A stretch of 64,000 nt of DNA, from NCBI GenBank assembly GCA_023512475.1, contig JAILZL010000010.1, forward strand, positions 1-64,000, in the 5' to 3' direction. How positions within the stretch are numbered: position 1 is the stretch's first letter; every line of letters starts with the position of its first letter. This document shows, piece after piece, positions 1-64,000 of this stretch. A program made the translations under genes and the position numbers. The stretch is from Syntrophobacterales bacterium (GTDB taxonomy: Bacteria > Desulfobacterota > Desulfobaccia > Desulfobaccales > 0-14-0-80-60-11). The notes below the pieces were generated by a model. That model was not told the origin of the DNA and did no database searches. It saw only the letters and a list, made by a program, of their open reading frames with translations.

Positions 1-267
1 GATAATATCATATCCTTTAACCAGACCGATAAACTTAAAGATACTCCTGATGGAATAGTTAGTTCTGCTGATACTAATGAGCGGCTGGGTGCGAAAAATT
101 GATATCCCCTGATATTGCTCGAAATCAGGCAAGTTCTTGTCGTGCTTGGTGGAAAGAACAGCGCACTGATACCCTTTTTCTTGAAGCCGCAAGGCTGCTT
201 TGAAAAGTGATTTGGCATAACCGGTCCAATGAGGATGGAAAAACTCTGATAAAAACAGTACCTTCAT
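1..267 (-). CDS. Glycosyltransferase family 4, N-terminal fragment
   Basis: The gene runs off the left edge; 89 codons from the ATG are visible. The start MKVLFLSEFFHPHWTGYAKS is the typical GT4 opening: a first Rossmann strand followed by a Gly-rich turn near residue 16, and then the helix of the nucleotide-sugar transferase N-terminal domain. The next strand, residues 34-40 (CAVLSTK), also fits. GT4 enzymes transfer sugars from nucleotide donors at the cytoplasmic face, often in LPS, O-antigen or exopolysaccharide synthesis. The stretch is visibly richer in A and T than the rest of the window, which is common for polysaccharide genes acquired by transfer. The genes that follow are also glycan-related, so this is probably the edge of a larger surface-sugar cluster. 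Confidence 0.75.
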   Translation of the reverse strand, partial: MKVLFLSEFFHPHWTGYAKSLFKAALRLQEKGYQCAVLSTKHDKNLPDFEQYQGISIFRTQPLISISRTNYSIRSIFKFIGLVKGYDII

Positions 268-333
268 AAGATGACTCGGTTTCTCCCGGAAGGATCGGTG
301 ATTTTGACCCAATTTCATAGGGCCGGATCATGA

Positions 334-966
334 TTACTTTCTTAACAGCGGGCGCATCACCGCCAAATACTGGAGCCGGCCGCCAAAAAGCATCTCCCAT
401 CCCGGCGGATAGAGTCGCATCGGATGGTGTTCCTTCACCAAGTCAAGGCCAGCCTCTCTTAATAGGGTGCGCCATTCGGCCACGCTGTGATAGCGATACA
501 GACACTTAACCCCGTACGGGGCATTTGCCGCCCAGTCGAGGAGGGCGATGCGGCCCCAGGCCAGCAGGCCTTCCCGGGCATGATCCTTTACTATTATCCA
601 CCGGCGAGCGACCCGACCACATTCCCGCAACAATCCCAACTCATCCGTTTCGTGGTGCAAAACATCCGCCAAAAGAACCACATCGAAGGATTCATCCGGA
701 AAAGGCAGCCGTCCCCCCCCATAGGCCACCACCTCGATGGGTTCTCCGCCCCGGGGGTGTCGCTCCAACCCCTTCCCCCTTACTTCCGGCGGCGTCCTGG
801 GATCCGCCAGAATTGCGGACAACAGCGCCCCGCTGCCGCAGCCGACGTCCAAAACCTCATCCCCCGGCCGCAACACCGGAATGATCAGGTCTTTGAGGCG
901 CCGCACGCGTTCGGTGTAAACGGGCTCATGCAACCAGAGCATCAGGCTGCGCGCTATGTGCTTCAT
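334..966 (-). CDS. Class I SAM-dependent methyltransferase
   Basis: This 210-residue protein has the class I methyltransferase signature: motif I is LDVGCGSGAL near residues 39-48, and motif II/III includes a VVLLADVLHH segment near residue 98 with the acidic residue expected after the second strand. The fold and length match the UbiE/Methyltransf_11 group, which methylates small molecules or glycan/lipid intermediates; the substrate cannot be read from the sequence. It lies between a GT4 fragment and a prenyltransferase/GT87 pair on the same strand, so a role in modifying a surface glycolipid is plausible (inference). Confidence 0.8.
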   Translation of the reverse strand: MKHIARSLMLWLHEPVYTERVRRLKDLIIPVLRPGDEVLDVGCGSGALLSAILADPRTPPEVRGKGLERHPRGGEPIEVVAYGGGRLPFPDESFDVVLLADVLHHETDELGLLRECGRVARRWIIVKDHAREGLLAWGRIALLDWAANAPYGVKCLYRYHSVAEWRTLLREAGLDLVKEHHPMRLYPPGWEMLFGGRLQYLAVMRPLLRK

Positions 967-1035
967 CTTTTCCTGCCCAGGCCAGGCTGGTCAGCCCCGG
1001 CTATCGTTCTCGTCTCCCATCGGCTTGTCCCCATC

Positions 1036-2477
1036 TTACCGTGCAAGGAGCAATACCGCGCCAAAAAGAATTGTGACCACGTAACTCACCCGGTCCTTGA
1101 TGGCAAAGATGATGGGATCTTCGGCCACCAGCCCCCGGTGCGCCAGAAGCCACATGCGGCTGATCCAGTATAACAGCAGCGGGATGATGAGCCACAACAG
1201 GTGGGGACGCATATAGAACATGGCCACGGTTGGGCTGTTGATATAGAGGGCGAAGACCAGCACCGACAGGTATCCCGCAGCCGTGCCCATGGACACCACG
1301 GCCTCCAGGTCATGGGAAAAATACCCCCTGCCCTTGACCATGGCGGCGTTTGTACCTGAAATATTCTTCAACTCGGAAAACCGCTTCAGAAAGGCCAGGC
1401 TGAGAAAGAAAAACAGGGAAAACGTCAGGAGCCAATAGGAAATGACGATGTGGGTGGCCTCCCCGCCGGCGAAGATGCGGATGGTATAGAGCAGGGCCAG
1501 GAGGCAGACATCCAAAAGCACAACCCTTTTCAGGTAAAAGGAATAGAGGAAATTCAGGGCCACGTACAGGGCCAGACAGAAAAGGAAGGACCGGGGAAGG
1601 TAGCCGGCGATGCCGAAGCTGGCGGCGAACAGCAGGAGGGCCAGGGGCGGGGCAAAGGCAGGGGGAACTCTCCGGCGGCCAGGGGGCGACGTTTTTTCTG
1701 GTGGTGGTGCCGGTCGGCCTCCAGGTCCATGAGGTCGTTGTAAACGTAGATGCCCGAGGCGCACAGGCTGAAGGCGCAGAAAGCCACCAGGATCTTTCCC
1801 AGGAGGACGGGGTCGGTGATCCGGTTGGCGGCCACCAGGGGCACCACCAGGAGCAGGTTTTTCAGCCATTGGTGCACCCGGAGGGTGCGGAGCAGAGCGC
1901 TCCACGCCGGAGGGGCCTGGCCCATCACTTCGACCTGGGGGAAGAGCTCCTCGGCCCGCCGCCGCAGCCGGGGAGAGGGGCCCACCAGGATGGCCCGCCG
2001 GGCCTGCCGCCAGACCTGAAGGTCAATCCAGGCGTTGCCGGCGTAATCAAAGGCGCCGGTGCCGTAGCGACCCACCAGCGCCTTGGCCTTGGACTCCCCG
2101 GACAGGTTAACCGCACCGTTGCTGGCCAGCACTTCCGAAAACAGGCCCAGGTGGCGGGCCACCCGCTGAGCGAGGTCCCCGTCGGCCCCGGTGGCCAGGA
2201 CCAGCGGCCGCCCCCGGCGCCGTTCCGCGGCCAGCCAGCGGCACAGCTCTTCATTATAGGGAAGGTCCTTCACTTCCAGGGAAACCAGTTCCGCCACCCG
2301 GCGCTTGGCCCGGGCCTTGCCCTGCAGCGCCCAGAAAGGCAGCAGGAACAGATACCACGGCCTGGTTTTAAACAGCAGGATGAGGGATTCCAGAAAGGTG
2401 TCGGTCTTGACCAGGGTGCCGTCCAAATCCACACACAGAGGGATGTCCAGATCGTTGAGGGTGGCGGGTGACGTCAT
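1036..2477 (-). CDS. HAD phosphatase-UbiA prenyltransferase fusion, frameshifted
   Basis: The gene is read in two frames. The first part has an HAD-type phosphatase domain (CVDLDGTLVKTD near residues 16-27), followed by the start of a UbiA membrane prenyltransferase with the first Asp-rich motif NDLMDLEADR and the typical KRRPLAAGE. The second part supplies the remaining transmembrane helices. The two join at a run of five G on the + strand, 1661-1665: a sixth G would restore one frame of about 480 codons. HAD-UbiA fusions of this size resemble decaprenyl-phosphate phosphoribose synthases that make lipid-linked pentose donors. The loss may be a real mutation or a homopolymer read error. The ATG at 2477 is used here; a GTG three codons upstream is possible. 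Confidence 0.75.
1661..1665. other. Homopolymer at the frameshift in the HAD-UbiA gene
   Basis: A run of five G (five C on the coding strand) lies exactly where the protein homology crosses from one frame to the other. Reading the coding strand, Glu-Phe-Pro is followed by the wrong frame, and one added C gives a continuous UbiA sequence. This is the signature of a single-base deletion or sequencing error. Confidence 0.7.
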
Positions 2478-2534
2478 GGGTCCCACGAGCCTGAGCAGCA
2501 GATGCCGGAGGGCACTCCCCGAAAAGACCGCAGC

Positions 2535-3743
2535 TCAGGGAACGCCATTCCCGGTCAACCTGCCGGAGGACGTTAGGGAAATATACCGCAAATAGAGGAA
2601 CCAGACAAGATAGGCCATGAACAAGGGATAGTAGATCAACAGTTTCTCCACGCCCGGCCCCACCAGGGGCAGTGTCAGATGGGGGGAGAACAGCACGATG
2701 ACCAGGAGGAGAGGCCGGGCCGGCAGAAAGTCCGCCTTGAAGACCATGAAAAAGGCGGGGGCCAGGAGCAGGATGTAGGAATAATTCTTCATCCGGGGGG
2801 CGATCAGGGTATAGACCACACAGGCAAACAGCAGCGCCACTTTGTCCCGGTGAGCGCCCCCGCCCCGCTGCCAGGCAATCAGGGCCCTGAAGGAAATCCC
2901 CAGGATGAGGCCGGCCAGTGCCACAAAAACAATCTGGGACAGGAGGGGAGGAAAGGGCCGCCCCAGGAAATTTCCCACTTGATTCAAGGCGCCGACGATG
3001 AATGCCAGGGAGGAGGGGTTGATCACCCCCCGTTCGGTGAGCATGGCCTGGCCCTGGGTGAAGAAGGTGACAAACAAGGCCGGCTCGCACAGGTAGGAAA
3101 GGCCGAGAAAGGCGGCATAACCCAGCAGCGACAGGCTGAACCAGGTGAACGCCTGTTTCTTGTCGTCCACCAGGAAAAGGAGCCCCAGGAAAAGAAGGGG
3201 GACGATCTTAAAGATGGCCACCAGGACGATGGCCAGCCAAAACAGGGCCAGGCGGCGCTTCAGGAAACAGACCAGCGCCCCCCAGATGAATAACTGCTCG
3301 TAGATGGAAATGTTGCCGGCTGCCAGGTCGGCATATATCGTATTGTTGAAAGCCAGGAGGATGAACAGGAGGAGGAGCGCTACATTGGCATTCTCTAAAA
3401 ACCAGCGCCGCCATATCACCACGAGGAAAATCAACGCTGGTATTTTGGCCAGCAAAAATACCTGATAAGCTGTGGTGAAATCAAGCAGCAACAGAGGGTA
3501 AAAAAAGTACAGAGTGATGGGCTGGTAGGCGTAACCCAGGGTCGGCTCGATCGCTACCGAGGCGATTTTGATGAGGTTCTGGGTGTTATAAGGGTTCAGT
3601 CCGGCGGCGTGCGCCTTGGCGGCGAAGTAATAGAACCGGAAATCCCATTGGAAAACCTCCGGATGGCGGAGGAGGTACGCCACAACCCAGGAGGCGTACA
3701 GCGACAGCAATACGATGAGCGCTACCTGCCATTTTTTCCCCAT
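2535..3743 (-). CDS. Glycosyltransferase family 87-like membrane protein
   Basis: This protein of about 402 residues has about ten hydrophobic helices and the GT87 (DUF2029) layout: an early FYYFAAKAHAAGLNPYNT segment with acidic and Tyr residues after helix 1, a long series of membrane segments and a conserved APRMKNYSYILLLAP motif near residue 315. GT87 enzymes use polyprenyl-phosphate sugars as donors on the outer face of the membrane. Its partner downstream, a UbiA family prenyltransferase fused to a phosphatase, would make such a lipid-linked donor, so the pair is coherent. The start at 3743 has GAGG six bases upstream; ATG at 3749 is an alternative. Confidence 0.75.
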   Translation of the reverse strand: MGKKWQVALIVLLSLYASWVVAYLLRHPEVFQWDFRFYYFAAKAHAAGLNPYNTQNLIKIASVAIEPTLGYAYQPITLYFFYPLLLLDFTTAYQVFLLAKIPALIFLVVIWRRWFLENANVALLLLFILLAFNNTIYADLAAGNISIYEQLFIWGALVCFLKRRLALFWLAIVLVAIFKIVPLLFLGLLFLVDDKKQAFTWFSLSLLGYAAFLGLSYLCEPALFVTFFTQGQAMLTERGVINPSSLAFIVGALNQVGNFLGRPFPPLLSQIVFVALAGLILGISFRALIAWQRGGGAHRDKVALLFACVVYTLIAPRMKNYSYILLLAPAFFMVFKADFLPARPLLLVIVLFSPHLTLPLVGPGVEKLLIYYPLFMAYLVWFLYLRYISLTSSGRLTGNGVP

Positions 3744-4507
3744 GCGCATCCTCGCCAAGGCACGGCTGATCCCGAGAGTCGAATGGGGAGAGAAACCGGG
3801 GGGCGGAGCTCATTAATGCCTGAGGCGAGCCTCGAACTCGCACAGGCGTTCAGACCGGGAGGGTTTGAGTCGTCTTCCCTTCCAACCCTCCCGCACGTCC
3901 TGGAAACTCACTGGGGATGCACTCAGCTTCCTTCCTTTTCCCCCTGAAAAACCAAAAAATCTCCAAAAGTTTCCCATTTTTCAGAGCAGGGCCCCGGGAG
4001 GATCACCTTCCCGGCCCCGCCCCAGCGGTTCCCCCGCCTCGGTCCGGCAGGCGTCCGGCAGGACCACCCGCCCTGCCGACAGAAGATTTAGTACATGAAA
4101 CCAGGCTGACCGTCAAGAAAAGACGCGGGAGGGCGATCCTCCCCCTCAAACCAAACCCCGCTGGCCAGCCGGTGAAGGGCACCGGCCTGTTCTTCGCCCG
4201 GCCGGGAGGTCTAACAGGTTGTTGAAAAAATTATTCGGGGAAGGGGGCCAGAGGTCTCAGACCCTTGGCCCCTCCCCCAGCCCCGGAAATGGGATTTGGC
4301 TTCGCCAAACTGGCGGGGTAAGCACCCCTGAGTGGCCCCGGCCCAGGGCAGGGGTATGACGGGGCTACTCTATCGGGGGGGCACCCCCGTCGGGGATGGA
4401 AGGCACGAGTCGGGAAAAAAATGTCCCAAAAGCGCCGGGAGACACTTTGGGGACAGGAAACAGGGGTGGGTCTATGGAAATTTTTATAGGAAAATAGATT
4501 ACTTGGC
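3744..4507. other. Long intergenic region without a recognisable gene
   Basis: This stretch between the GT87 gene and tRNA-Glu holds no ORF with protein-like composition or family motifs. It contains one partial copy of the dispersed inverted-repeat element at 4215-4314. The rest is GC-rich sequence in which no structure was recognised. Confidence 0.6.
4215..4314 (+). repeat. Dispersed inverted-repeat element, copy A (left part)
   Basis: The copy starts with CAGGTTGTTGAAAAAA and continues through the shared GC-rich hairpin and the internal hairpin TTTGGCTTCGCCAAA. The right end with the mirrored TTTTTCAAC terminus is missing, so this copy is truncated or rearranged. Six related copies lie elsewhere in intergenic DNA in this window. 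Confidence 0.7.
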
Positions 4508-4583
4508 TGGTAGTCCCAACGGGACTCGAACCCGTGTCTCTGCCGTGAGAGGGCAGTATCCTAGACCGCTAGACGATGGGACC
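4508..4583 (-). tRNA. tRNA-Glu (anticodon CTC)
   Basis: The minus strand folds as a standard cloverleaf: acceptor GGTCCCA pairing with TGGGACT, D-stem GTCT, anticodon stem CTGCC/GGCAG with loop CTCTCAC (anticodon CTC, glutamate), and T-arm ACGGG/CCCGT with loop TTCGAGT. The 3' CCA is encoded at 4508-4510. A strong sigma-70-type promoter precedes it. Confidence 0.95.
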
Positions 4584-4593
4584 GAACGAGTAT

Positions 4594-4622
4594 TTTTTAA
4601 CCCGGGGCGCCGGGATTGTCAA
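4594..4622 (-). promoter_or_regulatory. Sigma-70-type promoter of tRNA-Glu
   Basis: A perfect -35 box TTGACA (4617-4622) is followed after 17 bases by TAAAAA (4594-4599). Initiation would be a few bases before the tRNA 5' end at 4583. Confidence 0.7.
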
Positions 4623-4768
4623 GAGGGTTCGGGCGGCCGACGCCTTTTTCCGCTTCGCCGCCTTTCCCTTTTCCTGAGCCGGGGAGGGCCGCGCCGCCGG
4701 CCCGCGGGGTTCTGCGGCGCTTCTCAGCCTGCCCCGGTGTCACCCGCCTCCGCCCGCCCTCCGGCGTC

Positions 4769-5377
4769 TCAGACCCCGGAGCCCGCCAACCGCCGGGCCG
4801 CGGCCACCTCCGCCGGGGTGTTGACGTTGACAAAGCTGAGGCCCCCCGGGTCCAGCCGCCGGGTCTCCTCCCGGGGCAGGACCTCCGGCCGGCAGGCGGT
4901 GATGAAGGGGCGCAGGCGCCGCTCCCCCCGGGCAAGGTATTCCTCCAGCCGCGGTCGCAGACGCACATGGAAGAGGCCGGGGAGGGCCTCCAGCCCCCGG
5001 GCGCTCTCCGAGACCACCGCCGGCCGAGGAGTGGCTCCGGCGCCCCGGCACAGCGCCTCCAGCAGCGCCGGCTGCAGCAAAGGACAGTCCACCGCCGCGG
5101 CCAGCACCCAGGGGGTGGGGCTGAACGTCAGGGCGGTGAGCAGCCCCCCCAGAGGCCCCTGAAACGGCCGGAGGTCCAGCATCAGGGGCAGGCCCAAAGC
5201 CGCGTGCCCCAGGGGTTGGTTGGTGAGCAGCCAGACCTCGTGCGCCCAGGGCCTCAGGGCCGCGGCCACGTGCAGGGCCAGGGGCCTGCCCCGAAAGGGC
5301 AGGGTGGCCTTGTCCTGCCCCAGGCGGCGGCCCAGGCCCCCGGCCAGAATGATCCCGGTCACCGGAGGGGCGGACAT
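4769..5377 (-). CDS. mobA: Molybdenum cofactor guanylyltransferase MobA
   Basis: This 202-residue protein starts with the nucleotidyltransferase signature ILAGGLGRRLGQDKA (residues 10-24), in which the Gly-rich loop and the Lys bind GTP. The conserved DLRPFQGPLGGL (near 68-79) and AAAVDCPLLQP (near 94-104) follow; the Asp of VDCP binds the metal. MobA attaches GMP to molybdopterin to make the bis-MGD cofactor used by formate dehydrogenases and similar oxidoreductases. The ATG overlaps the stop of mobB by one base (TGATG), so the two genes are translationally coupled. No molybdoenzyme is present in the window. Confidence 0.9.
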   Translation of the reverse strand: MSAPPVTGIILAGGLGRRLGQDKATLPFRGRPLALHVAAALRPWAHEVWLLTNQPLGHAALGLPLMLDLRPFQGPLGGLLTALTFSPTPWVLAAAVDCPLLQPALLEALCRGAGATPRPAVVSESARGLEALPGLFHVRLRPRLEEYLARGERRLRPFITACRPEVLPREETRRLDPGGLSFVNVNTPAEVAAARRLAGSGV

Positions 5378-5865
5378 CAGGCGGCCTCCCACCATTTCCG
5401 GATCAGGGCCGCCACCCGGGCCACCTCCACCGCCGGCACCGGCATCTGGGGGGAGAAACCCGCCACCACGGCCCCGGCCTCCGGCGTGGCCGGCCCGCCC
5501 TCCGGGGCCAGGAGGATGCGGGGCAGCCCCTCCCCCTCGCCCTCCACCAGGACGCCATCCGCCCACGGCGCCAGCAGCTCCAGGATCTGGGCCAAGGCAG
5601 GCCGGGAGCGGATATCCGGCAGGGGATAGGTGAGCAGCAGCCACCCCGGGGCGGCCAGCGCCGCGAGGCAGGCCCCGGCCCGACGATAGCGGCCGGTGTC
5701 CTTTTCCTCATCGGGCAGAGGGGAGGAGATCTCCCGGGAGAGCACCGCCACCTGCAGACCGGCGGCCCCAAGCTCCCGGGCCAGGCCGCAAAGGAAGGCG
5801 GTGGTCACCGGTCCCGCCGGCCCCACAATGCTCACGGCCCGTCGGGCAAGGGGAGTGTCAGACAC
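5377..5865 (-). CDS. mobB: MobB-like protein with a degenerate P-loop
   Basis: The 162-residue protein aligns in outline with MobB: strand-loop-helix at the start (SIVGPAGPVTTAFLCGL), a DTGRYRRAGA motif near residue 56 matching the DT-x-R/H-x3-AGA motif of the family, and a C-terminal Rossmann-like part. The expected Walker A (G-x4-GKT/S) reads GPAGPVTT, with Val in place of the essential Lys, so GTP hydrolysis is doubtful. MobB normally helps MobA deliver nucleotide, and its loss is often tolerated. The start is GTG at 5865. It lies directly upstream of mobA. Confidence 0.75.
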   Translation of the reverse strand: MSDTPLARRAVSIVGPAGPVTTAFLCGLARELGAAGLQVAVLSREISSPLPDEEKDTGRYRRAGACLAALAAPGWLLLTYPLPDIRSRPALAQILELLAPWADGVLVEGEGEGLPRILLAPEGGPATPEAGAVVAGFSPQMPVPAVEVARVAALIRKWWEAA

Positions 5866-5891
5866 GGAAAAGACCGTCCCGGGGACCGGGA

Positions 5892-6338
5892 TTACTCGGG
5901 GCGGGGGAAAGGCTCGAGGATCCTTTCCTTTTTCACGTCCCGGTTGAGATAGATGGCGCAGCGCTCACAGGGGCCGTTGCACAGGGTCTCCCGGTACTGG
6001 CGCACCTCGTAGCACGGCCGCCAGGGGATCTGATAGGCGGCGCATTTCTCCTTGTCCGGGCAGTCGAAGATGTTCCAGCAGGGGGCCAGCACCATGAGAT
6101 TGCGCAGGCAGGCCAGGGTGAAGCCCCGCTCGTGGATGAGGTGGTTGATCTGCTGGATCTGGGCGACGTCGAAGGAGGAGTACAGGCGGTTGTTGGTGTT
6201 GCGCTCCCGTACCGGCTTGATGAAGCCCTCCTTCTCATACTCCCGGATGCGCTTCTGGGACAGGTTCACCATCCGGGAAACGTCGTTGATGAGGAAGAGA
6301 TCCCCCACCTTGACCAGTTTGTTCTTTCCGCGGGGCAT
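5892..6338 (-). CDS. MerR-family regulator with a Cys-rich C-terminal domain
   Basis: The 148-residue protein has a MerR winged helix at residues 11-80, with the helix-turn-helix and wing marked by KRIREYEKEGFIKPVRE and RLYSSFDVAQIQQI. In place of the usual coiled-coil effector domain, the C-terminal half holds nine or so Cys residues, including C-W-x4-C-x5-C and C-x3-C-x2-C-x2-Y spacing like the two-CW motifs seen in sulfate-reducer proteins. These could bind a metal or an Fe-S cluster and sense redox or metal state (inference). It is divergent from the phasin-like gene, with an inverted repeat in the shared promoter region. Confidence 0.8.
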   Translation of the reverse strand: MPRGKNKLVKVGDLFLINDVSRMVNLSQKRIREYEKEGFIKPVRERNTNNRLYSSFDVAQIQQINHLIHERGFTLACLRNLMVLAPCWNIFDCPDKEKCAAYQIPWRPCYEVRQYRETLCNGPCERCAIYLNRDVKKERILEPFPRPE

Positions 6339-6357
6339 GAGACAGTCTAAAAGAAAA

Positions 6358-6387
6358 TTGTTCTATATACATACTACTGTGTATGAG
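6358..6387 (+). promoter_or_regulatory. Promoter with MerR-type operator between divergent genes
   Basis: TTGTTC (6358-6363) and TATGAG (6382-6387, with an extended TGTG) are 18 bases apart, the slightly long spacing typical of MerR-controlled promoters. The spacer contains the 18-base inverted repeat ATACATACTACTGTGTAT (6367-6384; arms ATACA/TGTAT). It faces the phasin-like gene and is next to the MerR gene. Confidence 0.5.
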
Positions 6388-6595
6388 AGAGGGAAAGCAA
6401 GAAAAAAATTCGGGAAATCCGCCTGGGAGGGATTTTTTCCCGGAAGCCGGGGGGGCGGGCTTTAACCCGGTCGACAAGGGCCTTCGGGAAGCTTATATTC
6501 CAAAGGCAAAAGGGTGCCGGGCGCCCGCGGGCGACCCGGGCAGGGCTGAAACCGTGCGGGGCACCCCATCGGGCCCCACTCAGCGAGGTGCAGCG

Positions 6596-6901
6596 ATGGA
6601 GGATTTTTTCCGCAAAGCCAAACAGTTCGGTCTGGGGGTCTGGGATTTCACCCGGGAAAAGGTGGAGGCGGTGGTGGAGGAGATGATCCGCCGGGGTGAG
6701 CTCTCCCAGCAGGAAAAGTCCGGCGCCGTGGCCCAGATCCTGGAAAAGGCCCAAGCCGAGCAGGTGGCAGTGAAGGAATGGATCAATCAGGCGGTGGCCC
6801 AGGCGCTGGCCGGCCTGGGACTGGCCCGGGCCGCGGATCTGGAGGCCCTGGAAAAGCGGGTGGCGGCTCTGGAGGCGCGCCTGCAGGAGCGGCAGGAGTA
6901 A
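6596..6901 (+). CDS. Phasin-like / PHA granule-associated protein
   Basis: This 101-residue all-helical protein opens with MEDFFRKAKQFGLGVWDFT and continues with amphipathic helices rich in Ala, Glu and Gln and a Leu/Ala heptad tail (DLEALEKRVAALEARL, residues 83-98). That is the pattern of the PhaF/PhaI-type poly(hydroxyalkanoate) granule-associated family, which coats storage granules or acts as a nucleoid/membrane-associated coiled coil. The ATG at 6596 has GAGGTG at good spacing; a longer in-frame opening upstream is not supported by composition. It is divergent from the Cys-rich MerR gene and probably under its control. Confidence 0.7.
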   Translation: MEDFFRKAKQFGLGVWDFTREKVEAVVEEMIRRGELSQQEKSGAVAQILEKAQAEQVAVKEWINQAVAQALAGLGLARAADLEALEKRVAALEARLQERQE

Positions 6902-7114
6902 GCCCTTCCCGCCGCCGTGCCCTCCGGGGACTTCCAGCCCCGGGTCAGGTGAACTGCGACGTCCCCAGGGCCCGAGGGCCCGGCCGGGGTCCGGAAACGG
7001 CCCGCCGGAGTCCCTCCCCCCGGGCCAGGGGGGAGAGGCCCCGGGTGAGGGGCACGGCCACGCGGCTTACCCCACCGACGGCCCCTAACTCAATCCCGTT
7101 CAGGAGCTGAGGTC

Positions 7115-7648
7115 ATGCTGCCTACTGATCTGCATATCGACGGCCGCAATGTGGAGGTCCTGCCGGAGTGGCGGAAAAAGATCGAGGACGAACTGAAAAA
7201 ACTGGACCGGCATGCCTATGAGCCGATCCTGCACGCCCGGGTGGAAATCATCGGCACCGGGCACCACCGCCACGGCGCCTTTGAACTGCGCCTGGTGGTG
7301 GGGCTGGCCGGCCAGACCCTGACCGTTATCCGCCAGGGCGACTACGTTTTGCCCCTGATTGTGGATGCCTTTCAGGCCATGGACCGGCGGGTGAAGGAGT
7401 ATTCCCGCATCCGCCAGCAGAAGGTGAAGGTGCACGAAGAGGTGGCGCACCAAGGGACGGTGGTGCGCCTCTATCCCGAAGAGGATTACGGCTTCCTGGA
7501 GACCCCGGATGGCACCGAGGTCTATTTCCACGCCAACGCCCTGAAAAATGCCGCCATCGACACCCTGCCGCTGGGCACCCGGGTGGAATTCGCCATGGAG
7601 CCCGGGGACAAGGGTCCTCAGGCCACCTGGGTGCGGGTGACGGAATAA
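7115..7648 (+). CDS. HPF/RaiA ribosome-associated domain fused to a cold-shock domain
   Basis: Residues 1-105 follow the HPF/RaiA (sigma-54 modulation) fold that binds the 30S decoding channel and stalls ribosomes in slow growth. The first strand and helix and a basic second helix DAFQAMDRRVKEY are visible. Residues 112-177 form a cold-shock-like OB domain: HQGTVVRLYPEEDYGFLETPDGTEVYFHANAL carries the RNP1-like YGFL and the RNP2-like VYFHAN motifs, given here as pieces of one domain. The fusion would couple ribosome binding with RNA binding. The start has AGGAG nine bases upstream. It appears to be monocistronic. Confidence 0.88.
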   Translation: MLPTDLHIDGRNVEVLPEWRKKIEDELKKLDRHAYEPILHARVEIIGTGHHRHGAFELRLVVGLAGQTLTVIRQGDYVLPLIVDAFQAMDRRVKEYSRIRQQKVKVHEEVAHQGTVVRLYPEEDYGFLETPDGTEVYFHANALKNAAIDTLPLGTRVEFAMEPGDKGPQATWVRVTE

Positions 7649-7736
7649 TCCCACCCACCTTCCTCCGGGGAGGGGGTTCACCCTCCCTCCCCTGCCCCCG
7701 GATTCAGGTTCTCACCCCCTGCGCCCGGTGAGGTGC

Positions 7737-8753
7737 TCAGGCTTCCAGCCAGCGCCGCCGGATGCGCTCCAGGCAGGCGTCCCGGTCCCCGGGGGGCAGG
7801 CAGCGCGTGAGGGTCCGAAGCAGAGCCGCCACCCGGCGCCGCTCCTCCGGATCCCAGACCGCGGGATCCGGGGGCTCCGGGGGTCGGGGCGCGGTCAGGA
7901 GGGCGGCCAGCTCCAGGCGCTCTCCGGTTTCCAGGCCGCGCACCGTGAGGACGTAGTTCAGAAGGTGCCGGTAAACCGGGGCCGGGACGCCGCCGTCCTG
8001 CCAGGTGAGGGAAAGCATCTCCTGGATCGCCAGCCTGAGCCGGCCCAGGAGAGCCTGGGCGGGGGGCCGGCGGCCGTAGATGCGCATGGCCTCCTCCCCC
8101 ACCAGGGAGACGATCTGGGCCAAAAAGAGGCGGACAAAGACCTCCCGGCTGCCGGTGTAGACGGCCCGGCGGCTCCAGTACCAGGGGTTGAGGAGATTTT
8201 TGGCGGCCCACAGCCAGCGGGCGGCTTTGTCCAGGTGATGGCGCTTGAGGAACTGATAGGCCGGATGCTCCGTCACCTGGCGGTAGAGATCGTGCACCTT
8301 GAGGAGGGTCCCCACCTCCACGTCCTTCACAGGCCGGACCGGCAGGGTGTTGAGCCAGAGCTGCAGGCGGCTGCCCACCCGGTCCACCAGGCCCACCAGG
8401 TCAGACAGGGAGGCTTTGAGTTCCGGCCGCTCCTCCTCCGGGTAGTAAACCCGGGCGATGTCTTTCAGGAGACCCTGGGCGGTCTCGGTGATGAGCGCCA
8501 GGCGCAGGTGGGTTTTGGGCCAGGGATGGGTGAGGAACCGCCGGCGGTAGGCAGCGATGACCTCCAGGGCCTGGCGGTCTTCAGGGCGAAGTTCCGGCAG
8601 GCTGGCCGGGGGCGTCAGGGCCAGGTGCTCCTCCCGGGCCCACTCCTTCAAGAGGCGCCGCCGCGCCAGAACCCAGGCGGCCACCAGCGACAGAACCCAG
8701 ATACACAGGCCTGCCGCCAGGAGGAGCAGGCCATAGTCACTCCAGGATGGCAT
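7737..8753 (-). CDS. Membrane-anchored protein of unknown function
   Basis: The 338-residue protein has one N-terminal membrane helix (residues 7-29, LLLLAAGLCIWVLSLVAAWV) and then a basic stop-transfer RRRLLKEW. The remainder is helical and Arg/Leu-rich with no enzyme motif that I recognise. A moderately hydrophobic stretch lies near residues 210-225. The layout suggests a cytoplasmic domain tethered to the inner membrane. It is flanked by short conserved hypothetical genes on the same strand and no neighbour points to a function. Confidence 0.7.
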   Translation of the reverse strand: MPSWSDYGLLLLAAGLCIWVLSLVAAWVLARRRLLKEWAREEHLALTPPASLPELRPEDRQALEVIAAYRRRFLTHPWPKTHLRLALITETAQGLLKDIARVYYPEEERPELKASLSDLVGLVDRVGSRLQLWLNTLPVRPVKDVEVGTLLKVHDLYRQVTEHPAYQFLKRHHLDKAARWLWAAKNLLNPWYWSRRAVYTGSREVFVRLFLAQIVSLVGEEAMRIYGRRPPAQALLGRLRLAIQEMLSLTWQDGGVPAPVYRHLLNYVLTVRGLETGERLELAALLTAPRPPEPPDPAVWDPEERRRVAALLRTLTRCLPPGDRDACLERIRRRWLEA

Positions 8754-8953
8754 CGTGGATCACACGAACAGGAGCGCCCGGATCCGGCGCCCCCTTGCCT
8801 CAGGGGAGAATGCAGGAACCAGGGGTTCCCCTCCCCCTCCCCTAAGGGGAGAGGGGTGGGGGAAGGGGCCAGGACTCAGGGGATTCTGCTCCTCTGAGTG
8901 CGCGCCCTGCCGGAGGTCGCCTCCCGGCACGGTCAGGGGACCGCCGCCGGGGC

Positions 8954-9286
8954 TCAGGTCTTCAGGCCCAGATCCTCCACCAGACGGTCGGCGAAGGCCA
9001 GGATGAAGTCCCGCTGCTGGCGGGTGGCGTAGTCGATGCAGGCGCAGCGCATGGTTTTCTCACTGCGGATGAGGAACTCGAAGCGCAGGTAGTCGTCCCC
9101 CAGCTCGATGGCGAAGCGGTAGGGCTGGCAATGGTGATGGTCATATTGCTCCGGGCTTAACAGGTCCTCCCTTAAGTCCACCCACCAGATACCCGCCAGC
9201 CCGGAGGCCTGGGCGTGGGTCTCCAGGTACTCCCGGATGCGGGGAATGTCTTTTTTGCGGATTTCGTCCAGCAGATACTGTCTCAT
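8954..9286 (-). CDS. Conserved hypothetical protein, 110 residues
   Basis: The ATG at 9286 is preferred because GGGGGCAGG lies just upstream; an upstream extension of 12 codons looks non-coding. The product MRQYLLDEIRKKDIPRIREY... is a small alpha/beta protein with a WWVDLREDLLS segment (residues 34-44), a His cluster YDHHHCQPYRF (48-58) and a C-x-C pair (CAC, near 80-82). The His and Cys residues could bind metal, but no family is recognised. It lies between a membrane protein and the ClpP-like protease on the same strand. Confidence 0.65.
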   Translation of the reverse strand: MRQYLLDEIRKKDIPRIREYLETHAQASGLAGIWWVDLREDLLSPEQYDHHHCQPYRFAIELGDDYLRFEFLIRSEKTMRCACIDYATRQQRDFILAFADRLVEDLGLKT

Positions 9287-9358
9287 GCCTGCCCCCAGGG
9301 ATGCTTCCGGGGCGCCGGACACCTCGCCGGCACGCCCCCCCTCCGCCCGCCCGGCCCC

Positions 9359-10180
9359 TCACTCGGGCCGGACCCGGCGGGGCAAGGGGATGTATTCCAC
9401 CGCCGGGGTCATGCGGGTGGGTTGCGGAAAGTAACTCATCAGCTCCAGGATATCGGTGGGCATGTCCGTGGACACGGGCAGGCCCAGCTCCCGGGCCATT
9501 TCCGAGGTGATGGCAAAGCTGTGGGTCCAGCGGCCTTCCGACAGGATGGTGGCCAGCTCCTCCGCCTTGTCGGGGGGGAAGTTGTCCACCAGAAGTTCGT
9601 AGATGCTCCAACGCACCTCCCCGATGGCCATTTCCGCCTGATCCGCCAGGACCAGGGTCTGGTCCTCCAGGTGCTCCACCGGCTTTTTGGCCACCGCCCT
9701 GAGGATGCTGGCCGCCGGGAGCTGTCCCAGTTGCGGGTCCACCGGCCCCAGCACCGCGTGCTCGCACATGACGATCTCGTCGGCTGCCAGGGCGATGAGG
9801 GTGCCGCCGCTCATGGCATAGTGGGGCACAAATACCGTCACCTTCCCCGGGTGGCGGTTGAGGGCCCGGGCGATCTGCAGGGAGGCCAGCACCAGGCCGC
9901 CGGGGGTGTGGAGAATCAGGTCAATGGGCATCTCCGGGTCCGTCAGATGGATGGCCCGGATGACCTCTTCGGAGTCATTGATATCAATGAACCGGAAAAG
10001 CGGGAAACCCAAAAGCCCCATGGTCTCCTGGCGGTGCACCAGAAGAATGACCCGGGAATTGCGCCGCTGCTCCAGCCGGGCGATGAGGCGCTTGCGGGAA
10101 AACTCCAGCAGGCGCTGCCGCAGCAGGGGCTGCAGAGCGATGAACATGAGAAAGAGCCAGAAGATCTCATTGGGGCTCAT
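9359..10180 (-). CDS. SDH-family (ClpP/crotonase-fold) membrane-anchored serine protease
   Basis: The 273-residue protein has an N-terminal membrane helix (IFWLFLMFIAL, residues 5-15) followed by a ClpP/crotonase-like domain. LILHTPGGLV (near 86-95) matches the oxyanion region, and YAMSGGTLIALAADEIVM carries the nucleophilic Ser in an M-S-G-G context as in the SDH/SppA-like group; GPVDPQLGQLPA follows as in SDH_sah proteins. It would degrade or clip membrane proteins. The ATG has a perfect GGAGGT and lies inside the end of the upstream gene (14-base overlap), so the two are coupled. Confidence 0.85.
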   Translation of the reverse strand: MSPNEIFWLFLMFIALQPLLRQRLLEFSRKRLIARLEQRRNSRVILLVHRQETMGLLGFPLFRFIDINDSEEVIRAIHLTDPEMPIDLILHTPGGLVLASLQIARALNRHPGKVTVFVPHYAMSGGTLIALAADEIVMCEHAVLGPVDPQLGQLPAASILRAVAKKPVEHLEDQTLVLADQAEMAIGEVRWSIYELLVDNFPPDKAEELATILSEGRWTHSFAITSEMARELGLPVSTDMPTDILELMSYFPQPTRMTPAVEYIPLPRRVRPE

Positions 10181-10508
10181 GGTGACCTCCTGTCTCCCGG
10201 GTGCGGACGGCATCCACCGCGGCATAGCCCCACAGCGCCGCCAGGGCCAGAAACGGGATCAAAAACAGAGGGTGGCGGAACACGGCGATAAGCACCACCG
10301 CCAGCACCTCCCGGGTGAGGGGCTCGGGGTAAAAGACCGTCATATATTCCCGGGAAAACAGCACCAGCCCCGCCAAAAGCAGGAGCCCCACCAGGAGATT
10401 GGCGCCCAGAAGCAGAAGCACCCCCTTGCGGGTGTCGTGCCGGTAGAGCTGCCCCAGGCCGGGAAAGACACACAGAGAAAGCAGCAAGGCAATCAGCGGG
10501 CGGCGCAT
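10167..10508 (-). CDS. Small multi-pass membrane protein
   Basis: This 113-residue protein has three hydrophobic segments (residues 4-20, 28-52 and 77-97). The N-terminus LCVFPGLGQLYRHDTRKGVLLL resembles the P-G-L-G-Q-x-Y turn of TM2/DUF5683-type small membrane proteins. Its 3' end overlaps the SDH-family protease gene by 14 bases, suggesting that it helps anchor or regulate that protease (inference). Its own promoter lies so close that the transcript would start at or next to the ATG. Confidence 0.7.
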   Translation of the reverse strand: MRRPLIALLLSLCVFPGLGQLYRHDTRKGVLLLLGANLLVGLLLLAGLVLFSREYMTVFYPEPLTREVLAVVLIAVFRHPLFLIPFLALAALWGYAAVDAVRTRETGGHHEPQ

Positions 10509-10513
10509 GGCTC

Positions 10514-10542
10514 ATCATATAAAATGGCATGGCCCCGGTCAA
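10514..10542 (-). promoter_or_regulatory. Sigma-70-type promoter, apparently leaderless
   Basis: TTGACC (10537-10542) and TATGAT (10514-10519) are separated by 17 bases. The expected start of transcription is at about 10507, within or next to the ATG at 10506-10508, which implies a leaderless or near-leaderless mRNA. Confidence 0.6.
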
Positions 10543-10652
10543 GGCGCCGGGGCGGGTTCCGGCGGCCCCTCGAGGGTGGGGTGAGGAGGTGCCGGAGGGT
10601 CAGGGGTGGGGATCCCGGGGCTCCCCCGGGATTTTCTGCCGGGAAGGCCTAA

Positions 10653-10814
10653 CAGGTGGTTGAAAAAGGTGATCCGGCGGAGGGGCCAGGGATCACAGAC
10701 CCCTGCCCCCTGCCCCTCCCCCAACCCCATAAATTGGATTTGGCTTCGCCAAACCGGTTCAATCCGCCAGCCTCCCCCACCAAGCTCCGGGGAAGAGGGT
10801 TTTTCAATCGCCTG
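10653..10814 (+). repeat. Dispersed inverted-repeat element, copy B (complete)
   Basis: This full copy is about 162 bases, from CAGGTGGTTGAAAAAG to the mirrored GTTTTTCAATCGCCTG. It contains the GC-rich hairpin, CCCATAAATTGG and TTTGGCTTCGCCAAA. It lies in the 10543-11023 gap, where it and the motAB promoter are the only features seen. Confidence 0.8.
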
Positions 10815-10888
10815 CCAAGGATGCCCGGGGTCCCCGGAGAGCGGCTCCTTCTGAAACCCCCTCCGGGCCGGCGGCAATGGCCCCAAAA

Positions 10889-10915
10889 TAAAGCGTGGCC
10901 TGAACCTGCCGATGA
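10889..10915 (+). promoter_or_regulatory. Sigma-28 (FliA) promoter of motAB
   Basis: TAAA (10889-10892), a 15-base spacer and GCCGATGA (10908-10915) match the sigma-28 consensus TAAA-N15-GCCGATAA at all but one position. The motA ATG is about 108 bases downstream. Confidence 0.8.
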
Positions 10916-11023
10916 TATAGGTAGTTATGGCCTGCCGCACCCCCCAGGGTTCTGCATCACCCCTACCTCCGCGCCGGCGGCCGGGCCTGCCGCCGGTGCG
11001 GAGCTTTTCTGTGGGAGGGAGCC

Positions 11024-11878
11024 ATGGATAAGGCCACCCTGCTGGGCCTGCTCCTGGGACTGACGGCGGTGCTGGGGGGCCATCTGCTGGAGGGGGGCTC
11101 CCTCAGCCTGATCTTCCAGACCACCGCGGCGGTGATCGTGCTCGGGGGGACGGCGGCGGCGGTGAGTCTCAGTTTCCCCCCCAGTGCGCTCCTGGCGGCC
11201 CTGAGGGCCCTGCCCCAGGTAATGCGCCAGCCCCGGGACGATTCCCAGGGCCACCTCCTGCGCTTGGTGGAGATGGCCTACCGGGCCCGGCGGGACGGCC
11301 TCCTGGCCCTGGAGAAGACCCTGGCCCAGGAGCCGGACCCCTTCTGCCGCCGGGGGGTGGAGCTGTTGGTGGGCGGTTTTTCCGCCGCGGAGGTGAAGGA
11401 GATCCTCCAGGGGGAGCTGGCCCAGGAGCATGACGCGGCCCTCACTCCCGCCCGGGTGTTCGAGGCGGCGGGCGGCTATGCCCCCACCCTGGGCATCCTG
11501 GGGGCCGTTTTGGGCCTCATCCAGGTGATGCAGCATCTGACCGAGCCTGCCAAACTGGGCACCGGCGTGGCGGTAGCCTTCGTGGCCACCATCTACGGGG
11601 TGGCCGGGGCCAACCTCCTGTTTCTGCCCCTGGCCCACAAATTGCGCCTGCAGGCGGCCCAGGAACGCCGGCGCCGGGAGATGATCCTGGAGGGCCTGGT
11701 GGCCTTGGGGCAGGGGGAGCACCCCCGGCTGATCGCCGAGCGCCTCCAGAGTTATCTGCCCGAAGAGGTCCGCCGTTCTTTGCCGGATCTGATCTCCACC
11801 AAGGTCTTCCGCCTCACCAAGGCCAAGCGGAGCATGCCCAAAAATGCCGGTCCGAAAACCCATCTCTCCCGGGGATGA
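11024..11878 (+). CDS. motA: Flagellar stator protein MotA/PomA
   Basis: The 284-residue protein has the MotA layout: two N-terminal membrane helices (LLGLLLGLTAVLGG and the segment near 30-50), a large cytoplasmic loop with GVELLVGGFSAAEVKEIL, and two C-terminal helices with GYAPTLGILGAVLGLI (about 146-161) and ATIYGVAGANLLFLPLAH. Pro residues at the ends of helices 3 and 4 are retained. MotA and MotB form the ion-driven stator that turns the flagellar rotor. It overlaps motB by 35 bases and sits under a sigma-28 promoter. No other flagellar genes lie nearby. Confidence 0.92.
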   Translation: MDKATLLGLLLGLTAVLGGHLLEGGSLSLIFQTTAAVIVLGGTAAAVSLSFPPSALLAALRALPQVMRQPRDDSQGHLLRLVEMAYRARRDGLLALEKTLAQEPDPFCRRGVELLVGGFSAAEVKEILQGELAQEHDAALTPARVFEAAGGYAPTLGILGAVLGLIQVMQHLTEPAKLGTGVAVAFVATIYGVAGANLLFLPLAHKLRLQAAQERRRREMILEGLVALGQGEHPRLIAERLQSYLPEEVRRSLPDLISTKVFRLTKAKRSMPKNAGPKTHLSRG

Positions 11879-12602
11879 CCCTCCTCCCTCCCGGGATCGC
11901 TGGCTGGTGTCCTACGCCGATTTCATCACCCTGCTCCTGGCCTTTTTCGTCACCATGTACAGCATCACCCGCCTGGACAGCGACAAGCTGGCCCAGGCGC
12001 AGCTCTCCATCCAGCGGGCCCTGCACGCCCCGGTTTTTCTGGGCGGCTTTCCGGTGGAGAGCGGCGTGGGGGACCTGCCCGCCGCCGGCCTCACAGGCGA
12101 TCTGGCCGGCGCGGCCCTGCAGGAGCGCTCCCGGGCCCAGCTCCAGGAGGTGGCCCGGGAGGTCCAGGAAAGCTTCCGCCGGGAAGAGCTGGAGGAGGTG
12201 CGCCTCCTCATCACCGGCCGGGGGCTGGTGATCCACCTGCCGGAGTTCCTCTTCTTTGCGTCGGGGGAAGCCGCCATCCGCCCGGAAAGCCGCCCCCTCC
12301 TGGACAAGCTGGCGGGCATTCTCCGGCGCATCCCCAACCCCGTGGCGGTGGAGGGTCACACCGACAACCGCCCCATCCACACGCCCCAGTTTCCCTCCAA
12401 CTGGGAGCTCTCCACTTACCGGGCCACCGCTCTGGTCCGGTATTTCATCGAGCAGCACCGGCTGGATCCGGCTCGTTTTGCCGCCGCGGGCTACGGGGAA
12501 TACGCGCCCGTGGCCGACAACGGGGACGAAAAGGGGCGCCGCCTCAACCGCCGGGTGGACATCATCATCAAACCCCTCACCGCCGGCGCCTTCAAGGGCT
12601 AG
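11844..12602 (+). CDS. motB: Flagellar stator protein MotB
   Basis: The 252-residue protein has a single N-terminal membrane helix, WLVSYADFITLLLAFFVTMY (residues 20-39), with the ion-carrying Asp at position 26. A plug/linker follows, then a C-terminal OmpA/MotB peptidoglycan-binding domain with VEGHTDNRPIHTPQFPSNW (near 168-186) and the strand-helix FAAAGYGEYAPVADN. It anchors the stator to the cell wall. The start lies inside motA, so the two are coupled. Residues after the helix, MYSITRLDSDKL, are as in the PomB/MotB family. Confidence 0.92.
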   Translation: MPVRKPISPGDDPPPSRDRWLVSYADFITLLLAFFVTMYSITRLDSDKLAQAQLSIQRALHAPVFLGGFPVESGVGDLPAAGLTGDLAGAALQERSRAQLQEVAREVQESFRREELEEVRLLITGRGLVIHLPEFLFFASGEAAIRPESRPLLDKLAGILRRIPNPVAVEGHTDNRPIHTPQFPSNWELSTYRATALVRYFIEQHRLDPARFAAAGYGEYAPVADNGDEKGRRLNRRVDIIIKPLTAGAFKG

Positions 12603-12611
12603 AGAGAACAT

Positions 12612-12651
12612 GGGGGAGGGGGTCAGGGAGCCTCGCCCCTGCCCCCTCCCC
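12612..12651. terminator. Strong GC hairpin between convergent motB and tadC
   Basis: GGGGAGGGGGTCAGGG pairs with CCCCTGCCCCCTCCCC around a seven-base loop, in the gap between two convergent genes. It probably ends transcription from both sides, although no long T run follows. Confidence 0.45.
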
Positions 12652-12728
12652 GAATTCCCCCCAACCCCGGAGGGGCTGCGCCTCCGTCGAGGGCCCTCCC
12701 TGCCTCCCCCGACCGCCGGACCCCGGCC

Positions 12729-13637
12729 TTACTTCAGGTTTTCCATGATGCGGATGGCGGCCGGACCGATGATCACCACCATGAGGGCGGGGAAAATGAA
12801 GAGGAGTAATGGGAAGACCAGCTTCACCGGGGTCTTGGCGGCCAGTTCCTCCAGTTTCTGGCGGCGGGTGGTGCGCAGGGTGTCGGACTGCACCTTGAGG
12901 GCCTGGGCCATGCTGGTGCCGAAGCGGTCGCTCTGGATGAGCATGGAGCACAGGGAGGCCACCTCCTCCACCCCGGTGCGCTCCGCCAGGTTGCGCAGGG
13001 CCTGCTCCCGTTCCAGGCCGGCGGCGATCTCCAGGTTCACCAGGGTGAGCTCCTGGGAGAGGGCGGGGCTGGAGATTTTCAGATCATCGGCCACCCGTTT
13101 CAGGGCGGCATTGAGACCCTGGCCGGCTTCCACGCAGACAACCAGGAGGTCCAGGGCGTCGGGGAGGCTCTCCCGGATCTTCTTTTGCCGGGCCTCCACT
13201 AGGCGGTTGAGGATGAGGTTGGGGAGGAAGTAGCCCACCCCGGCGAACAGGAAGAAGAGGGGCAAGAGCAGACCCTTCACCACTCCGGCCCGGTGCAGGA
13301 CCGGCAGCACCATCACCGGCAGGGCCACCGACAGACCCAGCTTCAGGCCCAAAAAGATGGACAGGGCCCGCTCCCCGTGAATTCCCGCCCGCTGCAGGGT
13401 CTTTTTCACCTCCTTGACCTGGGCGCTGCCCCGCTTGAAGCCCAGCTTCTCCTCGGCCTTGTCCACCAGTTCCTTGGGGAGAAACTCGGGGACGCGCTCC
13501 TCTTTGACCTTGGCTTCCTTTTTGCCTTCCCCGACCTGAAGCCGTCGGCGCACCCGGGAGCCCCGACCCTGGAGGAAATGGCCCACGGAGATGATCACCG
13601 CCGCAATGGACAGACCGAAAAGGATGGCGATAAGCAT
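12729..13637 (-). CDS. tadC: Tad pilus inner-membrane platform protein TadC
   Basis: The 302-residue protein starts with a membrane helix, has a basic cytoplasmic linker and ends with a T2SSF domain. LPDALDLLVVCVEAGQGLNAAL (given in part; near residues 148-169) is the conserved helix of this domain, followed by helices near 107-140 and 270-290. TadB and TadC form the inner-membrane platform on which the TadA ATPase drives Flp pilus assembly. It is the last gene of the tad operon, nine bases after tadB. Confidence 0.9.
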   Translation of the reverse strand: MLIAILFGLSIAAVIISVGHFLQGRGSRVRRRLQVGEGKKEAKVKEERVPEFLPKELVDKAEEKLGFKRGSAQVKEVKKTLQRAGIHGERALSIFLGLKLGLSVALPVMVLPVLHRAGVVKGLLLPLFFLFAGVGYFLPNLILNRLVEARQKKIRESLPDALDLLVVCVEAGQGLNAALKRVADDLKISSPALSQELTLVNLEIAAGLEREQALRNLAERTGVEEVASLCSMLIQSDRFGTSMAQALKVQSDTLRTTRRQKLEELAAKTPVKLVFPLLLFIFPALMVVIIGPAAIRIMENLK

Positions 13638-13646
13638 CGGGAGCCC

Positions 13647-14783
13647 TCAGATCTTGATGTTGACGATCCGGCGGATGACCACCATGCCCACCACCTGGAA
13701 GAACAGGGCCGTCATGGCCATGAAACGGCCGGTGGGATGGTGCACCAGCATCAGGGTGTAGTCCGGATTGATTTTCAGCATGATGGTGAAGATCATAGGC
13801 GGCAACAGGATGAGGATCCAGCCCGAGAGCCGGCCCTCCGCGGTGAGGGCCTTGATCTGGTTCCGGAGCTTGAAGCGCTCCCGGATGAGGCCGGCAATCT
13901 TCTCCAGGATTTCCGTGAGATTGCCCCCCGTCTCCCGCTGAATCATCACCGCGGTGGTGAAGAGCTTGAGCTCTTTGAGATTGACCCGCTCGCACATGTT
14001 GAGCAGGGCGGTATTCATGTCCATGCCGTGGTTGTATTCCTTGAAGGTCTTGAAAAATTCCATGCCGATGGGATTTTCCATCTCCTCCCCCACCATCTGC
14101 AGCCCGGAGGCGAAGGCATGGCCGGCTTTGAGGCCCCGGGCCATGAGGTCCAGGGCCTCCGGCAGTTGCTTCTCGAATTTCTTCAGCCGGTGGGTGCGCT
14201 TCAGGACCAACAGCTTATACGGCAGAAACAGCCCCAGGCCCAGTCCCAGGAGACCTCCCAGGCCGCCCCGGTAGAAATACCCCAGGGAGAGGCCGAGGGC
14301 GCCGCTGAAGGCAAAGAGCCCCAGCACGATCCCCAGGGGCCAGCTGACATCCGCCTGCTGCAACAGGCGTTGCAGCTGCTCCAGGGAACGCACCTTTTTC
14401 AGCAGGCGGCGCAGCCAGAACTGGGTCTGGAGCCTGTCCACCTTGAGGAGGGATTCCTGGGTGAAGCGTTTCTCCAAGCGGTCCAGATACTTGAGGCGCT
14501 TCTGCATCAGACGCCGGTGTCGGCGCTGGGAATCGGAGAAAAAGAGGATCACCCCCTCCACCAGGCAGAGGAAGAAGAGAAAGGTGGTGAGGATGAGAAG
14601 GTTGGGAAGGCCCTGAAAGGTCTGCTGCAGACGCTCCAGGAGGCCGGGCGCCGCCGCCGCCCCCTCGGCGGCCAGGGCAGGGGCCGCCGTCGCCGCCAGG
14701 AGCCCGCCCAGCAGGACCGCCGCCCTCGGGAGGAGGATCCTTCCGGCCGGGGCCTCCGGGCGCATGCCCTTGATGGACTGCAT
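13647..14783 (-). CDS. tadB: Tad pilus inner-membrane platform protein TadB
   Basis: A T2SSF domain occupies the C-terminal half, with LPEALDLMARGLKAGHAF (near residues 220-240) and the later VMIQRETGGNLTEILEKIA. Helices lie near 60-80 and 155-200, with a final pair at the C-terminus. The N-terminus has a hydrophobic, signal-like stretch (AAVLLGGLLAATAAPALA) not usual in short TadB proteins. The start is uncertain: ATG at 14783 avoids a basic extension; an in-frame start at 14834 would add 17 residues. It is the partner of TadC. Confidence 0.87.
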   Translation of the reverse strand: MQSIKGMRPEAPAGRILLPRAAVLLGGLLAATAAPALAAEGAAAAPGLLERLQQTFQGLPNLLILTTFLFFLCLVEGVILFFSDSQRRHRRLMQKRLKYLDRLEKRFTQESLLKVDRLQTQFWLRRLLKKVRSLEQLQRLLQQADVSWPLGIVLGLFAFSGALGLSLGYFYRGGLGGLLGLGLGLFLPYKLLVLKRTHRLKKFEKQLPEALDLMARGLKAGHAFASGLQMVGEEMENPIGMEFFKTFKEYNHGMDMNTALLNMCERVNLKELKLFTTAVMIQRETGGNLTEILEKIAGLIRERFKLRNQIKALTAEGRLSGWILILLPPMIFTIMLKINPDYTLMLVHHPTGRFMAMTALFFQVVGMVVIRRIVNIKI

Positions 14784-14852
14784 CTCCGGCCGCCCTCCCC
14801 TGATGGTGTGCCTGTCAGACCGCCCTCCCCGCATGGTCCGCTCCCTGCAGAT

Positions 14853-16202
14853 TCAGTAATTCTCTTTGAAGACCGCGGCCGGCAGGTGAATGCCCATGGC
14901 CTCCAGGCGATCCATGAATTTGGGCCGGATTCCGGTGGTGATGAATTTGCCCCGCACCTTGCGGTCTTCTGTGAGCCCCATCATCTTGAAACAGAAGATC
15001 TCCTGCATGGTGATCATATCCCCCTCCATGCCCACGATCTCGTTGAGGCTCATCATCTTGCGGCTGCCGTCATTGAGGCGGGCCAGCTGGATGACCACGT
15101 GGATGGCGGAGGCGATCTGGTGGCGGATGGCCTTGTCCGGAATGTTGAGGCCGGCCATGGAGACCATCGTTTCCAGCCGGGTAAGGGCGTCCCGGGGGGT
15201 ATTGGCGTGGATGGTGGCCAGCGACCCGTCGTGGCCGGTGTTCATGGCCTGGAGCATGTCCAGGGCCTCCCCCTGGCGCACCTCCCCCAGGATGATGCGC
15301 TCCGGCCGCATGCGCAGGGCGTTGCGCACCAAGTCCCGCTGGGTGATCTCCCCCAGCCCCTCCAGGTTGGGGGGCCGGGTCTCCAGGCGCACCACGTGCT
15401 CCTGCTGCAGCTGCAGCTCCGCCGAGTCCTCAATGGTGATGATGCGTTCATCATGGGGGATGAAGCTGGAGAGCACGTTCAGGAAGGTGGTCTTGCCAGT
15501 GCCGGTGCCGCCGGAGATGAGGATGTTGAGCCGGGCCTGGACGATGGCCTCCAGCACCTGGGCGATCTCCGGGGTGATGGTGTTGAATTCGATGAGGTTG
15601 TGGACCCGGATGGGGTTCCGGGCGAACTTGCGGATGGACAGGGCCGGGCCGTCCAACGCCAGCGGGGGGATGATGGCGTTCACCCTGGAGCCGTCCGGCA
15701 GCCGGGCGTCCACCATGGGACAGGACTCGTCGATGCGGCGGCCCACCCCTGAGGCGATTTTCTCAATGATTTTCAACAAATGGGCATTGTCGGTGAAGCG
15801 CACGGGGGAGCGCACCAGCTTGCCCCGTTTTTCCACGTAGACCATGTCATAGCCGTTCACCAGGATGTCCCCCACGGTGGGGTCCTGGAGGAGGGGCTCC
15901 AGGGGGCCATACCCCAGGAGTTCGTCCCGGATCTCCTTGACCAGGCGTTCCTTTTCCGGCAGGGGCAAAGCCAGGTTTTCTTCCGCCAGGATGAGGTCAA
16001 TGCCCCGGCGCAGGTCCTCTTGCAGGACCGCTTCCTCGGCCTCCGCCAGCCGGGCCAGGTCCAGGAGGTTCAACAGGCGGAAGTGCACCTTGGCCTTCAG
16101 CTTATTGAAGGCATTCTCCTTCTTTTGGTCGGGGCTGACGGTCGCCGCGGGGGCGCCCCGCTCCGTGGGGGTGCGCTCCCGGATGCGGGCGATGATGCTC
16201 AT
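14853..16202 (-). CDS. tadA: Tad pilus assembly ATPase TadA/CpaF
   Basis: The 449-residue protein is a GspE-family secretion ATPase. It has the N-terminal CpaF helical region ([20 protein letters not shown]), the central [20 protein letters not shown], Walker [10 protein letters not shown] (near residues 233-241), the Asp box [10 protein letters not shown], Walker B-like [16 protein letters not shown] and the His box [12 protein letters not shown]. It powers Flp pilus polymerisation and possibly retraction. Its length is normal for CpaF. It is six bases downstream of tadZ. Confidence 0.93.
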
Positions 16203-16208
16203 CTCAGC

Positions 16209-17381
16209 TTACCTCCGGAACAACTTCAGCAGCCCCCAGCGGGAGGCTTTGGACTCCGGGGTCTCCCGGCCGCTCAGCTGGGCGGCCAGGAGTTTGAGAT
16301 CCCGGCAGACGGCGTGGCCGGGTTCCTGGCGGGTCAGGGGCTGGCCTTCATTGATGCTGCGGGTCACCTCCCGGGGGGCGTGGCCGATGGTGCCCCTGAC
16401 CTCCCGGCCCAGGAAGGCGGAGACATCCTCCACGGACAGGTCGCCGTGTTTCTGCCAGGCGTTGAGCCACAGTCCGAAGGTGGCCGACTCCAGGCCCAGC
16501 AGTTCCAGGAGATCCAACAGCTTCTTGGCGTTGGAGAGGGCCGGAATGCTCTGGTTGGCCACCACGATGAGGTTCTCCGCCATCTCCAGCACCTTGAGGG
16601 CGGGTTCGTCCAGATTCTGGCCCAGGTCCACCAGGATGTGGGAGAAGATGCGCAGCTTCTTCAGATACCGCAGGACCGGGTCCAGCCGCTCCGCGGTCAC
16701 CACCTCCGCGTCCTCCAGGCGCAGGGGCGCCGGCAGGAGCTGCAGGTTCTTGTCGTATTGGTAAAAGAGGCTCTGGAGGTAGGAGCGGTCCAGGTTTTCG
16801 GCGTTCTCGATGACCTCCACCAGGGTGTACTGGGGCTTGACATCAAAGAAGTGCACCATCTGGCCGTAACGCAGGTCCAGATCCACCAGCAGTACTTGCC
16901 CCTGGCTCTCCTGGGCCAGGAGATAGGCGGTGTTGACGGCCACAAAGGTGGTCCCTACCCCCCCTTTGCAGCCCAAAAAGGCGGTGAGCCGGGTGGGCTC
17001 CGCCGGCCCCAGTTCCGCGGGGAGCACCGGCAGCCGGTCCAGGGCCTCCTGGAACTCCTCCGGCCGGATGGGAAAGACGAAGCATTCCTTCACCCCCAGG
17101 CGCAGGGCCTTCCATAGCTGCTCGGTGGTGATCTCCTGGAAATACAGGAAGATGGGGGGGTTGCGGTGATCGGCGGTGGTGCGCCGGATCCAGGCGTCCA
17201 GAACCCGGTCCTCGCCCGGATATTCCAGGAAGACCGCATTGGCGCCGGAGTTGACCTTATCCGGAAGCTGCGCCAGCGGCAGGGCCTCCAGGAGGGTTCC
17301 CTGCCGGGAGGCCTGCACCACCTTGGTCAGGTAGTCGCGCGTTTCCGGACTGCTGTAGTACAGACAGAATGTGATGGCCAT
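16209..17381 (-). CDS. tadZ: Pilus localisation protein TadZ/CpaE
   Basis: The 390-residue protein has an N-terminal receiver-like domain (residues 1-120, without a clear phosphorylation Asp) and a C-terminal MinD/ParA-like ATPase. The deviant P-loop reads CKGGVGTTFVAVN (near residues 136-148), with the signature Lys but without the second Lys, which is typical of TadZ. The VDLDLRYGQMVHFFD and VDLGQNLDE segments follow. TadZ marks the assembly site at the pole and recruits the rest of the machine. Confidence 0.88.
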   Translation of the reverse strand: MAITFCLYYSSPETRDYLTKVVQASRQGTLLEALPLAQLPDKVNSGANAVFLEYPGEDRVLDAWIRRTTADHRNPPIFLYFQEITTEQLWKALRLGVKECFVFPIRPEEFQEALDRLPVLPAELGPAEPTRLTAFLGCKGGVGTTFVAVNTAYLLAQESQGQVLLVDLDLRYGQMVHFFDVKPQYTLVEVIENAENLDRSYLQSLFYQYDKNLQLLPAPLRLEDAEVVTAERLDPVLRYLKKLRIFSHILVDLGQNLDEPALKVLEMAENLIVVANQSIPALSNAKKLLDLLELLGLESATFGLWLNAWQKHGDLSVEDVSAFLGREVRGTIGHAPREVTRSINEGQPLTRQEPGHAVCRDLKLLAAQLSGRETPESKASRWGLLKLFRR

Positions 17382-17455
17382 CTCCGGCGTCCATCCTGGA
17401 TAGGGATCGGTCTGAGGTGCGGGACCCAGGGGTCTCTCTTCCCCGGGTCGGAGGA

Positions 17456-18313
17456 TCAGAACTGCTGGGTCAGCTTCTCCAGCAGTTTTTCCTCTTTTTT
17501 CTTGCGATAGTAGGGACCGCGGATCACCTCCACCCCCGTCTGGCCGTTGCCGCCCCCGGACAACACACCTTTCAGGCCTGCGGGGCCAGCCACCAGATGG
17601 GTGGTCTTGACCCCGCTGGTGGGGACCGCCTCCTGGTTGAGGTGGTTACGCAGGGCCAAAGAGACGTGGCCCTCCCGGGCGGCCAGCGCCAGGCGTTCGC
17701 CCTCCTCCGGGGTGACCTCCAGGGTGACGGTGGGCACCACCTGGGGCTTGTCCCCGGGGCGGCGCTCAATGCTCTGACCGGTGCCCAGGACCTTGAGGTT
17801 CTGCAGGGCGATCTTGGAGACCGGATCCTTGTTGAAGTCCCCCTTGTCGATGGTCACCACCACATCCACCCGGTTGCCGGGGGCGAGAAACCCGGCCACC
17901 CCCGAGGCCTCATCCACCTTCACCGTCATGGCCCGCTTTTCCGGGTCCAACAGGGCGGTGAGCCCCGCCATGGCCCCCTGGGGGGCCAGTTTCACTTCCA
18001 GGATGGGCTCCCCGGCCTTGAACTGGGAGGCCGCCACCCGGCCCGCCACCTCCTCCGGACGCGTGAAACTGCCCGGCGGGCAGCTCTCCTGGGGCCAGTG
18101 GCGGATCACCACCTGCTCCGGCGCCAGCGACTGGGCCGCCTCAATATCCTTGGCCGCCACCACCACCGGCCGCAGTTTGATGGCCGGCTGCTTCTGGGCC
18201 TGCTGTTGCGACTGGCCCTTGAGCCAGCCCAGGGCCATCACCGTGGCCGTGGTGCCGAAGACCAGGGCCAAAATGAGCCAGAACCAGGAGGGCAATCTCC
18301 GCACCGGTCTCAC
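17456..18313 (-). CDS. cpaB: Tad pilus protein CpaB/RcpC
   Basis: The start codon is GTG at 18313, overlapping the stop of the TadE gene (GTGA). The 285-residue protein has one N-terminal membrane helix (FWLILALVFGTTATVMALGW), a SAF domain (VVVAAKDIEAAQSLAPEQV near residues 50-68) and a RcpC/CpaB C-terminal region (LAPGNRVDVVVTIDKGD and TVTLEVTPEEGERLALAA). RcpC works in the periplasm with the RcpA secretin. A secretin gene usually follows but here tadZ comes next. Confidence 0.88.
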   Translation of the reverse strand: MRPVRRLPSWFWLILALVFGTTATVMALGWLKGQSQQQAQKQPAIKLRPVVVAAKDIEAAQSLAPEQVVIRHWPQESCPPGSFTRPEEVAGRVAASQFKAGEPILEVKLAPQGAMAGLTALLDPEKRAMTVKVDEASGVAGFLAPGNRVDVVVTIDKGDFNKDPVSKIALQNLKVLGTGQSIERRPGDKPQVVPTVTLEVTPEEGERLALAAREGHVSLALRNHLNQEAVPTSGVKTTHLVAGPAGLKGVLSGGGNGQTGVEVIRGPYYRKKKEEKLLEKLTQQF

Positions 18314-18732
18314 TCCATGAGCATGACGGTTTCCGCCGTCAGGTTGATGGGCCCCACCAGGTCCTGCACCAACCGGGGCAGGATCTGAAAGCTGTAGCTG
18401 TATTCCACCCGCACGGTGAGAGGCTGCCCGCTCGTCCCGGCGGGCCAGTTGGGGAAGCTCACCGGCACGGTGCCCGTCTCAGTGAATCCGGTTTTCTGCA
18501 GGTATTCCCGCACCTTAGCCTCAATGTCCGCCTGAGACTTCCGGGGGGTGCTCAAGACCACCCCGAAGCGGGCCCCCTCCCGGGCAGCGTTGGCCAGAAG
18601 CCCCTTGGTGTACATGGCCAGGCCGAACTCCACCAGGCCGAAGAGCACCGTCACCAGGAGGGGCGCCAGCAGCCCGAACTCCACAATGGTGGCGCCCCGT
18701 TCCCGGGAGGGGACCCGCAGGGGGAAGTGCAT
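18310..18732 (-). CDS. tadE: TadE-like minor pseudopilin
   Basis: The 140-residue protein starts at the ATG at 18732, which has AAGGAGG upstream; a long in-frame extension further upstream is discounted. Residues 10-40 read RERGATIVEFGLLAPLLVTV, the TadE-type prepilin motif (Gly before the cleavage point, Glu at +5), followed by a single hydrophobic helix. LLANAAREGARFGVV (near 46-60) is a hallmark of TadE/TadG. TadE is processed by the prepilin peptidase and acts in Flp pilus assembly. Confidence 0.88.
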   Translation of the reverse strand: MHFPLRVPSRERGATIVEFGLLAPLLVTVLFGLVEFGLAMYTKGLLANAAREGARFGVVLSTPRKSQADIEAKVREYLQKTGFTETGTVPVSFPNWPAGTSGQPLTVRVEYSYSFQILPRLVQDLVGPINLTAETVMLME

Positions 18733-18844
18733 CACGAGCCTCCTTGGATCCGGGCGGTGAGTCTGAGACGGGCCGGGAGGAGGCCCCCCGGACCCGTGGG
18801 TGGGCGCCGGCGGCCCGCCCCCAGGCCGGCCGCGAAAGGCGATG

Positions 18845-19030
18845 TTACTGCTGTTGCTGCTGTTGCTGGCCGAGCTTGGCCGCCACATCCTGGAATTGGG
18901 TATTCAGATTGGAGCCGATGAGGTAGATGGCGCTCATCACCGCTACGGCGATGCCCGCCACCAGCAGGCCGTATTCCACCGCGCTGGCGCCCTCTTCTTC
19001 CCGGATGAACTGTTTCAGCCGCTCTTTCAT
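18845..19030 (-). CDS. flp: Flp-type pilin
   Basis: This 61-residue prepilin has the leader MKERLKQFIREEEG, a cleavage site after Gly14 and the Flp motif ASAVEYGLLVAGIAVAVMSA with Glu-Tyr at +5/+6. It ends in an unusual run of seven Gln encoded by alternating CAG and CAA codons. Flp is the major subunit of Tad pili used in surface attachment. AAGGAG precedes the ATG. It is the first gene of the tad operon and sits behind the riboswitch. Confidence 0.93.
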   Translation of the reverse strand: MKERLKQFIREEEGASAVEYGLLVAGIAVAVMSAIYLIGSNLNTQFQDVAAKLGQQQQQQQ

Positions 19031-19172
19031 GTGACCTCACTCCTTCTTTGGTGTGGTTTGTGTGCCGGGTGCCGGTCGGCGGCCGCCCCCGTGGCCCGGC
19101 TGCCTCCCCGGAGCGGCGCCGGCCGGCGTCCCGACCCCGTCCACCGAGGCACCAAAGAGGATTTCGGGCTTT

Positions 19173-19268
19173 CCCACTTCGGCAGTCCCGCCGCCCTGGC
19201 CCCGGGGGGCTGTAGGCCGGTGACTTTGCGCCCCGCCCTTTCGGGTCGGTTTGCCTTTCTCGGTGGGC
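19173..19268 (-). ncRNA. c-di-GMP-I (GEMM-I) riboswitch upstream of flp
   Basis: The minus strand carries the hallmarks of a GEMM-I aptamer in order: closing stem CCCAC...GTGGG, GAGAAAGGCAAACC, a GNRA-type GAAA-capped stem (CCCGAAAGGG), GGGGCGCAAAGTCACCGGCC, CTACAGCC, then a GC-rich stem and GACTGCCGAAGTGGG. The base just before GCAAACC, equal to G20 of the Vc2 aptamer, is G, which favours c-di-GMP over cGAMP. About 140 bases lie between it and the flp ATG. It would let c-di-GMP set pilin and tad expression. Confidence 0.85.
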
Positions 19269-19287
19269 GGTTTTTCCTTCACTCCTT

Positions 19288-19314
19288 TTATCGGCAGCCC
19301 TGCCCCCGAAATTA
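19288..19314 (-). promoter_or_regulatory. Sigma-28-type promoter of flp/tad
   Basis: TAAT (19311-19314), a 15-base spacer and a perfect GCCGATAA (19288-19295) fit the sigma-28 consensus. Transcription would begin about ten bases before the riboswitch aptamer. Confidence 0.7.
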
Positions 19315-19345
19315 ATTTTTCCTCCGGGCCCTTTCGGCCGTCCCT

Positions 19346-19372
19346 TCAAGTTTTGCCCCCGGCGGCCGATGC
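19346..19372 (+). promoter_or_regulatory. Possible sigma-28-type promoter of the AAA+ gene
   Basis: TCAA (19346-19349), a 15-base spacer and GCCGATGC (19365-19372) resemble sigma-28 sites with the same spacing as the motAB and flp promoters. The AAA+ gene starts 50 bases downstream. Confidence 0.45.
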
Positions 19373-19421
19373 TCTCTTTTGGACTCCCTGATCATTTCCG
19401 CACTCAGGAGGAAGTCAGCCC

Positions 19422-20735
19422 ATGATGCCTGCCGCCGGCCCCCGCCAGGTCCTGCTGGAGTCCTCCGCCTCCCCCCTGGCCCGGCCCCTGCCCCAATCCC
19501 TTCAGGAGGTGGGCCTGCCGGAAATCTTCCTGGCCAACCTGACCCTGAAGCATGCTTTCTATCTGGACACTTTTTATCTGTCGGATCTGGTGGAGCGGCT
19601 GAAGCTCTCCACCACGGTGCTGAATCTGCTGGTGGATTATCTGAAGAAGGAAAAATATCTGGAGGTGCGGGGGCCGGACCCCCTGAAGAGCGCGGCCAAT
19701 CCCTTGAGCCTCACCAACCGCTATGCCCTCACCGAGGCGGGCAAGCGCCGGGCCGCCCTGCTTTTGGAGTACGACGCCTATGTGGGGCCCGCGCCCGTCA
19801 GCCTGGAGGATTACTGGCAGCAGGTGACCCGCCAGAGCATCAGGCTGACCGCCCTCACCCCCGCCCGCCTGCGGCAGGTCTTCCAGGGGCTGGTCCTGGC
19901 CCCGGATCTTTTGGAGCAGCTGGGTCCGGCGGCGGTGAGCGGCAAGCCCCTGTTCCTCTACGGGCCGCCGGGCAACGGCAAGACCACCATCGCTGTCCGG
20001 CTGGGGGAGATCTGGGACGACGCCATCCTGGTACCCTATGCCCTCTATGTGGAAGGCAATGTGGTGCGGGTTTATGATGAGATCAGCCACAAACCCGCAC
20101 CCGGTCAGGATCCGCCGGAGCTGGGCGACAAACGCTGGGTGCGCTGCCGGCGCCCCACCGTCATCGTGGGGGGCGAACTCACCTTGGGCATGCTGGATCT
20201 GGCCTTCAACCCCACCCTGAAGTATTACGAGGCGCCCCTGCAGCTCAAGGCCAACAACGGCCTCTTTATCGTGGATGACTTCGGCCGCCAGCAGATCTCG
20301 CCCCAGGAGCTCCTGAACCGCTGGTTCATCCCCCTGGAAAACCGGCAGGATTTTCTCTGCCTGCACACCGGCCAGAAATTCGCCATCCCCTTTGACCAGT
20401 TCCTGGTGTTCGCCACCAACCTGGACCCCCGCTCCCTGGTGGATGACGCCTTTCTGCGGCGCATCCGCTCCAAGGTCAAGGTGAATCACGTCACCCGGGA
20501 GCAGTTTAGAGAGATCTTCCGGCTCACCTGCCAGCAGTTTCAGTTGCCCTATGACCCCGAGGCCCTGGAGTATCTCCTTTCCACCCACTATGACGCCACG
20601 GGGCGCTCCATGGACGCCTGTCATCCCCGGGACCTGATGGAGCAGATCCTGGATTACTGCGCCTTCCATCAGATCCCCCCCACCCTGTCCCGGGAACTGC
20701 TGGACCGGGCCTGCCGGATCTACTTCGTGCAGTGA
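19422..20735 (+). CDS. AAA+ ATPase divergent from the Flp pilin
   Basis: The 437-residue protein has an N-terminal region (residues 28-115) that looks like a winged helix (LSDLVERLKLSTTVLNLLVD and RYALTEAGKRRAALL) followed by an AAA+ module: Walker A GPPGNGKTT (181-189), Walker B GLFIVDDFGR, sensor-1 VFATNLDP and arginine-finger region DAFLRRIRSK. It is not a secretion ATPase. Its position opposite flp and the shared promoter type suggest a regulatory or assembly role for the pilus (inference). AGGAGGAA precedes ATG-ATG; the second ATG is equally possible. Confidence 0.82.
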   Translation: MMPAAGPRQVLLESSASPLARPLPQSLQEVGLPEIFLANLTLKHAFYLDTFYLSDLVERLKLSTTVLNLLVDYLKKEKYLEVRGPDPLKSAANPLSLTNRYALTEAGKRRAALLLEYDAYVGPAPVSLEDYWQQVTRQSIRLTALTPARLRQVFQGLVLAPDLLEQLGPAAVSGKPLFLYGPPGNGKTTIAVRLGEIWDDAILVPYALYVEGNVVRVYDEISHKPAPGQDPPELGDKRWVRCRRPTVIVGGELTLGMLDLAFNPTLKYYEAPLQLKANNGLFIVDDFGRQQISPQELLNRWFIPLENRQDFLCLHTGQKFAIPFDQFLVFATNLDPRSLVDDAFLRRIRSKVKVNHVTREQFREIFRLTCQQFQLPYDPEALEYLLSTHYDATGRSMDACHPRDLMEQILDYCAFHQIPPTLSRELLDRACRIYFVQ

Positions 20736-20811
20736 CGCCCGCCCGCCGGCTCGCGGCAAAGGAGGCAGGAGACAGGCGGGGAAAGCGATTCCAGGAAGAA
20801 GGGCCGGCATG

Positions 20812-20844
20812 AAAGGGGGGCAGGGATCCATTTCCCTGCCCCTT
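20812..20844 (+). terminator. Terminator-like hairpin after the AAA+ gene
   Basis: AAAGGGG(GG)CAGGGA pairs with TCCCTGCCCCTTT around TCCATT, 77 bases after the stop codon. The T run is short. Confidence 0.5.
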
Positions 20845-20964
20845 TGATCCCTCACCTCCTTTTCCCTTGGCGGGGGACGAGGGGGCCGGCATACCCTGGC
20901 CTTTCCCGGGTCCGCTTCGCCACCCTCCCCTGTGCAGCTTCAGGTATTTCTCCCGGACCGCCCC

Positions 20965-20975
20965 TGTGATATAAG
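20965..20975 (+). promoter_or_regulatory. Extended -10 promoter of nagZ
   Basis: TGTGATATAAG is an extended -10 element about 40 bases before the nagZ ATG. No good -35 box is seen 17 bases upstream, as is usual for extended -10 promoters. Confidence 0.45.
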
Positions 20976-21016
20976 GGGAGAGCCTGCCTGCAGGCCGGGC
21001 GGCGAGGGGAGGTGCC

Positions 21017-22039
21017 ATGCAGGCATACGGTCAGGTGTTCATGGTAGGGCTGCCGGGCCCCCGGGTGGAGGCGGTGGCCCGGGAACTGGTCCGGGACCTG
21101 GGGGTGGGTGGGGTGATCCTCTTTGCCCGGAACCTGGAGGACCCCCTGCAGGTGTGGGAGCTCACCTCCGAGCTCCAGAGGCTGGCCCGGGAGCGGGGCG
21201 GGCCGCCCCTCCTCCTCGCTGTGGACCAGGAAGGGGGGCCGGTGCAGCGCCTGAAAGGGCCCTTCACCCGCATACCCTCCGCCCGGGAGCTGGGGGAAAA
21301 GGCTGAGCCCCGGGAGGTGGAGGCCCTGTATCACCAGGTGGCCCGGGAGCTGGCCCTGGTGGGAGTGAACCTGAACCTGGCCCCGGTAGTGGACGTGGCC
21401 CGGAGCCCGGATTGCCCCCTATGGGAGCGCTCCTTCGGGCCGGACCCGGAGAAGGTGGCGGCCTATGGCATGGCGGCCATCCGGGGGTTGCGGGCCGGCG
21501 GCGTGCTGGCCGCGGCCAAGCACTTCCCCGGTCTGGGGGACACCCGCCGGGACTCCCACCTGGTGCTTCCCACCGCGGAGGGCGCCGATCCGGAGCGGGC
21601 GGTGGATCTGAAACCCTTCGCCGCCGCGGTGGCCGTCGGGGTGCCGCTGATCATGACCGCGCATCTCCGGGTGCCGGCCTGGGAGGAAGCGCCCGCCACC
21701 CTGTCGCCGGTGGCCATCCGCACCTGGCTCCGGGGCCGTCTGGGATTCGGCGGGGTGGTGATGACCGATGACCTGGAGATGGGGGCCATCCGGGAGCAGG
21801 GGGAGGTGGCGTCCGCCGCTCTTCAGGCCCTCGCCGCCGGGGCCGATCTGCTCCTCATCTGTGAGCACTCTGAGCTGGCCTGGGAGGCGGCGCGGCGGCT
21901 GGAAAAGACGCCCGCCCTGAAAGAGCGTCTGGCGGAGGCCTCCGCCCGGCTGGCCCGCCTGCGGGCGCGCCTGCCCGCTTCCTGCGCCCGGAGAGAGGTG
22001 GAGGCATATTTTGCCCCCATCCTAATGAGGAATCCCTGA
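21017..22039 (+). CDS. nagZ: Beta-N-acetylhexosaminidase NagZ (GH3)
   Basis: This 340-residue GH3 enzyme has AVDQEGGPVQRL near residue 72, KHFPGLGDTRRDSH from Lys168 (the His-Asp acid/base loop) and MTDDLEMGAI with the nucleophile at Asp251. NagZ removes N-acetylglucosamine from muropeptides during cell-wall recycling. It lacks a signal peptide, as expected for the cytoplasmic enzyme. The length is normal. It stands alone with its own promoter. Confidence 0.93.
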   Translation: MQAYGQVFMVGLPGPRVEAVARELVRDLGVGGVILFARNLEDPLQVWELTSELQRLARERGGPPLLLAVDQEGGPVQRLKGPFTRIPSARELGEKAEPREVEALYHQVARELALVGVNLNLAPVVDVARSPDCPLWERSFGPDPEKVAAYGMAAIRGLRAGGVLAAAKHFPGLGDTRRDSHLVLPTAEGADPERAVDLKPFAAAVAVGVPLIMTAHLRVPAWEEAPATLSPVAIRTWLRGRLGFGGVVMTDDLEMGAIREQGEVASAALQALAAGADLLLICEHSELAWEAARRLEKTPALKERLAEASARLARLRARLPASCARREVEAYFAPILMRNP

Positions 22040-22400
22040 CGGGAAGACCAGGGCCCGCGGGGCTCCCCCACCTGTCCCCAGCCCCGGAACCCTCCCGCAG
22101 AGAAGCCGGGGAAAGGGGGCAGAGGGGCGCAACTCCAGGTCTTCTTTCCTCTACCCTTTCTGCTGCCCGGTCATAACCCCCTGCCCTTCCGGTTCCCCTG
22201 CCGGCGCCGGCCGGATGCCCTTACTTTTTCGGGCGCACTGCGATAAAATAAATTCATTCTGAGGTAATGAAGGAGGCGACGGGCCCCGGCGGCCCCTTTC
22301 CCTGATTCCGTTCCCCTTCAGGGGTTGCGGAGCGGGTGTGGGGGACAGGGTTTGGATCTCCGGGTCCTGCTCCCGGGGCTGTGGGCCGCATCGCACCGTC
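22040..22400. other. Intergenic region before the folate C1 gene pair
   Basis: This 361-base gap holds no protein-like ORF. TAAAAT at about 22244 could be a -10 box with a poor -35 (TTACTT) 17 bases upstream; it would serve fchA. Nothing else is recognised. Confidence 0.4.
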
Positions 22401-22982
22401 ATGGCAGACGGTTTTCTGCATGAGCTGTCCCGGCCCCGCCCCGACCCCGGGGGCGGTGCCGCCGCCGCCTTCGGGGCCCGTCTGGGGATGGCCCTGCTCC
22501 TCAAGGTGGTGCGCCTGGAGGAGCTCCGGACCCCAGGTCCGGACCCCTGGCCGGGGCGGCGGCAGGCGGGCGAGACCCTGGAGCAGGTGCTGGAGGAGCT
22601 GCAGGAGGCGGATGTGCGGGCCTATGCCGGCCTGGCGGCGAACTTCCGTCAGGCCGGGTCGGCCCGGGAGGCTGCGGCCCTGAAGGCCACCCGGATTCCC
22701 TACCGCATCGCCCAGACCGCCGCGGCGGGCCTGACCTTGGCCGCTCAGGTGGGGGGCGAGTGCGCCCGGCATCTGCTGGCGGATGTGCAGGTGGCCGCCG
22801 AACTCCTGGCCGGGAGTGTGCGGGGGGCGGCGGCCATCGCCCGGGCCAACCTGCCCTGGCTGGGCCCGGCCGCGTCCCGGGAATGGGCCGGGAAGCTGGA
22901 TGATCTGGTGGGGAGGATGGACCAAGCGTTGCTGCAGACCCGAAAGACCCTGCAAGCCCGGATGGAGGGCGGGCCCTCGTGA
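22401..22982 (+). CDS. fchA: Methenyltetrahydrofolate cyclohydrolase (FchA family)
   Basis: The 193-residue protein matches the cyclodeaminase/cyclohydrolase family: MADGFLHELSRPRPDPGGGA at the start, with the P-x-P-G-G-G loop at 14-20, then a helical bundle with RIPYRIAQTAAAGL (near 98-111). FchA converts 5,10-methenyl-THF to 10-formyl-THF or the reverse in the folate branch of the Wood-Ljungdahl pathway. The ATG at 22401 fits the family start; 21 in-frame codons upstream look non-coding. Its stop overlaps the next start (GTGA), so the two genes form one unit. Confidence 0.85.
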   Translation: MADGFLHELSRPRPDPGGGAAAAFGARLGMALLLKVVRLEELRTPGPDPWPGRRQAGETLEQVLEELQEADVRAYAGLAANFRQAGSAREAAALKATRIPYRIAQTAAAGLTLAAQVGGECARHLLADVQVAAELLAGSVRGAAAIARANLPWLGPAASREWAGKLDDLVGRMDQALLQTRKTLQARMEGGPS

Positions 22983-23743
22983 TCCGGCTGGCTGCAGACT
23001 GCCTCACCGCCACCCGGCCGATGGTGGCCCAGGCGCTGGAGAGGTTGGATCCCGCCCCCCTGCAGGAGCTGGCCCGGCGGTGCCAGGAGGCGGGGGCCAG
23101 GCTGTTGGATCTCAACCCCGGTTATCTCCCCCCGCGGCGCTGGGACCGCATGGCCTTTATGGTGGAGGCGGTCCAGGAGGCGGTGGATCTCCCCCTCATC
23201 CTGGACAGCCCCCAGGCCCCGGTATTGGCCCGAGGATTGGCGTCCTGCCGCCGCAAGCCCATCCTGAGCGCCCTGACCCTGGAGCCCCCGAAGCTGGAAG
23301 AGATCCTCCCCCTGGCGGTGGAGCACGATACCGACCTGGTGGTGCTGCTTCTGGATGAACGCTCCTTTTCCCCCCCAGAGGTGGAGGGCAAGCTGGCTCT
23401 GGCCGTGGAGCTCAAGGAGCGGGCCCAGGCGGCGGGGCTGGCGCCGGCCCGCCTCATCTTTGACCCGGTGCTCCCCCACCTGAGCTGGCCCGACGCCCTG
23501 CCCCGCACCGGGGCGGTAATCCAGGCGGTGCGCTGGCTGGCCGGCGGCCAGATCCTGGGGGAGCCGGCCCGGACCATGGCCGGCATCTCCAACCTGCGGA
23601 GCGGCCTCCGGGAGCATTATGCCGTGACCCTGGACACCATGGTGCTGGCCCTGCTGGCCGGCGCCGGTCTGGAAATCGCCCTGGCGGATGTTCTCCTGCC
23701 GGAGGTGGCCGCGGCCGCCCGGGTCCTGAGGCGGTTAAGGTAA
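22979..23743 (+). CDS. Pterin-dependent methyltransferase (AcsE/MtrH-like)
   Basis: The 254-residue TIM-barrel protein resembles methyltetrahydrofolate:corrinoid protein methyltransferases. LLDLNPGYLPP (near residues 41-51) corresponds to the pterin-binding D-x-N loop, PLILDSPQAPVLARGL (near 72-87) to the LDS motif, and GISNLRSGL near the end to the G-x-S-N-x-S-x-G-L motif of AcsE/MtrH. These enzymes pass the methyl group of methyl-THF to a corrinoid protein. The start is GTG at 22979. Coupling to fchA supports a C1 role, although no corrinoid protein gene is nearby. Confidence 0.78.
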   Translation: MIRLAADCLTATRPMVAQALERLDPAPLQELARRCQEAGARLLDLNPGYLPPRRWDRMAFMVEAVQEAVDLPLILDSPQAPVLARGLASCRRKPILSALTLEPPKLEEILPLAVEHDTDLVVLLLDERSFSPPEVEGKLALAVELKERAQAAGLAPARLIFDPVLPHLSWPDALPRTGAVIQAVRWLAGGQILGEPARTMAGISNLRSGLREHYAVTLDTMVLALLAGAGLEIALADVLLPEVAAAARVLRRLR

Positions 23744-23757
23744 GAATGGCCGGGGGA

Positions 23758-23853
23758 TGAGCCGAAAGGGGCGGTAAGGCCGCCCAGGCTCAGCCACCGG
23801 GCGCATGAGGGTTGGGAGAGAAGGCCGGGAGGCGTCGCTTCCCGCTTCTCCCC
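23758..23853 (+). other. Two nested hairpins in the hflX leader
   Basis: The first structure is TGAGCC...GGCTCA enclosing GGGCGG/CCGCCC (23758-23792). The second is GGGAGAGAAG...CTTCTCCC enclosing CGGGA/TCCCG (23814-23852). No T run follows, so these look like leader RNA structure rather than a terminator. No known riboswitch class was recognised. Confidence 0.4.
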
Positions 23854-23910
23854 TTAAAAAACTCGGAGGACAGCAATCTTTCGTGACTGCTGCTCCCAGG
23901 AGAAGGGTCC

Positions 23911-25593
23911 ATTAACAAGCCGTTAGGCAATCTCCTCGGTCTGAAGCATGAGCAGCTGCGCCGGCTGGAGCGGCTCTACCGCCGGCGGGTGCCGCCCCGG
24001 GAGCTCCTGACCCCGGAGCTGGCCCGTCAGCTGGCGGAGATCTCCCACGACCTGCACCGCCAGGTGGGTCTGCTGGTGAACCGCAGCGGGCAGGTGGCCT
24101 ATGTGCTGGTGGGGGACGCCAAAGGCCTCCTCATCCCGCCCCTGCCCCGGGAGCGGGGCGCCCGGGGCCGTCTCAAGGGTCTGCGCCTGCTTCACACCCA
24201 TCTGGACGGCAGCCCCCTGAGCCAGGATGACTTCACAGATCTGGCCCTGCTGAAGCTGGACGCGGTGGCGGTGGTGGAGGTAACCCCCGCGGGGCTGCCG
24301 GGAAGGGTGCAGGCGGCCCATCTCCTGCCCCGGGAGGTGGACGGCCGGGGCTGGGCGGTCCTGGATTATGACCACCCCACCCGGGTGGACCTGGATTTCG
24401 CCGCCATGGTGGACTCCCTGGAGGAGGAGCTGGCCCGGGTGGGGTCGGAGGCGGGGGGCCGCCGGGCCGACCGGGCCATCCTCATCGGCGTCACCGGCAA
24501 AAACCGCCTGGAGGCGGAGGAATCCCTGGCGGAACTGGCGGAACTGGCCCGCTCCGCCGGTCTGGAGGTGGCCGCCGCCCTGCTCCAGAAACGGGAGCGT
24601 TTCGACCCCCGCTTCCTCATGGGCAAAGGCAAGCTGATGGAGCTCATGCTGCAGGCCCTGCACTGGGGCTCGGACCTCCTCATCTTCGACGCCGAGCTCA
24701 GCCCCTCCCAGGTGCGCTCCATCACCGATCTCACCGATCTGCGGGTCATTGACCGCACCCAGCTCATTTTGGACCTCTTCGCCCAGCGGGCCAGGAGCCG
24801 GGAGGGCAAGCTCCAGGTGGAGATGGCCCAAGTGAAGTACCTCCTGCCCCGCCTCAGGGGCCGGGACGACTCCCTGTCCCGGCTCACGGGCGGCATCGGC
24901 GGCCGGGGGCCGGGGGAGACCAAACTGGAGATCGACCGGCGGCGCATGCAGGAGCGTTTGCACCGGCTGCAGGAGGAACTGACCCGGGTCAGGGCCGAGC
25001 GCCGGGTGCGCCGGGAGGGCCGGCGGCGCCAGCAGCTGCCCATCCTGTCCCTCATCGGCTACACCAACGCCGGCAAATCCACCCTGTTCAGCGCCCTGAC
25101 CCACGCCCAGGTGCTGGCCGAGGACCGGCTGTTCGCCACCCTGGACCCCACCAGCCGGCGGCTGCGCTTCCCCCGGGAACGGGAGGTCATCATCACCGAC
25201 ACCGTGGGCTTCATCCGCAATCTGCCCCAAAACCTCCTGGAGGCCTTCAAAGCCACCCTGGAGGAGCTGGAGGACGCCGACCTGCTCCTCCACGTCATCG
25301 ATTTGGCCAACCCCCGCTTCCCGGAGCATATCCAGGCGGTGGAGGGGATTCTGGCCGCCCTCCAGCTGGACCACAAACCGGTGCTCAAGGTATTCAACAA
25401 GCTGGACCTGGTGCCGCCGGCCCTGGCGGCCCTGCAGTGCCGCATCCATGACGGGGTGGCCATCGCGGCGGTGGACCCCGCGACGCTGCCGCCCCTCATT
25501 GCCAGGCTGGAGGAGAAGGTGGAGGAACTCCTGGCCCGGCCGCCGGAACCGCCGGCCGCGGCGGGGCCACGCCGGGTGGCGGCGGAAGGCTGA
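23911..25593 (+). CDS. hflX: Ribosome-rescue GTPase HflX, apparent ATT start
   Basis: HflX splits stalled ribosomes. The protein has the N-terminal HflX domain with RFDPRFLMGKGK and FDAELSPSQVRS, the G-x-GGIGGRGPGETKLEIDRR linker, and a GTPase domain with G1 GYTNAGKST, G3 DTVGF and G4 NKLD. The first ATG/GTG (GTG at 23989) would cut off GNLLGLKHEQLRRLERLYRR, which is conserved in the family. Reading upstream, the frame is open to an ATT at 23911 with AGGAGAAGG eight bases before it, and a stop lies just beyond. ATT is therefore the best start. The C-terminal tail is Pro/Ala-rich. Confidence 0.88.
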   Translation: MNKPLGNLLGLKHEQLRRLERLYRRRVPPRELLTPELARQLAEISHDLHRQVGLLVNRSGQVAYVLVGDAKGLLIPPLPRERGARGRLKGLRLLHTHLDGSPLSQDDFTDLALLKLDAVAVVEVTPAGLPGRVQAAHLLPREVDGRGWAVLDYDHPTRVDLDFAAMVDSLEEELARVGSEAGGRRADRAILIGVTGKNRLEAEESLAELAELARSAGLEVAAALLQKRERFDPRFLMGKGKLMELMLQALHWGSDLLIFDAELSPSQVRSITDLTDLRVIDRTQLILDLFAQRARSREGKLQVEMAQVKYLLPRLRGRDDSLSRLTGGIGGRGPGETKLEIDRRRMQERLHRLQEELTRVRAERRVRREGRRRQQLPILSLIGYTNAGKSTLFSALTHAQVLAEDRLFATLDPTSRRLRFPREREVIITDTVGFIRNLPQNLLEAFKATLEELEDADLLLHVIDLANPRFPEHIQAVEGILAALQLDHKPVLKVFNKLDLVPPALAALQCRIHDGVAIAAVDPATLPPLIARLEEKVEELLARPPEPPAAAGPRRVAAEG

Positions 25594-25632
25594 GGGGGGC
25601 AGGGCCTTGCTCTCCCGGCCCTCCCCTCAGCC

Positions 25633-26217
25633 TTACAGCACGCCCTTGGTGGAGGGCACGCCTTCGGCCCGGGGTTCCGGCCGGGTGGCGTCGTCCAGGG
25701 CCCGGCCCGCCGCCTTGAACACCGCCTCCATGATGTGGTGGGTATTCTCGCCGTACGGCACCTCGATGTGCAGGGTGATGCCGCCGTGCACGCTCACCGC
25801 CCGCCAGAACTCCTTCAGGAGCTGGGGGTCCAGCCCCGCGCCCCCCGGGGGCAGCTTCACCTGGAAATGCAGATAGGGACGGTTGGAGAGGTCCACGGTC
25901 ACCTGGGCCAGGGCCTCATCCATGGGCACCCGGGCGCTGCCGTAGCGCCGGACTGCCGGCCGGTGGGCCAGGGCCTGCCTAAGGGCCTGTCCCAGGCAGA
26001 TGCCCACGTCCTCCACGGTGTGGTGCTGGTCCACCTCCAGGTCGCCCCGGGCGGTGAGGGTGAGATCGAAGTAGCCGTGGGCGGCAAACAGGGTCAGCAT
26101 GTGGTCGAAGAAGGGGATGCCGGTGGTGATCTCGGCCCGGCCCCGGCCATCCAGCTCCAGGCTCAGATCGATGTCGGTTTCCCGGGTGGTGCGTTTGACC
26201 CGGCTTGAGGGGCTCAT
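25633..26217 (-). CDS. hisB: Imidazoleglycerol-phosphate dehydratase HisB
   Basis: The 194-residue protein is a complete HisB: RTTRETDI at the start, GIPFFDHML (near 36-44), DQHHTVEDVGICLGQAL (near 66-82) and GENTHHIMEAVFKAAGRAL (near 158-176). The repeated His/Glu motifs bind two Mn ions. It catalyses the sixth step of histidine synthesis. The start at 26217 has GGAGAG upstream. It is not next to other his genes, and the fused phosphatase seen in enterobacteria is absent. Confidence 0.95.
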   Translation of the reverse strand: MSPSSRVKRTTRETDIDLSLELDGRGRAEITTGIPFFDHMLTLFAAHGYFDLTLTARGDLEVDQHHTVEDVGICLGQALRQALAHRPAVRRYGSARVPMDEALAQVTVDLSNRPYLHFQVKLPPGGAGLDPQLLKEFWRAVSVHGGITLHIEVPYGENTHHIMEAVFKAAGRALDDATRPEPRAEGVPSTKGVL

Positions 26218-26272
26218 GGATCGTCTCTCCTCCCGCCGCCTCAGGGCGGCCTCGGCTCCGACAGCCGGGCCC

Positions 26273-26283
26273 ATTGTATCACA
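26273..26283 (-). promoter_or_regulatory. Extended -10 promoter of hisB
   Basis: TGTGATACAAT is an extended -10 element on the minus strand, about 55 bases before the hisB ATG. The -35 region is poor. Confidence 0.4.
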
Positions 26284-26376
26284 GACGGCCTCCAGGGCCA
26301 CCGGGGGGAGCCATTTTCCTTTCTCCGGGCCCCCGGGTTTGTGGTATGATGGATTTTATCCAGAGAAGGGACGGAC

Positions 26377-27099
26377 ATGGGATCACTGCTGAAATACCTG
26401 ACACGTCGTCTGGCCTGGGCCGGCCTGATTCTCCTGGCCTTACTGCCGCTGTCCTCCGGGGGCGCCCAGGACCGGCCCCGGGCGGTGTTTGCGGAGACCA
26501 GTCACGACTTCGGGGAATTCATCCAGGACCGGGAGCAAAAACATGACTTTGTGGTGCAAAACTCCGGCAGCGCCCCCCTGAAAATCCTGGAGGTGGACCC
26601 GGACTGCGCCTGCACGGTGCCGTCGTACGACCGGGAGATCCCTCCGGGGGGCAAAGGCCGCATCACCCTGGCCCTCAAGCCGTATTCAGTCCTGCGGGAA
26701 TTCCAGAAAAAGACCCGGATCCGCACCAACGATCCCGACACCCCCCAGGTGGTGCTGGTGCTGACGGGGGTGTCCAAGCCGGTGCTGGAGATCCTGCCCA
26801 GTCATATCATCCGCTTCAAGGGGCCCCTCACCCAGGTCCACGAGACCCGGGTGCGCCTGCTTGCCCACGGCGAGACGCCCCTGGAGATCCGGGAAGTCCG
26901 CAATTCCCTGCCGGACAAGGTGCAGGTGGCGGTCGCGCCCCAGAGCGCCGGAAAGGAATTTCTCCTCACGGTGAAGAACCTGGCCCGGGAACCGGGACAT
27001 TACGCCGGCCGCATCGAGCTGATCACCAACTATGAGAAGCGGCCCCGGCTTATGCTGCGGGTGTTTGCGGACCTGACCCCGGCAGGGGGAAAACCCTAA
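26377..27099 (+). CDS. DUF1573 exported protein
   Basis: The 240-residue protein has a signal-like N-terminus (LAWAGLILLALLPLSSGGAQ, residues 13-32) and a DUF1573 Ig-like fold: HDFGEFIQDREQKHDFVVQN (43-62), a PDCACTVPSY segment with the family C-x-C pair, and NPD-like RTNDPDTPQVVLVL. A second Ig-like repeat fills the C-terminal half. The family is exported and of unknown function; the Cys pair may be redox-active or bind metal. Its end overlaps the convergent lipoprotein gene by four bases. Confidence 0.82.
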   Translation: MGSLLKYLTRRLAWAGLILLALLPLSSGGAQDRPRAVFAETSHDFGEFIQDREQKHDFVVQNSGSAPLKILEVDPDCACTVPSYDREIPPGGKGRITLALKPYSVLREFQKKTRIRTNDPDTPQVVLVLTGVSKPVLEILPSHIIRFKGPLTQVHETRVRLLAHGETPLEIREVRNSLPDKVQVAVAPQSAGKEFLLTVKNLAREPGHYAGRIELITNYEKRPRLMLRVFADLTPAGGKP

Positions 27100-27650
27100 A
27101 GGAGCATCTGGTTCACCAGCCGCCGGGCCGCCTCCCGGAAGAGCTGCCGCAGCAGGAGCCGGGCCTCCTGGGGGTCCGCCGGCCCGGGGGCCAGGGGGGA
27201 GGTGAGGCGGAGGGCGTCCCGGAAGGCGAACACCGGCCGGCCTCCCCGGGAGATGGTGCCGGAGAGGCTCAGGGAGGCGGCAATCCGGCCCCGCAGCCAC
27301 CGGAAAGCCCGGGAGACCTCTAGACGGTGGAGGACCAGGCTGACCTCAAACTCGGCGGGGGTGGGGTGCACGGTCAAGCCGTTGGCGGTGAAGGCCTGGG
27401 CCGTTTCCGTCTGGAAAAGCCGGCGCACGGCCTCGGCCTCGGCCCCGGCGACCGTCTCCACCTGTACCGGGGCCAGGTGATAACGACCGGCGGTGGGCTG
27501 GAAATCCGGGGCGGCGTAATATTCCTGCACAAAACGGCCGGGGCCCAGCTCCACCTCCGGAGGCGGCGGCGGCAGGGACGGCTTCAGGCAGCCGACGGCA
27601 CACAAGAGGGCCAGGCAAAGAGAGGACAGGGCAGACCCGCGGCGCGTCAT
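27096..27650 (-). CDS. Putative lipoprotein, 184 residues
   Basis: The ATG at 27650 starts a lipoprotein signal MTRRGSALSSLCLALLCAVG with the lipidated Cys at position 21. A Pro-rich linker (PSLPPPPPEVELG) follows, then an alpha/beta domain containing VHPTPAEFEVSLVLHRLEV and a helical C-terminus. No family is recognised with certainty; DUF4410-like outer-membrane lipoproteins have a similar layout. An extended -10 element lies right before the ATG. It is convergent with the DUF1573 gene. Confidence 0.68.
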   Translation of the reverse strand: MTRRGSALSSLCLALLCAVGCLKPSLPPPPPEVELGPGRFVQEYYAAPDFQPTAGRYHLAPVQVETVAGAEAEAVRRLFQTETAQAFTANGLTVHPTPAEFEVSLVLHRLEVSRAFRWLRGRIAASLSLSGTISRGGRPVFAFRDALRLTSPLAPGPADPQEARLLLRQLFREAARRLVNQMLL

Positions 27651-27657
27651 ACCCCCT

Positions 27658-27668
27658 GATGTATCACA
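27658..27668 (-). promoter_or_regulatory. Extended -10 element before the lipoprotein gene
   Basis: TGTGATACATC on the minus strand ends eight bases before the ATG, which implies a very short or absent 5' leader. Confidence 0.35.
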
Positions 27669-27723
27669 AACCGGCCCCTGGGTGCCAGGACAATCTCGTG
27701 AGCGCACAACCCAAGGAGGTCCC

Positions 27724-29637
27724 ATGGCGACTGAACGACTCACCCTTTCCGTGATCAAGGCGGATGTGGGCGGTTGGGTGGGACACTGCACCTCCCACCC
27801 GGACATGCTGGCGCTGGCCAAGGAGCACCTGGACAAGGCCGTGGGCCGGGGCCTGCTGGCCGACGGCCAGGTGCTGAACGTGGGCGACGACGTGGAGCTC
27901 ATCATGACCCACTACCGGGGCGAAAATGACGCCACCATCCACGAATTCGCCTGGAACACCTTCATGGATCTCACCCGGCTGGCCAAGCAGCTCAAGCTCT
28001 ACGGCGCCGGCCAGGACATGCTGGTGGACAGCTTCTCCGGCAACGTCAAGGGCATGGGCCCGGGGGTGGCGGAGCTCTCCTTTGTGGAGCGGCAAAGCGA
28101 GCCGGTGGTCATCTTCATGGCCGACAAGACTTCCCCCGGGGCCTGGAACCTGCCCCTGTTCCGCATCTTCGCCGATCCCTTCAACACCGCCGGCCTGGTC
28201 ATCGACCCCTCCATGCATCGGGGGTTCCGCTTCCGGGTGCTGGATATCCTGGAAAACAAGGAATGGATCCTCTCCTGCCCCGAGGACATGTATGACCTCC
28301 TGGTGCTGGTGGGGGCCAGCGGCCGCTATCTCATCGAGTGCGTGCAACGCAAACGGGACAACGAGGTGGCCGCGGTGGCCTCCTCCCAGAAGCTGGGCCT
28401 CATCGCCGGCCGCTACGTGGGCAAGGACGACCCCGTGCTCATTGTCCGTTGCCAGTCGGGCTTTCCGGCGGTGGGCGAGGTGCTGGAACCCTTCGCCTTC
28501 CCCCACCTGGTGGAGGGCTGGATGCGGGGCTCCCACCATGGTCCCCTGATGCCGGTGAGCTTTGCCGACGCCCGACCCATCCGTTTTGACGGCCCGCCCC
28601 GGGTGATCGCCGCCGGCTACCAGATCTCCGACGGCAAGCTCCTGGGTCCGGTGGACCTGTTCAGCGACGTGGCCTATGACGAGGCCCGGCGCAAGGCCTG
28701 CGAGATCGCCACCTACATGCGGCGCCACGGCCCCTTCGAACCCCATCGCCTGGGCCTGCACGAGATGGAGTACACCACCCTGCCCCAGGTGATGGCCTTC
28801 ATCTTTGAGAAATCGGCCATCCCCCGCCGGGGCGACCTGGAGGAACAGCTCAAGGCCAGATACCCGCATCTGCGGGAAGTCCGGGTGGTGGAGCCCGGCG
28901 CCCGGGATCTGGACGCCATCCAGAAGACCATCGCCCGGGAAGGGGCCCACTATCTGGAGGAGGTGGTGCCGCCGGGCGCCCGAATCGGTCTGTCCGGAGG
29001 CAAGACCCTGTATTACCTCATCACCTACCTGGAGCCGGGCCGGCTCACCGGGCTGCACCTGTATCCCCTGACCCTGACCCCCATCCTCACCATGCCCGGG
29101 CTCACGGCCAACGCCCTGGTGGGGATGATGAGCACCAAATACCCGGATGCCACCGCCATCAACCTGCCCTCCATCCCGGGGCTGTCCCAGGAGGAGTATG
29201 AGCGGCAGATGGCTGCCAACCCCGAGCTCCTGAAGAGCTACAAGGAGATCTGGGAGGTGGACTTCATGCTCCTGGGCATCGGCTACCTCACCGGGCCGCT
29301 GCCGGGCTTCCGGGCCCTGGCCACCCAGGAGCTGGGCCTCACCGCCGAGGATCTGGCGGCCAAGGGAGTGGTGGGGGAGATCAACCACACCCCCATCAAT
29401 GTCGAGGGCGAGCCGTTGATGGACTCCGAGGATCCGGATCTGCAGGCCCTGCTCCGCCGGGTCATCGCCGTCAAGGCGCCGGATCTGCGGGAGCGGGCCC
29501 AGCGGGAGGACCGCACCCTCATCGCCGTGGCCGGCGGCCTGGAGAAGGTGGCGGCCATCCGGGCCTGTCTCAAGGGGCGCTACTTCAACGTCTTCATCAC
29601 CGACGCCTATACCGCCCAGGAGCTGTTGCAGAGCTGA
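27724..29637 (+). CDS. FBP aldolase/phosphatase fused to a SorC-like sugar-binding domain
   Basis: Residues 1 to about 370 are a full bifunctional FBP aldolase/phosphatase: LSVIKADVGGWVGH, GDDVELIMTH, LYGAGQDML, FSGNVKGMGPG, FMADKTSPGAWNLPL and GRYVGKDDP, with the Schiff-base Lys at 234 and the partner Tyr at 231. Residues 372-637 match the effector-binding domain of SorC/CggR regulators: IGLSGGKTLYYLITYL, LYPLTLTP, FMLLGIGYLTG, VGEINHTPINVEGEPL and IAVAGGLEKVAAIRACL with a C-terminal TDAYTAQELL. No DNA-binding domain is present. AAGGAGGT precedes the ATG. The enzyme makes fructose-6-phosphate in gluconeogenesis; the added domain probably binds a sugar phosphate and regulates it. Confidence 0.93.
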   Translation: MATERLTLSVIKADVGGWVGHCTSHPDMLALAKEHLDKAVGRGLLADGQVLNVGDDVELIMTHYRGENDATIHEFAWNTFMDLTRLAKQLKLYGAGQDMLVDSFSGNVKGMGPGVAELSFVERQSEPVVIFMADKTSPGAWNLPLFRIFADPFNTAGLVIDPSMHRGFRFRVLDILENKEWILSCPEDMYDLLVLVGASGRYLIECVQRKRDNEVAAVASSQKLGLIAGRYVGKDDPVLIVRCQSGFPAVGEVLEPFAFPHLVEGWMRGSHHGPLMPVSFADARPIRFDGPPRVIAAGYQISDGKLLGPVDLFSDVAYDEARRKACEIATYMRRHGPFEPHRLGLHEMEYTTLPQVMAFIFEKSAIPRRGDLEEQLKARYPHLREVRVVEPGARDLDAIQKTIAREGAHYLEEVVPPGARIGLSGGKTLYYLITYLEPGRLTGLHLYPLTLTPILTMPGLTANALVGMMSTKYPDATAINLPSIPGLSQEEYERQMAANPELLKSYKEIWEVDFMLLGIGYLTGPLPGFRALATQELGLTAEDLAAKGVVGEINHTPINVEGEPLMDSEDPDLQALLRRVIAVKAPDLRERAQREDRTLIAVAGGLEKVAAIRACLKGRYFNVFITDAYTAQELLQS

Positions 29638-29670
29638 GCCGGTGATGGCGGCGGGTTCCCGGGTGCCGGC

Positions 29671-30663
29671 ATGGTGACCCTGAGCCAGGTGCTGTTTCTC
29701 AGCGCGGTGCTGGGGACCACCATCCTGTTGGGGAGCCTGGGCTACGTCTGGGTGGAGGGCTGGAGCTTTTTCGACGCCCTCTACATGACGGTGATCACCC
29801 TGACCACCGTGGGCTACGGGGAGGTGAGGCCCCTGACCCCCGCGGGCCGGGCCTATACCATGGTCCTGCTGGTCTCCGGGGTGGGGGTGATGCTGTATGT
29901 GGTGGGCGTCCTGGCTCGGGTGGTGGTGGAGGGGGAAATCCGGGAGGTCCTGGGGAAGCGCAAATTGCAAAAGCGGCTGCAACGGCTGAAGGACCATTAC
30001 ATCATCTGCGGCTACGGCCGCATCGGGGAGATCATCGTCCGGCATCTGGCCCAGGCGGGGTTGCCCCTGGTGGTGGTGGAAAACGACCCGGAGGCGGTGG
30101 CCCGGCTGGACGCCGCCGGCTTCAACTATGTGGCCGGAGACGCCACCCGGGAGGAGGTGCTCCTGGAGGCGGGCATCGAGCGGGCCAAGGGTCTGGTGGC
30201 GGTGGTGCGCTCCGACGCCGGCAATGTCTACATCGTGCTCACCGCCCGCAGCCTCAACCCCCGCCTCTATATCGTGGCCCGGGGGGAGGAGCCGGGCTCC
30301 CGCCAGAAGCTGCTGAGGGCCGGGGCCGACCGGGTGGAGTCCCCGTATGAGATGGGCGGCACCAAGATGGCCCAGTCCATCCTGCGGCCCACGGTGGTCA
30401 CCTTCATGGAGCTGGCCATGCACCAGGGGGTGGAATGGAGCATGGAGGAGATCGCCATCGGACCCCACTCCCCCCTCGTGGGCGTGCCCCTGAAGAACAC
30501 CGGCATCCGCCGGGAGCTCAATCTCATTTTGGTGGCCATCAAACGGGCCGACGGGGAGTTGATCTTCAACCCCACCCCGGATACCGCCCTCTTGCCGGGG
30601 GACACCGTCATCGCGGTGGGCATGCGCCAGAACCTGGAGGCCCTGGAGCGCATCGCCGGGTAA
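29671..30663 (+). CDS. Potassium channel with RCK (TrkA) domains
   Basis: The 330-residue protein has two membrane helices around a pore with the selectivity filter TTVGYGE (residues 45-51). A TrkA-N/RCK Rossmann domain follows (YIICGYGRIGEIIVRHLAQ, near 110-128), and then a TrkA-C domain to the end (LPGDTVIAVGMRQNLEALER). This is an MthK/Kch-like ligand-gated K+ channel; the internal-start RCK seen in MthK cannot be judged here. It lies 33 bases after the aldolase gene on the same strand and may be co-transcribed. Confidence 0.92.
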   Translation: MVTLSQVLFLSAVLGTTILLGSLGYVWVEGWSFFDALYMTVITLTTVGYGEVRPLTPAGRAYTMVLLVSGVGVMLYVVGVLARVVVEGEIREVLGKRKLQKRLQRLKDHYIICGYGRIGEIIVRHLAQAGLPLVVVENDPEAVARLDAAGFNYVAGDATREEVLLEAGIERAKGLVAVVRSDAGNVYIVLTARSLNPRLYIVARGEEPGSRQKLLRAGADRVESPYEMGGTKMAQSILRPTVVTFMELAMHQGVEWSMEEIAIGPHSPLVGVPLKNTGIRRELNLILVAIKRADGELIFNPTPDTALLPGDTVIAVGMRQNLEALERIAG

Positions 30664-30795
30664 CAGAGGAGGAGGGGGAAAGAAAACCGATTCCTTTCCG
30701 GCAGGAGACGGTCGGGCAGCCCCGCCGGCTTCGGCAGGGCGGTTCATCGGCAATGACGGCATCATCTCTGTGATTTTTCCGGCAGGGAGGAGACT

Positions 30796-31506
30796 ATGGC
30801 GACAATCGGGCGCGACGTGGCAATCACCTATTATGGCCATGCTGCCTTCAAGCTGGCCGGCCAAGGGGTGAGCCTGCTCATCGACCCCTGGCTCAGCAAT
30901 CCGCTCAGCACCACCCCCCTGGGCGAGGTGGGCCCGCTGGATTACATCCTGGTGACCCACGGCCACGGCGACCATGTGGGGGAGACGGTGCCCCTGGCGC
31001 AACAGACCGGGGCCACGGTAGTGGCCATCCACGAGCTCTCCCAGATCCTCCTGGGTCTGGGGGTGCCCAAGGTGGTGGGCATGAACAAGGGCGGCTCCTT
31101 CACCGCCGACGGCCTCACCATCACCATGACCCACGCGGTGCACTCCTCCACTGCCGAAGTGGAGGGTCAGATGGTGGCCGCGGGCGATCCTGTGGGCTTT
31201 GTGGTGCGCTTCCCCGACGGCTTCACCGTGTATCACGCTGGGGATACCGCGGTCTTCCGGGACATGGAGCTCATCCGGGAGCTCTACCGGCCGGAGCTGG
31301 TCATGCTCCCCATCGGCAGCCATTATGTCATGAACCCGGCGGAGGCCGCCTATGCCTGCCGCCTGCTCATGCCCCGCTGGGTCATCCCCATGCACTACGG
31401 CACCTTTCCGGTGCTCACCGGCACCCCGGAGGAGCTGGCGGAACATCTGCAAGACCTGCCCGACATCCGGATTCTCCCTCTTAAACCCGGGGAGACGGTG
31501 GAGTAA
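30796..31506 (+). CDS. Metallo-beta-lactamase-fold hydrolase (UPF0173/UlaG-like)
   Basis: The 236-residue protein has the MBL metal motif THGHGDHVG (near residues 53-61), AVHSS (near 115), HAGDTAVF (near 148-155) and a final PMHYGTFP with the last His ligand. The start ITYYGHAAFKL and the overall length fit the UPF0173 metal-dependent hydrolases. The substrate is unknown. GGGAGGAG precedes the ATG. It is followed by recJ on the same strand with a 66-base gap. Confidence 0.9.
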   Translation: MATIGRDVAITYYGHAAFKLAGQGVSLLIDPWLSNPLSTTPLGEVGPLDYILVTHGHGDHVGETVPLAQQTGATVVAIHELSQILLGLGVPKVVGMNKGGSFTADGLTITMTHAVHSSTAEVEGQMVAAGDPVGFVVRFPDGFTVYHAGDTAVFRDMELIRELYRPELVMLPIGSHYVMNPAEAAYACRLLMPRWVIPMHYGTFPVLTGTPEELAEHLQDLPDIRILPLKPGETVE

Positions 31507-31572
31507 AGGAAGAGGGGGCCGGGGGTCGCCTGGCCTGGGCCCCCCGTGGCCTCCGGGCCCAGAGGAGCAGGG

Positions 31573-33276
31573 ATGCGACGCAAGGTCTGGCGGCTGGCCC
31601 CGGAGCGGCCGGAGCAGGTGGCCCAGGTGAGCGCCCGGCACGGGCTGCCCCCGCTGGTGGCCCGGCTGCTGGTGAACCGGGGCCTGGTGGCGGAGGAGGA
31701 GCTGTTGGCCTATCTGGAGCCCACCCTCACCCGCCTGAGCTCCCCCTTTGATCTGCCGGACCTCACGAGCGCCGCGGCGCGGCTGGCGGCGGCGGTGCGG
31801 CGGCGGGAGCCGGTCCTCGTTTATGGCGACTACGACGCCGACGGCCTCACCGCCACGGCGCTGGTGGCCGGCTTCCTCACCGAGCTCGGGGTCCCCGTGG
31901 CCACGCATGTGCCGGACCGGCTCACCGAAGGCTACGGCCTCAACCTCCCCGCCCTGGAGCGCCTGGCCCCCCGGGCCCGGCTGCTGGTCACCGTGGATTG
32001 CGGCATCGGCGACCGGGAGGAGGTGGCCTGGGCCGTGGCCCGGGGCCTGGAGGTGATCATCACCGACCACCACGAGGTGCCCGCGGAACTGCCCCCGGCC
32101 CTGGCCGTGGTCAATCCCAAGCGGGTGCCGGGCCATCCCTTCCATCTGCTGGCGGGCGTCGGGGTGGCCCTGCTGCTGGTCCTGGGGGTGCGGGCGGAGT
32201 TGCGCCGCCAGGGCTGGTTTGGCCGGCGGCCCGAACCCAACCTGCGCAGCCTCCTGGACCTGGTGGCCCTGGGGACCGCCGCGGATGTGGTGCCGGTGGT
32301 GGGGGACAACCGCATCCTGGTCCGGCAGGGCCTCAAGGTGATGGAGGAGACCCGGCGCCCCGGCCTCCTGGCCCTGAAGGAGGTGGCGGGACTGAACGGC
32401 CGCCACGTCTCCTTCCGGGATCTGGCCTTCCGCCTGGCCCCCCGCCTCAATGCCGCCGGCCGCCTGGGGCAGGCCCGGGGGGCCCTGGCCCTGCTTACGG
32501 CCCCGGAGATGGGCCAGGCCCGCTTCCAGGCCCAGCAGCTCAATCAGCTCAACCGCCAGCGTCAGACCCTGGAGGAGAAGGTCTTACAGGAGGCCTGGGC
32601 GGTGATCCGTCGCCGCCATCTGGGATCGCGGCCGGTGATCGTGGCCGCGGGGGCCGGCTGGCACCCGGGGGTGCTGGGCATCGCCGCCGCCCGCCTGACG
32701 GAGGATCTGGGGCGCCCGGTGGCCCTGGTGAGCCTGGAGGGCGGCCGGGGCCGGGGCTCGGCCCGCTCCATCCCCGCCTTCCATCTCTTTCGCGGCCTCA
32801 CCGCCTGCCGCCATCTCCTCCTGAAATACGGCGGGCACGCCGCCGCGGCCGGTTTTCTGATACCTGAGGAGCACCTGACCGCCCTGCAGGCGGGCCTGGA
32901 GGCGGCCTTTGAGGAGCAGGTGGGCCGGGAGCCCCCGCCGCCGGCCCTGGAGGTGGACGCCGAGGTCGCCTTGCCGGAGCTGGATGAGGAATTTTTTGCC
33001 CATCTGGAGCTTCTCCGGCCTTTCGGGCCCGGCAACCCGGAACCGGTCCTGGTCAGCCGCCAGGTGCGCTGCCTCGGCGCCAAGGTGGTGAACGACCGCC
33101 ACCTGAAACTGAAGCTGGCCCAGGGGGATTGCCTCCGGGAGGTCATGTTCTTCGACGGAGCCGGCCACTCCCCGGCGGAGGGGGTGCTGGAGGTGGCCTT
33201 CAGCCCCCGGGTGGGCTATTTTCAGGGGAAGCTGGTGCCGGAATTCCTCCTCCTGGACTGGCGCCGGCAAAGCTGA
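31573..33276 (+). CDS. recJ: Single-strand-specific exonuclease RecJ
   Basis: The 567-residue protein has the DHH phosphoesterase motifs LVYGDYDADG (near residues 78-87), LLVTVDCGIGD, IITDHHEVP and GTAADVVPVVGDN, then RLNAAGRLG, and the DHHA1 domain with AAGAGWHPGVLGIAA and KYGGHAAAAGFLI. The C-terminal OB domain follows (LELLRPFGPGNPEPVL). RecJ degrades 5' single-stranded ends in recombination and mismatch repair. The first motif has Ala in place of the common variable residue, which is acceptable. ATG at 31573 has GAGGAG upstream. Confidence 0.95.
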   Translation: MRRKVWRLAPERPEQVAQVSARHGLPPLVARLLVNRGLVAEEELLAYLEPTLTRLSSPFDLPDLTSAAARLAAAVRRREPVLVYGDYDADGLTATALVAGFLTELGVPVATHVPDRLTEGYGLNLPALERLAPRARLLVTVDCGIGDREEVAWAVARGLEVIITDHHEVPAELPPALAVVNPKRVPGHPFHLLAGVGVALLLVLGVRAELRRQGWFGRRPEPNLRSLLDLVALGTAADVVPVVGDNRILVRQGLKVMEETRRPGLLALKEVAGLNGRHVSFRDLAFRLAPRLNAAGRLGQARGALALLTAPEMGQARFQAQQLNQLNRQRQTLEEKVLQEAWAVIRRRHLGSRPVIVAAGAGWHPGVLGIAAARLTEDLGRPVALVSLEGGRGRGSARSIPAFHLFRGLTACRHLLLKYGGHAAAAGFLIPEEHLTALQAGLEAAFEEQVGREPPPPALEVDAEVALPELDEEFFAHLELLRPFGPGNPEPVLVSRQVRCLGAKVVNDRHLKLKLAQGDCLREVMFFDGAGHSPAEGVLEVAFSPRVGYFQGKLVPEFLLLDWRRQS

Positions 33277-33312
33277 GGGGCCGGTCGGGGCCGGCTTTGT
33301 GAGGATTCGCAC

Positions 33313-33341
33313 TTGCCCGCGGCCCGTTTCTGTGATATGCA
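33313..33341 (+). promoter_or_regulatory. Promoter of ssb
   Basis: TTGCCC (33313-33318), a 17-base spacer and TATGCA (33336-33341) preceded by TGTGA form an extended -10 promoter 34 bases before the ssb start. Confidence 0.5.
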
Positions 33342-33374
33342 GAGGGGCAGTTTTCGGGTCCCATGGGAGGGGAC

Positions 33375-33779
33375 ATGGCAGGCGTCAACCGCGTCATCCT
33401 GGTGGGCCATCTGGGAGCCGACCCGGAGTTGAGGTACACCGCCAGCGGCACCGCGGTGGCCAAGTTCCGCATCGCCACCACGGAGACCTTCACGGACCGC
33501 AACGGCCAGAAGCAGGAGCGCACCGAATGGCACCGCATCACCGCCTGGGGCAAGCTGGCGGAGATCTGCGGCCAGTATCTGGCCAAAGGCCGGCTGGTCT
33601 ATATCGAGGGCCGCATCCGCTCCGACACCTGGGAGCAGGAGGGGGTCAAACGGTACTCCTACGAGATTGTGGCCGACAATCTGAAGATGTTGGGCGGCGG
33701 CCGGGGGGCCGAACCCCGGGAGACGGAACCGGAATGGCGGGGCCCGGACACCCCGCCGGAGGATGATATCCCCTTCTGA
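33375..33779 (+). CDS. ssb: Single-stranded DNA-binding protein
   Basis: The 134-residue protein is a standard [39 protein letters not shown] and the [12 protein letters not shown] strand of the OB fold, then a short acidic linker and the C-terminal tip DDIPF that recruits repair proteins. The second ATG (33375) has GGAGGGG upstream; the first (33363) has no binding site. It lies just after recJ, a common functional pairing. Confidence 0.95.
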
Positions 33780-33862
33780 CCCGAGCCTCGCGGGGAGGGG
33801 CGGCCGGAGCCGTGGGCGCCCTCCCCGGGAAAGTTCCAGGTCCCGACGGAAGCAAGACTCGC

Positions 33863-34516
33863 ATGAGACCGATGCCTCCCCATCTGCTCCGGGAACGCCT
33901 CCACGCCCTGCTGGAGGAAGCCGACTTCGGCGGGGTGGTGCAGCTGGCGGCCCGGGAAGGGGCCGTGGTGCGCCTGCTGCTGCAATATCTCTACGACCCG
34001 GAGGATCTCTTGCATTGGCGGGCCCTGGAGGGCTTGGGCCATGTGGCCGCCGCCTATCCCCGCCAGGTGCAGAAGGTCATCGGCCGGCTGCTGTGGCTCC
34101 TCAACGAGGATTCCGCCAGTGTGGGCTGGGGGGCCGCCGCCGCCCTGGGGGAGATCGGCCGGCACAACCTGGCGGTGGTCCAGGACATCATCCCCATGTT
34201 CTGCGGCTTTCTGGAGGAGGAATTCTCCCGGGCCCCCATGCTGTGGGGAGTGGCACGGCTGGCGGAGGTGCATCCGGAGGCACTGGCGGAAGTAGCCCCG
34301 TACGTCCTGCCCTGCCTTCAGGACGCCGACCCCAAGGTGCGGGCCCTGGCCGCCTGGTGCGCCGGCAGATTGCACCTCCTTTCGGCCCGGGAGTCCCTGA
34401 CCGCCCTGAGGGGGGATGCCAGCGGCTTCCGGCTGTATGATCAGGGGCGCTTCCGGCAGACCACCGTGGGGGAATTGGCCCGGGAGGCTTTGGAGTTACT
34501 GACCACAAGGTCCTGA
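33863..34516 (+). CDS. HEAT-repeat protein (DVU0298-like)
   Basis: The 217-residue all-helical protein shows HEAT-like repeats: WRALEGLGHVAAAYPRQVQ, GWGAAAALGEIGRHNLAVVQ, LWGVARLAEVHPEALAEVAP and VRALAAWCAGRLHLLSARES. Each has the helix-turn-helix with Pro/Gly breaks. The size and repeats recall the DVU0298 family of sulfate-reducing bacteria, whose role is unknown. HEAT repeats usually mediate protein contacts. ATG at 33863 is preferred; a second ATG at 33872 is possible. Confidence 0.75.
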   Translation: MRPMPPHLLRERLHALLEEADFGGVVQLAAREGAVVRLLLQYLYDPEDLLHWRALEGLGHVAAAYPRQVQKVIGRLLWLLNEDSASVGWGAAAALGEIGRHNLAVVQDIIPMFCGFLEEEFSRAPMLWGVARLAEVHPEALAEVAPYVLPCLQDADPKVRALAAWCAGRLHLLSARESLTALRGDASGFRLYDQGRFRQTTVGELAREALELLTTRS

Positions 34517-34570
34517 GGACAGGGCCGGACACCGACGGACACGATTCCACTTCCAAGAGAGGGTGACAGC

Positions 34571-34729
34571 ATGGGTACGGTCATTTTCGGGCTGGTGTGC
34601 TTCATCGCCGGAGCACTGGTGGGGGTGAAGTATCCTGATCAGGTCAACAATGCCGTGGACAAGACCAAAAAGCTGTACTGCGATCTGAAGGACAAGCTCC
34701 TGAAAAAGCAGGCTCCGCCGGAGGCCTAA
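34571..34729 (+). CDS. Small membrane protein, 52 residues
   Basis: This short gene encodes a protein with one N-terminal hydrophobic helix (MGTVIFGLVCFIAGALVG) followed by a charged Lys-rich tail (KTKKLYCDLKDKLLKK). The layout is that of YtxH-like or other small inner-membrane proteins. AGAGAGGG lies at a fair distance upstream of the ATG, and a clean intrinsic terminator follows the stop, which supports a real gene. Its function is unknown. Confidence 0.7.
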   Translation: MGTVIFGLVCFIAGALVGVKYPDQVNNAVDKTKKLYCDLKDKLLKKQAPPEA

Positions 34730-34752
34730 AGGTCAGCCGCCGCACGCTCGGG

Positions 34753-34783
34753 GGCGACGGGCCGGGGTGCCCGTCGCCTTTTT
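34753..34783 (+). terminator. Intrinsic terminator
   Basis: A perfect ten-base stem GGCGACGGGC/GCCCGTCGCC with a six-base loop is followed directly by TTTTT. It ends transcription after the small membrane protein gene. Confidence 0.9.
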
Positions 34784-35366
34784 CCTTTGCGCTGATCCGG
34801 GGGCACCGCGGCGGGAGTGGTTCCGGGCTGCCCCCGGGCACGAGGGGATCAGGGGAGGTGGCCTCCCCCCTTGTCCCTCGCCACCGGTGATTTTTTCCGG
34901 GACACGGACGCCTGGGCCGCAAACTGCCCAGGTTTCACGGGTGGTGATTTCCGGGGAGCGCAAGCCGGCAGACCTCCGCTGGGACCGGGGCCGGGCTGAA
35001 TTGTGCAGGGAGAGAGCCGGGCCGGCGCACCCCGCCTGCCCTGACAAGCCCCTCCAGACTTCTGGCAGGTGGTAGAAGTAGAATAAGGTGATGCGGGAAA
35101 GGGAGCTAGGGGTCCCAGACCCTCCTCCCCCAATCCCATAAATGGGATGTGGCTTCGCCAGACTGGCCAAATCGCGCAGCCTCATCCCACCAGGCTTGGG
35201 GCAAGAGAGTTTTCAACCGCCTGATAGATTTAGGGGAACCGGCCCAGACCCCGATCTCCTTACCTCCGGGGAGCGGGCGGCGGTAAAGGGGCCTGGAAGG
35301 TCCCGGTCTCCGGCCCCTCCCCGCAGGCCAGGTGCCCCCGACAGCCGATTTGCCGATGCCGGTGGC
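34784..35366. other. Intergenic region with repeat copy C
   Basis: No gene is recognised in this stretch. It contains the complete repeat copy at 35066-35223; the remainder is unstructured GC-rich sequence between a terminator and the end of the laccase-domain gene. Confidence 0.55.
35066..35223 (+). repeat. Dispersed inverted-repeat element, copy C
   Basis: The copy runs from CAGGTGGTAGAAGTA to GTTTTCAACCGCCTG. CCCATAAATGGG and TGGCTTCGCCA are conserved inside; the left end has drifted. Confidence 0.75.
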
Positions 35367-36140
35367 TCACCTTTCCGGGTCGCCGCTCAGGGCGATGACC
35401 GTGCCGTGGCGGCCGGTGAGGCGGTCCCGGCGGTAGGAATAAAAATCCCCCGGGAGGCAGCGGGTGCAGAGCCGGGCGCATTCGATGTGGTCCGGAGGGA
35501 CGCCGGCGGCGGCCAACTGGTCCGCGCTCAGGCGCCACAGATCAAAATACCCGGGGCGCACCTGATAGTCCCAGTATTCCCGGGGAAACTCCCGCCGATA
35601 ATGGACAAACTCGGCACAGCAGGGCCCCAGCCCCGGGCCGATGGCGGCATGCAGGTCTTCCGGGGTGCAGTCGAACCCGGTGCGCAGGAGCCCCACCGCC
35701 CGCCCCAGCACGTTGTGCACCTGGTTCCGCCAGCCGCAGTGGACATTGGCCACCACCTGCCGCCGGGGATCATAGAGCAGCACCGCCTGGCAATCCGCGG
35801 CGGCGATGAGGAGCCCCACTCCGGGGCGGGCGGTGATGAGGATGTCCGCCGTCTCCGGGGTCTGCCCGGGCAGGAGGGGCCCTTCCACCACCGCGGCGTC
35901 GCAGCCGTGCACCTGCCGGGCGCTTTGGAGTGCCGCCAGACCCAGGGCGGCGGCCAGGCGGCGGCGGTTTTCCCGCACCGCCCGGGGGTCATCCCCCACG
36001 CCGAAGCTGATGTTCAACGTGGCGAAGGCCCCCTGGCTGACGCCGCCCCGGCGGGTGAAGACCCCATGGCGCACCCCGGGAAGCGCCGCCAGTCCCGGAA
36101 AGAGGTAGTATTTCACCCCCTGGTGCTCGCCCGCCAGCAT
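35367..36140 (-). CDS. Laccase-domain protein (YfiH/PgeF family)
   Basis: The 257-residue protein has the YfiH signature: GVFTRRGGVSQGAFATLN near residues 26-43, QVHG (near 76), IAAADCQAVLLYD, VANVHCGWR and IGPGLGPCC. His, Cys and His from these motifs form the metal/active site. Family members act as purine nucleoside phosphorylases/adenosine deaminases or as cell-wall editing amidases. ATG at 36140 has GGGAGCTGG upstream; an extended -10 element lies at 36163-36173. It is divergent from the amidotransferase-like gene. Confidence 0.92.
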   Translation of the reverse strand: MLAGEHQGVKYYLFPGLAALPGVRHGVFTRRGGVSQGAFATLNISFGVGDDPRAVRENRRRLAAALGLAALQSARQVHGCDAAVVEGPLLPGQTPETADILITARPGVGLLIAAADCQAVLLYDPRRQVVANVHCGWRNQVHNVLGRAVGLLRTGFDCTPEDLHAAIGPGLGPCCAEFVHYRREFPREYWDYQVRPGYFDLWRLSADQLAAAGVPPDHIECARLCTRCLPGDFYSYRRDRLTGRHGTVIALSGDPER

Positions 36141-36162
36141 ATCCAGCTCCCTTCGGCGCGGC

Positions 36163-36173
36163 ACTCTATCACA
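36163..36173 (-). promoter_or_regulatory. Extended -10 element before the YfiH-like gene
   Basis: TGTGATAGAGT on the minus strand, with TTTCCT 17 bases upstream as a partial -35 box, lies about 23 bases before the ATG. Confidence 0.35.
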
Positions 36174-36244
36174 CCCCGGGGCCGGAGGAAAGACGCAGGC
36201 GGGTCCTGACCCGCCCCGTGAATGGCACCCACGGAGGATGAACC

Positions 36245-36979
36245 ATGCCGACATCCCGCCCCGTCATCATCATCCAGCACATGGAATGGGAAGGACCCGG
36301 GGAGCACCTGCAGCAGGCCCTCAAGGAATTCCAGGTTCCCTGGCAGGTGGTGGAGGTCTGGCGCCAGCCCCTGCCGGACCCTATCGAGGTGGGCGGCCTT
36401 GTGGTGCTGGGCGGCACCCCCAACGTGGACGAAGAGGACCGCTTCCCTTATCTCCGGCCGCTGAAGGCCCTGATCCGGGAGGTGGTGCAGGGGGGAGTGC
36501 CCTATCTGGGCTTCTGCCTGGGCCATCAGCTCCTGGCCCACGTGCTGGGCTGCCGGGTAGGGCCTTTGCCCCGCAAGTGCATCGGTTACCGGGAGGCGGA
36601 GCTCACCCCGGCCGGCCGGGCCCATCCGGCCTTCGCCGGCCTGCCCCGGCGTTTTCCGGTGTTCAGTTGGCACGGCCAGGGGGTGTTGCCGCCTCTCCCC
36701 CCGGGCCTGGAGATTCTGGCCGGCTCCCCGGAGGTGCCGGTGCAGGCCCTGGGGCCGGCGACGACCCCCCAGGTGCTGGGTTTGCAGTTTGACAACCATG
36801 CCGGCACCGGGGATGTGGCCCGCTGGCTGGAAGCGGACGCCGCCTGGGCCTTGCTGGGCTCCGGGGTGGACCCGGACGCCCTGAAGGAGGAGGCCGGACG
36901 CCAGGATCCGGAAGTGGGTCGCTGGTTCCGCCAGTTTCTGGGAAATTTTTGCCGCCTGGCCGGATGGGGCGCCGCCTGA
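36245..36979 (+). CDS. Class I glutamine amidotransferase-like protein
   Basis: The 244-residue protein has the GATase1 fold: GLVVLGGTPNVDEEDRFPYL (near residues 51-70), the nucleophile elbow YLGFCLGHQLLAHVLG (near 86-101), YREAELTPAG and VFSWHGQGV. The final catalytic region, normally F-H-x-E, reads LQFDNHAGTGD, so the usual His-Glu pair is missing or shifted. The protein may bind Gln or another substrate without normal hydrolysis. Stand-alone GATase1 proteins of this size are often called GMP synthase-like. Confidence 0.85.
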   Translation: MPTSRPVIIIQHMEWEGPGEHLQQALKEFQVPWQVVEVWRQPLPDPIEVGGLVVLGGTPNVDEEDRFPYLRPLKALIREVVQGGVPYLGFCLGHQLLAHVLGCRVGPLPRKCIGYREAELTPAGRAHPAFAGLPRRFPVFSWHGQGVLPPLPPGLEILAGSPEVPVQALGPATTPQVLGLQFDNHAGTGDVARWLEADAAWALLGSGVDPDALKEEAGRQDPEVGRWFRQFLGNFCRLAGWGAA

Positions 36980-37058
36980 ACCCCCGCGGACCGGGGGAGG
37001 TGCACACCCCCGGTTTGGCACTGAAATTGAATACCCCTCGAGGAAAATATCCCGGGGG

Positions 37059-37265
37059 ATGAGGATGAAGCGCAACAAAAGGACGGTGATCCTGGCCCAT
37101 GAAGACCTGAACCCGCTGACCGAGCATATTCTCGCCGGCATGGGGCGGGAAGGGAACATCATCCGACGCCGCCTGAAGAATTTTTACCGGGAGCGGGCCC
37201 GGAACCGGGAGCTCAGCCTTCATCCGGAGACGGAGGCACCGGCCCTGGAATCTTCCGCCGCCTAG
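37059..37265 (+). CDS. Small basic protein, 68 residues
   Basis: The ORF encodes MRMKRNKRTVILAHEDLNPL... with a basic N-terminus, a central RRRLKNFYRERARNREL stretch and an acidic tail. Codon use is like that of the neighbours, but no strong ribosome-binding site is seen and no family is recognised. It sits directly before repeat copy D. Confidence 0.45.
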   Translation: MRMKRNKRTVILAHEDLNPLTEHILAGMGREGNIIRRRLKNFYRERARNRELSLHPETEAPALESSAA

Positions 37266-37266
37266 A

Positions 37267-37431
37267 AGGCTGTTGAAAAACACCCCTTCCCGAAATCTGG
37301 TGGGATGAGAGGGGCCGATTTTGCCGGTTCGGCGAAGTCACATCCCCTTTCCGGGGTGGGGGAGGGGGTTCAGGGGAGGGGCAGTCTGTGACCCCTGGCC
37401 CCTTCCCCGAATAAGCTTTTTTAACCACCTG
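37267..37431 (-). repeat. Dispersed inverted-repeat element, copy D (inverted)
   Basis: This copy is inverted relative to A-C and F: it begins AGGCTGTTGAAAAAC and ends CTTTTTTAACCACCTG. TTCGGCGAA replaces the core of the internal hairpin. Confidence 0.75.
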
Positions 37432-37755
37432 CCAGGGCCGCCCCGGCCGGAAAGATGAGGGAAAGCAGGCCGACGGGACAGCAAACCGGGATCCCGGTTG
37501 CGTCCACGAGGTTGCCCCCGGCCCGCCCCGGCCCCTCTCCGGCCGCTCCGGTTGACGCCGCCCCGGGTGCGCATTATAGTGCAGGTAAGCGCCGCACCAC
37601 GCCCCTGCCCTCGGGAAGCCCGGGAGGCGGCCCCGTCCCTCACGGCTAAAGGAGGCACCCGCCCAGGAGGGTCGCACTTCCCTGCTCCAGGGCGCGGCGG
37701 CGGACGGGCACCTTATTTCAGGGCGGAGGTTCACCCCTCCCGGCGGAAGGAGATC
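37432..37755. other. Leader region of the BamE-like lipoprotein
   Basis: This gap holds the promoter at 37552-37580 and about 170 bases of leader. No other gene or structure is recognised. Confidence 0.5.
37552..37580 (+). promoter_or_regulatory. Sigma-70-type promoter
   Basis: TTGACG (37552-37557), a 17-base spacer and TATAGT (37575-37580) match the consensus at ten of twelve positions. It would transcribe the lipoprotein gene at 37756 with a leader of about 170 bases. Confidence 0.65.
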
Positions 37756-38175
37756 ATGGGGCATTTCGGGATTCTGGTCATGGCGGTGTGCCTGCTGGCG
37801 GGTTGCGGGGAGGCAGTGCTGACCCAGTGGCCCCGGGAACGCATCTTCCAGGCGTATTTCCGCCTGCAGGAGGTCCGCCCGGGAATGAGCCGGGCGGAGG
37901 TGGAAGGCCTGATGGGTCCGCCCCCGGTGCAGGAAGAGGGGGATTTTCGGGGCGGGCGCTTTATCTTCCTGTTCTACCGCACCCATAACATGGATTATGA
38001 GGGCAGCAATACCGTCCGGGGCGGTTTTACACCCCTGATCTTCCAGGACGACCGCCTGGTGGGTATGGGCCGGCGGGATTACTTCCGGGCCACCGACCGC
38101 CCCTGGATCGAGGATAGCCCGGCCCCCACCGGCGGCCAGCAGGGCCTGCCCGGACCGTGGCAGCGCTCCTGGTAA
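37756..38175 (+). CDS. BamE/DUF3192-like lipoprotein
   Basis: The 139-residue protein has a short lipoprotein signal MGHFGILVMAVCLLAG with Cys17 as the lipid site. Residues 38-55 read VRPGMSRAEVEGLMGPPP, the SmpA/BamE-type G-M-s-x-x-E-V-x-x-l-M-G-x-P motif. A FIFLFYRTHNMDYEG strand and TPLIFQDDRLVGMGRRDY, as in DUF3192, follow. Such proteins sit at the outer membrane. GGAAGGAG precedes the ATG. Confidence 0.8.
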   Translation: MGHFGILVMAVCLLAGCGEAVLTQWPRERIFQAYFRLQEVRPGMSRAEVEGLMGPPPVQEEGDFRGGRFIFLFYRTHNMDYEGSNTVRGGFTPLIFQDDRLVGMGRRDYFRATDRPWIEDSPAPTGGQQGLPGPWQRSW

Positions 38176-38488
38176 GGCGGGGCAAGACCGAAGGGCACCG
38201 GGGTGGGGAGAGGGGGAGGGAGAAATAGTCTGTCTCCGGGGCTATGAAGCGGAGGCAATGCCCGCAGGGCACCGGGGAAAAGGCAAGACCCCGGCTCCCT
38301 GCTCGGGCCCTGTGGCAGGCACCGAGGGTGCGCCGGGGCGAAGGCAGGGCCGGCCCCCACAGCGGCCCCTGTCGGGACAGCCGGGCGGCGCGAGCCAGGC
38401 CGGAATGCGGCAAAGGCAACCGGGAAGCCCCGCCTTCCTTTTCCCTGGGCAGCTGCCTCCCTCACCCCGCGACGGGGTGAGGCCCTGA

Positions 38489-38642
38489 CAGGCTGTTGAA
38501 AAACTCTCTTCCCCGGGCTGGCCGATTTTGCCGGTCAGGGAAAGCCACAGCCCTCTTATGGGGTTAGGGAGGGGCTCCGTGGAGGGGGCAGAGATCTGTG
38601 CCCCCTGGCCCCTTCCCCGATTCACTTTTTTCAACCATCTGG
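38489..38642 (-). repeat. Dispersed inverted-repeat element, copy E (inverted)
   Basis: The copy runs from CAGGCTGTTGAAAAAC to TTTTTTCAACCATCTGG, the same orientation as copy D. The internal GC-rich hairpin is kept. Confidence 0.75.
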
Positions 38643-39290
38643 CAATAACCCCGGGGCATCTTCGCCCGGAGCAGCCGGAATCAAAGGAGGCGCCGGGGCG
38701 GACTGGAAACGGGGATGGGGTGCCCAGCCCCTGCCTGGGCGAAGGGGCCCATCGGGGGCGGCCTCAAAAGGCAGGGGTGCGGTCTTATCTGCTGGAGGGG
38801 AGGCCGGACCGTCCCCGGGCGACCCGGCCGGTGAGTCACAGACCGCCATCCCTCTCCGGGGCAATGAGGCCTCCCCCGGTCTCTTTGGGCTGCATCCCTT
38901 TATCTGGTCATCTGGGGCCGCTATCTCCCGCACCACCCGGATATGGGCGGCTCACCCGCTCCCCTTGGCCGCCCTTCTCCCTTCTGCCCCAGGAACATGC
39001 CCCCCAGGCAGGATTCTGTTTCAGACCCTAAACATTCGTTCCCCATCCGTTCTTGCGGGTGAACAGAATCAACCCGGGATCCTCCGCCGCCCGGGGTTTC
39101 AAAGTCTAGACTTTCAGCCCGCCATCGGCCCCCTTCAGGCGTAAGTCTGGGTCTTCCCACATCTTTTTCCCTGGCCCCTGCCGGGGGAGGTTGGCTTTTC
39201 TTTCCTTGGGCCCGCTCTGGCACAGGCGATGCACCTTGGCCGGGCCAGGAGGCTGGGGTTTCAGCCCCGGCCGGAGGTCAAGGGCCTAAG

Positions 39291-39437
39291 AAGGCATTGA
39301 AAAAGGTTATTTGGGGGAGGGGGCCAGGGCTCCTGCCCCTCCCCCACCCCCATAAATGGGATCTGGCTTCGCCAAACTGGCATAATCGGGCCGCCTCATC
39401 CCACCAGATTTCGGGGAGGAGTGTTTTTCAACAGCCT
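39291..39437 (+). repeat. Dispersed inverted-repeat element, copy F
   Basis: The copy runs from AAGGCATTGAAAAAGG to GTTTTTCAACAGCCT and holds CCCATAAATGGG and TGGCTTCGCCA. The downstream small ORF starts 39 bases after it. Confidence 0.78.
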
Positions 39438-39475
39438 CCCAAGAGGCCCGGAAGGGAAGCCCGGCGGGGAAAACG

Positions 39476-39580
39476 ATGCTCACCTATGGCTTTTACGGTT
39501 TCCTGCTGCTGTGTGAAGGGGCGGCGGTGATTCTGCTCACCCTGGCCCTGATTCACAAACTGCGCAGTCTGCGGGGATAA
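39476..39580 (+). CDS. Possible single-helix membrane peptide, 34 residues
   Basis: The short ORF encodes MLTYGFYGFLLLCEGAAVIL followed by LTLALIHKLRS and a final RG: one membrane helix with a basic C-terminal end. The composition is clearly membrane-like, whereas the flanks are non-coding. The ribosome-binding site (GGGGA) is weak. It could be a small bioenergetic or regulatory peptide; no family is known to me. Confidence 0.45.
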   Translation: MLTYGFYGFLLLCEGAAVILLTLALIHKLRSLRG

Positions 39581-39906
39581 AAACCCGGAGTCCCGACGCG
39601 ATGGGGGCCATCCCTCCCGGTGACGGGAGGCAGAGGGCGTGGCGGCGACCCCATGATCAGAGGGTCCGCCTGGGTGATCATCCGGCCTGGGAACGGGAAG
39701 CAAGGGCGCGGCGCCGACCCGGAAGCTTCCCTGAGGTTCCCGGCGGCATCGAGGGAGGGGACCGCCCGCACGTCCCCAGTCAGGAGGCAAGGAGGCATCC
39801 CGCCCTGCCGGTGGCCGCCGGGCCACTTCCCGGTGATCCGGCCGCCCCGCTCCCCGGCCGGTGGCGTGCCCTGGGGAAGGGCACGGCGGGCGGTCCCCCG
39901 AGCGGC
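39581..39906. other. Intergenic region downstream of the Ubl operon
   Basis: This 326-base gap between the small ORF and the convergent end of the E1-like gene has no recognisable gene, repeat copy or terminator with a T run. Confidence 0.45.
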
Positions 39907-41154
39907 TTACGCCGCCAGGCGCCCCTGTTCATAGAAGACCGGGGCGGTGGGCAGCCCCGCCAGGGCTTGGCGGCCGGCCCGCACCATGAGGCCCCCGATG
40001 ATGAGGTTGGTCATGATCACCGCGGGGTCGGGCTGATAGACGCAGGCCTCCCGGGTGCGCCGGGCTTCCTCCTGGGCCCGGCCGCTCACAATGGCCTCCA
40101 GCCCCAGGAGTTCCGCCGGTGTGGGGCCCCCCTCTGCTGGGTGATAGACCACCACCTGGCCGGCCTCCACCCCGGCGCCGCCGCTCACCAGGATCTTCCC
40201 CTGGGCGCGGCAGGCCTCGCTTAAGAGCACCCGGGTCTCGAAATTGTCCACGCAGTCGAACACCGCGGCATAGGGGGTGAGGTCGGTGGCCTCCGTAAAG
40301 GACTCCACCCGGCCCTCGGCCCGGGCCCCGTAGAGCTCCTGAAGCCGCTTCGCCAAAGTCAGGGCCTTTCTCTCCCCCACCGCCTCATAAAACAGGATCT
40401 GCCGGTTCAGGTTGGTGGTCTCGATGGTGTCCGGATCCATCACCACCAGGCGGTTCAGGCCCGACCACACCAGTCCCAGGGCCACCACATTCCCCAGGGC
40501 GCCGGCGCCGATGATGAGAAGAGGGCCCTCGGCCCCGGGAGCCGGGTGCCCTGCGGGCAGCGCCGCCAGTGGCGCCGGTGGCCTCCGGCTCATGAGCCGG
40601 TTTTTCACCTCCTCCAGGACCAGTCCTGCCAGGACGAGGGCCAGGGCCGCATCCTCCGGGGCGGGGCGGGGAAAGCTGAAGTCGGGCAGCACCGCGGCCA
40701 GCTCCTGAGTCTCCCGGCCGGGGAGACAGGTGAGAAAACGGCCCTCCAGAGCCCTTTCCGGGCCGGTCACCAGGGCCCGCACCAGCGGCATGCCGGTCCG
40801 GCGCCCCTCCTCCATCAGGATCTTGGTGGCCAGACCGTAGCGGCTTAAGTCCACCAGCACCTGGCAGCCGGCAAAGATCCGGGCCATGGCCGGGTGGGTG
40901 CACCAGCCCTCCAGATGGGCCAGGGAGAAATCCGGGTTGAGGCGGCGGGCGGCCTCCAGCAGGCGGGGTTCCAGCCCCGGGGCCAGCACCGTGAGGCGGT
41001 TCAGCCCCAGGGCGGCGGCCCCGGCCACCACCAGGGCGGTGAGGAGATCCGCCTCCCCCACCACCCCCACCCGGGCCTGGGACAGGAGCTCCTGACGCCA
41101 GCCGGGGATGCGCAGCTGCCGGTCCAGCCGTTCAGAGAGGCGGATATGGGTCAT
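39907..41154 (-). CDS. Tandem E1-like (ThiF/MoeB fold) activating enzyme
   Basis: The 415-residue protein looks like two ThiF halves. The C-terminal half (residues 205-400) is active-type: LIIGAGALGNVV with the ATP loop at 216-221, MDPDTIETTNLNRQ (239-252) with the Asp and Arg that hold ATP, DCVDNFETR (300-308), SGGAGVEAGQVVVYHP, and Cys371 in a position that could form the thioester. The N-terminal half (1-190) keeps the strand-helix pattern (VGVVGEADLLTALVVAG) but lacks the Gly-rich loop and the N-x-N-R motif. This pseudo-plus-active layout recalls eukaryotic E1 enzymes. It ends the operon at 39.9-45.3 kb. Confidence 0.88.
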   Translation of the reverse strand: MTHIRLSERLDRQLRIPGWRQELLSQARVGVVGEADLLTALVVAGAAALGLNRLTVLAPGLEPRLLEAARRLNPDFSLAHLEGWCTHPAMARIFAGCQVLVDLSRYGLATKILMEEGRRTGMPLVRALVTGPERALEGRFLTCLPGRETQELAAVLPDFSFPRPAPEDAALALVLAGLVLEEVKNRLMSRRPPAPLAALPAGHPAPGAEGPLLIIGAGALGNVVALGLVWSGLNRLVVMDPDTIETTNLNRQILFYEAVGERKALTLAKRLQELYGARAEGRVESFTEATDLTPYAAVFDCVDNFETRVLLSEACRAQGKILVSGGAGVEAGQVVVYHPAEGGPTPAELLGLEAIVSGRAQEEARRTREACVYQPDPAVIMTNLIIGGLMVRAGRQALAGLPTAPVFYEQGRLAA

Positions 41155-41160
41155 GGATGG

Positions 41161-41343
41161 TCAGGACTCCCAGGAGGCCGTGATCCCCCTCGAAAAGGCG
41201 GCCGCGGCGATGAAAAAGCCGGCCTGAGGAGTCAGTGGGGTGAGGGAGAGCTTTCCTGCAGGGGGAAAGTGAGGGGGGAAAGTGATCCCGGCGCCGGGAC
41301 GGTTCCACCCAGGGTGGAGGAGAATGCGCCGGCCCGGACCCAT
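41161..41343 (-). CDS. Possible small protein between JAMM and E1 genes
   Basis: A 60-codon ORF exactly fills the gap: its ATG lies eight bases after the JAMM stop, with GGGGGAGG directly before it, and its stop lies six bases before the E1 ATG. The product (MGPGRRILLHPGWNRPGAGI...) has a Pro-rich middle and a hydrophobic AGFFIAAAAF segment. Third-position GC is lower than in the neighbours, so the ORF may be chance. No family is recognised. Confidence 0.35.
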   Translation of the reverse strand: MGPGRRILLHPGWNRPGAGITFPPHFPPAGKLSLTPLTPQAGFFIAAAAFSRGITASWES

Positions 41344-41351
41344 CCTCCCCC

Positions 41352-42146
41352 TCACACCCGCTCCAGTTTCTCCAGGCGGTAGCGCAGCGGGGTGATCTTC
41401 TCCCGCACCTCTTCCAGAAGGGCCGCTTCCTCCAGATGCTCCCCCGGGGCGGAGTCGAGAATCTCCAGCTCCACCTCCCGGTGGCTCACCTCCCGGCGCC
41501 CGGTGAGAAGGCCCTGCCGGAGATAGTGGATCTCCTGCCGGTGCCAGCCGTCGTCCCCTACCACCAGGGCATAGCAGAAGCCCCCCAGCACCGTCTCCCA
41601 CAGCCGGACCCGGCTCACCGGGACATCGGTGACCAGGGTGACGCTCCCCCGGGAGAGATCGGCGGTTTTTTCCTCCTCCTCCGTCAGGAGGGCCACATCC
41701 TGGATGACCACCTCCCGTTTGGCCACCGGGCGCTTCACCAGGGTGGAGACGTAATCCAGCACCACCGCCTGGTTGGCCGCGTCGAGGACGGAGAAGGTCT
41801 GCAATTCCAGGCTGCCGTGAGAGTGCACCCAGCCGTTGATCACCAGGTGGCCGGGGAGGGCCTCCTGAAAGGCGGCGATGCGCTCGGCCCCCACCCGGGT
41901 GAACTCCGCAAAATTGTCATCATTGCGGGGCAGGCCGATGTCCACCACGATCTCCGGCTCCTCCCGGCGGCCCAGGGTGAAGCCGTACCACTCGAAGCTC
42001 TCCTGAAAGAGGCGCCGCACCGCCCGGTTGAAGGCGAAGGCCTTCTCCAGGGCCAGGCGGCGGATGCAGAGCTTAAGGGGCAGGCGGGCCAGCTCCACCT
42101 CCCGGGCCGGCGGCCGCCGCAGCTCCTGCAAGGATCTCAGCTTCAT
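41352..42146 (-). CDS. JAMM/MPN+ metalloprotease (deubiquitinase-like)
   Basis: The 264-residue protein carries a full JAMM motif: Glu52 in [11 protein letters not shown], then H108-S-H110-G with Ser119 and Asp122 ([16 protein letters not shown]), matching H-x-H-x8-S-x2-D. His108, His110 and Asp122 bind zinc and Glu52 activates water. Enzymes of this class remove ubiquitin-like proteins from targets or trim their C-termini. The C-terminal 100 residues are a helical/strand extension of unknown role. The ATG overlaps the stop of the ClpX-like gene (ATGA). Confidence 0.85.
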
Positions 42147-43246
42147 GCCAGGCGCTCCCGCACAAAGGCTTCATCCACCACCAAGGGCCCGGTGTAGGTG
42201 CCGGGGAGGCGGAACATCTCCTCAAAGAGGATGCGGTGCAGCACGCTCACCAGCCCCCGGGCCCCGGCCCCTTCCTGCCGGGCCCGCTCCGCCACCAGGG
42301 TGAGGGCCTCATCCGTGAAGGAGAGGTCAATATCCCAGGCCTTGAGATCATTGATGTAGGCCAGCAGGGGGCTGTCCGCGCTCTGGGTGAGGATATTCTT
42401 CAGGTCCCCGGTGGTGAGCCCGTGGAACACCACCTTCACCGGGAAGCGGGCCACCAGCTGCCGCTCCATGCCGAATTCCACCAGATCATCCGCACTCACC
42501 AGCTCCCGCCATTCCCCGGAGATTTTCTGCCTGGCCAGCCTCTTTTTGACGATGCTCCCCAGGGTCTCAAAGACCCCGCCGGCAATAAAGAGGACATGCT
42601 TGGTGGAGAGGCTGAGGCGCTCTTTCCCCATCTCGATGGTGTTGGTCACCCCTTCCACCAACCGGAGGAGCCCCTTCTGCACCCCTTTGCCGGAGACATC
42701 CCGGGTGGTGGTGACCTCCGCGGCGATCTTGTCCAGCTCGTCCAGATAGACGATGCCCATCTGGGCCACCAGGGGGTCCCCTCCGGCGGCGATGAGGAGG
42801 TCCACCAGGATGTCCTGGGTGTTCTGCCCCACATAGCCGGTTTCACTGAATTTGGTGAGGTCCTCCACCACGAAGGGCACCCCCACCAGTTGGGAGACGA
42901 TCTCCCCGGAATAGGTCTTGCCCACCCCGGTGGGGCCGATGATGAGGATGTTGGCCTTGGGGGTGCGGGTCTGCTTCAGGGCGGTTTCCCAGTCCAGCAC
43001 CCCTGCGGCCCGGGCCTCCTTGAGGGCCGCCGCCAGGCGCCGGTAATGGAAGGCGATGGCGGTGGCCAGGACCTTCTTGCCCTGCTCCTGGCCGATGACA
43101 TGCCGGTCCATCCGGGCCTTGAGGCTGGCCGGGGTGTGGTTGAATTCCAGAATATGCGCCAAGGCGGCTTCGGTCTGTCGGTCCCGGAAATCCGCCAGCT
43201 TGGCTTCCAGGCGCCGCCGCCGGGCGTCGCCGAGATGATCGATCAT
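42143..43246 (-). CDS. ClpX-like AAA+ unfoldase without zinc domain or ClpP loop
   Basis: The 367-residue protein aligns with the ClpX core: Walker A GPTGVGKT (104-111), the pore loop TGYVGQ (136-141), Walker [10 protein letters not shown] (166-174), [29 protein letters not shown] and sensor-2 GAGARGL (326-332). It lacks the four-Cys zinc domain at the N-terminus, which is replaced by a charged helical region. Between [11 protein letters not shown] and SADDLVEFG the loop carrying the IGF tripeptide that docks on ClpP is missing. It is therefore likely a ClpP-independent unfoldase. It overlaps both neighbours by ATGA. Confidence 0.9.
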
Positions 43247-43734
43247 GGGTTCTGCTCCTGACTTTCCTGGGCCTGGGCCACATATGCCTCGAGGCGCACC
43301 CTCAGGCGCTGCCTCTCTTCGTCCTCCCCGCCCTCCGTCCGGAGGATCTCCCGGGCCAGCAGGGTGGCGAAATGCACCCGGCCCAGCACCTCCCCGGGGA
43401 GATCCGGCCGCCGCGCATACAACGGCTGGGAGAGACGGAGCTCCTCCACCTCCCGGGCCCAGGCCAGATAGGGGTTGTCCCACCGGGCGAGGATGGTCTC
43501 CGTCAGTTCAAAAGCCTGCCGGGGCAGCAGGGGGAAAAGGGGCGGCCGCCACCGGGGTTTGGCCCGGGGCAGCCCCCGGGGGAGCAACCGCTCCACCCTG
43601 AGCTCCTCCGGGTCCAGGGGCGTCAGCAGCCCCTCCCCGGCCCGGGGTTCCTGAAGCAGTCCCGCCACCACCGCAAAGGCGCTGGCGCACCAGGGGGCGG
43701 GGTCCCGCCGGGGCGGACGCAGCCGCGTCTTCAT
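43243..43734 (-). CDS. Unknown helical protein of the Ubl operon
   Basis: The 163-residue protein has a basic N-terminus ([15 protein letters not shown]), a Pro/Arg-rich middle ([19 protein letters not shown], near 55-73) and a long helical C-terminal half ending in [15 protein letters not shown]. No catalytic motif is visible. It starts one base after the E2-like gene and overlaps the unfoldase gene by four, so it is part of the same machine. It could be an adaptor that links tagged proteins to the unfoldase (inference). Confidence 0.7.
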
Positions 43735-43735
43735 C

Positions 43736-44956
43736 TCAGAGATAGCGATTCTTCACCTCCACCCGGCCGGAGAGGACCCGGGGATCCTCCGGCGACAGGC
43801 GGTAATCTTCAAAACTCACCAACTGCTCCCCGCGGTGGCGGTCCAGGCTGTGGTAGCCGTTGCGCCGCCGGGGGTTGTACCCGTAGTAGAGGGCGTTCAG
43901 GCCCGCTTCCAGGGCGGCGATGATCTCCCGGGGCCCCGCGGTCAGCGGCACCTGATACTCCTGGGGCAGACAGATCTCCTGCCGGGGGGCATGGCGCCGC
44001 AGGAAGGGGTGCTTGTAGGTCTCCCACACCACCGGCCGGAGGCGCTCCCGGGTGGAGACCGCCACCCGGCAGTCCGGGAAGAGATACAGGCGGCCATAAT
44101 AGTCCTGAAGGAGATACTCCCCGGTGCGCCGATAGACCCAGTAATCCCCGGCACTGCGGCCATCCGGGAAAAATCCGAAGCCGTCGATCTCCATCCCCCC
44201 CTGATCGCGCAGATAACGCAACAGGGCCCTGCGCAGCCAGGGTTTTTCCCCCTGTTGTCGGTTAAGGGCGAGGCGGCGGGCCACCCGCTGGCGCTCCCTG
44301 CTGATGATGAGGGCCCGCAGGGCCTTCTCCAGCCACCGGTCCAGATCCGCCCCGAATACCCGGCCGGCAGGAGGAGGCGGGAGAGAGGCGGCCTGGGCCT
44401 CCAGGATCGCCAGGCGGCCCTCCAGCTCCTCCGGGGCTGCTTCCTGCCGGGCCCGCTCATAATAAGGGGGGGGGATCTGGAGGCGCCGCACAAGAAAGTC
44501 GAGGACCGCGTCCGGGCCCGGGCGGGTCCGGCCGGGGGTGGGTCCCAGGCGGACGAAATGCGGCAGCACCTCAAAGACCAGGGTGGCCAGCCATCCCTCC
44601 AAAACGGGGTCGTCCGCCACCGGCAGCCCCAGCTCCCGGCAGACCGCCTCCCGGGCCTGCTGATACTCCCGGGGCCATAAACGGTCATAGGAGGTGACCA
44701 GGGAAATCAGACGCAGGGCAGGAACATACTCCCCGGCCTCGGAGGTCTGGAGGGAAAAGGGAAGCGTCGCTGACTCAGGAGAGGCGGACAGGCACCGGAG
44801 ATCCCGGGCCACCTGGGGATCCAGAAGCAGGGGCAGGCAGAGAAAGCCGTCCGGCGTCACCAGCTGGGGGCCCGGGTCCCACAGGGTCGGAAGGGACGGG
44901 ACGGCGGTCCTGATGCTACCCTCCCTCCTGCGGCCGGATGGCCCGGATGGCCACAT
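43736..44956 (-). CDS. Protein with a C-terminal E2-like region
   Basis: The product is up to 406 residues. The N-terminal 250 are helical and of unknown fold. Residues 285-362 resemble a ubiquitin-conjugating enzyme: strands YYGRLYLFPDCRVAVSTR, then TYKHPF (His316-Pro317), EICLPQ with candidate catalytic Cys329, and a following helix REIIAALEAGLNALYYGYNP, as in the H-P-N...I-C-L...helix-P of E2 enzymes. The call rests on this pattern and on the operon. The start is uncertain: ATG at 44956 lies inside the Ubl gene, while GGAGGGAGGG points to translation starting near 44914 (ATC) at the Ubl stop. Confidence 0.6.
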   Translation of the reverse strand: MWPSGPSGRRREGSIRTAVPSLPTLWDPGPQLVTPDGFLCLPLLLDPQVARDLRCLSASPESATLPFSLQTSEAGEYVPALRLISLVTSYDRLWPREYQQAREAVCRELGLPVADDPVLEGWLATLVFEVLPHFVRLGPTPGRTRPGPDAVLDFLVRRLQIPPPYYERARQEAAPEELEGRLAILEAQAASLPPPPAGRVFGADLDRWLEKALRALIISRERQRVARRLALNRQQGEKPWLRRALLRYLRDQGGMEIDGFGFFPDGRSAGDYWVYRRTGEYLLQDYYGRLYLFPDCRVAVSTRERLRPVVWETYKHPFLRRHAPRQEICLPQEYQVPLTAGPREIIAALEAGLNALYYGYNPRRRNGYHSLDRHRGEQLVSFEDYRLSPEDPRVLSGRVEVKNRYL

Positions 44957-45281
44957 AGAAATAGCGCTCGCCGGCCTCGGTCTCCTCCAGAGTGGCGCAC
45001 GCCAAAGGAGAGCCCGGCAGCTCCCGGCCCCGGCACAAGAGCTTGCCGCCCTTCAGCTGGCGCCGGATGTCCTCCAACACCAGCTGCTCCTCGATACTCA
45101 GGTCCTGGCGTTCCAGGGCCTGCCGGCAGAGCTCCGCCAGGTCGGCATGCTCATAGTCCCCGGCCTCGAAGATGGCCACCAGCCCCTCCGCCGCCTGGCC
45201 GGGAAGGATCTCCAGCACCAGAGGCAGCCGCTCGGGAAGCGGCGCCTGGACCCTTTCTTCCTTAAGTTCCGGTGTGCTCAT
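44916..45281 (-). CDS. Candidate ubiquitin-like protein ending in Gly-Gly
   Basis: The 121-residue protein ends RAIRPQEGG with a diglycine directly before the stop. The C-terminal half can be matched to ubiquitin: GGKLLCRGRELPG against the LIFAGKQLEDG turn, ATLEET against the TL helix turn, and ERYFYVAIRAIRP against the last strand and tail. The N-terminal half has two short strands (PLVLEIL, LVAIFE) and helices, so it is larger than ubiquitin. Being first in an operon with E1, E2-like and JAMM genes makes it the likely tag. A strong promoter lies 80 bases upstream. Confidence 0.65.
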   Translation of the reverse strand: MSTPELKEERVQAPLPERLPLVLEILPGQAAEGLVAIFEAGDYEHADLAELCRQALERQDLSIEEQLVLEDIRRQLKGGKLLCRGRELPGSPLACATLEETEAGERYFYVAIRAIRPQEGG

Positions 45282-45360
45282 GCCGACCTCCGGGGCGCCG
45301 GGTCCGGGGGCCTGTTTTTCTCCGGGCTTCCGGCCCGCCCGCCGCTTTTACACCTAATTT

Positions 45361-45389
45361 AGTTTAAATTACAGCGGGTAAGCTGTCAA
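45361..45389 (-). promoter_or_regulatory. Sigma-70-type promoter of the Ubl operon
   Basis: A perfect TTGACA (45384-45389), a 17-base spacer and TAAACT (45361-45366) lie in an AT-rich patch in front of the Ubl gene. The leader would be about 70 bases. Confidence 0.7.
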
Positions 45390-45412
45390 GGCACCCCCAG
45401 GGGCGGCACGTT

Positions 45413-47026
45413 TCAGGAGGCGGACCCCAGAAAGGTCAAGACCCGGGCGGCGGCGGCACTCCCCTGGGAGACGCTGGCGGTGATGTCCCGGGGTCCCAGG
45501 CAGGTGCCGGCAAAAAAGACCCCCGGGGTGCGGGCATCCACCGGAGCCAGCACCGGGTCCGCCGCCTGGTAAAAGCCGCAGGGATCCCGGGGTCCGGTCA
45601 GTTCCTCCAGCGCCGGCACCGGGGGGGGCGGAGCCAGGCCCACCGCCAGGACGGCCAGATCCACCCGCAGGCGCCGGGGCCCGCCCCCGACCAGGGGCGC
45701 GGTCACGACGGTCACCCCCCCGGCCCCGTCCGGCTCGATGGCCCCCGGCAGGCCCTGCTCCAGACGGATGCCCGCCTCCGTCGCCCGGCGCAGCAGATCT
45801 TCCGCCCCTTTGCTCACCAGACGCAGGTCATTGAAAAAGACGGTGATCTCTAGCCCGGGGTCGTGCTCTTGGGCGATGAGGGCCTGCTTCAGGGAGGCGG
45901 CACAGCAGATGCTGGAGCAATAGGGGAGAAAACGCCGGTCCCGGGAGCCGGCACACTGGATGAAGGCCAGACTCCGCAGGGGCCGGCCGTCGGGGCCCAC
46001 CAACGCCCCCCCGGTGGGTCCGGTGGCGCACACCAGCCGCTCGAATTCCAGACCGGTGAGCACCCGCCGGTCGTGACCGTAATGATATTCCCCCTTGAGG
46101 CGGGGGCTGTAGGGCACCGCCCCGGTGGCCACCACGATGGCCCCCACGTGCAGGCGCCGGGTCCGGGGCCGGGCGGCCAGGTCAATGGCCTGACGCTCGC
46201 AGGTCCTCTCGCACAGGCGGCAGTCAATACAGTATTCCCGTTCCAGCGTGGCCCGGAGAGGTACCGCCTGGGCAAAGACGATGCGGATGCACTTGCGGGA
46301 GGAGAGCCCCAGATTCCAGCGGCTGGGCAGGATGACGGGACAGACCGAGCTGCAGGCGCCGCACCCCACACAGCGGCTCATATCCACAAAGCGGGGCTTT
46401 TCCGTGATCTCCACCCGGAAATCCCCGGCCCGGCCGGTGATCCGCTCCAGCTCCGCCCAGGTGAGGAGCTCGATCAGGGGGTGGGAAGCGGCCTCCACCA
46501 GCCGGGGCCCCAGGATGCAGATGGCACAGTCCAGGGTGGGGAAGGTCTTGTCCAGCCGGGCCATGGTGCCGCCGATGGACAGGGCGGTATCGAAGAGGTG
46601 GACCTTAAGCCCGCCCTCCGCCAGGTCCAGGGCGGCCTGCACCCCGGCGATGCCCCCGCCGATGACCAGGACCTCCCGGGAGCGGGGTAGGACCTTGGGG
46701 GCCGGAGCGGGGGCCCGGGCCAGCGCCGCGGCCACCCGGGCGGCGGCTTCCTCCAGGTCTGCGGCGGTGAGGAGATCCACCACCGGGGGGACCGCTGCCG
46801 CCCGGGGGTCCCACAAGGCGCCCAGCCGTGTGGGTCCGCAGGCGGCAATGAGCACTTCCCCGGCCGCCGCCAGGGCGTCCAGCTCTTCCAGCCCCCCGGG
46901 CGTGCATAGGGCCGGGGCGAGGTACACGGGGACGCCCAGGTTTTCCAGGCGTCTTGCCAGGGCGGTCACCTCCGCCGGCAGGTCCGGGCAGGGGCAGAGA
47001 ATCACCCGGGAAATCTTCGTCTCCAT
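45413..47026 (-). CDS. HdrA-like flavoprotein with Fe-S centres
   Basis: The 537-residue protein has an FAD motif VIGGGIAGVQAALDLAE (near residues 120-136), then FPTLDCAICILGP with the HdrA Cys pair, a ferredoxin-like RCVGCGACSSVCP (near 216-228) and a second cluster CIDCRLCERTCERQAI (near 265-280). AFIQCAGSRD and CCAASLKQALIA are further HdrA signatures. HdrA proteins split electrons in flavin-based bifurcation or feed heterodisulfide reductase-like complexes. Its usual partners HdrB, HdrC or MvhD are not present, so it is an orphan copy. Confidence 0.9.
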   Translation of the reverse strand: METKISRVILCPCPDLPAEVTALARRLENLGVPVYLAPALCTPGGLEELDALAAAGEVLIAACGPTRLGALWDPRAAAVPPVVDLLTAADLEEAAARVAAALARAPAPAPKVLPRSREVLVIGGGIAGVQAALDLAEGGLKVHLFDTALSIGGTMARLDKTFPTLDCAICILGPRLVEAASHPLIELLTWAELERITGRAGDFRVEITEKPRFVDMSRCVGCGACSSVCPVILPSRWNLGLSSRKCIRIVFAQAVPLRATLEREYCIDCRLCERTCERQAIDLAARPRTRRLHVGAIVVATGAVPYSPRLKGEYHYGHDRRVLTGLEFERLVCATGPTGGALVGPDGRPLRSLAFIQCAGSRDRRFLPYCSSICCAASLKQALIAQEHDPGLEITVFFNDLRLVSKGAEDLLRRATEAGIRLEQGLPGAIEPDGAGGVTVVTAPLVGGGPRRLRVDLAVLAVGLAPPPPVPALEELTGPRDPCGFYQAADPVLAPVDARTPGVFFAGTCLGPRDITASVSQGSAAAARVLTFLGSAS

Positions 47027-47461
47027 GGCCCAAAGCCACCCAAAGGGTTGGAAAACATGTCCGGGGACGACGCCGGACCTATCCCCTGCCCTTCCCCTTC
47101 AGCCTCCATGCCAGCTAAGGGAGAAAGGGGCAGGTTTTGGACCGCGGCGGAAAGGGCTGGGAGCGGCCTTCTGCCCTCGGGGGAGGGGGCCAAGGGTCTC
47201 GGACCCCTGCCCCCCTCCCCACCCCCATAAATGAAATGGGGCTTCGCCAAACCGCCAAAATCGGCCGGCCTCATCCCGCCAGACCTCAGGGATGTTTCTC
47301 ACCGGCCTGCTTTAGCAGGGCTGCCGGCAATCTGTTCCCCCCTTCCCTGCCCTCCCCGGCCGGTCAGGGGTCAAGGAAAACTGAGTGACACGGCCCGGGC
47401 GGCCCTTACCCCTTTTTGAGTCGCCCTTGCCACCCCGACGTCTTGGCCGTCCGGCTGCCCC
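47027..47461. other. Intergenic region with degenerate repeat copy G
   Basis: No gene is seen in this 435-base gap. A degenerate repeat copy lies at 47164-47308; the rest is unremarkable. Confidence 0.5.
47164..47308 (+). repeat. Dispersed inverted-repeat element, copy G (degenerate)
   Basis: The inner part, with CCCATAAATGAAATGGGG and GGCTTCGCCAAACC, is well kept, but both termini have drifted (right end TTTCTCACCGGCCT). Confidence 0.6.
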
Positions 47462-47953
47462 TCATGGACGTCGGTTCCGATAGCCCTGAAGATATTCCGG
47501 CAGGCTGAGGAAATTGTCCCGGTTCAGGTCCATCCGGGAAAACGCCCGCCCGCCGAAGAGGAACTCCTTCGGGCTCAGGCGGCCGTCCCCGTCGGCATCC
47601 ATCGCCCGGAACTCCTCCTCCGGCCGCACCGGGCCCTTGAGCTCCTCCCGGGTGAGGTAACCGTCCCGGTTGCGGTCGTATTTGCGGAACTCAAATTCGA
47701 AATATTGCCGCCGGGTGCCGCTGACGGCGTTAAAGAAACCGAGGTACTCCTGCCGGCTCACCCGGCCGTCCCGGTTCCGGTCCAGCTCCATAAACCTCCG
47801 CTCCTCCGCCCGGCGCACCTGCTCCGGGGTGGGAGTGAGCGCCGCGGCCGGCAGCGCCAGGCTGAACAGGGCCAGGAGGCCGAGCCCCACTGCCCCGCTC
47901 CGTCTCCCCGCGCGCCTGCAGGGCGAGGAGGGAAGATCTGCCCGGATGGCCAT
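47462..47953 (-). CDS. Secreted EF-hand protein
   Basis: The 163-residue protein has a signal peptide (VGLGLLALFSLALPAAALTP) and four EF-hand loops: DRNRDGRVSRQE, DRNRDGYLTREE, DADGDGRLSPKE and DLNRDNFLSLPE. The first three keep all Ca ligands; the fourth has Asn for Gly at position 6. It would be a periplasmic or extracellular calcium-binding protein. ATG at 47953 is used because the upstream extension is Gly/Pro-rich noise from the neighbouring gene. It lies 47 bases after the unknown gene upstream. Confidence 0.85.
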   Translation of the reverse strand: MAIRADLPSSPCRRAGRRSGAVGLGLLALFSLALPAAALTPTPEQVRRAEERRFMELDRNRDGRVSRQEYLGFFNAVSGTRRQYFEFEFRKYDRNRDGYLTREELKGPVRPEEEFRAMDADGDGRLSPKEFLFGGRAFSRMDLNRDNFLSLPEYLQGYRNRRP

Positions 47954-48000
47954 CCCTTTTTCCTCCCAGGGGCCGCCGGCAGCCAGCCCGCCGCTCCCGT

Positions 48001-49065
48001 TTACAACCCCAGAGGCGCCAGAAACCGCCGGGCCAGCTCCTGTCCCAGGAGGGCCGGGGAGTCCGCCAGGGCCAGGGTGAGGTCCCGCACCTGGTCGGCC
48101 ACCCGGGACAGACGCCGCAGGGCCGCCTGCCGGGCCTCCTCCAGGGCCCCCCACTCCCCCTGGGTCACCCGGCAGTAGGCCGGGGCCAACTCCGGGAGCA
48201 GCAGGGGGTAGAGCCCCGGCTGAAAGGCAAAAAACAAGGCCACCGCCGGAAAGAGCCGCCCTGCGATGATATAGGCCAGCCGACCGGCATCGCTGACATC
48301 CGCCAGGGCATCCTTCAGGGCCCGCAGCCAGAGCTCGATCCGGGTCTGGGGGAAGAGCTCCAGGAGCCGGGGAAAGATCTCCGTAAGCGCGGCCTCCCGG
48401 GCTTCCCCGATTTCATGGCGGATGTAGGTCTCCAGCTCCAGGGCGGCCAGTTCCCGGAAGCCCTGCCGATGGGCCTCGGGGTCGGCCAGAAGGCCCTTGA
48501 GACTCATCCCGAAGGCCGCCAGCGCCGCCTCCACCCGGGCATCCCCCTGCTGGACCGGGTCGGCCAGCCGGTCCCAGAGATAATACTCCAAAGCCTGGCG
48601 CCGGGCATAGATGAGGGATCCCTGCCGCAGGGCCGGGGTGCCGTCCAGATCCCGGGCCCGCTCCTCCCCCAGGATCAAAATGGTGAGGCCGTTGTCCCGG
48701 CGGACTTCCACAAGCTCCCCCAGGAAAAAGGTGGGGGCCAGACCCCGGGTATAGCCGGCGCCGTAGGCCAGACCCCAGGGCCGCAGGCGGGCATTGAGCT
48801 CCTCCACCTGAAAGGGGGCGAAGGTGGCGTCTTCCACCTGAAGGTCGGTCAGGGAGGCGTCCTCCAGGGCCTCCCAGGCGCTCTCCACCCCCGCCACCCA
48901 ATCCAGCACGGCCTCGGGCTCCGGCTCCCGCCAGGGCGGCAGCCCCTGTTCCCATTTGTACAGGGCCCGCAGTCGCAGGAGCAGCCCGCACAGGGAATAA
49001 TACCCCGCCTGGGTGCTGCTGGCCAGGTGGCAGTTATGCCGCAGCCCTTCCAGGAGGGCGGACAT
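48001..49065 (-). CDS. Conserved hypothetical protein, 354 residues
   Basis: The protein is helical with a short Cys-containing N-terminal region (HNCHLASSTQAGYYSLCGLL) and a CGLLLRLR-like repeat of Leu/Arg. There are no membrane helices except a weak one near AGRLFPAVALFFAFQPGLYP. A YTRGLAPTFFLGELVEV strand pair lies in the middle. I recognise no enzyme family; similar proteins occur in sulfate reducers and syntrophs as conserved unknowns. ATG at 49065 has GGGAGG upstream. It lies in a run of same-strand genes with the TPR and rhomboid genes. Confidence 0.7.
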   Translation of the reverse strand: MSALLEGLRHNCHLASSTQAGYYSLCGLLLRLRALYKWEQGLPPWREPEPEAVLDWVAGVESAWEALEDASLTDLQVEDATFAPFQVEELNARLRPWGLAYGAGYTRGLAPTFFLGELVEVRRDNGLTILILGEERARDLDGTPALRQGSLIYARRQALEYYLWDRLADPVQQGDARVEAALAAFGMSLKGLLADPEAHRQGFRELAALELETYIRHEIGEAREAALTEIFPRLLELFPQTRIELWLRALKDALADVSDAGRLAYIIAGRLFPAVALFFAFQPGLYPLLLPELAPAYCRVTQGEWGALEEARQAALRRLSRVADQVRDLTLALADSPALLGQELARRFLAPLGL

Positions 49066-49109
49066 GGCCTCCCCTCCCGGCTGCCCCGCCGGCCGTGAGA
49101 TGCCCTCCG

Positions 49110-49880
49110 TCACTCCGGCACCGCCTCCTGCCACTGTTCAGCCAACTCCGGGTCCAGGAGTTTCAGGGTCTGGAATTCCCGGGCGGCCTTGTCCTTCTCG
49201 CCGCTGCGCACATAGGAAGCCCACAGGCCCAGGCGGGCCTCCGCATCCCTGGGGTTGAGGCGCACCGCCTTGCGGAAGGCCTCGGCGGCCTCCGGGAAGC
49301 GTTTCAGCTTCAGGAGGGCCAGACCCAGGTTCTTCTGGGCCGGGGCAAAATCCGGCTTGAGGCTCAGAGCCTGCTCAAAGGCCTCCCGGGCCTCCGCATG
49401 CCGGCCCTGCCGCCCCTGCACCAGGCCGAGGTAATAGACGGCCTCGGGGTTATCCGGCTCCAGGGACCGGGCCTTCTCCAGGGCCTCCTGGGCGGCCCGC
49501 CACTCCCCCAGCTTGTAGTGGGCCAAGCCCAGGGAGAGAAAGGCCTGCCCCCAGGCGGGGGACAGCCGCACCGCCTGTTGAAAGGCGGCGGCGGCTTCCC
49601 GGTAGTCCCTGAGTCCCGCCCAGGCCAGACCCAGGCCATGATAGGCGGCGGCAAAGTCCGGCTCCGCTTGCAGGGCCTTCTGGAAATGGCGGCGGGCGAC
49701 CTCAAAGCGCTGCTCCTTCAGGGCGGCCTCCCCCTGCCGGAATTTCACCTCCCCCAGGCTGGGTTGGGACTCCTGCGCTCCGCCCCCCAGGGGGGTCAAG
49801 AGCATCATCGCTATCAGAACCGCATGCGCACCTAGATGCCAGAGCACCATCTGCCTCCGTGTTATCCCAAAGCGCCTCAC
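49110..49880 (-). CDS. TPR-repeat protein with an N-terminal membrane anchor
   Basis: The start is GTG at 49880, overlapping the rhomboid stop (GTGA). A hydrophobic segment (LGAHAVLIAMMLLTPLGGG, residues 16-34) acts as signal or anchor. Five to six TPR units follow, such as FAAAYHGLGLAWAGLRDYRE and PEAVYYLGLVQGRQGRHAEA, with the usual W/L-G-Y-A-P pattern. It is probably a periplasmic scaffold. Coupling with the rhomboid gene suggests a partner or substrate-presenting role (inference). Confidence 0.85.
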   Translation of the reverse strand: MRRFGITRRQMVLWHLGAHAVLIAMMLLTPLGGGAQESQPSLGEVKFRQGEAALKEQRFEVARRHFQKALQAEPDFAAAYHGLGLAWAGLRDYREAAAAFQQAVRLSPAWGQAFLSLGLAHYKLGEWRAAQEALEKARSLEPDNPEAVYYLGLVQGRQGRHAEAREAFEQALSLKPDFAPAQKNLGLALLKLKRFPEAAEAFRKAVRLNPRDAEARLGLWASYVRSGEKDKAAREFQTLKLLDPELAEQWQEAVPE

Positions 49881-50572
49881 CAGCCGCGCCGAAGCAGTGG
49901 CGGCGGGGAACGCCGCCCAGCCAGGAAGCGGATGAAGCCGTAGCCGGCGGCAAAGCCCCCCACGTGAGCCCAGAAGGCCACGCCCCCCTGGACCCCGGGC
50001 CCCAGGATGGCCAGGGTGCCCGAGAAGAACTGCATCACAAACCAGACTCCGAGAAAGATGTAGGCCGGCACCTCGATGATGAGAAAGAGAAAGAAAGGCA
50101 CCAGGGTGAGGATGCGGGCAAAGGGAAAGAGGGCGAAATAGGCCCCCATCACCCCGCCGATGGCCCCGCTGGCGCCGATCATGGGCACCGGCGACCAGGG
50201 GCCGGAGGCCATCTGGGCCAAGGCCGCCACCACCCCGCAGGCCAGGTAGAAGAAGAGATAGCGTCCATGCCCCAGGGTGTCCTCCACGTTGTCGCCGAAG
50301 ATGAACAGGGTCCAGACATTGCTGATGAGGTGGAGCCAGCCGCCGTGCAGGAACATGGAGGTGAACACCGGGGTGATGAGCGCGATCACGGGCGCCTCCC
50401 CTAACTGAGCCACAAAGCGCCCCGGGATGAAACCATAGGTGAAGATGAGGCGCTCCAGGTCCCCCCGGGGGAGGGTGAGCTCAAAGAGAAAAAACAGGAT
50501 GTTCGCCCCGATGAGCAGATAGGTGATGACGGGCGGTTGACGGGAAGGGATGTTATCGCGCAGGGGGATCAT
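49877..50572 (-). CDS. Rhomboid-family intramembrane serine protease
   Basis: The 231-residue protein has six membrane helices, the LHGGWLHLISNVWTLFIFG motif (near residues 73-91), catalytic Ser in MIGASGAIGGVMGAY (near 130-144) and the partner His in AFWAHVGGFAAGY (near 202-214). It cleaves membrane proteins within the bilayer. The length is typical of the bacterial six-helix group. It is coupled to the TPR gene downstream. Confidence 0.93.
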   Translation of the reverse strand: MIPLRDNIPSRQPPVITYLLIGANILFFLFELTLPRGDLERLIFTYGFIPGRFVAQLGEAPVIALITPVFTSMFLHGGWLHLISNVWTLFIFGDNVEDTLGHGRYLFFYLACGVVAALAQMASGPWSPVPMIGASGAIGGVMGAYFALFPFARILTLVPFFLFLIIEVPAYIFLGVWFVMQFFSGTLAILGPGVQGGVAFWAHVGGFAAGYGFIRFLAGRRSPPPLLRRGW

Positions 50573-50615
50573 GGACCGGGTTCATCCTGAGGCCGGCTGC
50601 CGCCTCGGCCGCGCT

Positions 50616-52427
50616 TCACGGGAGGGGCGCCGGCTGATTTCCCGTGGGGCGCTCCGGCCCCGGAAAATTGCCTAGATGATAGTCTTTTTCCCCTTCCGCG
50701 GCAACCTTCTCCGGTAACCCGGGGAGGGGCGCCCGGTTGACGAACAGGCGGCGGCCGGGAAAGACGGCCGCGGGGCGGGCCCTCCGCCAGGGCTCCCGGG
50801 GGACGGCCGCGGCATCCACCAGGACCCAGACCCGCCCGGGGCCCTCCCACAGGCGCTGCAGCTGCTCCGGGCTCAACAGGTGGTCGGCTGCGGAGGGTAC
50901 CGGCCGGGGGTAGCGGGGCAACCCGTCCCGGACCACGATGCTCACCCGGCACCCGGCGTACCAGGCCAGGGAGGCGGCGTATTCATACTCTTCCACCGTG
51001 TCCATGATCACCAGCTCCTCAGGGCGGGCCTGGTTTTTCAGCCAGGTTCCCGGCAGCTGGTCGCCCAGGAGCGGGGCCAGGGACCGCAGGGCCTGAAAAG
51101 AGACCGCGGTCAGGAGGAGGGCCACCGCCCCCAGGCAGAGGGCTGCGGCGTGAGGCCGGCGGCACCCCGCCCAGGCTCCCCCGACAGCCAACCCCGCCAT
51201 GGTCAGCGTGGCCCCGGGCACCAGCGGTCCCAGAGCGGCGGCGAGGCCGGCGAATTCCCGGCGGTTGGCGGCCAGCATGGCCTCCAGGGCGGGCAGGGCC
51301 ACACCGGACAGGACGGCCAGACCGGCCAGGACCAGAAGCGTCATGACCAAGGCACGATCCCGGGGGAGGGCCAGCCCCCGGTCCAGACGCCAGCCCACCA
51401 GCAGGGCCAGGCCTGGAAGCGCCGGCAGCGGGTAATATTCCACCCGGCAGCCGGAGAGGGAGTAAAACCCGAGGATCACCGCCGGCCAGAGCAACAGCAG
51501 GCATCCCGAAAGCTTCGGCGGGCCGGAATCCGCAGCCGCCCTCCACCCCTGGACCAGGGCGGCCGGCAGGAGAGGGGTCCAGGGCAGCAGCCACAGGCCG
51601 GTGAGCAGCCAGAACCCCGGAAGCGAAAAACCCTGGAGATCCAGGGGCTCCCGGGCCCCCAGAAAGCGCAGGATCTGCTCATTGACCAGCAGGTGCCAGG
51701 CCGCCCCGGGATGGCGGCCCTCCAGGAGAAGCAGCCAGACCGCCAGGGGCAGGGCAGCCAGAAGCCAGCCCCAGGGGGACAAAAGCAGCCGGAGGCCCTC
51801 CCGGCGGCCGGCCGCCGGCGCAGTGAGCCCCACGATGGCCACCGGAAAGAGGAGGCCGATGCCTCCCTTGCTCATCAAGCCCCCGGCCAGACAGAGAAAA
51901 AAGCCCGCCGCCATCAGCCGGGAGGGCCCGGCAAGCCAGTGGAGCCAGAAAAACAGCGCCCCCAGGAGGAAGAAGGTGATGAGGTGATCGGGAAGCAGTT
52001 GCAGATGCAGGACATAAAACCCCAGGCTGGCGGCCAGAACCCCGGCGCCCCACCGGGCCGCCCGTGCCGGGAGGAGCTCCCTCCCCAGGCGCCAGGTGAG
52101 CCAGACCTCCCCCAGGGCCACCAGGAGGTTCAGAAGCCTCAGCGTCTCCTCCCGGAGGCCCAGCCAGGCAAAGAGGGCGCCGTTCAGCCAATAGAGAAGA
52201 GGCGGCTTGTCGAGATACGGCACCCCCTGGAGGGTGGGAGTGAGCCAGTCCCCCGAGGCCAGCATCTCCCGGGGGATGAGGGCATAGAGGGCCTCGGCGC
52301 GGCTGAGAGGCAGGGCAGCCACAGACAGGCCGTAGGCCACGGCCACCCCGGTGAGGAGCAGCGGCAGCGTCAGGCGGACCCGCACTCCCGGGAATAGCCC
52401 CAAGGAGGCCCGGGGGCCTTCGCCCAC
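50616..52427 (-). CDS. GT39/ArnT-like membrane glycosyltransferase
   Basis: The 603-residue protein has about twelve membrane helices and the PMT/ArnT layout: an early acidic loop (SRAEALYALIPREMLASGDW, near 42-61) with the Glu-Ala-x-Y form of the D-E-x-x-Y motif and PYLDKPPLLYWL (near 70-81). The C-terminal soluble part is short. Such enzymes use polyprenyl-phosphate sugars on the periplasmic face to modify lipid A, proteins or glycolipids. It lies directly before hpnH in the transcript order, so a hopanoid or lipid glycan role is possible. Confidence 0.85.
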   Translation of the reverse strand: MGEGPRASLGLFPGVRVRLTLPLLLTGVAVAYGLSVAALPLSRAEALYALIPREMLASGDWLTPTLQGVPYLDKPPLLYWLNGALFAWLGLREETLRLLNLLVALGEVWLTWRLGRELLPARAARWGAGVLAASLGFYVLHLQLLPDHLITFFLLGALFFWLHWLAGPSRLMAAGFFLCLAGGLMSKGGIGLLFPVAIVGLTAPAAGRREGLRLLLSPWGWLLAALPLAVWLLLLEGRHPGAAWHLLVNEQILRFLGAREPLDLQGFSLPGFWLLTGLWLLPWTPLLPAALVQGWRAAADSGPPKLSGCLLLLWPAVILGFYSLSGCRVEYYPLPALPGLALLVGWRLDRGLALPRDRALVMTLLVLAGLAVLSGVALPALEAMLAANRREFAGLAAALGPLVPGATLTMAGLAVGGAWAGCRRPHAAALCLGAVALLLTAVSFQALRSLAPLLGDQLPGTWLKNQARPEELVIMDTVEEYEYAASLAWYAGCRVSIVVRDGLPRYPRPVPSAADHLLSPEQLQRLWEGPGRVWVLVDAAAVPREPWRRARPAAVFPGRRLFVNRAPLPGLPEKVAAEGEKDYHLGNFPGPERPTGNQPAPLP

Positions 52428-52445
52428 CCCTGGCCCCCGGCTCCC

Positions 52446-53438
52446 TCAGGAGAAATTCCAGCGCAGCATGCGCCACATGTCCTTCAGGCCCATCCGGCGC
52501 ACGACGCTGGGCTCAAAGCCGGAATGCATCATGCACTGGCCGCAGCGGGGATCCCGCCCGGGGCCGTATTTCTCCCAGGGGGTCTGCTCCATGAGCTCCC
52601 GAAAGGTGGGGTAGTGGGCGTCCAGGATCTGGTAGCACGGTGAGCGCCAGCCCGAGGGGTTGCGGGTGGGGTTGGCCCAGGGGGTGCAGTCGTACTGCCG
52701 CTCGCCCCGGAGAAAACTCAAGTACAGGGGCGTGCTGAAATAGCGCACCGGCCGGCCGTTTAAGGTGAGGCGGGTGAACTTTTCCCGGATCTCCTCCCGG
52801 GAGAGGAAGAGCTCCGGGGAGACGCCCGCGAAGCTGAAGGCGGGGGAGACCAGGATGCCGTCCACCCCGATCTCGGTGAGGAGCCCGAAGAGCTCCTGGA
52901 TTTCCCCGATGTCCGTCTCTTTGTAGATGGTGGTGTTGGTGCAGACCCGGATCCCTTCCGCCTTGGCCGCCTTGATGGCTCTCAGGGCAATCTCAAAGAG
53001 GCCCGGCCGGCCCAGGAGGCGGTCGTGGGTGGGGGCCAGCCCGTCCACGTGCACGCTCAAGGTGAGCCGGGGGGAGCGGGGCAGGCGGGGCAGGGACTTC
53101 TCCAGCAGGATGGCGTTGGTGCAGAGATAGATGTGCTTTTTGCGCTGCACCAGCTCCTCCAGGAGTTCAAAGATAGGGGGATACAGCAGGGGCTCGCCTC
53201 CGGTCACCGTCACCACCGGCGCCCCGCACTCCTCCACCGCACCCAGGCACTCCTCCAGGCTGAGGGCCCGGGAGAGGGTCTCCCGGTATTCCTGGATGCG
53301 GCCGCAGCCCTGGCAGGCCAGATTGCACTGCAGGGTGGGCTCCAGCATCAGCACCAGGGGGAACTTCTCCTCCCCGGCCAGCCGTTTGCCCAGCAAGTAC
53401 CGGGTCAGCTCCAGACTGAGACTCAAGGGGAAACGCAC
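52446..53438 (-). CDS. hpnH: Adenosyl-hopene transferase HpnH (radical SAM)
   Basis: The 330-residue protein has the radical SAM cluster motif CNLACQGC (Cys38, Cys42, Cys45), GGEPLLYP (near 80-87) and the C-terminal Cys-rich part GRDPRCGQCMMHSGFEPS of the HpnH family. It joins a 5'-deoxyadenosyl group to diploptene as the first step to extended hopanoids. The N-terminus MRFPLSLSLELTRYLLGKRL matches family members. hpnA and shc lie next to it. Confidence 0.94.
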   Translation of the reverse strand: MRFPLSLSLELTRYLLGKRLAGEEKFPLVLMLEPTLQCNLACQGCGRIQEYRETLSRALSLEECLGAVEECGAPVVTVTGGEPLLYPPIFELLEELVQRKKHIYLCTNAILLEKSLPRLPRSPRLTLSVHVDGLAPTHDRLLGRPGLFEIALRAIKAAKAEGIRVCTNTTIYKETDIGEIQELFGLLTEIGVDGILVSPAFSFAGVSPELFLSREEIREKFTRLTLNGRPVRYFSTPLYLSFLRGERQYDCTPWANPTRNPSGWRSPCYQILDAHYPTFRELMEQTPWEKYGPGRDPRCGQCMMHSGFEPSVVRRMGLKDMWRMLRWNFS

Positions 53439-53755
53439 CCGCCACCTCCTTGGGACCGGGCCGCGCCGTAGGTGTCCCGGGGCATGTTATTCACCTGGCC
53501 CGGATGGAAGAGGCCGGGATTGCCGACCCCTGCCCCTCGCCCAGAGCCTCTCCCCACCCCTGCCAGGCTGAGGAGGGGCGCAGGGGGGAGGGCGGGGCCG
53601 CTCTCCGGCTCTCTTTACCCGAAGTAACCAAATGATTGCCCAGGATGCGGCATTTTGCAAGGGGGAAAGGGCAAGAGGCCACTGGACGTTAGGCCGCAGT
53701 CCTTAAAGCGGCAGCCCGCCGGCGAACCGGCGCCTGCCCGCTCGTCGCCGCCCCG
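53439..53755. other. Intergenic region between hpnA and hpnH
   Basis: This 317-base gap has a C- and G-rich run that can form hairpins (53520-53600) but no gene, clear promoter or repeat copy. Confidence 0.4.
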
Positions 53756-54739
53756 TCAGACATAGCCCCGTTCCCGGAACCAGGCCACCGCCTCGGCCAG
53801 GGCCTGGGAGACCGGGGTCTGGGGCAGCCCCAGCTCCCGCACCGCCTTGCTGCTGTCAAAAAACATGTATTTTCTGGCCATCTTAACCGCGGCCAGGGGC
53901 ATGCGGGGCGGCCTTTGGCTGATATGGGTGGCCCAGAATTCGTTGACATAGGACATGAGGAGCACCGGGGTGTAGGGGAGGCGGCAGCGGGGGGCCGGCA
54001 CCCCGCTCAGGTGGCTGAGCAGCCCAAAGATCTCCGACAGCCGCAGGTTTTGGCAGCCCAGGATGTATTTCTCCCCCAGCCGCCCCTTTTCCTCGGCCAG
54101 GAGATGCCCCTGGGCCACATCCCGGACATGCACCAGATTGAGCCCGGTCTCCAGATAGGCCGGGCAGCGCCCTTTCAGGAAGTCCACGATCATCTGGCCG
54201 GTGGGGGTGGGGCGCCAGTCCCAGGGGCCCACCGGCGCACTGGGGTGCACCAGGACCACCGGGAAGCCGTGGGCGGAAAAGGCCAGTACCTTCTCCTCCG
54301 CCAGGAACTTGGAGCGCTTGTAGTGGCCCACCATCTCCGCCAGGGAGACGGGGGTGTCCTCGGTGCCGGGGCGGCCGTCCCCGGGATTGCCCAGGGTACC
54401 CACGGTGCTGGTATAGACCAGGCGCTCCACCCCGGCCTCTGCTGCCGCCTGGAGGAGGTTGGCCGTACCCTGGACGTTGGTGGCGTACATGTTCTCAGGG
54501 TCCGGCACCCAGAGGCGGTAGTCCGCGGCCACATGGAAAACCCGCCGCACCCCCCTGAGGGCCGCGGTGAGGGAGGCAGGGTCCCGGAGATCCCCCACCA
54601 CCTCCTCCACCGGCAGGCCCGCCAGGGCCGGATGTCCCCGCTGCCGGACCAGGACCCGCACCTCCCGGCCCCGGGCCAGGAGCTCCACCACCACCGCCCG
54701 GCCCACAAAGCCGGTGCCGCCGGTCACCAGCGTCTTCAT
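53756..54739 (-). CDS. hpnA: Hopanoid-associated sugar epimerase HpnA
   Basis: The 327-residue extended SDR protein has the NAD motif VTGGTGFVGRAVVVELL (residues 5-21), the Y-x3-K catalytic pair in HYKRSKFLAEEKV (near 138-150) and HPSAPVGPWDWRPTP (near 166-180). The C-terminal KMARKYMFFDSSKAVRELG is typical of HpnA. It probably acts on the sugar head group of composite hopanoids. It lies 64 bases downstream of shc. Confidence 0.92.
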   Translation of the reverse strand: MKTLVTGGTGFVGRAVVVELLARGREVRVLVRQRGHPALAGLPVEEVVGDLRDPASLTAALRGVRRVFHVAADYRLWVPDPENMYATNVQGTANLLQAAAEAGVERLVYTSTVGTLGNPGDGRPGTEDTPVSLAEMVGHYKRSKFLAEEKVLAFSAHGFPVVLVHPSAPVGPWDWRPTPTGQMIVDFLKGRCPAYLETGLNLVHVRDVAQGHLLAEEKGRLGEKYILGCQNLRLSEIFGLLSHLSGVPAPRCRLPYTPVLLMSYVNEFWATHISQRPPRMPLAAVKMARKYMFFDSSKAVRELGLPQTPVSQALAEAVAWFRERGYV

Positions 54740-54803
54740 GGCTTGGCACGCACTCTCTCAGAAATTATCCGGGAGTTCCCCCTGTGGTTCCACGCCGGCA
54801 GTC

Positions 54804-56747
54804 TCACTCTTCCCGGCCGCTCTCCTGCAGATAGCGCCCCAGGGCCATGGTGGGGAAGACGTCCCGGTAGAGATGGTAGCGGATCATGAAATGGGACGGG
54901 AAGCCGGTGCCGGTGAAATGCTCTTCGTTCCAGCGGCCATCGGGACGCTGGTTTTTGAGGAGATAGGCGATGCCGGCCCGCACCTCCGGGGAGTGCACCT
55001 CGCCCGCCGCCAAAAGCCCCAGCAGGGCCCAGGCGGTCTGGGAGGGGCTGCTCACCCCCACGCCCATCATCTCCCGGTCCCGGTAACATTCACAGCATTC
55101 CCCCCAACCGCCATCGGGGTTCTGGACGCTCTTGAGCCAGGCCACCGCCCGCTGCACGTAGGGCTGGCGCATATCCTCGCCGATGGCCGCCAGCCCGGCC
55201 AGCACCGACCAGGTGCCGTAGATATAGTTCACCCCCCAGCGGCCCCACCAGCAGCCCTCCGGTTGCTGGGTGCGCTTCAGAAAAGCCAGGGCCCGCACCG
55301 CCGCCGGGTGCTCCTTGGGGTAGCCGTATACCCCCAGCATCTCCAGCACCCGGGCGGTGATGTCCTCGGTGGGGGGATCCACCAGGGCCTTGAGGTCGGC
55401 AAAGGGAATGAGATTGAGCCACTCCTTGGTGTTGTCCTTGTCAAAGGAGGCAAAGCCGCCGTTGGTGCACTGCAGGCCCAGACACCAGTTGATGCCCCGG
55501 GTGAGGGCCTCCCGGTGCGCCTCCGGGTCGGCCAGGGTCTCCTTCAAGGCCACCAGCACCATGGAGCTGTCGTCCACATCCGGGTACCAGTGGTTGACGA
55601 ACTCAAAGGCCCAGCCTCCGGGCTCCACCCCGGGACACTTCACCGCCCAGTCGCCGGGCCGGCGGATCTGCTGGCTGAGGAGCCAGCGGCTGGCCTTGAC
55701 CAGGGCCGGATGCTCCCGGGGGAGTCCCGCCGCGGCCAGGGCCCTCAGGGCCAGGGCGGTGTCCCAGACCGGGGAGATGCAGGACTGCAGCCACAGACGC
55801 TCCCCGTCCCGGAGCTCGAAGCGCTCCAGGGCCGCCAGGCCCTTCTGCATGCGCTCGTGCCGGAGATCATAGCCCCGGCATTTCAGAGCCAACAGGGAGT
55901 TCACCATGGCCGGCTGGATGCCCGCCCAGTCCCCGGTCTCCTCCTGGTGGGTGAGGATCCACTCCTCCGCCCGCCGCAGGGCCAGCTCCCGGAGGGCATG
56001 GGGGGGCAGACGGTAATAGAGCTTGAGGAGCCGGTCCACCAGCACGAAGAAGTTTTCCAGCAGGGAGCCGCCGGGGAGCCAGTTCACCCGGTGGCGCCGG
56101 AAGGGCTCCTCGGGGCTCAGGAACAGCTCCGCCACCCCCTGCTCCGGGGGCACCGGCTGCACCGGCCGGTAGGCCATGACCACGCTCAGGGGCACGATGG
56201 TGGCCCGGGTCCAGCTGGAGAACTCATAGATGCTCAGCCCGGACCACACCGGCAGGAGCACGAATTCCACCGGCAGCAAGGGGATGCCCTCCCAGCTCAC
56301 CTGGCCGAAGAGGGCCAGAAAGATGCGGGTGAAGACCCGGGTCTTCAGGGCGCCGCCCCGGGAGAGGATGAACTCCCGGGCTTTGGCCAGACGGGGGTCA
56401 CCGGCCGGCAGGCCCGCCAGCTTCAGGGCGAAGTAGGCCTCCACCGTGGTGCTGAGCTCCCCCCCGTCGCCGTACCACAGGGACCAGGCGCCGTTGGGCA
56501 ACTGCCGGGACAGGAGATCCGCCACCATCCCCGGAAACTTGTCCTCGCCCAGACCCAGCAGGCGATGCAGCATCAGGTATTCCGCCGTGATGGTGACATT
56601 GGATTCCAGTTCGGCCCACCAGTAGCCCTCATCATGCTGGAGGGCCAATAGGGCCGCCACGGCCCGCGCCAGACCGGCCTCCACCTCCACCAGGAAAGGA
56701 TCCCGGGCTACGGGCGGCGCTGGCACCACCGCCGATCTCCCCCTCAT
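54804..56747 (-). CDS. shc: Squalene-hopene cyclase
   Basis: The 647-residue enzyme has the catalytic DVDD motif (residues 390-393, in WYPDVDDSSM) and several QW repeats such as QRPDGRWNEEHFTGTGFP, QNPDGGWGE and QQPEGCWWGRWG. It cyclises squalene to hopene, the base of all hopanoids. The length is normal. GGGGGTGA lies before the ATG. It leads the same-strand hopanoid group shc-hpnA-hpnH. Confidence 0.96.
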   Translation of the reverse strand: MRGRSAVVPAPPVARDPFLVEVEAGLARAVAALLALQHDEGYWWAELESNVTITAEYLMLHRLLGLGEDKFPGMVADLLSRQLPNGAWSLWYGDGGELSTTVEAYFALKLAGLPAGDPRLAKAREFILSRGGALKTRVFTRIFLALFGQVSWEGIPLLPVEFVLLPVWSGLSIYEFSSWTRATIVPLSVVMAYRPVQPVPPEQGVAELFLSPEEPFRRHRVNWLPGGSLLENFFVLVDRLLKLYYRLPPHALRELALRRAEEWILTHQEETGDWAGIQPAMVNSLLALKCRGYDLRHERMQKGLAALERFELRDGERLWLQSCISPVWDTALALRALAAAGLPREHPALVKASRWLLSQQIRRPGDWAVKCPGVEPGGWAFEFVNHWYPDVDDSSMVLVALKETLADPEAHREALTRGINWCLGLQCTNGGFASFDKDNTKEWLNLIPFADLKALVDPPTEDITARVLEMLGVYGYPKEHPAAVRALAFLKRTQQPEGCWWGRWGVNYIYGTWSVLAGLAAIGEDMRQPYVQRAVAWLKSVQNPDGGWGECCECYRDREMMGVGVSSPSQTAWALLGLLAAGEVHSPEVRAGIAYLLKNQRPDGRWNEEHFTGTGFPSHFMIRYHLYRDVFPTMALGRYLQESGREE

Positions 56748-56789
56748 AACGGCTTCACCCCCGAATCTGAGGAAGTTAAAAAGACTTTA

Positions 56790-56818
56790 AGATTATCTTA
56801 TTTTTTTCCGGATGGCAA
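56790..56818 (-). promoter_or_regulatory. Possible shc promoter
   Basis: TTGCCA (56813-56818) and TAATCT (56790-56795) are 17 bases apart in an AT-rich stretch in front of shc. Confidence 0.4.
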
Positions 56819-56894
56819 AAAGCTTTTCCGCACCGGACGCCCACCGCACCGGTGGCCCCCGGCGGCGCACAGGAAGCGGTCCCGCCGGACGCGC

Positions 56895-56923
56895 TTGCCA
56901 GGGCCGCACATTGATATTACTAT
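56895..56923 (+). promoter_or_regulatory. lon promoter
   Basis: TTGCCA (56895-56900), a 17-base spacer and TACTAT (56918-56923) precede lon by about 100 bases. Confidence 0.55.
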
Positions 56924-56932
56924 ACATTTTAG

Positions 56933-56946
56933 CTGACTAGTGTCAG
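56933..56946 (+). promoter_or_regulatory. Inverted repeat at the lon transcription start
   Basis: CTGAC-TAGT-GTCAG is a perfect five-base inverted repeat just past the -10 box. It may be an operator or an mRNA 5' hairpin. Confidence 0.35.
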
Positions 56947-57026
56947 GCACCTATCCTGAGACAGATGGACGCGCCGGCCGGCCCCGATCCCGGACCCGTT
57001 TCCCGGCGTCACTCTAAGGAGTATCA

Positions 57027-59450
57027 ATGACTCCCCATAAGGACGACGACCCGAGCGACCTGATCATCCCCGACACCCTGCCCCTGCTGGCGGTGCGGGA
57101 TGTGGTGGTCTTCCCCAACATGGTGCTGCCCCTGTTCGTGGGGCGGGAATCCTCGGTGGCCGCCATCGAGGCCGCCCTGGCGGAAGACCGGTTGCTTCTG
57201 TTGGCCACCCAAAAAGACCAGGCCATTGAAAATCCCAGCCCCGAAGACATCTATGAGATGGGCACCGTGAGCCTCATCCTCCGGATGCTCAAGCTCCCCG
57301 ACGGGCGTCTGAAGATCCTGGTGCAGGGCCGGACCAAGGCCCGCATCCGCCAGTACCTGAAGGAGCGCCCCTACTTCCGGGTGGCCCTGGAGGTGGTGCC
57401 GGAGACCCCCCTGGAGGAGATCTCCCCCGAGGCCGAGGCCCTGATGCGCAACGCCCGGGAGATGTCAGAAAAGATCCTCACCCTCAAGGGGGTGCTCTCC
57501 CCGGACCTGCTCTCCATCCTGGATTCCATTGATGACCCCGGCCATCTGGCGGACCTGGTGGCCGCCAATCTGCGCCTGAAGATCGAGGAGGCCCAGGCGG
57601 TCCTGGAGGAGCTGGACCCCATCCGCCGCCTCATCATCGTCAATGATTTTCTGCGCAAGGAGCTGGAGGTCTCCTCCATCCAGGCCAAGATCCAATCCCA
57701 GGCCCGGGAGGAGATGGACCGCACCCAGCGGGAGTACTTCCTCCGGGAACAGATGCGGGCCATCAAAAAGGAGCTGGGCGACACCGACGAAATCAGCAAG
57801 GAGCTGGAGGAATACCGGGAAAAGATCGCCCGGGCCCGCATGCCCAAGTACGCCGAGGATGAGGCCTTAAAGCAGCTCAACCGCCTGGAGCAGATGCACC
57901 CGGATGCGGCCGAGGCCTCCATGGTGCGCACCTACCTGGACTGGCTGGTGGAGCTCCCCTGGAGCAAAAGCACCCGGGACAAGCTGGATCTGAAGGAGGC
58001 CAAGGCCATCCTGGATGCCGACCACTACAACCTGGAGAAGGTGAAGGAGCGCATCCTGGAGTACCTGAGCGTCCGCAAGCTCAACAAGAAGATGAAGGGG
58101 CCCATCCTCTGCCTGGTGGGGCCGCCGGGGGTGGGGAAGACCTCCCTCGGCCAGTCCATCGCCCGGGCCATGGGGCGCAAGTTCACCCGCATCTCCCTGG
58201 GAGGCATGCGGGATGAAGCGGAGATCCGGGGCCACCGGCGCACCTACATCGGCGCCCTGCCCGGCCGCATCATTCAGGGGCTCAAAAACGCCGGCTCCAA
58301 CAACCCCGTCTTCATCCTGGACGAAGTGGACAAGATCGGCATGGATTTCCGGGGGGATCCGGCCGCGGCCTTGCTGGAGGTGCTGGATCCGGAGCAGAAC
58401 CACTCCTTCAGCGACCACTACCTCAATCTGCCCTTCGACCTCTCCAAGGTGATGTTCATCACCACCGCCAACCTGGTGGACCCCATCCCCTCGGCCCTGA
58501 AGGACCGCATGGAGATCATCCGCCTGCCGGGCTACACCGAGGAGGAGAAGCTGAAGATCGCCCAGGGGTATCTGTTGCCCCGGCAGATCAAGGAAAACGG
58601 CCTGCGGCCCGGGGACCTGCACCTGTCCCAGGAGGTCCTGCGGGAGATCATCGTCCATTACACCCAGGAGGCGGGCCTCAGGAACCTGGAGCGGGAGATC
58701 GGGGCCCTGTGCCGCAAGATCGCCCGGCGCATCGCCGAAGGAGAGACGGGCCCCTTCACCATCACCCGGGCCAACCTGCACAAATACCTGGGGCCGCCCC
58801 GCTACCTGCCCGAGAAGGAGCTGGACCGGGACGAAGTGGGCGTGGCCACCGGGCTGGCCTGGACCCAGGTGGGGGGCGAGATCCTGGCGGTGGAGGCCTC
58901 TCTGCTCCGGGGCAAGGGCCAACTCCTCCTCACCGGCCAGCTGGGGGAGGTGATGCGGGAGTCGGCCCAGGCCGCCCTGAGCTACGCCCGCTCCCGGGCC
59001 GACCGGCTGGGGCTGGAGCCGGATTTTTATGAGAAGCTGGACATCCACCTGCACGTGCCGGCCGGGGCCACCCCCAAGGACGGCCCCTCCGCCGGCATCA
59101 CCATGGCCACCGCCCTCATCTCCGCCCTCACCGGGGTGCCGGTGCGACGGGATGTGGCCATGACCGGGGAGATCACCCTCAGGGGCAAGGTGCTGCCCAT
59201 CGGCGGCCTGAAAGAAAAGGCCATCGCGGCCTTGCGGGCCCACATGAAAAAGGTCATCATCCCGGAGGCCAACAAGAAGGATCTGATGGAGATCCCCGCC
59301 TATGTCCGGCGGCGGCTCAAGTTCGTCCTGGTGACCGATATGGACGAGGTGCTTCAGGAGGCCCTGGTGCGGTCACCCTTCCAGGAGCCCTCCCGGCCCA
59401 AGGCCTCCCGGCGGCGGCTGTCCCGGCCGACGCCTCCGGCCCTGACCTGA
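57027..59450 (+). CDS. lon: ATP-dependent protease Lon
   Basis: The 807-residue protein is a complete LonA: the N-terminal substrate domain ([20 protein letters not shown]), a coiled helical part, AAA+ with Walker A GPPGVGKT (365-372) and Walker [11 protein letters not shown], and the protease domain with catalytic Ser688 in [11 protein letters not shown] and Lys731 in GGLKEKA. It degrades misfolded and regulatory proteins. AAGGAG lies before the ATG. The last 30 residues are a basic, Pro/Ser-rich tail. Confidence 0.97.
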
Positions 59451-59731
59451 AGCGCCGCCGGCCCCGGGAGAAGGCCAGGGCGGCCCTCTCCCGGGGAGCC
59501 AGGCGGGTGTCCTGGGGCGGGCCGCCCCGGAAGCCCCGGTTTTTCCCGGCCTCCGGGGAAGGGGCCCAGGGGGGCTGCCCCTCCCTGCCTCCGGTCCCCG
59601 CCCCAGAGTGGCGGCGGACCGGGGACAGGCACGGTCGCGGGGTCCCGGGCCGCCTCCCCGGTGGCGGGAGGGGGTGACCGGGGAGATGAATCTTTGTCTT
59701 CGGATACCTCTGCCTCTCAGGCACACATCCC

Positions 59732-61003
59732 GTGGATAGCCTGACCTTGCCGCCGCATCTCTGGCGCTGGCTCGCTTTGGGGGGCCTGCTGGCCCTCTAC
59801 AGCTTCTTTTCCCTGGCCGAGACCTCCCTCTTCGCCTTGACCCCCCTGGACCGCCTGCGCCTGAAGGAAAAGCGGCCCCGCCGGGGGGCAATGGTGGAGG
59901 AGCTTCTGGGCCAGTCCCAGCTTTTGCTCATCACCCTGGTGGTGGGGGTGGAGATCGTCACCATCCTGGCCTCCATCGTGGCCACCTCCCTGGCCCTCAG
60001 CCTCTGGGGCTCCCAGGGCAAGTGGGTGGCGTTGGCGGTCCTCTCGCCCCTGCTCCTGTTTCTGGGGGAGATCCTCCCCAAATCCCTGGCCTTCACCTAC
60101 CCCCAGCGGCTGGCGCCCCTGGTGGCCCCAGGAGTGCAGCTGGCCATGCGGCTGCTGGCCCCGCTGCGCTTCCTGCTCCTGCAGGTCAGCCGGGGTCTCC
60201 TCGTCACCCTGGGGTTCCGGGACGAGCTGCAGGTGCCGGCCCTGCGCCAGGAGGATTTCGCCCACCTGGTGGAGGAGAGCCATGAACTGGGGGGCATTGC
60301 CGCCCTGGAACGGGATCTCATCCACAACCTGCTGCGCCTGGGGGAGGTGCGGGTGAGCCAGATCATGGTGCCCCGCCCGGACATCTTCTGCCTGCCGGTG
60401 GACCTGCCCCTGCCCCGGCTCATCCAGGAGGTGAAGCGCTCCCGCTTCTCCCGGGTGCCCATTTACGAGGGCCAGCCCGGCAATGTCCTGGGGATTCTTC
60501 ACGCCAAGGACCTGCTGCTGGCCGAGGTCCGGAAGCTGGCGGGCCCGGGGCTGATTCGCCAATGGCTGCGGCCGCCCTATTATGTGCCGGAGAGCAAACG
60601 GGCCTATGACCTGCTCACCGAGCTCCAGAGCCGCCACCTGCGCCTGGCCCTGGTGGTGGACGAATACGGCACCCTCATGGGCCTGGTGACGGTGGAGGAC
60701 CTGCTGGAGGAGCTCTGCGGCGAGATCGCCCAGGAATTTGTGGAGGAGGAGAAGCCCATTGAGGAGGTGGCCCCCGGCCGCTGGCGCCTCAAGGCCTCTT
60801 TGGCGGTGGAGGACGCCAACGAGGCCCTGGGCACCGACTTTCCCACCGCGGAGTTTGATACCCTCGGCGGTCTGGTCCTGCACCACTTCGGCGAGCTGCC
60901 CCGGGAGGGGGACCGGGTGCGCATTCAGGATCTCACCTTCCGGGTGGTGAAAATGAAGGGCACCCGCCTCCTGGAGGTGGAGGCCATCCGGGAGTCGGCA
61001 TGA
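59732..61003 (+). CDS. CNNM/CorC-family membrane protein 1
   Basis: The 423-residue protein starts at GTG 59732. Residues 1-185 form the DUF21/CNNM membrane domain (FFSLAETSLFALTPLDRLRL, then LGEILPKSLAF). Two CBS domains follow (VSQIMVPRPDIFCLP and the FSRVPIYEGQPGNVLGI segment, near 205-250), then a CorC_HlyC domain to the end (DFPTAEFDTLGGLVLHHFG). The family transports or senses Mg or other divalent ions. It overlaps the next gene by ATGA; the two are a tandem pair. Confidence 0.92.
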   Translation: MDSLTLPPHLWRWLALGGLLALYSFFSLAETSLFALTPLDRLRLKEKRPRRGAMVEELLGQSQLLLITLVVGVEIVTILASIVATSLALSLWGSQGKWVALAVLSPLLLFLGEILPKSLAFTYPQRLAPLVAPGVQLAMRLLAPLRFLLLQVSRGLLVTLGFRDELQVPALRQEDFAHLVEESHELGGIAALERDLIHNLLRLGEVRVSQIMVPRPDIFCLPVDLPLPRLIQEVKRSRFSRVPIYEGQPGNVLGILHAKDLLLAEVRKLAGPGLIRQWLRPPYYVPESKRAYDLLTELQSRHLRLALVVDEYGTLMGLVTVEDLLEELCGEIAQEFVEEEKPIEEVAPGRWRLKASLAVEDANEALGTDFPTAEFDTLGGLVLHHFGELPREGDRVRIQDLTFRVVKMKGTRLLEVEAIRESA

Positions 61004-62241
61004 TTCTGGCGGTCGCCCTCATCTTCCTGCCCCTGCTTGTGACGGAGGCCTTCTTCGCCCTGGCGGAGATCGCCCTCATCTCGGCCAACCCCCGGCGGCT
61101 GCAGCGCTGGTCCCAGGAGGGCCGGCGGGGTGCGGCCCTGGCCCTGAAACTGCTGAAGCAGCCGGAACGTCTGGTGGCCACCTGCCTTCTGGGGGCCAAC
61201 CTGGCGGAGATCTGCAACGCCGTCCTGGTGACCGCCCTGCTGCTTACCTGGCTGGGGCCCACAGGTGAGCTGGTGGCCGCGGTGGCCCTGCCGCCCCTCA
61301 TTCTGCTGCTGGCGGAGATCACCCCCAAATCCATTGCCCGGCAGCACCCCAACCGGCTGGCCCAACGGGTGGGGGTCCCCCTGTGGGCCGCCTCCTGGCT
61401 CCTGGCGCCCCTGACGCTGGTCTTTGCCGGGGCCAGCCGGCTTGTCCTGCGCCTTCTGGGCGCCAAGCGGCGGACCGGGCTCCCCTTCATCACCCGGGAG
61501 GATCTGCGCCTGGTGGTGGCCACCAGCGGACCGGAGGTGGACCTGGAGCGCGGCGAGCGGCGGATCATCCACCGCATCCTGCGGTTCAGCCAGCGCCGGG
61601 CCCGGGAGGTCATGGTGCCCTTGGTGAAGGTGGCGGCCATCCCCGACACCCTCACCCTCGCCCAGGCCCTGGAGGAATTCCGCACCTCCCCCTTTTCCCG
61701 GCTGCCGGTGTACCATCGGCGCATCGATAACCTCATCGGGGTGCTGCACGGCTTCGACCTGCTGGGGGAGTCCCCCTCGGAGCGGCCCATCAGGCCCCTC
61801 ATCCGGCCGGTGCCCTATGTCCCGGAGATCAAAAAGATCGACGGCCTCTTGACGGAGATGCAGCGCCGGGGTATTCACCTGGCGGTGGTGGTGGATGAAT
61901 ACGGCGGCGCCGTGGGCATCGTCACCCTGGAGGATCTGCTGGAGGAGATTGTGGGGGAGATCGCCGACGAATTCGATCAGGAGGCCAGCCCCCTCACCCG
62001 GGTGGCGGAGAACCGCTACCTCATCGACGCCCGTATGGAGATCAGCGCCTTGAACGAGACCCTGAACCTGAACCTGCCCCTGGGCGACTATGAAACCCTG
62101 GCGGGGTTCCTCATCGCCCAATCGGGGGATCTGCCCCGGGCCGGCCAGGTGGTGGAGTGGGGCGGCCTGCGTTTCATCGTCCGCCGGGCCGAGCCCCGGG
62201 CCGTGAGGGAGGTGGAGCTTGTGCTCCCTCAGTCCTCCTGA
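61000..62241 (+). CDS. CNNM/CorC-family membrane protein 2
   Basis: The 413-residue protein has the same order as its upstream neighbour: DUF21 domain ([20 protein letters not shown], then [15 protein letters not shown]), CBS pair ([35 protein letters not shown]) and a CorC_HlyC end ([18 protein letters not shown]). The two are similar but not close copies, and may work as a heterodimer. larC overlaps its last 23 bases. Confidence 0.92.
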
Positions 62242-63394
62242 CCGCTGGGCCTACTTCGACTGCTTCTCCGGCCTCAGCGGCGATATGGCCCTGGGGGCCC
62301 TCCTGGAGGCGGGGCTGCCCCAGGCGGAGCTCTCCCGGGTGCTGGCGGGCCTGGGCCTGCCCGGCTTCGCCCTGGAGGTCCACCGGGTCAGCCGCCAGCA
62401 TCTCACCGGCACCAAAGTGGATTTCCGGGTGGGTCCCCAGCCCGAGCGGCGCTACCGGGAGATCGTCGCCCTCCTGGAGGAGGCCGATCTGCCCCCCCGC
62501 ACCCGGGAGCTCAGCCTGCGCATGTTCCGCCTGCTGGGGGAGGCCGAAGCCCGGCGCCACGGCGTGCCCCTGGAGGAGGTGCATTTCCATGAGCTGGGCG
62601 CCGCGGACACCATCCTGGACATTGTGGGGGTGGCCTTCGGGGTGGAATATCTGGGCATCCGCCGGGTCTTTGTCAGCCCCCTCCCCTTCGGCCGGGGACT
62701 GATTGCCAGCGCCCACGGCACCCTGCCCAATCCGGCCCCGGCCACCCTGGAGCTGCTTCAGGGCCTTCCCGTGTATGGCACGGAGCTTCCCGGGGAACTG
62801 GTGACCCCCACCGGCGCGGTCATCCTCCGGGCCCTGGAGGCGGAGGACGCCCTCTGTCCGCCCCTCAGGCTCACCGCGGTGGGCTATGGCGCCGGGGCCC
62901 GGGATCTCCCCGGCCACCCCAACCTGGTGCGCCTCCTGGTGGGGGAGCCCCTCCATCATCTGCCGGGCATGCGGGAGGAGGTCCTGGTGCTGGAGACCCA
63001 CATCGACGATATGAACCCGGAGCTCTATGAGCCCCTGATGGCTGAGCTTTTCGCCGCCGGGGCCCTGGATGTGGCCTTAGCGCCCCTGCTGATGAAGAAA
63101 AACCGTCCCGGAGTCGCCCTGACGGTCATCGCGCCGCCGGCCGCCCGGGAAAGCCTGCTCCTCGCCCTGTTCACCCACTCCACCACCCTGGGGGTGCGCT
63201 GTCAGGTGCTGGAGCGGGTGGCGGCCCGGCGCTGGCAGGAGGAGGTGGCCTCCCCCTGGGGGCCGGTGACCATGAAGGTCATGGAGTACGGCGGGCTCAG
63301 GCGCCGCCTGCCGGAGTATGAGGCCTGCCGGCGGCTGGCCGTCGAGAACGGTCTGCCGGTGCTGGAGGTCTATCGCCGCCTGGCGGATCTCTGA
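62219..63394 (+). CDS. larC: Nickel-pincer cofactor protein LarC
   Basis: The 391-residue protein is a full LarC: YFDCFSGLSGDMALGALLEAG (start region), HFHELGAADTILDIVG (near 122-137), TPTGAVILRAL, and the C-terminal metal-binding domain ETHIDDMNPELYEPLMAELF with LLMKKNRPG. LarC inserts nickel into the pyridinium cofactor of lactate racemase and related enzymes. In Lactobacillus the gene needs a ribosomal frameshift; here it is one frame. GTG at 62219 starts inside the previous gene. larB, larE and the target enzyme are not in the window. Confidence 0.93.
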   Translation: MCSLSPPDRWAYFDCFSGLSGDMALGALLEAGLPQAELSRVLAGLGLPGFALEVHRVSRQHLTGTKVDFRVGPQPERRYREIVALLEEADLPPRTRELSLRMFRLLGEAEARRHGVPLEEVHFHELGAADTILDIVGVAFGVEYLGIRRVFVSPLPFGRGLIASAHGTLPNPAPATLELLQGLPVYGTELPGELVTPTGAVILRALEAEDALCPPLRLTAVGYGAGARDLPGHPNLVRLLVGEPLHHLPGMREEVLVLETHIDDMNPELYEPLMAELFAAGALDVALAPLLMKKNRPGVALTVIAPPAARESLLLALFTHSTTLGVRCQVLERVAARRWQEEVASPWGPVTMKVMEYGGLRRRLPEYEACRRLAVENGLPVLEVYRRLADL

Positions 63395-63477
63395 GGCGGG
63401 CGCAGGGCCCCTCCCAAGACCGGCCGCCCCGGAGCCGACTTTATCCCCCTCGGTCCACAGCCCCGCCTCCGGGGGCC

Positions 63478-63852
63478 CTAGAGGAGATCCTGGTCCAGGA
63501 GATATTTCATGGCCCGCTGGGCGTAGGTGGTCATGGTGCTGATGATCCAGGTGAGGTGCTCCTGGATCTGGTTCAGGGGCCCGGAGTCCGCCATGCCGGT
63601 GAGGCCGGTCATCACGGTGCGTACCCGCACCAGCTCCGGATCGGCGATGAGGGCCTGGCCCAGGGCCACCTCCCGCTCCAGGGCCCGGAAATACTCCACC
63701 AGCACTTTGCGGCCGCCGAACTGCTCCGCCTCCTTGAGCCCCAGCACCGCGTTCAGCATCTGGGAGGCGATGAGAAGCTCCGACTTCATGCGGTCGGCAT
63801 AGTGAAACATCAGGATGGCTTCCCGGGGGGTGCTGGGCGCCGGGTTGGTCAT
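63478..63852 (-). CDS. Conserved hypothetical helical protein, 124 residues
   Basis: The protein is all-helical with a YADRMKSELLIASQMLNAVL helix, a central ALEREVALGQALIADPEL and a last helix TWIISTMTTYAQRAMKYLLD. The helices carry conserved polar residues, but I recognise no family. It is convergent with larC. The ATG has GGAGGAG upstream at good spacing. Confidence 0.75.
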   Translation of the reverse strand: MTNPAPSTPREAILMFHYADRMKSELLIASQMLNAVLGLKEAEQFGGRKVLVEYFRALEREVALGQALIADPELVRVRTVMTGLTGMADSGPLNQIQEHLTWIISTMTTYAQRAMKYLLDQDLL

Positions 63853-64000
63853 GATCTCCTCCGTCCGGGTGACAGTTTTTTCAGGGGAGAGCCGGGGGAG
63901 GAAGTAGCTCCCCTCACCCTCCTCTCAGATTTCCCCTCCCCTCTCAGGGGTTGGGGGGAGAGGGGGCAAGGTCCCCGACCCTGAGCCCTTGGCGTACGTT
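63853..64000. other. Right edge, intergenic
   Basis: The last 148 bases hold no gene. A G/C-rich inverted run (63920-63980) can form a hairpin resembling the GC-rich part of the dispersed element, but the element's termini are not present. Confidence 0.35.

Follow-up and report, generated by a model that had tools for sequence, protein, structure and literature searches.

A six-gene operon of a Syntrophobacterales bacterium was found to encode what is, with a probability of roughly 0.6, a chromosomal and reversible system for ubiquitin-like (Ubl) conjugation and for unfolding, in which a ClpP-independent unfoldase of its own is paired to a JAMM protease. Judged from its sequence, the operon very probably serves covalent protein tagging. 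That its ClpX-like unfoldase acts on the tagged proteins is about an even bet; the constantly linked ClpX-like gene and the loss of ClpP docking are consistent with it. If this is true, bacterial Ubl conjugation would be coupled to an unfolding machine, and a set of only six proteins makes the question directly testable.

Gene organization of the operon

The window, meaning the whole 64,000-nt stretch of DNA that was analysed, comprises positions 1 to 64,000 of contig JAILZL010000010.1 (GCA_023512475.1). The first-pass annotation had described six linked genes on one strand, and all six ORFs were found as described on the minus strand at 39907-45281, coding for UBL, E2L, HEL, a ClpX-like ATPase, JAMM and a tandem E1 (Table 1). 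The tight joints claimed at three places are a 1-base gap between E2L and HEL and 4-base overlaps at HEL/ClpX and ClpX/JAMM; a 197-base gap separates JAMM from E1. All relatives of E2L start roughly 27 codons downstream of the annotated position, near 44875, and this is probably the true start. The single good promoter that had been proposed corresponds to a TTGACA-17-TAAACT site approximately 80 nt upstream of the UBL start, the sole such site within 6.2 kb, where shuffling expects 0.3. It is kept in two congeneric genomes (L037 and L038), and a similar site occurs in a third relative.

Table 1. Features of the operon and positions of the predicted functional residues
Feature	Position	Strand	Remarks
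Promoter-like site, sigma-70 type, TTGACA-17-TAAACT	45361..45389	-	consensus match, conserved in congeneric loci
UBL, predicted ubiquitin-like modifier, 121 aa	44916..45281	-	C-terminus ...RPQEGG; Gly-Gly codons 44919-44924
E2L, E2-like protein, 406 aa as annotated	43736..44956	-	His316-Pro317 44006-44011; candidate thioester Cys329 43970-43972
HEL, helical protein, 163 aa	43243..43734	-	no family assigned
ClpX-family AAA+ ATPase, 367 aa	42143..43246	-	Walker A 42914-42937; GYVG pore loop 42827-42838
JAMM/MPN+ metalloprotease, 264 aa	41352..42146	-	E52 41991-41993; HSH 108-110 41817-41825; S119; D122 41781-41783
Tandem E1-like enzyme, 415 aa	39907..41154	-	GAGALG 40492-40509; candidate catalytic Cys371 40042-40044

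Conservation and distribution

The operon is not a chance arrangement, because some 30 loci carry the same gene set. Strong matches to UBL, E2L and JAMM fell in the identical 20 of 395 genomes of the window's phylum and in none of the rest of this set, and these 20 genomes belong to seven families. Weak extra JAMM and UBL matches in two genomes were found to be unrelated proteins. Conservation of gene order, whose absence would have counted against conjugation, was strong across genera and families, though the order is variable; E1 is unlinked from the rest of the operon in one genus, and E2L sits apart from it in one draft genome (G139). At most loci the ClpX and JAMM genes share 1 or 4 bases. 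Across the six proteins, pairwise distances show correlations of 0.81-0.95, to which the shared species tree also contributes. The operon is a conserved, co-inherited unit. When all GTDB species were scanned for six exact peptides from the window's ClpX-like protein, a search that divergent relatives beyond the phylum could escape, 12 loci were recovered and all named ones were Desulfobacterota.

Defence operons with sets of E1, E2, JAMM and Ubl are known, so anti-phage defence of the Bil, Bub or CBASS-tail type was considered, in which UBL would be put on phage or host proteins with the unfoldase as effector. The ThiF core of E1 matches the PADLOC E1-E2 models and the distribution is patchy outside the window's order, both as expected for such a system. 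However, UBL, E2L, HEL and JAMM of the window had no PADLOC match, none of 79 flanking proteins matched any PADLOC model at 1e-10, and the flanks resemble ordinary chromosomal genes rather than defence islands. There was no plasmid or phage match either, and presence in 12 of the 18 genomes of the order suggests stable inheritance. We consider a defence role unlikely.

JAMM and E1

The claim of a complete JAMM/MPN+ protease held: the metal residues E52, H108-S-H110, S119 and D122 are all present, and the E, HxH, S and D positions are invariant in 24 sequences, with eight residues between HxH and Ser compared to the commonly quoted seven. Pfam Prok-JAB matched 11 of these 24 members (best E value 2.5e-4), and no meaningful match was obtained when the JAMM profile was searched against PDB sequences.

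The last gene, annotated before as a tandem E1/ThiF enzyme, indeed encodes two halves homologous to each other. The active ThiF half (110 bits to ThiF) is intact, and the N-terminal Rossmann half is degenerate and carries an RQ motif. GAGALG, N248, R251, K263 and C371 are invariant. PDB matches included Uba1 in both halves, SUMO E1, MoeB, Cap2 and ATG7.

E1 also scored well against the ThiF and MoeB models, and a Ubl, a ThiF protein and a JAMM protein without an E2 make up a known sulfur-transfer set (PMC1779556). A sulfur-carrier pathway of the CysO/Mec+, QbsE/QbsD, ThiS or MoaD type, in which adenylated UBL would be converted to a thiocarboxylate and JAMM would release the product or trim the precursor, would also suit hosts that are close to sulfate reducers. 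Against this, the conserved set contains no rhodanese, cysteine synthase, sulfurtransferase or biosynthetic gene, E1 is tandem like conjugating E1s, and both the E2-like protein (with its HP and Cys) and the unfoldase are constant members that a sulfur carrier does not need. A sulfur-carrier role is quite improbable.

UBL, the predicted modifier

The first gene had been said to encode a 121-residue protein ending in Gly-Gly, as is the case, and its C-terminal PQEGG is invariant in 25 sequences. After this motif, tails of 0-151 residues follow among the relatives, that of Desulfobacca being a GNAT enzyme. An invariant PQEGG followed by variable tails is as expected for a processed modifier precursor. 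The predicted structure was confident (pLDDT 86), with the order beta-beta-alpha-alpha-beta-beta-beta and a ubiquitin-like topology. The best PDB fold matches were LC3B, LGG-2, GATE-16 and Atg8, all of the Atg8/LC3 family. Model and topology are suggestive of a beta-grasp fold, but these matches stayed below significance (best E = 0.013). An hhalign comparison with eukaryotic ubiquitin gave the correct register at GG with a score that was not significant. The UBL profile found no meaningful match among PDB sequences, and the UBL relatives matched no known Ubl or E2 family in Pfam.

E2L and HEL

An E2-like His-Pro...Ile-Cys region had been reported for the second gene. KHP(F/L)L...IC is invariant, with His-Pro and Cys in UBC order and Phe or Leu at the position of the Asn in the classical E2 HPN motif. 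The predicted structure covers 379 residues and has a C-terminal domain at about residues 205-360. Following a long N-terminal helical region, it showed the element order helix, beta-meander, HP, Cys, helix. The five most probable Foldseek matches were all E2s (Rad6, UBE2T, Ubc2, E2S and an E2-E3 complex entry). The motif and element order stood, but no fold match was significant, and the model is suggestive of a UBC fold. With hhalign, classical E2s aligned in the correct HP...ICL...helix register, again not significantly. The E2L profile found no meaningful match among PDB sequences, and Foldseek against viral models gave nothing.

E2L might instead not be an E2 but a substrate or scaffold, with E1 transferring UBL directly or together with HEL. 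The non-significant E2 fold matches, together with the lack of a Pfam E2 family match in any of 25 E2L members, are what this would predict. On the other hand, an invariant His-Pro is followed by an invariant Cys at E2-like spacing and then by a helix, as in E2s, and E2s head the fold matches by probability. We regard this alternative as distinctly unlikely.

HEL is a fast-evolving helical protein present at every locus with a complete stretch, and it matched no known family. Comparison of HEL with the E2L N-terminus showed no relation.

ClpX-like ATPase

As first annotated, the fourth protein is a ClpX-family AAA+ ATPase, and it keeps the motor, i.e. Walker A and B, the GYVG pore loop, the Arg finger and sensor 2. 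Its scores of 257 and 221 bits are below the ClpX cut-offs of 359 and 371, and the HslU equivalog cut-off was also not reached. The zinc N-domain is absent (no zf-C4_ClpX match), the RKH region is shortened, and the IGF loop is missing in all 26 distinct versions. A ring formed by this protein would thus lack the canonical loop for docking ClpP.

Peptidases are the usual partners of AAA+ rings, and in the same genome a separate ClpP adjoins another ClpX-family gene and HslV lies near another. Together with ClpP, HslV or another peptidase that takes over the unfolded UBL conjugates, the ring could then work as the bacterial counterpart of a proteasome. Besides the missing IGF loop, the lack of an HbYX-like tail and of any peptidase gene inside the operon argues against it. 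A further, proteasome-like peptidase encoded in the genome was tried as a partner; it showed no co-occurrence with the system, being present in 5 of the 20 positive genomes and in 4 negative ones. Tagging for proteolysis is very unlikely.

Proposed pathway

The conjugation model is well supported, since the UBL topology, the E2L motifs and element order, and the conserved gene order all failed to contradict it; the UBL and E2L fold matches are not significant alone. We infer the unfoldase step, which the first-pass annotation had likened to a Cdc48 pathway, from the constant gene neighbourhood. All biochemical steps that follow are proposals drawn from the genes, their conservation and co-occurrence, and the intact catalytic residues observed above. 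JAMM would first remove any tail beyond Gly-Gly of the UBL precursor, as the invariant PQEGG and variable tails suggest. The tandem E1, given its conserved residues, would then adenylate the UBL C-terminus and load UBL on Cys371, from which it may pass to Cys329 of E2L and on to lysines of target proteins; no E3 was seen. Proteins or complexes so marked may be pulled on by the ClpX-like ring, perhaps through HEL as its adaptor. JAMM, whose gene comes next and overlaps that of the ATPase, would meanwhile strip and recycle UBL, like Rpn11 beside the Rpt ring.

Such a complete tag-and-extract pathway, in which a dedicated pair of E1 and E2 marks proteins with Ubl and a ClpX-derived ring without ClpP docking, coupled to JAMM and the helical adaptor, unfolds or extracts them without degradation, is put forward tentatively, as somewhat doubtful in its entirety. 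It would parallel, by convergence, ubiquitin with Cdc48 or the Rpn11-Rpt module. The bacterial cases known to us either work through tagging alone or rely on Pup, which is unrelated, and the combination of a Ubl system with its own unfoldase was not found in the family libraries or in the literature within reach. Its Ubl, E2-like and JAMM proteins form new families that the searched libraries lack, and the natural Ubl fusions (Ubl-GNAT) would be ready-made substrates for the protease.

Comparison with known systems

Systems of the Bil/Bub type combine a Ubl, an E2, an E1 and a JAB-type protease with eukaryote-like chemistry, and we know of none with a ClpX-type unfoldase. In Bub operons, CapW/CapH/CapK regulators are frequent (PMC13373217), whereas the neighbours of the operons described here included no PADLOC family. 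The E1 core is related to those of CBASS Cap2/Cap3 and 6A-MBL (Cap2 among the PDB matches; 54 bits for the NCBIfam 6A-MBL model). In contrast to both, the present operon has separate genes for E2, E1 and JAB as well as a dedicated Ubl, and there is no nucleotidyltransferase or MBL partner.

Of the PRTRC models, families A, B and C among them, none matched an operon protein except at the ThiF core of E1, with 45 bits against a cut-off of 145. We equate the PRTRC systems with the operons that Iyer et al. (2006) classed as type 6d. These contain a Ubl, a JAB, an E1, an E2-like protein and an alpha-helical protein, and the parts list is nearly the same as that of the present operon, with a small Gly-ending Ubl and a stand-alone E2-like protein (PMC1779556). 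However, no AAA+ ATPase was described there, and the classical His is missing from their E2 but present in E2L as part of HP.

With ClpX and HslU the ATPase shares the AAA+ family and all the motor motifs given above. It differs from ClpX in lacking the zinc domain and the IGF loop, and its partner gene codes for a JAMM protease rather than ClpP. Although the ring here is of the ClpX family, and neither a 20S core nor Ufd1/Npl4 is present, the genetic pairing of a JAMM deconjugase with an AAA+ unfoldase resembles the Rpn11-Rpt ring and Cdc48/p97 with ubiquitin, by analogy and not by membership.

Conservation and organization of the operon

The six genes form a real, conserved and co-inherited bacterial gene set with a dedicated unfoldase, a combination that is new as far as could be checked. 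We consider it probable (about 0.8) that the operon carries out conjugation of its ubiquitin-like protein (UBL). When the ORFs in the window were read again, all six agreed in strand and joints with the first-pass annotation, and the promoter-like site it had reported was present and was also kept in two further genomes of the window's genus. The start of the E2-like protein (E2L) is uncertain: from the ATG in the annotation it would share 41 bases with UBL, while its relatives begin roughly 27 codons further downstream.

When the ClpX-like protein was used to scan GTDB genomes, 12 loci were found; all named ones were from Desulfobacterota, and every locus had the remaining operon genes as far as its contig extends. 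In a profile search of the window's phylum, E2L was found in 20 of 395 genomes, and the strong matches of independent JAMM and UBL searches fell in exactly these 20 genomes; one extra weak match for each proved to be an unrelated protein. The positive genomes were distributed over seven families and included 12 of the 18 sampled from the window's own order. The usual gene order was UBL-E2L-HEL-ClpX-JAMM-E1, HEL being a small helical protein. E1 came first at loci L004, L006-L008, L011 and L013 and was located elsewhere in the genome in one genus (genomes G211, G316 and G334), while in G139 E2L was on a different contig from UBL, HEL, ClpX-like and JAMM. In most loci the ClpX and JAMM genes overlapped, either by 4 bases or by 1, and pairwise distances of all six proteins correlated at 0.81-0.95, to which shared ancestry contributes. 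The ClpX-like defects of two metagenome-assembled loci reflect either decay or assembly error. An HdrA-like gene directly upstream of the operon is kept as its neighbour in the window's genus and, beyond it, in just one more genome, which belongs to the same family.

Locations of the operon and of features observed beside it
Feature	Location	Strand
Six-gene operon	window:39907-45281	-
HdrA-like FAD/4Fe-4S protein	window:45413-47026	-
Membrane-anchored ClpP-fold (SppA/SDH-type) protease-like ORF	window:9359-10225	-
UBL-GNAT fusion directly after Gly-Gly (also L003, L005, L036; Desulfobacca-type genomes)	L035:5818-6633	
ClpX-like gene, interrupted or internally gapped	L009:5977-7074	
ClpX-like gene, interrupted or internally gapped	L012:2406-3361	
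Proteasome/HslV-like protein, contig 13 of the window's genome	L078 (G000:C13:20795-21502)	
E2-like, JAB protease, uncharacterised protein and ThiF E1 in a row, viral collection	L064:3831-7098 (IMG/VR contig UViG_3300031987_000009)	

Probable conjugation and deconjugation proteins

The UBL domain ended in PQEGG, invariant in 25 sequences, followed by 0 to 151 residues unrelated among sequences, which is the pattern of a modifier whose precursor has to be trimmed. In two Desulfobacca-type lineages the tail was a GNAT acetyltransferase, a fusion resembling the ubiquitin-ribosomal protein fusions of eukaryotes. The AlphaFold2 model (mean pLDDT 86; element order E-E-H-H-E-E-E) matched LC3B, LGG-2, GATE-16, the TBK1 ubiquitin-like domain and Atg8 as top PDB folds; a ubiquitin-like fold is thus supported, not proved, the best match reaching only E 0.013.

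The C-terminal half of E1 was a ThiF domain with every ATP-site residue, its PDB matches including Uba1, SUMO E1, MoeB, Cap2 and ATG7. The N-terminal half repeats this fold in degenerate form (hhalign 1.5e-5, 162 columns), so E1 reads as a tandem enzyme of one inactive and one active half, like conjugating E1s. Cys371, invariant and placed where the ATG7 alignment ends, is the likely thioester site.

E2L matched nothing in any family library searched. Every member, the most distant included, kept YKHP(F/L)L or an R variant, with a Cys 12-13 residues past the His. The model (pLDDT 85.5) ran helix, beta-meander, HP, Cys and, 13 residues on, a helix, in the order of a UBC domain. When the fold was searched against the PDB, ubiquitin E2 entries took the top five places by probability (8ieg Rad6, 7kzr UBE2T, 7mex Ubc2, 4ccg E2-E3 complex and 1zdn E2S; E-values 0.6-1.3). 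E2L is likely, not proved, to be an E2. Its helical N-terminal half is dissimilar to known E2s.

JAMM residues E52, H108, H110, S119 and D122 were all invariant, Prok-JAB matched 11 of 24 members, and Rpn11 aligned at the motif.

Unfoldase and HEL

The ClpX-like ATPase had complete motor residues and a GYVG pore loop and scored under the ClpX and HslU equivalog cut-offs. No zinc domain was found by domain search; the IGF loop was absent and the RKH region shortened in every version seen. The window's genome has other ClpX-family genes, of which one adjoins ClpP and one lies near HslV, so the operon's copy is an extra one. We put the chance that it acts on conjugates at about even. The contig 13 proteasome-like peptidase was rejected as its partner because it does not co-occur with the operon. 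This protein (L078) begins Met-Thr, is separate from HslV, is encoded just downstream of a DprA-like gene and occurs in 9 of 395 genomes, all from the window's order. The ClpP-fold ORF in the window had a weak CLP_protease score and looks ordinary.

HEL evolves fast (mean identity 36%), matched no family in the library search and has five invariant residues, none obviously catalytic; from its gene position we guess at an adaptor.

Genomic context and relation to known systems

Flanking genes varied between families and resembled ordinary genes of the chromosome, PADLOC models matched none of the 79 proteins encoded there at 1e-10, E2L was not found on plasmids or phages and JAMM was not found on plasmids, so a role in housekeeping or stress is more likely than one in defence. 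L064, whose E2-like protein has an HPN...IC motif, is a virus-borne Ubl-type cluster that is only weakly similar to the operon.

To our knowledge, and in the literature searches made, no described operon has such an unfoldase. The closest functional relatives known to us are Bil and Bub. PRTRC models, which we take to cover type 6d operons, matched only the ThiF core among the operon proteins. The closest described gene set is that of the type 6d operons of Iyer et al. 2006 (PMC1779556), which are without an ATPase, have an E2 without the classical His, and comprise Ubl, JAB, E1, an E2-like protein and a helical protein.
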